DNA of 24,522 bases. Origin: a virus. Made by a program: the position numbers and the translations under genes. The DNA is taken from IMG/VR virus record IMGVR_UViG_3300044941_000449, positions 1 through 24,522 of that record; one strand, given 5' to 3'. The stretch's first letter is position 1. The number at the start of each line of letters is the position of its first letter. The notes under the pieces were generated by a model. The model made no database searches, had not been told where the DNA came from, and saw nothing but the letters and a program-made list of their open reading frames with translations. Below, piece by piece: positions 1-24,522 of this stretch.

Positions 1-93
1 ATGGGTGTAAAGCAATTGGATAGTGATAATCATGTGTATGCTGTGCATCCGCGGCTTATTGTGGAGTTTAATCATGAAAAAGTTTTCTACTGA
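1..93 (+). CDS. C-terminal end of an upstream phage gene (partial)
   Basis: An open frame runs from the window edge to a TGA at 91-93 and gives the last 30 residues of a protein ending in EFNHEKVFY. The first in-window codon is ATG, but the true start could lie upstream. The stop overlaps the portal start by one base (TGATG), which is the tight packing expected of a phage late operon. In this position a terminase or another head-module gene would be expected, but the fragment is too short for me to assign a family. Confidence 0.5.
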   Translation: MGVKQLDSDNHVYAVHPRLIVEFNHEKVFY

Positions 94-1427
94 TGGCAAA
101 TGAAAATGTAATTTTTAGTGCTGACGGGAGTGTGGTTTTTTTACCGGAGCTCAATGCTGTGGCGTATATGAATGACAACAAAGGCAAGCCACAAAAGCCT
201 ACAAAAACGGTGAAAGAAAAACGCACCGGCAGCCAGGTGATTGAGTATTGGGGTAGTAATAATTTATATCCCCAGGAGGTGGTAGAAGATTATGCAAAAG
301 ACGATCAAATTCCAGCGCTGATTGCTTGGAAGATTAAGACTTTGATTAGTGGTGGGATTATTTATGGTAATCTGGAATTTGACAAAGATGGAAGTGAAAA
401 ACTTATTCCTTTTTATGATGCTGAAATTGAAGATTTTGCCATTAAATCGGCATTGGGAAGGTTTTCGAGAGAAGCTGCCAGCGATTTTTACTGGTTTGAA
501 AATGTTTTTACGGAGCTAATTCTTTCGGGCGATAAGTCGAAAATTGCTACAATTACCGTTCAGGAAGCTTCTTTTTGCCGTTTGGCTAAACAAAGGGAAG
601 ATGGCAGTATTCCGTATGTCTATATCAGCGCAAATTGGGAGAAAAGGCCGCCATTGGCTAATGTGCCTAAGGTAAACTTGCTTGACCCATATTATGATCC
701 CGCTGGAACTCTACAGAAATCGGAGTGGCAAAAGGCTATTTATCACAGCAGTTTCCCTTCGCCTGATTCGGTGTATTATCAAACACCAACACACAATGGA
801 TTGCGTGTGAGCGGTTGGCTGGATATTGCCCGGGCAATTCCTGAGTTTAAAAAATCGCTGATGAAAAATCAGATGACAATCAAGTATCACATCAAGATAC
901 CTGATAGCTACTGGCCATCGCTGTATAAAGATTGGCTATCTTTAACACCGGAACAGAAGCTTGAGAAGAAGAAAGAAAAGTTGACACAATTTGTCAATTT
1001 TATGAAAGGTGAAAAAAATTCGGGGAATGCTTTCATGAGTGATTACACTTATGATCCCATTAATCAGAAACCTGTTTTCGGTTGGATTATTGAACCCATC
1101 GATGATAAGATTAAAGACGGGCTTTATATTGAAGATAGCCAAGAGGCTTCGGCCCACATTTTAAGGGCTTTTGGGCTTGACCCTACATTGGTGGGACAAG
1201 GCCCGGGAAGAAATTCTCAATCGGCTGGAAGTGGTAGTGATAAACGTGTGGCTCGCGAAATTTATTTATTAAATGCCAAAGTTGACCAGGATATCATTCT
1301 GGAACCATTGAATGCTGTGGTTAATCCTTTTAATGGTTGGAAAAAGCGCTATCCGAGAATGACCTGGTGGTTCAGAAACTATTTCTTGGCTACTCAAAAT
1401 CAAGTTTCACCCGATAATCGTATTTGA
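93..1427 (+). CDS. Phage portal protein (Bacteroidota phage type)
   Basis: A 444-residue protein that I take to be the portal, the dodecameric ring at the capsid vertex through which DNA is packaged and to which the tail attaches. Supporting signs are the length, the position at the start of the structural module, the N-terminal part with YWGSNNLYPQ followed by an IPALIAWKIKTLISGG segment, and the C-terminal stretch HILRAFGLDPTLVGQGPG with a Gly/Ser-rich SAGSGSDKRVAREIY segment. That pattern resembles portals of the PBSX/DUF-type found in Bacteroidota prophages. The start is the ATG overlapping the previous stop, and the next gene starts one base after its stop codon. The call rests on remembered family resemblance and context, not on a catalytic motif. 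Confidence 0.7.
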   Translation: MANENVIFSADGSVVFLPELNAVAYMNDNKGKPQKPTKTVKEKRTGSQVIEYWGSNNLYPQEVVEDYAKDDQIPALIAWKIKTLISGGIIYGNLEFDKDGSEKLIPFYDAEIEDFAIKSALGRFSREAASDFYWFENVFTELILSGDKSKIATITVQEASFCRLAKQREDGSIPYVYISANWEKRPPLANVPKVNLLDPYYDPAGTLQKSEWQKAIYHSSFPSPDSVYYQTPTHNGLRVSGWLDIARAIPEFKKSLMKNQMTIKYHIKIPDSYWPSLYKDWLSLTPEQKLEKKKEKLTQFVNFMKGEKNSGNAFMSDYTYDPINQKPVFGWIIEPIDDKIKDGLYIEDSQEASAHILRAFGLDPTLVGQGPGRNSQSAGSGSDKRVAREIYLLNAKVDQDIILEPLNAVVNPFNGWKKRYPRMTWWFRNYFLATQNQVSPDNRI

Positions 1428-1428
1428 T

Positions 1429-2412
1429 ATGCTTTTAAATACAGTAGAAGAGATAAAAAAGTTTAAGCCCATCATGAGCTCTTTCAGCTATGGTGATTTG
1501 AAGCCAACACTGAAACAAGTGGAGGTGAACATGATCATGAAGCTTGTGGGCCAGGATCAGTATAATGATATTGATGTGGCATGGCAAACGCCCAACTCAG
1601 CAACACCTGAACAAAAGAATTTAAGGGAATTGATGTGTGAAGCCATCGTTCCTTTAAGCTTTTTGCGCTGGATTCCATGGGGAAACGTGAAGATTTCCAG
1701 TGCCGGGATTCAAATTGCTACAACAGAGACTATGAAAGCGGCCTTTCAGTGGCAAGTGGACGAAATTCGTACTGCTTGCCTACATGAAGGGCTTTCGGCA
1801 CTTAATAACATGTTGGATTTTTTGGAAAAGAATATTGCCGACTATCCGCTATATTCTGCATCGCCCGAGCGAACAAGCAATTTGAAAAAAACAATTGCAA
1901 ATGGCAATCAGCTTGAAAAGTATGTGAAAGTTGCTTATCCTCATTATGTATATAGCATGATTACACATTTGATAGAACGTGTGGAACGTACTTTTTTGCT
2001 TGCAATTTTGGGCGCCCCGCAATGGGAGCAAATTCAGAATGAATTGGCAAGCGGTGTTATCAACAGCGAAGTGAATAATTTGTTGGTGATGATACGTCCT
2101 GCGGTGGCCAATATGGCTATGAGCATGGCTGCCAATGAGCTTTCTTTTTTTATTAACCAGGATGGCGTGGTGAGTATCAGCGGAGAGAACACGCAAACCA
2201 CCAAAGCTACCAGGCCTGCTGAAGATAACCGGATTTCGTCATATATCCTTCAATGCAGAAGTCATGCAAATGCTGATTTTGCGGAGCTTAAAAAATATTT
2301 ACACCAAAACATTTCCTTGTACCCATTATATGCCAACAGCCCGAGTTATGTTGCCAATTTCAATACAAGTTTAAATTCACCTAATTCCGGTTTTTATGCT
2401 GCACTTACGTAA
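1429..2412 (+). CDS. Virion structural or connector-like protein (DUF6712-like)
   Basis: A 327-residue protein starting one base after the portal stop. It has two similar C-terminal-type segments: NIADYPLYSASPERTSNL at about residues 135-152 and NISLYPLYANSPSYVANF near the C-terminus. This suggests an internal duplication, or two copies of the same closing motif. The N-terminal part begins LLNTVEEIKKFKPIMSSFSYGDLKPTL. This architecture resembles the uncharacterised DUF6712 proteins encoded next to head-tail genes in Bacteroidota phages. A connector or head-completion role is inferred from position directly after the portal. No enzymatic motif is visible. Confidence 0.55.
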   Translation: MLLNTVEEIKKFKPIMSSFSYGDLKPTLKQVEVNMIMKLVGQDQYNDIDVAWQTPNSATPEQKNLRELMCEAIVPLSFLRWIPWGNVKISSAGIQIATTETMKAAFQWQVDEIRTACLHEGLSALNNMLDFLEKNIADYPLYSASPERTSNLKKTIANGNQLEKYVKVAYPHYVYSMITHLIERVERTFLLAILGAPQWEQIQNELASGVINSEVNNLLVMIRPAVANMAMSMAANELSFFINQDGVVSISGENTQTTKATRPAEDNRISSYILQCRSHANADFAELKKYLHQNISLYPLYANSPSYVANFNTSLNSPNSGFYAALT

Positions 2413-2803
2413 AATATTTAATCCCAACCTTGAAAACTTGATGAATACACTAATTCCTTTTGCTGTAGCTTTTTTTATGCCCACTGCTAAATGGCTTGTC
2501 CTGGTGGGTTTTTTTGTTGCATCTGACTTTGTTACAGGCGTTTTTGCATCTATCAAAAGAGGCGAAATGTTTACTTCTAATAAAGCTTTTCGAAGTATCC
2601 CAAAATTTATTGTGTATGGAATTTGTGTGCTGATTGCGCGGTTTATGGAAGTATATTTTATTTCGGATTTTCCGGCAGTGAAGTTCATTTCGGCATTTAT
2701 TGCTTACATCGAGCTTAAATCCATCAACGAAAATATTGAAAGCATTACCGGCCATTCTATTTTCAGCGAATTTATAAAACTCATCAATCCAAAGAGAAAA
2801 TGA
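2396..2803 (+). CDS. Phage holin
   Basis: A 135-residue membrane protein that would form the inner-membrane lesion timing lysis. Three hydrophobic segments are visible: LIPFAVAFFMPTAKWLVLVG and the following residues, then FIVYGICVLIARFMEVYF, then FPAVKFISAFIAYIE. The motif DFVTGVFASIKRGE followed by a NENIESITGHSIF tail is typical of the holin_4/TcdE-like family found in Bacteroidota phages. The ATG at 2396 overlaps the preceding gene by 17 nt. An internal ATG at 2441 gives a 120-residue form, and two starts would suit a holin/antiholin pair, though that is inference. The gene sits in the head module, about 18 kb from the endolysin candidate at 20887. Confidence 0.72.
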   Translation: MLHLRKIFNPNLENLMNTLIPFAVAFFMPTAKWLVLVGFFVASDFVTGVFASIKRGEMFTSNKAFRSIPKFIVYGICVLIARFMEVYFISDFPAVKFISAFIAYIELKSINENIESITGHSIFSEFIKLINPKRK

Positions 2804-2961
2804 CAAACAAGGAATTAGAAAGCCTGGTGGCAAAAATTCGAGAAGAATTAAAGGGCGATGGCATTGTGAATGTGTCGTTCACAATTGAACGGCCACGTAA
2901 AGGTAGAGTGGTTTGGAAGGTGCAAGGATTTATAAAAAAAGAACTTGATGATCAGAATTGA
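2800..2961 (+). CDS. Small phage protein of unknown function (53 aa)
   Basis: A 53-residue protein whose ATG overlaps the holin stop (ATGA). It is charged and has no membrane segment, starting MTNKELESLVAKIREELKGDG and continuing with the basic segment IERPRKGRVVWKVQGFIKK. It ends inside the next gene with an overlap of 14 nt. Overlapping coupling on both sides supports it as a real gene. A spanin or lysis accessory would be possible next to a holin, but no signal peptide or lipobox is present, so I assign no function. Confidence 0.6.
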   Translation: MTNKELESLVAKIREELKGDGIVNVSFTIERPRKGRVVWKVQGFIKKELDDQN

Positions 2962-3715
2962 AATATCGAATTTAAACGGTGCGATAATTCGCTATGCTCA
3001 GCTTCCTGTGCGGTGGGATCAGTTCAGCCGCAAACAGGCAAAGCTCGCATGGAAACAAATTACCGGCAGCGTGCCGGAAGAGCTTGCTCTTGCCAGATTA
3101 CTAAATGCATTCCTTGACTTGCCTATGAAACTCATCAATCAAATTGGCTTCGATGATTTGTATTATTTGCGTGAACTTATTGGTGATATTTTCAATAAAG
3201 TTCAGCATCAAAAATCCTTTATGCCGATTTTGTGGCTTGGACCATTGCCGCTGATTGGACCCGGTAAGCTCTTGAAAAATTTTAGTGCCGGACGTTTCAC
3301 AGATGCTATCACTTTGCTTGGTATTCACCAGAAGAATGAATCAAACCAAATAGCATTGAATCAATTAATGGCTTGCTTGTATATATGGCCATGGCAGCGC
3401 CACAATAGCAACAAAATACCCCTTCGATCATGGAAATTCAGGCTACTGCCTTACCGAGTTAAACAACGTGCAATTTTAAATTTCATCGGCTTGAGTGAAT
3501 ATTTGCACGTTGTTTATCCCACTATTGGCCAATCGGATGGAAATTCCGATTCGGCTTCCTGGAATAGTATTCTGGTGAAGTTGCCGGGCGATGCATTTGG
3601 CACGATTCCAAAGCGCACCCATGTGCCCTTGCATGATATGATGATTTATTTGGAAGAGCAAGCCAAAGAGGCGAAACGCATTAAAAAGAGTTTGAAAAAT
3701 GGCCATCGTAACTAA
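2948..3715 (+). CDS. Phage structural or tail-assembly protein, unknown function
   Basis: A 255-residue protein. I prefer the ATG at 2948; a TTG one codon earlier is also open. It has a helical middle part (ALARLLNAFLDLPMKLINQIG and YYLRELIGDIF), and the stretch NQLMACLYIWPWQR followed by RLLPYRVKQRAILNFIGLSEYL recalls Bacteroidota phage proteins encoded among head-tail genes. A role as tail assembly chaperone or neck protein is possible from position, but I see no programmed-frameshift slippery site and no diagnostic motif. It ends 17 nt inside the next gene. Confidence 0.6.
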   Translation: MIRIEISNLNGAIIRYAQLPVRWDQFSRKQAKLAWKQITGSVPEELALARLLNAFLDLPMKLINQIGFDDLYYLRELIGDIFNKVQHQKSFMPILWLGPLPLIGPGKLLKNFSAGRFTDAITLLGIHQKNESNQIALNQLMACLYIWPWQRHNSNKIPLRSWKFRLLPYRVKQRAILNFIGLSEYLHVVYPTIGQSDGNSDSASWNSILVKLPGDAFGTIPKRTHVPLHDMMIYLEEQAKEAKRIKKSLKNGHRN

Positions 3716-4226
3716 TTTCACACACAGTGCTTATGTGCACTATTTTGAACAAATTGCAATGGAGCACGTGGATATTGCCCACAGCTCGACGGAAAAGCAT
3801 TTTTCTCGCCTGAACATTAATGAAATGATACAGGCACTGAACACCGATATCAATTATCCATGTTTGCTGCTCGAAAGCCTGGAAGGAGGATTGGAAGCGG
3901 TTAGCGATGATCAAATCAATGATGTGAAAACATGTGGTTTTATGGTGGTGGATTTGGCTGATTTGGGTGATTACGCTGACCAGGATGAGGTGTTGGATAA
4001 AATGTTTGTGCTGGCAATGGAAATTGTTTCTCGCATGCGCGATGACCGCAAAATGCACAGCTGGCTAAGAAGATTAAACCTCGATAGGGTGAAATATTTC
4101 AAGGTGGGACCACTCTTTGACCGTGCATTTGGCTATCTGGTAGAGTTTGAAATTAAAACACAAATTAACCTTACTTATAATCCTGCAAAATGGCAATTAT
4201 TATCGTCAAGCAACCCACACGCCTAA
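3699..4226 (+). CDS. Phage structural protein, neck or tail-terminator candidate
   Basis: A 175-residue protein beginning MAIVTNFTHSAYVHYFEQIA. It is an acidic mix of alpha and beta segments with no membrane segment or catalytic motif. Its size and position between connector-like genes and the large tail proteins suit a head-closure or tail-terminator protein, which is an inference from synteny only. It overlaps the previous gene by 17 nt and the next by 37 nt, so translation is probably coupled across the whole late operon. Confidence 0.6.
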   Translation: MAIVTNFTHSAYVHYFEQIAMEHVDIAHSSTEKHFSRLNINEMIQALNTDINYPCLLLESLEGGLEAVSDDQINDVKTCGFMVVDLADLGDYADQDEVLDKMFVLAMEIVSRMRDDRKMHSWLRRLNLDRVKYFKVGPLFDRAFGYLVEFEIKTQINLTYNPAKWQLLSSSNPHA

Positions 4227-5821
4227 GTTTCAGCGAAGAACCCATTATTATAGAAGCAGAAACGGACAAGTATCTCATAGATACCGGCAGCCCCTATAAT
4301 TTCACGATTCAAATCAATGATACCACTGCAATAGAGGGCGATATACTTCTTATTGAGAATAGTTCTTTGCACAGTAGTTGTGTTTTTTACTTTACCACGA
4401 TGTCGCTTATTGATATTGCAAGTGAAGATGACGGCAATAAGTTGCCGGTGTATGCATCATCAGGCGCTGCGAGCATTACTGAATGGAGAAACGTAATCTT
4501 ATCATTGCTCAAACAGAATTATATTCTTGATAAATATTACCACATCAGCGCTGTCGGGAGCAATCAAATATATTTTGTAGCAAAAACCAAATCTACACTA
4601 TATAATCCGGCAACTCCCAATTCCTGTACAAACGCAGGTATTGTATTTACTGCGATAAATGATGCTGTTGACCCTCAGTATTTCGATAAATACCACATGG
4701 TTTTGGATGTGTATGTGAAAGAGTTTGGCGCGACTGAATTTACAAGAATAGGTACAATTCCTCTTGTGCCTGATTCAAACTCCCGATGCAAATTTTACAT
4801 TCAGGATATCATTCATGGTTTTCAACGTATTGACAATGCGCCCTTCTCTACTTCATTATTTTTTGTTTGCCAATCCATAAACCTGGAATATTATTTTGCA
4901 TTGTCGGAAATAAGACAGGTTGCTTATGTTTCCAATACTTCTTACGAAATTTTCTACACAAATGCCAAAAAGAGCAATTTAGATGTGTTGAAGTGCCTGA
5001 AAGGAGGCCGCAGGCGCAATCATTATCTCATTCAAACGGATGTAACCACAATATTCATTAACAACATTCATTGGCTCACAACCACCAATGAAGATAAGGT
5101 GTATGTAACCAGACAAGCTCAATGTAAGCAATGGTTATATTTTATAGCCCATAATATGGGTGATGCTCCAAAAGCAAAGGTGGAAATGTTCTTTTCTAAC
5201 GCCAGCTCAGTTGTACTTGATTTGTGTACTATTGCCTATACTGATTTTGATACCATTCGAATTCGCACAGATGCTTTTCACCCCACAATTGCCAATTATC
5301 TTACTGCGAATCCGGGTTATATATTCACCCATTATGATGTGTGGATAGAAAATGAAGGTGGCCAACTGATCAAGAAAAAAATCAGATATCAACTGGAAGA
5401 ACCCTATTTTAACGAGAAGTGCTTTTATTTTGAAGCCTCAATGGGCGGGTTTAAAACGATTCGTTGCCGTGGTAAACAAGAATACGGAATAGAAGTGCAA
5501 TCCGAACTTCTTGAGATTTTCACGGATTTGAGTATATTCAGTCGCTTTGAAGCCAATACAGTTCAGAATCAAACGGAATATATCGATGTATTTCAATCTT
5601 TTACCGGATTTTATCGGAAAGAAGAATTGAAAAATCTTGTGATTGATTTTTTGATTTCGGAAGTGGTTTACACGTTTGATTTTAACAATGAAGAAATTGA
5701 GCGCGTAAACATCCTGCCGGAGTCTTTTTCGCTCATTCGAACCGATGATTATCTATATGGAGTTCTATTCAACTGGAGATATAGCGACAGGCAAATTAAC
5801 CATTCAAATTTCATCAGATAA
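4190..5821 (+). CDS. Large virion or tail protein, unknown detailed role
   Basis: A 543-residue, beta-rich protein with many aromatic and polar residues and no membrane segment. It begins MAIIIVKQPTRLSFSEEPIIIEAE. Proteins of this type sit beside tail genes in Bacteroidota phages and may be tail-sheath-, baseplate- or fibre-like. I cannot decide between these from sequence alone. It overlaps the previous gene by 37 nt, and its TAA shares one base with the ATG of the next gene (TAATG). That next gene is also large and tail-like, and the two may form a complex. Confidence 0.6.
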   Translation: MAIIIVKQPTRLSFSEEPIIIEAETDKYLIDTGSPYNFTIQINDTTAIEGDILLIENSSLHSSCVFYFTTMSLIDIASEDDGNKLPVYASSGAASITEWRNVILSLLKQNYILDKYYHISAVGSNQIYFVAKTKSTLYNPATPNSCTNAGIVFTAINDAVDPQYFDKYHMVLDVYVKEFGATEFTRIGTIPLVPDSNSRCKFYIQDIIHGFQRIDNAPFSTSLFFVCQSINLEYYFALSEIRQVAYVSNTSYEIFYTNAKKSNLDVLKCLKGGRRRNHYLIQTDVTTIFINNIHWLTTTNEDKVYVTRQAQCKQWLYFIAHNMGDAPKAKVEMFFSNASSVVLDLCTIAYTDFDTIRIRTDAFHPTIANYLTANPGYIFTHYDVWIENEGGQLIKKKIRYQLEEPYFNEKCFYFEASMGGFKTIRCRGKQEYGIEVQSELLEIFTDLSIFSRFEANTVQNQTEYIDVFQSFTGFYRKEELKNLVIDFLISEVVYTFDFNNEEIERVNILPESFSLIRTDDYLYGVLFNWRYSDRQINHSNFIR

Positions 5822-8037
5822 TGTTTTCAATTATAGTCAACGATGAAGAATTGGTATTAGCTCCTAACTCGGAATTTACATGGGAGTTTTTCAACGCCAT
5901 GTTTTCAGAAGAAGTGAATCTGGGAGGTTATTCCTTACCTGTTACGGCCTTAGTAGGTGCCGGAAATAATGATAAAATTCTAAGCTTCGGCTACCGATGG
6001 AACATTCGTGAGAATGTGAAAGAATGGCCATGCCAATATAATTATAATGGGCGCCCGATACGCTCGGGCATTCTTCATCTTCTGGAATTTACCGAAAAGG
6101 AATATATGCTCAGCATCAGTTTCAGCTCTTTGCCGGGAAATTTCAAAAACAAAAAGCTTACCGAATTTCTATATGACGATGATATTGAATTCAAAACACT
6201 CGATGATTTGTTGGATTACGTGCGAAGTACGGTGACGCAAAGCTATCCTGATGTAATTTTGAATTTTCCGGAGTATGTAAATCAGGATTTTTATGGAGAG
6301 CTGAACAGCCCCGGTAGCGATAATCCCGATTTCAGAGGTTTTGTGAATTTTTGGGATACGATCAATGAAACCATCTATTTCAATACCATCAAAGAAGACC
6401 CGGAGCGAGATAATGAATTCAACATCGTGCCCTGGCTATTTGCGAATTATGTACTTAAGCAGATATTCAAAGAAGTAGGATGGGTTGCCACCGGCACATA
6501 TTTCCAACATGAAGACCTCCAAAAGTTGATGCTGTATAATTCTTATGCCCTTGACAGAAAAGAGGCGCAATATACAGTGAATGCAGGGCAAGCTGATGAT
6601 ACAGAACAATGGGATGGTGCCTGGGGTTTTGCCGATTTTATTCGACTGTACTTCCCAAATGAAACGGATGATCCGTTTGAAGATTCGGACAACTTATGGG
6701 ATGCGCCCAATAGTAGATTTACCGTGCCACCACCGCCACCCGGCAGCACCGACCCCGGATATTTTGACTTTTATTTCGAAGGATCTATGTTTTTTTCGCC
6801 CACATATGATACATCCATAGAACTTTATCCTTCATTGCAATTTTACCTCAAATGCAATTTGGGTATATTTCCTTTGATGCTGGTGAATGGAACTTCGGGC
6901 GGAGTTTTGGATTTCGCAAGCTTTTATATGGATGCATCGTGGATAGGTGAGCAAGTGGAAATATATGTGCAGCCTGTAGGACTCGATCCTACATATTCAT
7001 ATTGGAGCCGATGGACCAGCCATAAAGTGAAAATTACAGCCGCAAGCATCAGCAACCTGAACAGATATGCGAAAAAAATTCATCTGGCAAATCATGTGCC
7101 CGATATCACAGTTTCGGAGTTTTTATTGGGATTAAAAGAATGCTTTAACCTCACGTTTGAAGCCAACAACGAAACAAAAGAGTTTCATATCAACTTGCCG
7201 CAAAAGACGCTTGAAACCAATGAAGAAATTCCACATCACAAAATCATTCAGCAATACCTTGGCCGAAATAATGGGAAAGTGCAATATGTGTTTAATTGGG
7301 ATTTCAAAAATGACCAATTGGCAAATGACAAATTCAAATATCCACCTTTAGAGCCTCAATATCAAGCTGATGGTTTTGAAGATATTCCATTTAATTTAAA
7401 AGTGGGTGAATATGTATTTGTGTGGTGTGAAAATAAGTGGAGGACAACGCTAATTAGCCCCACAAACACAAATTACAAGGATGTTTACAGCGATAATTTC
7501 TTACCCTACATTGCAGGAGAAGGTGAAGAAAAAGCAATCACCCCACGTTGCGCCCCTATGCTTATGTATGTGCGATGGGATGGCGCTACATGGAGATTGG
7601 TTCCAACAATCAAGCACAAGGGCAATTCTCCTGCCTTTAATAATGGAATTGACAATGAAACACCTTACAGAATATGTTTCTGGCATGGAAAACAATTGGG
7701 CTCCATCGGAAAGCCGGGCTTTGAATTTGAATACCCATTAGCCTCGTCGTTTAATTTTAATTATTTTGGAAACCAAATAAGCAACCTTTCATTGCGGTGG
7801 GATGACAGAAGATTTGGGTTGTATACAGCCTTTTACAGAGATTTTATCGCCCAAATTCAGGAAAATCAAGAAATTGAATTCACGATAATGCTCAAGGCGG
7901 CTGATATTGTGAATTTCACACCACACAAAACTGTAACCATTGCTGGCACAAAATTTATAATAAAGAAAGTGAGCATTATTAACAGCTCTCGAATGGAAGG
8001 CTTGGCAAAATTTACCGTTGTTAAATTAATGATATGA
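5821..8037 (+). CDS. Large tail or baseplate-like protein
   Basis: A 738-residue protein starting MFSIIVNDEELVLAPNSEFTWEF. Its N-terminal third recalls the tail or hub-like proteins of Bacteroidota phages (EEVNLGGYSLPV, then a beta-rich domain). A run of five prolines at about residues 303-307 is a likely flexible linker between this part and a second, aromatic-rich beta domain. The segment DITVSEFLLGLKECFNLTFEANNETKEF begins the C-terminal half and resembles the hub-like domains that contact the tail tube, which is an inference. The gene sits directly before the tail-completion and tape measure genes, with a 4-nt overlap at the next start (ATGA). Confidence 0.6.
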   Translation: MFSIIVNDEELVLAPNSEFTWEFFNAMFSEEVNLGGYSLPVTALVGAGNNDKILSFGYRWNIRENVKEWPCQYNYNGRPIRSGILHLLEFTEKEYMLSISFSSLPGNFKNKKLTEFLYDDDIEFKTLDDLLDYVRSTVTQSYPDVILNFPEYVNQDFYGELNSPGSDNPDFRGFVNFWDTINETIYFNTIKEDPERDNEFNIVPWLFANYVLKQIFKEVGWVATGTYFQHEDLQKLMLYNSYALDRKEAQYTVNAGQADDTEQWDGAWGFADFIRLYFPNETDDPFEDSDNLWDAPNSRFTVPPPPPGSTDPGYFDFYFEGSMFFSPTYDTSIELYPSLQFYLKCNLGIFPLMLVNGTSGGVLDFASFYMDASWIGEQVEIYVQPVGLDPTYSYWSRWTSHKVKITAASISNLNRYAKKIHLANHVPDITVSEFLLGLKECFNLTFEANNETKEFHINLPQKTLETNEEIPHHKIIQQYLGRNNGKVQYVFNWDFKNDQLANDKFKYPPLEPQYQADGFEDIPFNLKVGEYVFVWCENKWRTTLISPTNTNYKDVYSDNFLPYIAGEGEEKAITPRCAPMLMYVRWDGATWRLVPTIKHKGNSPAFNNGIDNETPYRICFWHGKQLGSIGKPGFEFEYPLASSFNFNYFGNQISNLSLRWDDRRFGLYTAFYRDFIAQIQENQEIEFTIMLKAADIVNFTPHKTVTIAGTKFIIKKVSIINSSRMEGLAKFTVVKLMI

Positions 8038-8459
8038 GCAGCGGAGGAATCAATCAAGAAATAAACAAAAGGAACTTCATTCATGATGAACTGGAATGGT
8101 GGAGTAACTATGTGACAGATGCCGTTATCAAAGAGCTGCTTCGGAGAAAAATAGGGATTACGCGAGAATTGCAAAGCTCTATACATGCCAGGGCAAGACA
8201 AGAGATTGCAGAATTAGGATTCCTCACTTACGGAAGATATGTGGATATGGGTGCAGGTCGCGGATACCGAAAAGGAGTGGAAAGCATCAAAAAAAACAGA
8301 GAGTTGCTCACTGCCGGAAGAATATCAAAAAGAAAACCTAAAAAATTCTACAGTAAAGTATCATACGGAACATTAGGAAGACTCTACCAACGACTGGTGA
8401 GCAATTACCAGGACACCATTATATATGGACTTAAAGAAACTATAAAAACACAATTATGA
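8034..8459 (+). CDS. Tail-completion-like protein (HK97 gp10-like candidate)
   Basis: A 141-residue basic protein with the segments LQSSIHARARQEIAELGF, then TYGRYVDMGAGRGYRKGV, then a KRKPKKFYSKVSYGTLGRLYQRL tail. Small proteins with a conserved GRYVDMGAG-type motif and a basic end are found directly before the tape measure gene in Bacteroidota phages and are usually thought of as HK97 gp10-like tail completion or minor tail proteins. The assignment is moderate. It overlaps the neighbours by 4 nt at each end (ATGA). Confidence 0.6.
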   Translation: MSSGGINQEINKRNFIHDELEWWSNYVTDAVIKELLRRKIGITRELQSSIHARARQEIAELGFLTYGRYVDMGAGRGYRKGVESIKKNRELLTAGRISKRKPKKFYSKVSYGTLGRLYQRLVSNYQDTIIYGLKETIKTQL

Positions 8460-11400
8460 GCGTAAGAACCGATGAAGTACAATTGAGGGTTACAATCGTA
8501 AGCGACAAGGCGAAACGCGAGCTTTCGATTTTAGACCAGGAAGCCTATCAGTTGCGTGAGCAGATGAAAGGCCTGCGCAAAAACACCAATGAATATGTGG
8601 CTGCCTCGGCCAAATTAAAAGAAGTGGAAAACAAGATGGCGGCCTTGCGGAAGCAAGCCGGGTTAAATGCGCTTACCTTGAAACAACTGAATCAAGAAGC
8701 AAGCAGATTGCGGCTCATGCGCGATCATATAACACCCGGAACGGCAGCATTCAGAGAAAACGAACAACAATTGCAAGCTGTTCAGCGGCGAATTCTTGCT
8801 GTAAGAAGCGGGATGGGACCATTTGCCGCAGCATGGAAACAAGTGAGTATCGAGGCTAAAGGCGCGCTTGCAGTGATGTCGGCAGCAGCATTGTATACTA
8901 ATCTGAAAAATTTAGTAACCGGCACAATAGAACTGGATGAAGCGCTGGTTGATGTGCGTAAGGTGACGGGATTAGCCGGTGAAGAATTGCAAAAATTAAA
9001 CACTGAGCTTGGCAAAATTGACACCCAAACGGCCAAAAGCGATTTGCTTGAATTAGCATACGAAGCCGGAAAGCTTGGCAATAACAGTGTGGAAGATGTA
9101 TTGGCTTTTGTAAGAGCAGCTGACCAGATAAAAGTTGCATTAGGCAAAGACTTGGGCGAAGGTGCTACCCGAGAAATAGGCAAATTGGTGAGCATCTTTA
9201 AATTAAAAGAAGAGTTTGGGCTTGAAAAAGGCATGCTTAAAATCGGCTCAGCCATTAATGAAGTGGGGATGGCTTCTACAGCATCAGAAGGCTATTTGGT
9301 GGAGTTTGCAAAAAGAATGAGTGGCGTGGTGGGCGTAGCGAAGATTTCAGCCCCTGAAATAATGGGATTAGCCGGAACATTGGACAGCCTAGGCCAAACT
9401 GCTGAGGTATCAAGTACAGCACTTAGCAAACTCCTTACAAAAATGGGTGGAAAAATGGAAGTGTTTGCCAAGATGGCTAAGATGTCTTTAGGTGATTTTC
9501 GGGCATTAATGAATGAGTCCGGTTTATCGGCTCTATTGAAGGTGATTGAAGAAATGGGAAAATCATCGGGAGGACTTGAAGACTTGGCAGCGCAATTGGG
9601 TGATATTGGACTTGATGGCGGCCGTGTGGTTGGCGTATTGGGCACCTTGAGCAAGAATATGGACGAAGTGAAAAGGCAAACTCAACTTGCTAATAAAGCA
9701 TTTCAAGAAGGAACAAGCATTACGAACGAATTTGCACTCAAAAATGAGAGCATGGGCGCAAAGGTTAAGAAAGCATGGAAAGAGGTTTTGAAAGCAATTT
9801 ACACGCCAAAAATGAAAGAGGCCGTCAATTCTTTGATTGATGGATTTGTAAACCTGGTTAATTACTTAAAAAACAATTTCGGCACCATTAAAACCGTTGC
9901 TAAACTTGTGGGCTTAATGGTAACAGCATGGGCAGCCTACAGAGTTATTGCATTGGCAGCCTTAATACCCGCAAGGCTCAAAACGATAGCTTTGAATCTT
10001 CAAACGGCTGCATTGCTCCGTGCGCAACAAGCTGAAGCCGCATTTATTGTAATGACAGCGCGCAGCACAACGGCAACACACATGTTTAATGCTGCAATGA
10101 AAGCAACGCCATGGGGTTTAGTGCTTACAATGATAACAACAGCAGTTGCAGCTTTTGCAATGTTTAGAAAAGAGCAGCAAGAAAACTCAAAAAGGCTTTC
10201 TATTCATAAAGAAATTCAAGACAAATACAACCAATCATTAAATGAAGAAGTTGCAAGAATGAATCTTTTATTTGAATCATTGCGCAAAACTAATCCCGGA
10301 AGCAAAGAGCGCAGCGAATTAATACGAAAAATCAATGAGAATTATGGAACACATTTGAAAAACATTTCCGATGAAGTTGCTTTCAATAAGCAGCTTGTTG
10401 AAAGCTATGAAAATTTAGTAAACTTAAAGATGCGTGAAGCAGCATTAAATGCCCAAAATGATATTGTTACGAAGCATATGGAGCGAATCATCGGATATAA
10501 AAAATTATTGATATCTCTTGAAGAAAACTTAAAAAATGCAGAAGTAGAACGAATAACAGCCACATCAACAGGTTACATGGGAAATTCCCCTGAAGAAGCT
10601 AAAGCGAATCAATTGAAAGCAAGGATTAGCGGTATTAAAGCTGCCATAGAAGAAGAGCAGAATTTAATACGGGAAATTTATGATCAAACAAATAAAGTTG
10701 TAGCTGATTTAAAAATTGAAGATAATATCAAACCCTATGAAGGTGGCGGAGACGAAACAAAGAAAAAAGCAAAAATAGCGGAATTGGTCAACTATCAAGC
10801 TTCTGAATATGAACGCTTAGCAGCAGAATTGAAAAAGATTCGGCAAAGTATGTTCAATGATTTGCTCAGCGATAATGATAAAGAGCTTATTGCCGCAGCG
10901 GAAAAATACAAAGCCTTGCTTGATGCGAACGAAGAAAGCATTTGGAAACTTCGCCAACTTGAATCGCAAGGCAACCAGGAAGCAATTCGCCAAATTAAAA
11001 TTCACGAGGATCAGCGAATTGAAATTTATAAGCTAAGAGACAAAGAACTCGAAGAAATTACTCGCCGCCAAGAACAGCAGCGCGAAAAAGAAATTGCAGA
11101 TGCAGAAGAAAAAATCCGCGAAGGATTAATGACAGAACTTGAGCGCAAAGTGAATGCCGTTGCTAAACATTATGATGAACTCATTGAGCTTGCAAAAAAA
11201 TACGGACTCGATATCACCCAGCTTGAACAAGCGAAGGAAGATGCAATCGCAAAAATCAATAAAGATGCAAAAGAGGCGATTGAGAAAGAACATAAGGAAT
11301 CACTGATGAAAACCGTGCAGAAATATGTCAGTGCGATACAAACTTTGGGCTCTGGCATAGAAAGTGCATTGAACAGCTTCAGCAGATTGGCGATGGAACG

Positions 11401-12229
11401 AAGCAACAAAGAATTAGAATTGTTCAAAGCCAACTATGATGCACGAATGACAAAGCTTGAAGAATATCATCAAGCCGGGCTTATTAATGAAGAAACATAT
11501 GCAAAGCAAAAAGAGAAGCTTCAAAAAGAAATGATGGAAAAGGAAAGGGCAATCAAAAAGGCTGCCTGGGAAAAGCAACGTGAAGCCGATTTGATTACAG
11601 CTGCCATCCGCATGTCCTTAGCAATTTTGGGAGGACTCATGACACAACCATTCTGGCCTAATGGTGTGGCTGCCGGTGCAGCAGCAGCCATAGCAGGTGG
11701 TGCTGAACTTGCATTCATAGCGGGACAACCAACACCTACTTTTGGTGGTGGTGGTTTCCTTGGTGATGGACCAAGCCATGATTCTTATTATGGAGGAATG
11801 CCCATCATTAATCCGTCAACCGGAAAAGTGATGGCAATGGTAGAAGGGCAAGAAGCTATTTTAAGCAAAAAGACAGTAGAGAAAAATCCCGGAATAGTGA
11901 GTGCTTTAGTAGAAGCCGGACAAAAGCACGATGGTGATTTAAAAAGCATATACAACACCCGTGGCGCAAATTTCAGCCCTAAATTTTTAAGTAAAGCAAT
12001 GGATACCACCGCGTATGCCCGGAGCGGCTTTTACTCCAAAGGCACAACGACAACGACGGCTAAAACTGCATCAGCTACCCTTTCTAACTCTACGCTTGAA
12101 AAGAAAATGGACAAGCTTATTGAAGTCACGTCTAAAAAGAATGAAAACTTGCATGCCACAGTGAGCATTCAAGAATTGAAAGAACGCCAAGATTTATATT
12201 CAAAAATTCAAAGAATCAGCAAAATTTAA
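8456..12229 (+). CDS. Tail tape measure protein (TP901 family)
   Basis: A 1257-residue tape measure protein, which sets tail length and helps DNA entry. The N-terminal 120 residues are a coiled coil. A TP901-type core lies at about 157-425 (LDEALVDVRKVTGLAGEEL and AYEAGKLGNNSVEDVLAF are typical). Hydrophobic segments follow at about 480-512 and 551-568. A long charged coiled coil runs from about 780 to 1045, and a Gly/Ala-rich hydrophobic stretch at about 1045-1090 includes GAAAAIAGGAELAFIAGQ. The length fits a long-tailed siphovirus. It is the last structural gene. No gene for a distal tail protein follows it, so tip proteins probably lie upstream or outside the window. Confidence 0.9.
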   Translation: MSVRTDEVQLRVTIVSDKAKRELSILDQEAYQLREQMKGLRKNTNEYVAASAKLKEVENKMAALRKQAGLNALTLKQLNQEASRLRLMRDHITPGTAAFRENEQQLQAVQRRILAVRSGMGPFAAAWKQVSIEAKGALAVMSAAALYTNLKNLVTGTIELDEALVDVRKVTGLAGEELQKLNTELGKIDTQTAKSDLLELAYEAGKLGNNSVEDVLAFVRAADQIKVALGKDLGEGATREIGKLVSIFKLKEEFGLEKGMLKIGSAINEVGMASTASEGYLVEFAKRMSGVVGVAKISAPEIMGLAGTLDSLGQTAEVSSTALSKLLTKMGGKMEVFAKMAKMSLGDFRALMNESGLSALLKVIEEMGKSSGGLEDLAAQLGDIGLDGGRVVGVLGTLSKNMDEVKRQTQLANKAFQEGTSITNEFALKNESMGAKVKKAWKEVLKAIYTPKMKEAVNSLIDGFVNLVNYLKNNFGTIKTVAKLVGLMVTAWAAYRVIALAALIPARLKTIALNLQTAALLRAQQAEAAFIVMTARSTTATHMFNAAMKATPWGLVLTMITTAVAAFAMFRKEQQENSKRLSIHKEIQDKYNQSLNEEVARMNLLFESLRKTNPGSKERSELIRKINENYGTHLKNISDEVAFNKQLVESYENLVNLKMREAALNAQNDIVTKHMERIIGYKKLLISLEENLKNAEVERITATSTGYMGNSPEEAKANQLKARISGIKAAIEEEQNLIREIYDQTNKVVADLKIEDNIKPYEGGGDETKKKAKIAELVNYQASEYERLAAELKKIRQSMFNDLLSDNDKELIAAAEKYKALLDANEESIWKLRQLESQGNQEAIRQIKIHEDQRIEIYKLRDKELEEITRRQEQQREKEIADAEEKIREGLMTELERKVNAVAKHYDELIELAKKYGLDITQLEQAKEDAIAKINKDAKEAIEKEHKESLMKTVQKYVSAIQTLGSGIESALNSFSRLAMERSNKELELFKANYDARMTKLEEYHQAGLINEETYAKQKEKLQKEMMEKERAIKKAAWEKQREADLITAAIRMSLAILGGLMTQPFWPNGVAAGAAAAIAGGAELAFIAGQPTPTFGGGGFLGDGPSHDSYYGGMPIINPSTGKVMAMVEGQEAILSKKTVEKNPGIVSALVEAGQKHDGDLKSIYNTRGANFSPKFLSKAMDTTAYARSGFYSKGTTTTTAKTASATLSNSTLEKKMDKLIEVTSKKNENLHATVSIQELKERQDLYSKIQRISKI

Positions 12230-12250
12230 TATTTTTGAAAAAATATAAAT

Positions 12251-12757
12251 ATGAAAAATATACTGATTTTATTCTTTCTTTCCTTTGTTCAATTGGGTTT
12301 CGCTCAATTTCCGTTGCAATTTGCCGATACTGTTTATTTCACAAGCGGAGCAAAAATTGCATGCCAATATAAAACGCACACATCCAAGCTTATTGCTTAT
12401 AAACTTTCCGGAGAAAAAGGCATTCAGGAAAGCGCCATTAGTGATGTGAGCCGCGTAAGCTTCTATTATAATAAGGAAGCCCAAAATAGCATTAATCGAA
12501 TTATAGGAAATTCGCTCTTTGAGAATGATAATTTGTGGAAAGCCGGGCAAGACCTGAAGCGAGGGTCGGCGATGTGGTATTCGGGAATGCTTGTGAGCCT
12601 TGTAGGCGGTGGACTTAGTATTGCAGGTGCTGCAACGCGAAATAATGCACTGAGCTTTTGCGGTGCCGCTGTGGGTGGCGTGGGATTTACAGTCGGCATG
12701 ATAAGCTTTTCGCAAATCGGCAAAGCCGGCAAAAGAATCCAACATTCCAGATATTAA
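12251..12757 (+). CDS. Secreted or membrane protein with signal peptide, moron candidate
   Basis: A 168-residue protein with a Sec signal peptide (MKNILILFFLSFVQLGFAQ, cleavage predicted near residues 18-19). A strongly hydrophobic, glycine-rich segment follows at about residues 110-156. The mature N-terminal part resembles small exported Bacteroidota proteins. It lies between the last tail gene and the convergent integrase gene, with its stop overlapping the integrase stop by 4 nt. That is the classic place for a moron, a gene expressed by the prophage to change the host surface or exclude other phages. That role is inference. A TATTTTTG at 12230-12237 matches the -7 consensus, but no clear -33 element is visible and it lies close to the start. 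Confidence 0.65.
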   Translation: MKNILILFFLSFVQLGFAQFPLQFADTVYFTSGAKIACQYKTHTSKLIAYKLSGEKGIQESAISDVSRVSFYYNKEAQNSINRIIGNSLFENDNLWKAGQDLKRGSAMWYSGMLVSLVGGGLSIAGAATRNNALSFCGAAVGGVGFTVGMISFSQIGKAGKRIQHSRY

Positions 12758-13914
12758 AGCCTGTTCATAAGCTGAACTTGTTCACTCATGCGTTTATCGG
12801 TAAGATGAACATATATTAATGTGGTTTCAATTTTACTGTGCCCCAGTAATTCTTTCAACACCTCAACTTTTCCGCCCTTCTCCAAAAATATAGTCGCAAA
12901 TGTATGGCGCCCTACATGGCTGGTTATTTTTTTGCGAATGCCAAGTTCCTTCCCAATGCTTCTCAATATTTCGTTATAAACCTGGTCGCTCGGGATATTG
13001 AATACCTTGCTTTTGTCGTTTCCTAAATATTTGCGAGCAGTATCACTGAGCGGCAGTTTCATTATTTTGCCAATGTGCGATGTTTTCTGTGGCACGAAAA
13101 TCAAGCAATTTTCCATAATGTTCTGCCATGTGATTTGTTTTAAATCACTTAAGCGCAAGCCTGTGTAACAAGAAAAAAGAAATGCCCTCAAACATTCATA
13201 GTAGGTACCCCAAAAAACATTGTACTTATATGCATTCTCCAACTTAAGCAATTCTTCATCATTCAGGAAAATTCTTTGTGTATCGGCCTTTTTTGTTTTG
13301 AAGTTTTTGTAGGCATCCTTGATGTACATGTTTTTTCTTCGTGCAAGGTTGATGAGCATTTTTATGTCTTTATGATGCCGCTGAATTGTATTGATGTGGA
13401 GCTTGTATTTCGTCCGGAGATACTTGTCGTATTGAGCCACCAACTCCTCATTAATATCTCTGAAGAATAAATCCGGGTGAACTTCTTTAAGCCTATTCAA
13501 TGCCAACAAGATGTGGTCAATTGTTGACCTTGTTTTGATCCCTTTCATTTGCTGAATTTGCTCATTTGCCCAATTATAGAAAGATGCTCTGTCTTTTGGA
13601 TTTTTATACCGGATTTTAAAATCCTGAATTGTAATGTTTTCTTCCATCATTATAGCATCCCATATAATGGAATGACAAATGCTTTTCACCTGCTGGATTT
13701 TAAGATTGTAAGTTTCCACCATGCCTTTGTTGATGTTACCGGTTTTATTATAAATAACCTTTTCCGCGGCATTATCCCAATTGACGGCCATAATATCAAA
13801 ACCTAAGGAAATATCCCATTTTTGGCGATTAATGATAGCGCGAAGTATAACCGCGTGCTCGCCTGCTTTTGTAATCTGGTCTTTTCTAATTAATACACGA
13901 TAGCTATAGTTCAT
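12754..13914 (-). CDS. int: Tyrosine recombinase integrase (Bacteroidota phage type)
   Basis: A 386-residue site-specific recombinase catalysing integration and excision through a 3'-phosphotyrosine intermediate. From the ATG at 13914 the catalytic residues are all present: R254 (TGLRLSDL), K277, H333 and R336 (HVGRHTFA), H359 (LLGHS) and nucleophile Y368. The N-terminal part (MNYSYRVLIRKDQITKAGE) is the arm-binding domain typical of Bacteroidota integrases, followed by a SAM-like core-binding domain at about 110-205. A GTG 14 codons upstream (13956) also keeps the frame open, but the ATG gives the normal N-terminus. The gene faces the structural module, and its upstream DNA carries direct repeats that are candidate arm sites. 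Confidence 0.93.
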   Translation of the reverse strand: MNYSYRVLIRKDQITKAGEHAVILRAIINRQKWDISLGFDIMAVNWDNAAEKVIYNKTGNINKGMVETYNLKIQQVKSICHSIIWDAIMMEENITIQDFKIRYKNPKDRASFYNWANEQIQQMKGIKTRSTIDHILLALNRLKEVHPDLFFRDINEELVAQYDKYLRTKYKLHINTIQRHHKDIKMLINLARRKNMYIKDAYKNFKTKKADTQRIFLNDEELLKLENAYKYNVFWGTYYECLRAFLFSCYTGLRLSDLKQITWQNIMENCLIFVPQKTSHIGKIMKLPLSDTARKYLGNDKSKVFNIPSDQVYNEILRSIGKELGIRKKITSHVGRHTFATIFLEKGGKVEVLKELLGHSKIETTLIYVHLTDKRMSEQVQLMNRL

Positions 13915-13953
13915 TAGTGAAACATTTTTTAGTGCAGTGAAACAAAAGTGAAA

Positions 13954-13975
13954 CACAGCGCATTTCTGCGCTGTG
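13954..13975. repeat. Perfect 9-bp inverted repeat upstream of integrase
   Basis: CACAGCGCA at 13954-13962 and TGCGCTGTG at 13967-13975 are perfectly complementary around a 4-nt loop. There is no T tract on either side, so it is a poor terminator. It lies in the untranslated leader upstream of the integrase ATG and overlaps the alternative GTG start. It may be a leader hairpin controlling integrase translation or part of the attachment region. Confidence 0.5.
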
Positions 13976-13993
13976 CAATAAAAAACACAAATG

Positions 13994-14009
13994 ATTGATT
14001 TTGAGGAAT
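13994..14009. repeat. 16-bp direct repeat, copy 1
   Basis: ATTGATTTTGAGGAAT at this position is repeated exactly at 14992-15007, in the same orientation and 998 bp away. The flanking bases differ, so the match is exactly 16 bp. The two copies bracket the repressor, the divergent promoter and the Cro-position gene. Confidence 0.75.
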
Positions 14010-14012
14010 AAC

Positions 14013-14047
14013 AAAATAGACAGTCAATAAAATTGAATGTCTATTTT
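14013..14047. repeat. Long AT-rich palindrome (att core or bidirectional terminator candidate)
   Basis: AAAATAGACA (14013-14022) pairs with TGTCTATTTT (14038-14047). Inside it TCAAT (14024-14028) pairs with ATTGA (14032-14036) around three A residues, with one G/A mismatch. The plus-strand copy is followed by T residues, so it could act as an intrinsic terminator. It sits between the two pairs of AGTGAAAC repeats, which also makes it a candidate recombination core. Confidence 0.6.
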
Positions 14048-14094
14048 TACGATTTGCGGTCTGGACGAAAGTCAAAAGATTTTTTAATGGCCTG

Positions 14095-14118
14095 ATAATC
14101 ATGTATGCATATGATTAT
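14095..14118. repeat. Inverted repeat ATAATCAT/ATGATTAT
   Basis: ATAATCAT (14095-14102) and ATGATTAT (14111-14118) form an 8-bp inverted repeat around GTATGCAT. It touches the right-hand pair of AGTGAAA repeats just past the end of the repressor gene. It may be a regulatory-protein site. It resembles but is not identical to the ATTATCAT motif in the control region at 14612-14678. Confidence 0.4.
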
Positions 14119-14136
14119 AGTGAAATCTTAGTGAAA

Positions 14137-14538
14137 CTATCCGTTAGCTCTGTGTAATTCTACAAGCTTTGAACGGTCGATTGGAAGCGACATCAAATAC
14201 ATTGACAGCTCCGATATTTTTTCCATCGCTGAAATGTATTTTTTTTGCAACTCTTCTTTTTCTTTCATGCATCTATTGAGCGGAGTTTCATATACAAGGT
14301 CCCTATCGGTTACTTGATCAATTTTTTCTTTGTTTAATTCAAATCCGTAATCAAGCAATTCCTTCGCTGTTGTATCAAATACTTTAGCTGCTTGCTCAAA
14401 CCTTGCCATGTTAATGGTTCGTGTTTTAAGCATTCGTTGAATGCCTTGTGTGGTCATATGCATTCTCCTGGCAAACTCAGATTTTGACATGCCTATTTCT
14501 TTCAGTTTCGTCTCTAACAATTCTCCGTAATGCATCAT
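14137..14538 (-). CDS. XRE-family phage repressor
   Basis: A 133-residue DNA-binding protein with an N-terminal helix-turn-helix at about residues 6-60 (LKEIGMSKSEFARRMHM, then TTQGIQRMLKTRTINMARFEQ, then AKELLDYGFE) and a C-terminal coiled coil at about 90-120 that probably mediates oligomerisation. A TTG six codons upstream extends the frame, but I prefer the double ATG at 14533-14538. There is no S24 peptidase domain, so LexA/CI-style self-cleavage is not expected and induction must use another route. It is divergent from the small gene at 14689, with 150 bp holding a promoter and two operator-like palindromes, so it is probably the lysogeny repressor. Confidence 0.8.
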   Translation of the reverse strand: MMHYGELLETKLKEIGMSKSEFARRMHMTTQGIQRMLKTRTINMARFEQAAKVFDTTAKELLDYGFELNKEKIDQVTDRDLVYETPLNRCMKEKEELQKKYISAMEKISELSMYLMSLPIDRSKLVELHRANG

Positions 14539-14611
14539 TAAACTATTTAATTTCAAATTTCTTTAAAATTTATTTCACTATAACACAATGTTTTACAGAT
14601 TTTTGTTACTA

Positions 14612-14623
14612 TTATCATGATAA
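14612..14623. promoter_or_regulatory. Operator candidate 1
   Basis: TTATCATGATAA is a perfect 12-bp palindrome just upstream of the -33 region of the rightward promoter. It shares the sequence ATTATCAT with the second candidate operator at 14666-14678. Binding by the XRE repressor is inferred from position. Confidence 0.5.
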
Positions 14624-14628
14624 ATTTG

Positions 14629-14660
14629 TTGCAAATAAAAATTAATTAGTATTATATTTG
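14629..14660 (+). promoter_or_regulatory. Early rightward promoter (Bacteroidota -33/-7 type)
   Basis: TATATTTG at 14653-14660 matches the Bacteroidota -7 consensus TAnnTTTG. A TTG at 14629-14631 lies 21 bp upstream as a plausible -33 element, and an overlapping TTTG is at 14625-14628. The start site would fall near 14666, about 22 nt before the ATG at 14689, inside the second operator-like palindrome. This would be the early promoter, repressed in the lysogen. Confidence 0.6.
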
Positions 14661-14665
14661 CAAAG

Positions 14666-14678
14666 TATTATCATAATA
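14666..14678. promoter_or_regulatory. Operator candidate 2
   Basis: TATTATCATAATA is a palindrome of two 6-bp arms around a central C. It lies over the expected transcription start of the early promoter and shares ATTATCAT with the palindrome at 14612. Repressor bound at both sites would cover the promoter on each side. Confidence 0.5.
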
Positions 14679-14688
14679 TTAGTTTCAG

Positions 14689-14961
14689 ATGGGTTTCAGG
14701 TCAAATAAAAAAAACAGTATTCTGCTTAGCAATCAAGAAAGAAATAAAGTTGCTGCTTACCTGCGCAGGTGGCTGACTTCTGAAGATGTTAGAGTTATTG
14801 CCGAGCAAACCAAAAAAAATTACGACTACCTAATGATTGTGAAAAGAAGTGGTAAAGGAAGCTGGGATATTATAAACAAAATGATTGAAGCCGCCGAAAG
14901 AAATGAGAAAAGTGTTTCGGCAGTGCTTCGAAAAATAAAAGCTAGTGGGTCGGCAGCCTAA
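14689..14961 (+). CDS. Small DNA-binding protein in the Cro position
   Basis: A 90-residue basic protein, the first gene rightward of the repressor. The segment SEDVRVIAEQTKKNYDYLMIVKRSGKGSWDIINKMIEAAERN reads like a helix-turn-helix with a following helix, as in small phage regulators. I therefore suggest a Cro-like antirepressor or early regulator, based mainly on place and size. It is preceded by a consensus promoter and two operator-like palindromes. A run of nine T residues follows at 14976-14984, but no strong hairpin precedes it. Confidence 0.65.
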   Translation: MGFRSNKKNSILLSNQERNKVAAYLRRWLTSEDVRVIAEQTKKNYDYLMIVKRSGKGSWDIINKMIEAAERNEKSVSAVLRKIKASGSAA

Positions 14962-14991
14962 CAGCGATTACGTTCTTTTTTTTTCTGTCGA

Positions 14992-15007
14992 ATTGATTTT
15001 GAGGAAT
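14992..15007. repeat. 16-bp direct repeat, copy 2
   Basis: Exact second copy of ATTGATTTTGAGGAAT, also at 13994-14009. This one lies 25 nt upstream of the tRNA-like sequence. Confidence 0.75.
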
Positions 15008-15032
15008 TCGCTATTTACCATAACGACTTCCG

Positions 15033-15106
15033 GATGTGATAGTGTAACGGCAGCACAGATATAGATATTCATTATCGAGATTAGGGTTCGAGTCCCTTGC
15101 ACATCG
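15033..15106 (+). tRNA. Degenerate tRNA-like sequence
   Basis: An acceptor stem GATGTGA/GCACATC (six pairs plus one A/G mismatch) encloses a D-arm GTGTAACGGCAGCAC (15042-15056), which is close to consensus. It also encloses a T-arm with loop TTCGAGT (15087-15093) and stem TAGGG/CCCTT, which has an outer T/T mismatch. The variable loop is the usual five nt. The anticodon arm is abnormal: GATA (15058-15061) pairs with TATC (15073-15076), leaving 11 nt between and no standard 7-nt loop, so I cannot read an anticodon. CCA is not encoded. It may be a decayed tRNA, a host tRNA fragment carried by the attachment site, or a tRNA-like RNA with another role. A strong terminator follows 30 nt downstream. 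Confidence 0.5.
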
Positions 15107-15136
15107 CTCATGCAACCAACCTGAACACACAGCCCG

Positions 15137-15172
15137 GTGCGAAACGGTTTAACCACCGTTTCGCACTTTTTT
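15137..15172 (+). terminator. Strong intrinsic terminator
   Basis: GTGCGAAACGGT (15137-15148) and ACCGTTTCGCAC (15155-15166) form a perfect 12-bp stem around the loop TTAACC, followed by six T residues on the plus strand. There is no matching A tract on the left, so it works in the plus direction only. It would end transcripts from the early promoter that include the tRNA-like sequence. The next gene starts only 25 nt further on. Confidence 0.85.
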
Positions 15173-15197
15173 AAAAAGTAACTTTAATTGACTATAT

Positions 15198-15323
15198 ATG
15201 CTTAGTAGAGAAAAAAGTACAACTGAAAAATTGGTTGATTTTGCAGCCTGGGTTATCATCGCATCCGCTGCGCTGAGTGCTTTCTTTATTGTTTCCGGAC
15301 TCATTATTTTCTTATTCATATGA
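15198..15323 (+). CDS. Tiny single-pass membrane protein (41 aa)
   Basis: ATG at 15198 to TGA at 15321-15323. A short charged N-terminus (MLSREKSTTEKLVDF) is followed by one long hydrophobic segment (residues 16-41, ending in SGLIIFLFI), so it is probably a single transmembrane protein. Its stop overlaps the next start (ATGA), which supports a real coupled gene. A role such as host takeover, superinfection exclusion or a phage-encoded toxin is possible, but nothing in the sequence decides. Confidence 0.6.
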   Translation: MLSREKSTTEKLVDFAAWVIIASAALSAFFIVSGLIIFLFI

Positions 15324-15667
15324 TATCTTATAAACCCTCTATGTTTGGACCGGAAGTCTTGTTGAGCTCCGGCAGTGTTCACAGCTTTTGTGTTCAACTC
15401 ATAAAAATGCGCCAATATCTGGTGAGAAAGCACATCGGCAGATCTGATGTGAAAATGATAGAAAGCCTTGGTAAATTGATTAGGAATTTGGAAGTCAATC
15501 CCACCAGAAATTCAAAACAACAAGCGAAATTTTTTCTGCACAATGCTGCAATTATTGAATTGCTTTTGCCTGGCAAAGGTTGTAAAAGCTATGAGCACTG
15601 GAAAAACAGATACATGGAGTTGCAGGAAGAATCCCTTAAAATCGTAAATACTTTTTTTTATGAATAA
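15320..15667 (+). CDS. Early phage protein, unknown function (115 aa)
   Basis: A mostly helical, basic 115-residue protein with no known motif (it starts MISYKPSMFGPEVLLSSGSV and ends ESLKIVNTFFYE). It overlaps the neighbours by 4 nt and 8 nt. This coupled arrangement within the early operon supports expression. I do not recognise a family. Confidence 0.6.
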   Translation: MISYKPSMFGPEVLLSSGSVHSFCVQLIKMRQYLVRKHIGRSDVKMIESLGKLIRNLEVNPTRNSKQQAKFFLHNAAIIELLLPGKGCKSYEHWKNRYMELQEESLKIVNTFFYE

Positions 15668-15758
15668 TAATTACAAAATCGACATTAAAGGCCTTGCACG
15701 CATATTAGGTGCCGGTGCATTCATAGCATTCATTCTCATCAAATTGCTGATCGGATGA
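15660..15758 (+). CDS. Tiny single-pass membrane protein (32 aa)
   Basis: ATG at 15660 and TGA at 15756-15758. MNNNYKIDIKGLARILG is followed by a hydrophobic segment, GAFIAFILIKLLIG, so it is a likely membrane protein. The start overlaps the preceding gene by 8 nt, and the stop overlaps the next ATG (ATGA). It is the second tiny membrane protein in this early operon. Confidence 0.55.
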   Translation: MNNNYKIDIKGLARILGAGAFIAFILIKLLIG

Positions 15759-16075
15759 AACCACCAAAAATTAGACAGTCATACAGCATGTATGGAAGGT
15801 ATCGCCACGTGATGAAAAAAAGGGTATTCACCGACTCAAATTATGAATGGTGCGAAATTAAATTCGGCATAATTATAGTAAAAGGATTGATTGTCCATAA
15901 CCCTAATCATTCATTTACTTTCTATCATGCTTATTGCATTGTAAATTTTAGCTACGAAGAATATTCAGACATTGAGATCTTTTTCCTGTTAAAGTCTGAA
16001 CATGAAATCCTTTTTGATAAAATTTTAAAATTATACAACTTATGCTTGACCCCCAACAACATGCTGAAAGCTTGA
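15755..16075 (+). CDS. Early phage protein, unknown function (106 aa)
   Basis: A 106-residue protein, basic at the N-terminus (MKPPKIRQSYSMYGRYRHVMKKR) and then beta-rich with many aromatic residues. No known motif is visible. The overlap with the previous gene (ATGA) and the 34-nt overlap with the next fit a coupled operon gene. No family recognised. Confidence 0.55.
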   Translation: MKPPKIRQSYSMYGRYRHVMKKRVFTDSNYEWCEIKFGIIIVKGLIVHNPNHSFTFYHAYCIVNFSYEEYSDIEIFFLLKSEHEILFDKILKLYNLCLTPNNMLKA

Positions 16076-16290
16076 ATTGTACCCATGATTTAGCATATAC
16101 AGCCCAAAAGGCAATGGATATGTTACAAGAAAAGCACACTCAGTTTTTACATAACAGAATAGTTGACAATCCCTTGGAGCTTATTCCTGTAATAGCCGCC
16201 ACAGGCAATGCAATTAAATCGCTTGAAAAGGTGATAGAAGGTTGCAAAATGTTAAAAAGAAAAGATGAAAAATCCTTTATTAAAGCGTGA
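16042..16290 (+). CDS. Small helical early protein, unknown function (82 aa)
   Basis: A helical 82-residue protein (for example TAQKAMDMLQEKHTQFLHN and GNAIKSLEKVIEGCKMLKR) with no known domain. It overlaps the upstream gene by 34 nt, and its TGA overlaps the GTG start of the primase-helicase. Placed directly before the replication protein, it could be an accessory factor. That is inference from position. Confidence 0.55.
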   Translation: MLDPQQHAESLNCTHDLAYTAQKAMDMLQEKHTQFLHNRIVDNPLELIPVIAATGNAIKSLEKVIEGCKMLKRKDEKSFIKA

Positions 16291-19220
16291 TTAAAAAAGA
16301 AGACATATTAGCAGCCACCAATGGTGGTTTAGACATTATTCTCAGCTATTACCCCGAGGCTGAAAAATGCGTCCATCATCGCGGAAAGCATTTCAAACTT
16401 CGCAGCAGCGAAAAAACAGCGAGCTGCACATTGACAGAATTTCAAGGGGTATGGATTGTGAAGGATTTTGGCGATGGATTCAGCGCCAATGCCATCGATC
16501 TGGTAATGAAAGAAGAAATGCTCACTTTCGTTGAGGCCATTAATTTTTTGGCTGCCAGATATAACCTTGTGGCCGACGAAGATAAAGTAATCGTTAAAAA
16601 AGCGGAGTTTGAAAAACGCAAAGCTAAGGCCGACGAGCCCGAAGGAAGCTACACTACAAAGGTGAACCAAAATTTCACGCTATATGACCTGAAAATATGG
16701 TTTGCCGATCAAGTGATAGCGCATTACTGGAAAGACAACGAACCCATGAACGGCCTTGAAGTACTTGTCAACACCTTGAAAAAATACAATTGGTATAAGG
16801 TGGAAGAATACACCCAAATAAAAAATCTTGAAGCCTACACATGGAAATCGACTGAAAATTTTCCAATTTATCTTCGGAAGGAAGATGAATACGAAAAAAT
16901 TTATAAACCACTGGAATTCGATAAGAAATACCGCTTCATGTCACTTGGCAAATATACAAGTACACATTTGGCAGGCTACTCTCAAGCATTGAAAGCTCAG
17001 ATGGAGTTAAGTTCATCTATATTAAATGAAGCTGGAACTGCTGATGAATATGACGAACCAAAGAAAAGAAACAAAACCACAGAACGTGATGACAAGCTTC
17101 AATTCCTAATTTACGGTGCTGGAGAGCGCGACTGCATGAATGCTGCTGCTCTCGGTTATCATGTTGTTTGGCCCAATAGCGAAAGCGCACAATTTAGCAG
17201 TTCAGTACTGTATCGGTTGCGGCAGATAGCCAAAAATATTTGCCTAATTCCTAACCTCGATGAAACAGGAATTCGCACCATGCGAAATATCTGCATGAAT
17301 CCGGATGATAACGGTTTCCTTGATATTAAAGTAGTAATGCTGCCTCAGGAATTGATGAGTTATAAGGACAATCGAAGCAGGCCTTGCAAAGACCTTCGCG
17401 ACTATTTGCGGTATTGGAAACCCAAGCACTTTCATGCTTTAGTCGAAAATGCCAATCAATTCAGGTTTTGGGACATGATTCCGCAATATGATAAATCCGG
17501 AGAGCTCACCGGGTTTAAATATGAAATCAATAATGAAAACCTATACTTTTTTCTATCACAAAATGGCTTTCGAAAAATACCACACCCAAGCAGCGATGTA
17601 GATAAAATCCTGGTAAAAATCACCGACAATGCCGTGGAAGAAGTTAACGGCTCTATCATCCGTGAATATCTGAAGAATTTTTTACGTAAAAGGAATTTCC
17701 CGATTAAGCTCATTAATGTATTCCATCGCTCCCCACAGATCAGCAATAACTCCCTCGAGAATCTTGATGATATAGAACTGAATTTTCAAGCCTACAAATC
17801 CGACCGGCAATACTGGTTTTTCAAAAATGTAATTTGGGAAATTACAGCCTCAGGAATAAACACAATCAAGCCGGGATCTTTAAATGTGCATGTATGGAAA
17901 AATAAAGTCATTCCACATGCACCACACATGCCAAAGCAGCTGCCGATTAAGATTTTTAAGGATGATAATACAGGCTTATGGGATTGTGAAATCTTAGATA
18001 CAAAGCCCTTATTTTTCAGATTTTTATGGAACACTTGCCGGGTTTTTTGGCGCGTGGAAGAAGAAGGCGTAATCGGAATCCGCGAAAAGGCCGATGGAAC
18101 TACCGAACAATACAAACGTACTACACTCACCAAAGAAGAAGAATGGGTGCAAAAACAACACTTGCTTAATAAGATGTATGCAATCGGCTACCTGCTCCAT
18201 CGCCATAAAAAAGAAAGCCAGGCTTATTGGGTTTATGCAATGGAAAACGAAGTGCAAAAAGACAACGAAAGCATGGGTGGAACAGGTAAAAGCTTATTTT
18301 TTCAAGCTTTCTCGCATTTCTGCAATATTGTATATATCAACGCCCGTGATAGCCAATTAACCAGCAACAAACACTGGGCTGAACGAATAACCAAATTCAC
18401 AGACATCGTACTATTCAATGAGTGTAGCGAATATTTCAATTTGCATTACTTCTTCAGCAATGTGACAGAAAGCACTGAAATCAACCCCAAAAATAAAAGC
18501 AGCTTCTCACTATCATTCAAAGAAAGTCCCAAATGGGCAAGTGCAAGTAATTACCCGCCACGTAACCTCGATGGATCGCTAATTCGACGATTGCTTCAGA
18601 TTATGTTCAGCGATTACTATCATTCGCCTGCCAATATTGGCGAAACAGGTCGAAAAGTGAGTGATGATATCGGCTGCATGATGTACACCGATTTTAAAAC
18701 CGCCGACTGGAATGATTTCTTTGGCTTTATGGCCGAGTGCTTGCGCTTTTATCTGGCCACAGATATACACCCCTATAGTGCTCCAAGCAGTAACATTATT
18801 ATCAAAAACTACAAATCAATCATGGGGCCACAGTTCGAAGAATGGGCCGATGTGATGTTCAGCACCCAAGGCAATATGCTCAATTGTTTTGTGCCTAAAA
18901 ATATGCTATTCAAAGATTTTGTGGATAGCAGCGGAATGAAATCATGGAGTTCGCAAAAATTTGGCAAAGCACTGGATGCATGGTGCTCGCTTAACAAGTA
19001 CACCATTAACCCGCCTGACACCATCACCGACCCGAAAACAAATCGTATAATCAAATCATTCCAAGGGCGAAGCATTGAAATGGTGTATATACAAACTACA
19101 AACGAAAAAGGAGAGCCATACCCGATTGATATAGCTATAAGAGTGCCGGGCTATAGCAACAAAGAATTGCAGCACAGCGGAGCAGCAACTGATAATGTAA
19201 AAGATGATTTACCATTTTAA
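16287..19220 (+). CDS. Phage primase-helicase (toprim plus SF3 helicase)
   Basis: A 977-residue replication protein started by GTG. The N-terminal 90 residues align with the primase zinc-finger domain (FSANAIDLVMKEEMLTFVEAINFL), but the zinc-binding cysteines are mostly replaced, so a metal-free fold is likely. A toprim-like region near residues 270-340 contains GERDCMNAAALGYHVVW and IPNLDETG, with one expected Asp changed to Asn. The C-terminal half carries an SF3-type ATPase: Walker A at 664-669 (GGTGKS) and a Walker B-like segment at 706-712 (DIVLFNE). It probably primes and unwinds the phage genome at its origin. It heads the replication part of the early operon. Confidence 0.85.
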   Translation: MIKKEDILAATNGGLDIILSYYPEAEKCVHHRGKHFKLRSSEKTASCTLTEFQGVWIVKDFGDGFSANAIDLVMKEEMLTFVEAINFLAARYNLVADEDKVIVKKAEFEKRKAKADEPEGSYTTKVNQNFTLYDLKIWFADQVIAHYWKDNEPMNGLEVLVNTLKKYNWYKVEEYTQIKNLEAYTWKSTENFPIYLRKEDEYEKIYKPLEFDKKYRFMSLGKYTSTHLAGYSQALKAQMELSSSILNEAGTADEYDEPKKRNKTTERDDKLQFLIYGAGERDCMNAAALGYHVVWPNSESAQFSSSVLYRLRQIAKNICLIPNLDETGIRTMRNICMNPDDNGFLDIKVVMLPQELMSYKDNRSRPCKDLRDYLRYWKPKHFHALVENANQFRFWDMIPQYDKSGELTGFKYEINNENLYFFLSQNGFRKIPHPSSDVDKILVKITDNAVEEVNGSIIREYLKNFLRKRNFPIKLINVFHRSPQISNNSLENLDDIELNFQAYKSDRQYWFFKNVIWEITASGINTIKPGSLNVHVWKNKVIPHAPHMPKQLPIKIFKDDNTGLWDCEILDTKPLFFRFLWNTCRVFWRVEEEGVIGIREKADGTTEQYKRTTLTKEEEWVQKQHLLNKMYAIGYLLHRHKKESQAYWVYAMENEVQKDNESMGGTGKSLFFQAFSHFCNIVYINARDSQLTSNKHWAERITKFTDIVLFNECSEYFNLHYFFSNVTESTEINPKNKSSFSLSFKESPKWASASNYPPRNLDGSLIRRLLQIMFSDYYHSPANIGETGRKVSDDIGCMMYTDFKTADWNDFFGFMAECLRFYLATDIHPYSAPSSNIIIKNYKSIMGPQFEEWADVMFSTQGNMLNCFVPKNMLFKDFVDSSGMKSWSSQKFGKALDAWCSLNKYTINPPDTITDPKTNRIIKSFQGRSIEMVYIQTTNEKGEPYPIDIAIRVPGYSNKELQHSGAATDNVKDDLPF

Positions 19221-19230
19221 ATATTAAGTT

Positions 19231-19425
19231 ATGATACCATACCACTTATATTCACAATACCAGACGCCCACAGGCGAATTGTATATACTGATAGAAATAT
19301 GGCAGGGCGGTACCACGAAAGGAACCGTTAAGCTACTGAATCCAAAAACCCGCACAGCATACGAGCGAACCGGACAAGATTTTGAAGAAGCCCTTAAAAA
19401 AGGATTAATGAAAGAGGTTTTATAA
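19231..19425 (+). CDS. Small early protein, unknown function (64 aa)
   Basis: A 64-residue protein (MIPYHLYSQYQTPTGELYIL, then IEIWQGGTTKGTVKLLNPKTRTAYERTGQDF) with a beta-rich first half and a helical end. I do not recognise it. It lies 10 nt after the primase-helicase gene and 11 nt before the next one, all on the same strand. Confidence 0.55.
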   Translation: MIPYHLYSQYQTPTGELYILIEIWQGGTTKGTVKLLNPKTRTAYERTGQDFEEALKKGLMKEVL

Positions 19426-19436
19426 AAATTACAATA

Positions 19437-19748
19437 ATGAAAAGAAAATTATTAGGTTCTGCAACATTCGGAACCACTCAAGTCAAAACAGATGAGTATG
19501 TAATGCTGGCTAAAACTATTGTAGAAAACGGCAGCTCTCTTGAACAAGCCGATATTGAAATTAGAGCAATAGATGACATGCTCTCAATGCAGCAAATAAA
19601 TCCTATTATTCAAGCTAATAGGTTTACTCCGACCGGAAGAATAAGAAAAAACAACAACCTTTCAGACATGATTTCGCTTAGAATAGACAAGCTTATGGAT
19701 GAATTAAAAGAAGTCAATGCTCTCAAGAAATCACAAAATGTTTTATAA
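19437..19748 (+). CDS. Small early protein, unknown function (103 aa)
   Basis: A 103-residue, mostly helical protein (MKRKLLGSATFGTTQVKTDE). The C-terminal segment LRIDKLMDELKEVNALKKSQN looks like a coiled coil. No known motif. Both this gene and its upstream neighbour end in the same GTTTTATAAA sequence, followed by a similar AT-rich leader to the next ATG. This is probably the A/T-rich translation-initiation style of Bacteroidota. Confidence 0.55.
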   Translation: MKRKLLGSATFGTTQVKTDEYVMLAKTIVENGSSLEQADIEIRAIDDMLSMQQINPIIQANRFTPTGRIRKNNNLSDMISLRIDKLMDELKEVNALKKSQNVL

Positions 19749-19755
19749 ATTTTGA

Positions 19756-19787
19756 AATATGCAAACGAAAACAACAAATAATAACGG
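19756..19787. repeat. 32-bp direct repeat, copy 1 (start of the 227-aa gene)
   Basis: A 32-bp sequence starting AATATGCAAACG and ending AATAACGG occurs here and again at 20477-20508 in the same orientation, perfectly conserved. It covers the start codon and the first codons of the gene at 19759. Confidence 0.8.
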
Positions 19788-20442
19788 GAACAATGTGTTA
19801 GAGGATGTTTTTTCTCTATTTTATGGCAATGACGTAATGCGTCCAGTAATGCTAAAACCCTTTGTAGTGGGTAATAATACCTATGCTACCGATGCTTATA
19901 CACTTGTAAGATGCAACAATGACAAAATAGATTTTGAATTTGAAAACAAAGAAACTCCTTTAAATGTAGAAGCTGTAATTCCTGAAATAAACACATCTGA
20001 AATAATAAATATTGATGGTGTTGATTGGATTGGCTTGATGAATAAAGATGAAACTATTGCCGATGGAAACGATGTAGTGTGCGGACATTGTAATGGCGAA
20101 GGCTCTTGTGATGATAGTTTTTTATACAAAAATAAATTTTACGATTTTGAATATGAATGCCCTGTTTGTGATGGGTCGGGTTACGAGGAAGAAGTAAAAC
20201 AAATACCAACCGGCAACAAAACATTTGGGTCAAATGACATGATTAAATTTAAAGGAGCTTATTTCTATGCTAATAAATTTTATAAACTCAAAAAAGTAAA
20301 AGATTTGATTGGTGGTGATGTCGAACTAATCTCATATAATACCAATAACAAAGGTTTTTTATTTCGCATAGGAATTGTCGAAATATTAATTATGCCTTGT
20401 ATGTTTAACTCCGAAAACTATGTTGTCGCAAATATCACCTAA
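19759..20442 (+). CDS. Clamp-like phage protein with inserted zinc knuckles (227 aa)
   Basis: A 227-residue protein. The N-terminal part has MLKPFVVGNNTYATDAYTLVRC, which recalls the hydrophobic strand and ATDxxxLV motif of beta sliding clamps, and the C-terminal part has GIVEILIMPCMF, typical of clamp-like phage proteins. Inserted between them are two zinc-knuckle motifs of the DnaJ CxxCxGxG type (C108/C111, then C134/C137 as CPVCDGSG). I suggest a processivity or replication accessory protein. The clamp similarity is remembered resemblance, while the zinc motifs are seen directly. The 5' end of this gene is duplicated downstream. Confidence 0.55.
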   Translation: MQTKTTNNNGNNVLEDVFSLFYGNDVMRPVMLKPFVVGNNTYATDAYTLVRCNNDKIDFEFENKETPLNVEAVIPEINTSEIINIDGVDWIGLMNKDETIADGNDVVCGHCNGEGSCDDSFLYKNKFYDFEYECPVCDGSGYEEEVKQIPTGNKTFGSNDMIKFKGAYFYANKFYKLKKVKDLIGGDVELISYNTNNKGFLFRIGIVEILIMPCMFNSENYVVANIT

Positions 20443-20458
20443 CTTGTAAATAGATGAA
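20441..20458. repeat. Imperfect 18-bp direct repeat, copy 1
   Basis: AACTTGTAAATAGATGAA here resembles AACTTGCAAATAGACGAA at 20807-20824, with 16 of 18 positions equal. This copy overlaps the stop of the 227-aa gene, and the other lies in the last codons of the 88-aa gene. It may mark the edges of a duplicated or inserted segment. Confidence 0.5.
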
Positions 20459-20476
20459 CAATATTAATTTTAGTAT

Positions 20477-20508
20477 AATATGCAAACGAAAACAACAAAT
20501 AATAACGG
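20477..20508. repeat. 32-bp direct repeat, copy 2
   Basis: Exact second copy of the sequence at 19756-19787. It gives a new ATG and the first ten codons of the 227-aa gene without the rest of it. Confidence 0.8.
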
Positions 20509-20554
20509 CATGGCAGCTTTGCGTTCGTGCTGCACTTTTAAACCGAACGCTTAA
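20480..20554 (+). pseudogene. Truncated copy of the 227-aa gene start (24-aa ORF)
   Basis: ATG at 20480 opens a 24-codon frame that begins with the same ten residues as the gene at 19759 (MQTKTTNNNG) and then diverges to MAALRSCCTFKPNA before TAA at 20552-20554. It looks like a remnant of a partial duplication or a rearrangement junction. It might also be a leader peptide for the next gene, 20 nt further on. Expression is unproven. Confidence 0.4.
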
Positions 20555-20627
20555 CTTAAACAACAAATTTTGATATGAAAACAAATGTAAATAATACCAC
20601 CGAACCGCAGCATGACGCAAAACTGCC
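20512..20627. repeat. Imperfect inverted repeat around the start of the 88-aa gene
   Basis: Arm 1 at 20512-20533 (starting GGCAGCTTTGCG) pairs with arm 2 at 20607-20627 (GCAGCATGACGCAAAACTGCC reads the opposite way). About 19 of 22 positions match. The arms enclose 73 bp that include the ATG at 20575. A second, smaller stem, GCGTTCG (20521-20527) with CGAACGC (20544-20550), is mutually exclusive with part of arm 1. The alternative folds might control translation of the 88-aa gene. The segment could also be the remnant of a small mobile element. Confidence 0.5.
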
Positions 20628-20841
20628 TGTTAGCTGCCGTTTTTATCGTGGGTACACAATTAAAAAACACGGTTACTATCCACCAGACAAATGCGTGTGG
20701 TGGGAAGCGGTTAACGATGAAACTGGTGAAGCAGATTTTCATGCCCACCGATTGAAAGATATTATATGGATGATAAACGAAGCGTTGGGTGTCTCAAATG
20801 GCTTACAACTTGCAAATAGACGAAGGTTTGCCACAACGTAA
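20575..20841 (+). CDS. Small phage protein, unknown function (88 aa)
   Basis: An 88-residue protein. The core FYRGYTIKKHGYYPPDKCVWWEAVNDETGEADFHAHRLKDIIWMINEA resembles the small phage proteins with a beta-hairpin, a W-containing middle and a final helix (D/E-rich loop, then KxIIxxID-like). Their function is not known. The first residues, MKTNVNNT, are loosely like MQTKTTNN at the start of the upstream gene. The coding start lies inside a possible long hairpin (20512-20627). The last codons carry the second copy of an 18-bp repeat. Spacing to the next gene is 45 nt of AT-rich DNA. Confidence 0.55.
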   Translation: MKTNVNNTTEPQHDAKLPVSCRFYRGYTIKKHGYYPPDKCVWWEAVNDETGEADFHAHRLKDIIWMINEALGVSNGLQLANRRRFATT

Positions 20842-20886
20842 CACATAACGCATTGAATATTTGAATAATACATTATACATAAAATT

Positions 20887-21351
20887 ATGAATCTCACTAA
20901 AAATTTCACATTAGCAGAACTAACAGCCTCAAATAAAGCTGTTGAATTATCCTTAAATGAACAGTTCACACCCGAACGACGCATCGTCCAAAATCTTACA
21001 AAACTATGCACTCAAATCCTGCAACCTCTTCGTGATAAAATTGGGCCGGTGCGGATTACTTCCGGATATCGTTGCCCACGCCTGAACGATGCCGTTGGTG
21101 GTGTAAAAAATTCTGCCCACCTGCAAGGACTTGCGGCTGATATTGCATTCAATGATAAAGCTCACGCAACCTTAATTATCGAAACCCTGATCAGTGTCGG
21201 AGCTAAACGAATCGGCCTCAATGCCAGGTTCATTCATGTAGATATTGATTACACCAAGCCCCACCCTGCTGTATTTGATTACGGCAACGCAACGCCAAAA
21301 TGGATGCAAGCCAATCGAGCATTATGGCTCAAAAAAATGTCAAACAATTAA
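20887..21351 (+). CDS. M15 family peptidase, endolysin candidate
   Basis: A 154-residue zinc peptidase of the M15 (D-Ala-D-Ala carboxypeptidase-like) type. It would cleave peptidoglycan stem peptides or cross-links. The signature is complete: ITSGYRCPRLNDAVGG at about 57-72, then SAHLQGLAADI with zinc ligands H78 and D85, and a second His-containing strand FIHVDID with H117. There is no signal peptide, so export through the holin (gene at 2396) would be expected. In many Bacteroidota phages this family is the lysis enzyme. The Cas9 homologue starts 11 nt after its stop, so the two are probably co-transcribed. Confidence 0.85.
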   Translation: MNLTKNFTLAELTASNKAVELSLNEQFTPERRIVQNLTKLCTQILQPLRDKIGPVRITSGYRCPRLNDAVGGVKNSAHLQGLAADIAFNDKAHATLIIETLISVGAKRIGLNARFIHVDIDYTKPHPAVFDYGNATPKWMQANRALWLKKMSNN

Positions 21352-21362
21352 TACACGATAAT

Positions 21363-24137
21363 ATGAATCTCAACATCTATGTCGGCTTACGAGCCATTGC
21401 TTTCGTCCTCACTGAAGGAATTTCCGTTGTAAAAACCGGAATAAAAAGAGTAAATATCAGCTTCGATAATTACTATGAATTTATTGCCGGCTTGCCGGTG
21501 AGCAAAAGGATTAATAAAAGATTAAAGGCGGGCGCCAGGCGCAACCTTTGGCGATATAAAAGCCGAAAAGCCAATTTAAAAAGGCTGCTTCTAAAGCATT
21601 GCAATTGCAAGCCGGAGCCTCTAACCAGAATTGCCAACCTCCAGCTCCGCGTGAAAGGCTTAACCCAGCAATTGACACCACAAGAACTCACCAATGTGCT
21701 CTGCCAATTGCAAATAAAACGTGGCTATTACAGCCAACGTGGCGTGAGTGATAACGACAACAGCGATTACCTCAAAGAGATTGAACGCCATGAAGAAAAC
21801 CTGAAAGCCTATCCATCAATAGCGGCTTATCTACTCACGATGGAAAGCAGTACGAATATCATTTTTACCAGGAAAAGCTATGAAAATGAATTTAATGCCA
21901 TCATGGATAAGCAAGCCATAGACCCAACCCTGAGAAAGAAACTGTTTGACATCATTTATTACCAGCGACCTTTGAAAAAAGGAAATGTTTCAAAGTGTGA
22001 TTATGAAAAAAACAGAGAGGTTGTTCACGCTTCCAACCCGGTTTATCAGGAATTTAGAATTTTGCGCGATGTGCTGAATATTCACATTTATGACATCGAA
22101 AAAAATGAGGTTGAAATCCCATTCGAAATTCGCCAAAAATGGTTTATCAAATGCAACGAAGGAGCCAACCTCACAAAAGCCGCTTGCTTAAAAGATTTAG
22201 GATTGAGCAAGCCGACCCAATATAGTTGGTTTAGTGGCAAAATGATTGCCGGAAACCCCGTGAGTAAAGCTTTCAATGACTTGAAAATTCAGAAAGATTA
22301 CAACTTGTGGCAGGACATTTATTCGGCAACAACCAACGAGAAGCTTGCAAAATTATTGGCCCAAAAATACAAGTTCAGCGACCACATAATCAACGAATTG
22401 CTCGATCTTGATTTTAGCAAATTAGGTTGGGGCGATTTCAGCATGAAAGCTATCCGCAAGTTAATGCCATTGATGCGCCATGGCATGAAGCTAAAAGAAG
22501 CCATATTGGAAGTTTACGGCAAAGTTGATTTTGAGAACGTGGCTTTGCGCAACGTGGTATTAGAGCAACACTACCACAGCTACAAAGCCTTGGTAGAGCA
22601 AATAAAAAGCAAATATCCCATTACCAAAATTCAGTTTGAAATTGACCATCTTTTGAAACAGGGCAACAAAGGCCGCAAGGCAATAGCACAAGGGAAAAGA
22701 AAAGATGACAAGTTTGAAAAAGTAAATTCCCACTTATCAGCCTATAACCTAATGAAGCTGAAACTTTGGGAAGAAAGTGGCGGCATAAGCCCTTACGAAC
22801 CCGATGTTATCATTGATAAAAAAGAACTGTTCACCGATAAATATAACCTTGATCATATAGTCCCCAAGAGCAAAATATACGAACGAGGCATCCCCAACCT
22901 GGTGCTTTGCCCAACGCAATTGAACGAGCAAAAAAACAGGCTTACCGGTATTGATTTTGCACGGCAGTTGGGCATTGAAGATGAATATAGAAAAGCGGTT
23001 GAAACCTTTCCGGAAGGCAAGCAGAAATACTTGCTTATGGAAGAAAATGATATTCCTGATAATTGGATAAGCAAACGCCAAAACAGCGACTACAATACTA
23101 AGTGCTTCGCCACGATAGGCAAAGCAACTAATATCCCCAACAAGCTCATCAATCGCTACACCAGAGAATGGCTGAAAGAAAGCTGGAATGAGCAAGATGC
23201 ACGCCACTACTTAGCCAAGGCATGGACCATGGCCAATATGAGCCAGGAAACCGTTGACTACTTCGATAGCATAAAAGTACATAGTGAGCATAGCGACAGT
23301 GTTTCGGTTTATGACATCCAACCCGGGTTGCCGATGATTGACTTCAACGTTCCGGTTTTCATGCCACGCATCAAATTTTCAAGGCATACAAAATTCGGCT
23401 TCAATCCCCGGTTTGCATTGCACCAGGAAAGCGTATTCGGCAGGCGTATAACCAAAAAAAGAAATACCAAAGGCGAAATCATCGAAGAAGTATTTTTCAA
23501 AATAAGGCAGCCAATAAGCAAGCTGACAGAGCCTATGGTGTTGAAAATAATGGACAAAGCGATTCGTGAAAAAATTCAGGCAAGGATTAAAGAAAAAGGC
23601 AACCACGAAGACGGCATTTTATCGCTGATTGAAAACCCGGCAACCCACAATTGCAAGCCCATCAAAAGAGTATCGGTAAGCCAAAACGCAGAAAAAATAT
23701 TTGCATTACATTCTACCGATGGCAACGGCATCACCGGAAGATTCAGGGATTATGAAACCAAAACCGATTATGTGTTCAGCGATAAAAACTTTTGCCTCAA
23801 AGTTTGGATTGACGAAAAAGGCAAGGTGAAAAAAGAAACCATTACGCTACTCGAATACATCAACAAACTCAACAATGGCGAGCGAATAGACAAGGGCTTT
23901 TACTTACAAGAAAATGATGTGGTAGAACTAAACGGTAAGTATTGGTATTTGATTGGGGTAGCTGATAACCCATCGTTGCGCCCCGTAACAACGCTATCGG
24001 CAACCGATACACATAAGGTAAAGGCGGATGAATGGATGAAGCTGCAAAAAGTTTTTGTAAATCAAATGGGTGAAATCATAAAAAAACAAAGCCTTGAAAA
24101 TAGCAAGACAAATATCGCTACTGAAACAAACCCATAA
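21363..24137 (+). CDS. cas9-like: Phage Cas9 homologue, RuvC-degenerate with intact HNH
   Basis: A 924-residue type II-C-like Cas9, small for the family. Domains: RuvC-I remnant (1-47), arginine-rich bridge helix (48-76), REC lobe (about 77-415; IKRGYYSQRG at 118-127 and QRPLK at 201-205 are typical), RuvC-II with E426, HNH (about 455-560), RuvC-III remnant (about 600-640), and a WED/PAM-interacting-like end containing LHQESVFG at 686-693. HNH residues D497, H498, N512 and N521 are present, with the S. pyogenes H840-to-N863 spacing (23). RuvC is broken: the Asp of the first motif is Y6 in NIYVGLRAIAF, the His-His-x-x-Asp motif is H615-Y616-L617-A618-K619, so His is Tyr and Asp is Lys. I chose the ATG at 21363; an ATG at 21300 would overlap the peptidase gene. 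No cas1, cas2, CRISPR array or tracrRNA is visible. Confidence 0.92.
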   Translation: MNLNIYVGLRAIAFVLTEGISVVKTGIKRVNISFDNYYEFIAGLPVSKRINKRLKAGARRNLWRYKSRKANLKRLLLKHCNCKPEPLTRIANLQLRVKGLTQQLTPQELTNVLCQLQIKRGYYSQRGVSDNDNSDYLKEIERHEENLKAYPSIAAYLLTMESSTNIIFTRKSYENEFNAIMDKQAIDPTLRKKLFDIIYYQRPLKKGNVSKCDYEKNREVVHASNPVYQEFRILRDVLNIHIYDIEKNEVEIPFEIRQKWFIKCNEGANLTKAACLKDLGLSKPTQYSWFSGKMIAGNPVSKAFNDLKIQKDYNLWQDIYSATTNEKLAKLLAQKYKFSDHIINELLDLDFSKLGWGDFSMKAIRKLMPLMRHGMKLKEAILEVYGKVDFENVALRNVVLEQHYHSYKALVEQIKSKYPITKIQFEIDHLLKQGNKGRKAIAQGKRKDDKFEKVNSHLSAYNLMKLKLWEESGGISPYEPDVIIDKKELFTDKYNLDHIVPKSKIYERGIPNLVLCPTQLNEQKNRLTGIDFARQLGIEDEYRKAVETFPEGKQKYLLMEENDIPDNWISKRQNSDYNTKCFATIGKATNIPNKLINRYTREWLKESWNEQDARHYLAKAWTMANMSQETVDYFDSIKVHSEHSDSVSVYDIQPGLPMIDFNVPVFMPRIKFSRHTKFGFNPRFALHQESVFGRRITKKRNTKGEIIEEVFFKIRQPISKLTEPMVLKIMDKAIREKIQARIKEKGNHEDGILSLIENPATHNCKPIKRVSVSQNAEKIFALHSTDGNGITGRFRDYETKTDYVFSDKNFCLKVWIDEKGKVKKETITLLEYINKLNNGERIDKGFYLQENDVVELNGKYWYLIGVADNPSLRPVTTLSATDTHKVKADEWMKLQKVFVNQMGEIIKKQSLENSKTNIATETNP

Positions 24138-24150
24138 GGCAAAGCTATTT

Positions 24151-24522
24151 ATGAATGGCAGCAAGTTTTGGATTCCAAACGCTGCTATCATAGATATGAA
24201 ACCTGCATCGGTAGGCTATGATGTGGTTGTGGATGATTGGTTTGAAACCAACCATTTATTCACTGATATTTCCCTTGCCGAAATATTGCAACAAAAGCCA
24301 CCTGCATCAATAAAGTGGGTAACCGGCATAGAAGAAAAAGACTACCCTGCTGATTTGGTGCAGATACAAAAAGAAGCGGTGGAATTTGCAGTAAAATTGA
24401 AACGCAGCCTAATTTGGTTGTGGACAGGTTCCGGCAAAACAAAGATTGGAATTGAGGTTGCAAACACCCTTTTTAATCATGGAAAGATTAAACGCCTTTA
24501 CTGGATCACCCCGCAATATGAA
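24151..24522 (+). CDS. SF2/SNF2-like helicase, 5' part (partial)
   Basis: ATG at 24151, open to the window end (124 codons). The first 80 residues are followed by a QIQKEAVEFA segment like the Q motif region of superfamily 2 helicases, then Walker A WTGSGKTKIG with G93, G95, K96 and T97, and then RLYWITPQ, which fits motif Ia. I infer an SNF2- or DEAD-like phage helicase. It starts 13 nt after the Cas9 homologue stop in the same direction, so the two are probably co-transcribed. The later motifs are beyond the window. Confidence 0.75.
   Translation, partial: MNGSKFWIPNAAIIDMKPASVGYDVVVDDWFETNHLFTDISLAEILQQKPPASIKWVTGIEEKDYPADLVQIQKEAVEFAVKLKRSLIWLWTGSGKTKIGIEVANTLFNHGKIKRLYWITPQYE

What the first reader, a model, noticed from the sequence alone, without database searches (positions are those of the whole stretch)
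21363..24137. Phage-encoded Cas9 with a dead RuvC site but an intact HNH site
The protein aligns by motif with Cas9 from end to end: bridge helix, REC lobe signatures, HNH and WED/PI-like end. Three RuvC catalytic positions are replaced: Asp to Tyr (residue 6), His to Tyr (616), Asp to Lys (619). Only E426 remains. HNH has D497, H498, N512 and N521 at the same spacing as S. pyogenes D839, H840, N854 and N863. The reading frame is intact over 924 codons, and loss of RuvC while HNH stays precise argues for selection rather than decay. The expected activity is an RNA-guided nickase or binding protein, unusual for a natural Cas9. I cannot tell whether close homologues are already described.
Basis: partly seen in the sequence, partly recalled or inferred. 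Interest (0 to 1): 0.96.

Follow-up and report, generated by a model that had tools for sequence, protein, structure and literature searches.

The report
Phage Cas9 decoy with dead RuvC
A virus of Bacteroidota-type bacteria carries its own half-disabled Cas9 together with the small RNA (tracrRNA) needed to load guides but with no guides of its own, so it probably borrows the host's CRISPR guides to blunt host immunity; this kind of system was predicted in 2023, and what is added here is three deeply separated copies and an unexpected DNA-modifying (TET/JBP-type) partner gene.

Summary
Window 21363-24137 encodes an intact 924-aa type II-C Cas9 (TIGR01865, 184 bits, cut-off 100; predicted fold nearest Nme1Cas9). 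Three RuvC catalytic residues are replaced (D>Y6, H>Y616, D>K619; E426 kept) and HNH is intact (D497, H498, N512, N521). All bacterial relatives that could be scored keep the RuvC residues. Orthologues in three further viral contigs (97%, 71%, 46% identity) keep Y6, E426, K619 and the HNH residues; dN/dS between the two closest is 0.11. So this is selection, not decay. In a near-twin contig with terminal repeats, and in two other phages, the gene is followed by an SNF2/SF2-type helicase and an antisense tracrRNA whose anti-repeat matches Bacteroidota CRISPR repeats. No array, solitary repeat or cas1 was found. In two lineages the cassette also holds a TET/JBP-fold dioxygenase, and the whole 5.3-kb unit is shared by otherwise unrelated phages. 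Best explanation: the phage Cas9 loads host crRNAs through its own tracrRNA and blunts host CRISPR immunity (function inferred). Altae-Tran et al. 2023 (PMC10910872) reported this kind. It is therefore a new member of a known, experimentally untested kind. The TET/JBP link and conserved HNH are the open, testable parts.

The parts
21363..24137 (+). RuvC-dead, HNH-intact type II-C Cas9 (924 aa)
21378..21380 (+). codon of Y6, at the RuvC-I catalytic Asp position (D in all 79 scorable bacterial relatives)
   Evidence: conserved as Y in all phage orthologues
21504..21602 (+). long Arg-rich helix (residues 48-80), bridge-helix position
   Evidence: DSSP helix 48-80 in the model; R59, R60, R64, R68 invariant
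22638..22640 (+). codon of E426, retained RuvC-II catalytic Glu
22812..22946 (+). HNH core (Pfam HNH_4, residues 484-528) with D497, H498, N512, N521
23208..23219 (+). RuvC-III residues Y616 and K619 replacing His and Asp
   Evidence: K619 invariant in the three phage lineages
24151..24522 (+). start of the adjacent SF2/SNF2-type helicase gene, cut by the window end; complete in the twin contig (L002:12789-14279)

Best explanation
A phage-borne, arrayless type II-C effector that works as a biomimetic anti-CRISPR. The phage makes a Cas9 that still folds and can still bind a tracrRNA:crRNA pair, and makes its own tracrRNA, but has no spacers; it therefore loads crRNAs from the host's type II-C arrays. 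Because RuvC is dead, the complex can at most nick the target strand instead of making a double-strand break. It would compete with host Cas9 for crRNAs and for protospacers on the phage genome, with the co-encoded SNF2/SF2 helicase (and in two lineages a TET/JBP dioxygenase) acting on the same DNA. Shown here: protein identity, dead RuvC residues, intact HNH residues, purifying selection, the tracrRNA, absence of array and cas1, conserved gene order, and sharing of the unit by otherwise unrelated phages. Inferred: crRNA hijack, nicking, the anti-CRISPR outcome, and the role of helicase and dioxygenase.
For: RuvC residues lost, HNH kept in three divergent phage lineages; dN/dS 0.11. A covariance model built only from 33 bacterial II-C tracrRNAs finds the element 3' of the cassette in each of three phages: 33.4, 32.2 and 34.5 bits, E 2.6e-5, 5.4e-5 and 1.6e-5; the next-best hits in those phages have E of 0.56 or more. 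Its anti-repeat core GCAAATCACAA complements the commonest repeat end in the sampled Bacteroidota arrays (22 repeats end AGCAAATCACAAC), and in G001 15/15 nt for many Bacteroidaceae repeats. A Bacteroidetes-type -7 box (TAnnTTTG) lies 5-9 nt before the GCAAATC of the anti-repeat, leaving no room for a built-in spacer. No array, no solitary repeat above chance, no Cas1. The homologous block between two otherwise unrelated phages runs from 4 nt before the cas9 ATG to just past the tracrRNA. Altae-Tran et al. 2023 (PMC10910872) reported the same combination and a matched host whose spacers target the phage; Koonin and Makarova (PMC11656645) call it a likely crRNA-sequestering anti-CRISPR.
Against: No activity has been measured, here or, in the text I could read, by the earlier authors. 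A pure decoy would not need an active HNH, yet HNH residues are strictly kept. Predicted duplexes of the phage anti-repeats with 28 sampled bacterial repeats were weaker than those of the cognate tracrRNAs in every case when cut at the predicted start, so the published 'more stable complex' is not general (true hosts unknown). No host spacer convincingly matches these phages in the arrays at hand. The window itself ends before the tracrRNA and TET gene; they are read from the near-identical contig.
Confidence: 0.62

Rival explanations
1. Offence against rivals: the phage or prophage borrows host crRNAs to nick competing phages or plasmids through HNH, giving superinfection exclusion with reduced risk of cutting itself.
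For: HNH residues conserved in all orthologues; target-strand nicking by HNH alone can protect against phage (PMC12455587); the window phage has an integrase and a repressor-like regulator, so a lysogen could benefit.
Against: Nicking would also hit the phage's own genome when host spacers match it; the gene sits on the strand of the replication genes, suggesting early lytic expression, not lysogenic (inference).
Confidence: 0.15
2. RNA-guided DNA modification or regulation: the Cas9 is a targeting module that brings the helicase and the TET/JBP dioxygenase to crRNA-matched sites, for example to mask phage protospacers or to alter host genes.
For: Cas9, helicase, 75-aa ORF, TET/JBP gene and tracrRNA are shared as one contiguous unit by otherwise unrelated phages, at 71-81% protein identity for the three large proteins; the dioxygenase keeps HxD...H and R and its model matches CcTet, CMD1, NgTET1 and TET2.
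Against: The third lineage has Cas9, helicase and tracrRNA but no TET gene; TET/JBP genes are common in phages without Cas9 and may act genome-wide; no fusion or interaction evidence.
Confidence: 0.12
3. Self-guided regulator: the tracrRNA carries a natural built-in guide (like the long-form tracrRNA of S. pyogenes) and the Cas9 represses specific promoters.
For: Precedent known to me and listed in the references of PMC10651486 (Workman 2021).
Against: The predicted -7 box is 5-9 nt from the anti-repeat core in all three phages, so the transcript should start at the anti-repeat; the sequence further upstream is not conserved between phages (homology ends there).
Confidence: 0.05
4. Decaying captured Cas9 or a relic HNH homing gene.
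For: Long branch (2.65 changes per column) in the Cas9 tree and loss of three catalytic residues.
Against: Open frame in four contigs, dN/dS 0.11 including the RuvC segments, identical replacements Y6 and K619 at 46% identity, co-conserved tracrRNA.
Confidence: 0.03

Closest known systems
Phage type II-C Cas9 'biomimicry' anti-CRISPR (Altae-Tran et al. 2023, Science, PMC10910872; also Koonin and Makarova 2024, PMC11656645)
   Same: Phage genome, inactivated RuvC, intact HNH, SNF2 helicase neighbour, no CRISPR array, putative tracrRNA with anti-repeat to host repeats
   Different: Their main text mentions no TET/JBP dioxygenase; in 28 sampled repeats the phage duplex is not more stable than the cognate one. 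Whether the window's phage is among their loci could not be checked (supplement not available).
Bacteroidota type II-C Cas9 (chromosomal CRISPR-Cas)
   Same: Full-length homology, HNH, tracrRNA family; nearest clade in the tree (support 90/81)
   Different: About 25% identity, 924 aa against roughly 1,100-1,550 aa, RuvC dead, no cas1 or array
Racr / solitary repeat units (RNA anti-CRISPRs, PMC10651486)
   Same: Phage-encoded piece of CRISPR RNA used against the host
   Different: Here the RNA is a tracrRNA and it comes with its own Cas9
Cas12m, Cas12k and other nuclease-dead effectors of mobile elements
   Same: RNA-guided effector with inactivated RuvC in a mobile element
   Different: Different effector; they have arrays; here HNH stays intact
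Phage TET/JBP dioxygenases (actinophages such as Rhodococcus phage Tonitrus)
   Same: Same catalytic motif and fold as the 237-aa cassette protein
   Different: Not linked to Cas9 in the other 78 phage loci examined

Membership tests
Type II-C Cas9 (protein family) | Match to Cas9 equivalog profile over its cut-off | tested here: met
   TIGR01865 184 bits, cut-off 100
Type II-C Cas9 (protein family) | Cas9 fold with RuvC, REC, HNH and PI parts | tested here: met
   Model best matches Nme1Cas9 and SaCas9, best E=1.8e-32
Type II-C Cas9 (protein family) | Intact HNH catalytic residues | tested here: met
   D497, H498, N512, N521
Type II-C Cas9 (protein family) | Intact RuvC catalytic residues | tested here: not met
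   Y6, Y616, K619; only E426 kept
Type II CRISPR-Cas immune system | CRISPR array and adaptation genes | tested here: not met
   No array in window, G001, G002 or G398; no Cas1 in G000, G001, G002
Type II CRISPR-Cas immune system | tracrRNA | tested here: met
   In G001, G002 and G398; lies beyond the window's end
Phage biomimicry Cas9 (Altae-Tran 2023) | Encoded in a phage genome | tested here: met
   Portal, tape measure, integrase, holin and terminase profiles
Phage biomimicry Cas9 (Altae-Tran 2023) | RuvC inactivated, HNH intact | tested here: met
Phage biomimicry Cas9 (Altae-Tran 2023) | Associated SNF2 helicase | tested here: met
   Helicase_C/ResIII and phrog_62 next door; SNF2-rel_dom E=1.6e-12 in G398
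Phage biomimicry Cas9 (Altae-Tran 2023) | tracrRNA nearby, no array | tested here: met
Phage biomimicry Cas9 (Altae-Tran 2023) | Phage tracrRNA:host crRNA duplex more stable than the host's own | tested here: inconclusive
   Weaker for 28 of 28 sampled repeats with predicted starts; true hosts unknown
Phage biomimicry Cas9 (Altae-Tran 2023) | Anti-CRISPR activity | not testable with these tools
   Needs an experiment
TET/JBP dioxygenase (237-aa cassette protein, in G001/G002) | HxD...H metal motif and Arg of the 2OG site | tested here: met
   H165, D167, H215, R225 invariant in 30 sequences
TET/JBP dioxygenase (237-aa cassette protein, in G001/G002) | Direct Pfam Tet_JBP match | tested here: not met
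   No direct hit; 28 of 30 aligned sequences match, best 1.2e-16
TET/JBP dioxygenase (237-aa cassette protein, in G001/G002) | TET fold | tested here: met
   Foldseek top hits all TET-type, E 4e-8 to 1e-6, from a model of pLDDT 73
TET/JBP dioxygenase (237-aa cassette protein, in G001/G002) | Oxidation of 5-methylcytosine or thymine | not testable with these tools
   Needs an experiment

The most novel reading that the evidence does not exclude
The cassette is a natural RNA-guided DNA-marking machine: a RuvC-dead Cas9 loaded with hijacked host crRNAs opens (and may nick) the matching site, and the linked helicase and TET/JBP dioxygenase oxidise bases there, for instance masking exactly those phage protospacers that the host's memory targets, a natural counterpart of engineered dCas9-TET tools.
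Probability: 0.1. Interest if true: 0.92.

Novelty: new member of a known kind. Interest (0 to 1): 0.6.

Why it matters
Cas-protein-derived anti-CRISPRs are rare, and this one was left as a prediction. A complete-looking 42.8-kb genome, three lineages down to 46% identity, a tracrRNA confirmed with an independent covariance model, and a transferable cassette make the crRNA-hijack idea directly testable. The strict conservation of HNH does not fit a passive decoy, and the TET/JBP partner is not mentioned in the published text that I could read: together they raise the question whether the phage uses host memory to nick or mark DNA.

Tried and rejected
Pseudogene or decay: rejected by dN/dS and conservation. 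Own CRISPR array or solitary repeat: searched by k-mer spacing and with the repeats of the bacterial comparators; only the tracrRNA itself matched above chance. Rfam match in the window: none; the tracrRNA lies about 2 kb past the window end. Host through spacers: 815 spacers from comparator arrays gave only short matches, best 20/21 nt, not convincing. Copies in bacterial genomes: none in samples of 395 genomes of one phylum and 393 of one order, and none by peptide scan of the genome collection; these negatives are weak. Cytosine-C5 methyltransferase partner for the TET gene: a motif scan of the ORFs found none. A first tracrRNA pattern with a wrong spacer length returned nothing and was corrected. 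The PHROG label 'queuine tRNA-ribosyltransferase' for the 237-aa protein was rejected: motif and fold are TET/JBP. The hhalign comparison of phage Cas9 with relatives is not used as evidence because both alignments share sequences.

Full report
What is in the window. The window is a 24,522-bp virus record with portal, holin, tape-measure, integrase and regulator genes. The ORF at 21363-24137 is intact and is a Cas9 by profile (TIGR01865, 184 bits, E=4.4e-54) and by predicted fold (best PDB match Nme1Cas9, E=1.8e-32; model pLDDT 76.6). Upstream is an endolysin-type peptidase (20887-21351); downstream, 13 bp after the stop, a helicase gene starts at 24151 and is cut by the window end.

Catalytic sites. 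In an alignment with 81 relatives, those scorable carry D at position 6 (79), E at 426 (80), H at 616 (79) and D at 619 (79); the window protein carries Y, E, Y and K. H498, N512 and N521 of HNH are conserved and 497 is D as in eight relatives (most have E).

Orthologues. IMG/VR holds a near-twin contig (G001, 42,788 bp, 127-bp direct terminal repeat) with a 97% identical Cas9, a second phage (G002, 37,423 bp) with a 71% identical one, and a third (G398, 58,771 bp) with a 46% identical one found through its tracrRNA. Y6, E426, K619, D497, H498, N512 and N521 are invariant across the three lineages. Between window and G001 dN/dS is 0.11, with the RuvC segments as constrained as the rest. The tree puts the phage pair next to the larger Bacteroidota Cas9s on a very long branch. 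No close relative was found in bacterial genomes; the best local matches are about 25-36% identical.

The cassette. G001 and G002 share no other gene at blastp E<1e-4, but share one contiguous block, g1 35060-40353 against g2 29114-34413 (g1 and g2 are the reverse complements of the contigs), made of Cas9 (71%), an SF2/SNF2-type helicase (77%; Helicase_C and ResIII), a 75-aa ORF (58%), a 237-aa protein (81%) and a non-coding element. The third phage has Cas9, then an SNF2-related helicase (22.5% identical to the G002 helicase, E=1.5e-8), no TET homologue detected, a radical-SAM protein, and the same non-coding element. The helicase is thus part of the core and the 237-aa protein an accessory.

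The 237-aa protein. It has no direct Pfam hit but belongs to an alignment in which 28 of 30 sequences match Tet_JBP; HxD...H and the Arg are invariant; its model (pLDDT 73) matches CcTet, CMD1 and NgTET1 at E about 1e-7 and TET2 at 1e-5. It is a TET/JBP-type dioxygenase by motif and fold; substrate unknown.

The RNA. The non-coding element is antisense to the cassette and reads as a type II-C tracrRNA: anti-repeat, ATAAGG, a nexus hairpin GGC-loop-GCC (bacterial: GGA-loop-UCC) and a terminator hairpin with a T run. A covariance model trained on 33 bacterial tracrRNAs finds it in the three phages with E between 1.6e-5 and 5.4e-5 and nothing else significant in them. The predicted -7 box lies 9, 6 and 5 nt from the GCAAATC of the anti-repeat in the three phages, against mostly 13-17 nt in bacteria, so the phage tracrRNAs seem to keep only the most conserved lower stem, complementary to the commonest repeat end in the sampled Bacteroidota arrays. 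No array, solitary repeat or Cas1 was found.

How it most likely works. The anatomy (Cas9 plus tracrRNA, no guides, double-strand cutting removed) fits hijacking of host crRNAs, leading to competition with the host's own Cas9. That the crRNAs come from the host is an inference from complementarity and from the lack of any other source. Competition, nicking and protection are inferred. The strictly kept HNH is not explained by pure sequestration: HNH-only Cas9 nickases can themselves restrict phages (PMC12455587). Predicted duplex energies do not show a stability advantage of these phage tracrRNAs over the cognate ones for 28 sampled repeats, although the true hosts are unknown.

What is known. 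Altae-Tran et al. [quoted passage not shown] they proposed crRNA capture as anti-CRISPR. Koonin and Makarova 2024 (PMC11656645) repeat this. I reached the same anatomy before finding the papers. The finding is thus a new member of a known, experimentally untested kind. The main text contains no mention of TET, JBP or dioxygenase; the supplement could not be read, so the TET/JBP partner is new only as far as I can see.

Limits. The window ends inside the helicase, so the tracrRNA and TET parts rest on the near-identical contig G001 (the shared DNA has no differences between about 23510 and the window's end). The Cas9 model is of moderate confidence. Only a few viral contigs carry the system in the collection searched; the scans use short exact patterns and can miss divergent members.

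Noticed in passing
L197:12761-12838 (-), contig IMGVR_UViG_3300013936_000003 (61,121 bp, 77-bp terminal repeat): A phage contig carries a canonical Bacteroidota type II-C tracrRNA (79.7 bits, E=4.9e-17) with its own -7 box but no relative of this Cas9 and no CRISPR array recognised: a possible tracrRNA-only anti-CRISPR.
   Followed up: partly
window 21110-23510: Window and the near-twin G001 are nearly identical elsewhere in the aligned parts, but their differences from 20810 on lie almost entirely in the first ~700 codons of cas9 (densest around HNH), none after about 23510: looks like allele replacement within cas9.
   Followed up: partly
window 19802-20800: This stretch (genes 19759-20442 and 20575-20841) is replaced by unrelated genes in G001 (L002:7165-9438): a swapped module just upstream of the peptidase-cas9 block.
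   Followed up: no
window 19756-19787 and 20477-20508: A 32-nt exact direct repeat, the first copy covering the start of the gene at 19759, the second in an intergenic region 721 nt downstream.
   Followed up: no
L108-L187: TET/JBP-like dioxygenases related to the cassette protein were confirmed in 270 IMG/VR stretches and in actinophages, where some are annotated 'queuine tRNA-ribosyltransferase', apparently a misannotation.
   Followed up: partly
L195:10205-11455: In the third phage a radical-SAM-like protein sits between the helicase and the tracrRNA, where the other two have the TET/JBP gene.
   Followed up: no
L189, L192: Two IMG/VR 'viral' contigs look like pieces of bacterial type II-C CRISPR loci (L189 has a Cas9 with an intact RuvC-I motif next to Cas1/Cas2-like genes), probably misclassified.
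   Followed up: no
L004 (MT837457.1): A 6.8-kb 'Bacteriophage sp.' record holds a Cas9 with intact RuvC and HNH residues; it may be a bacterial or plasmid fragment.
   Followed up: no
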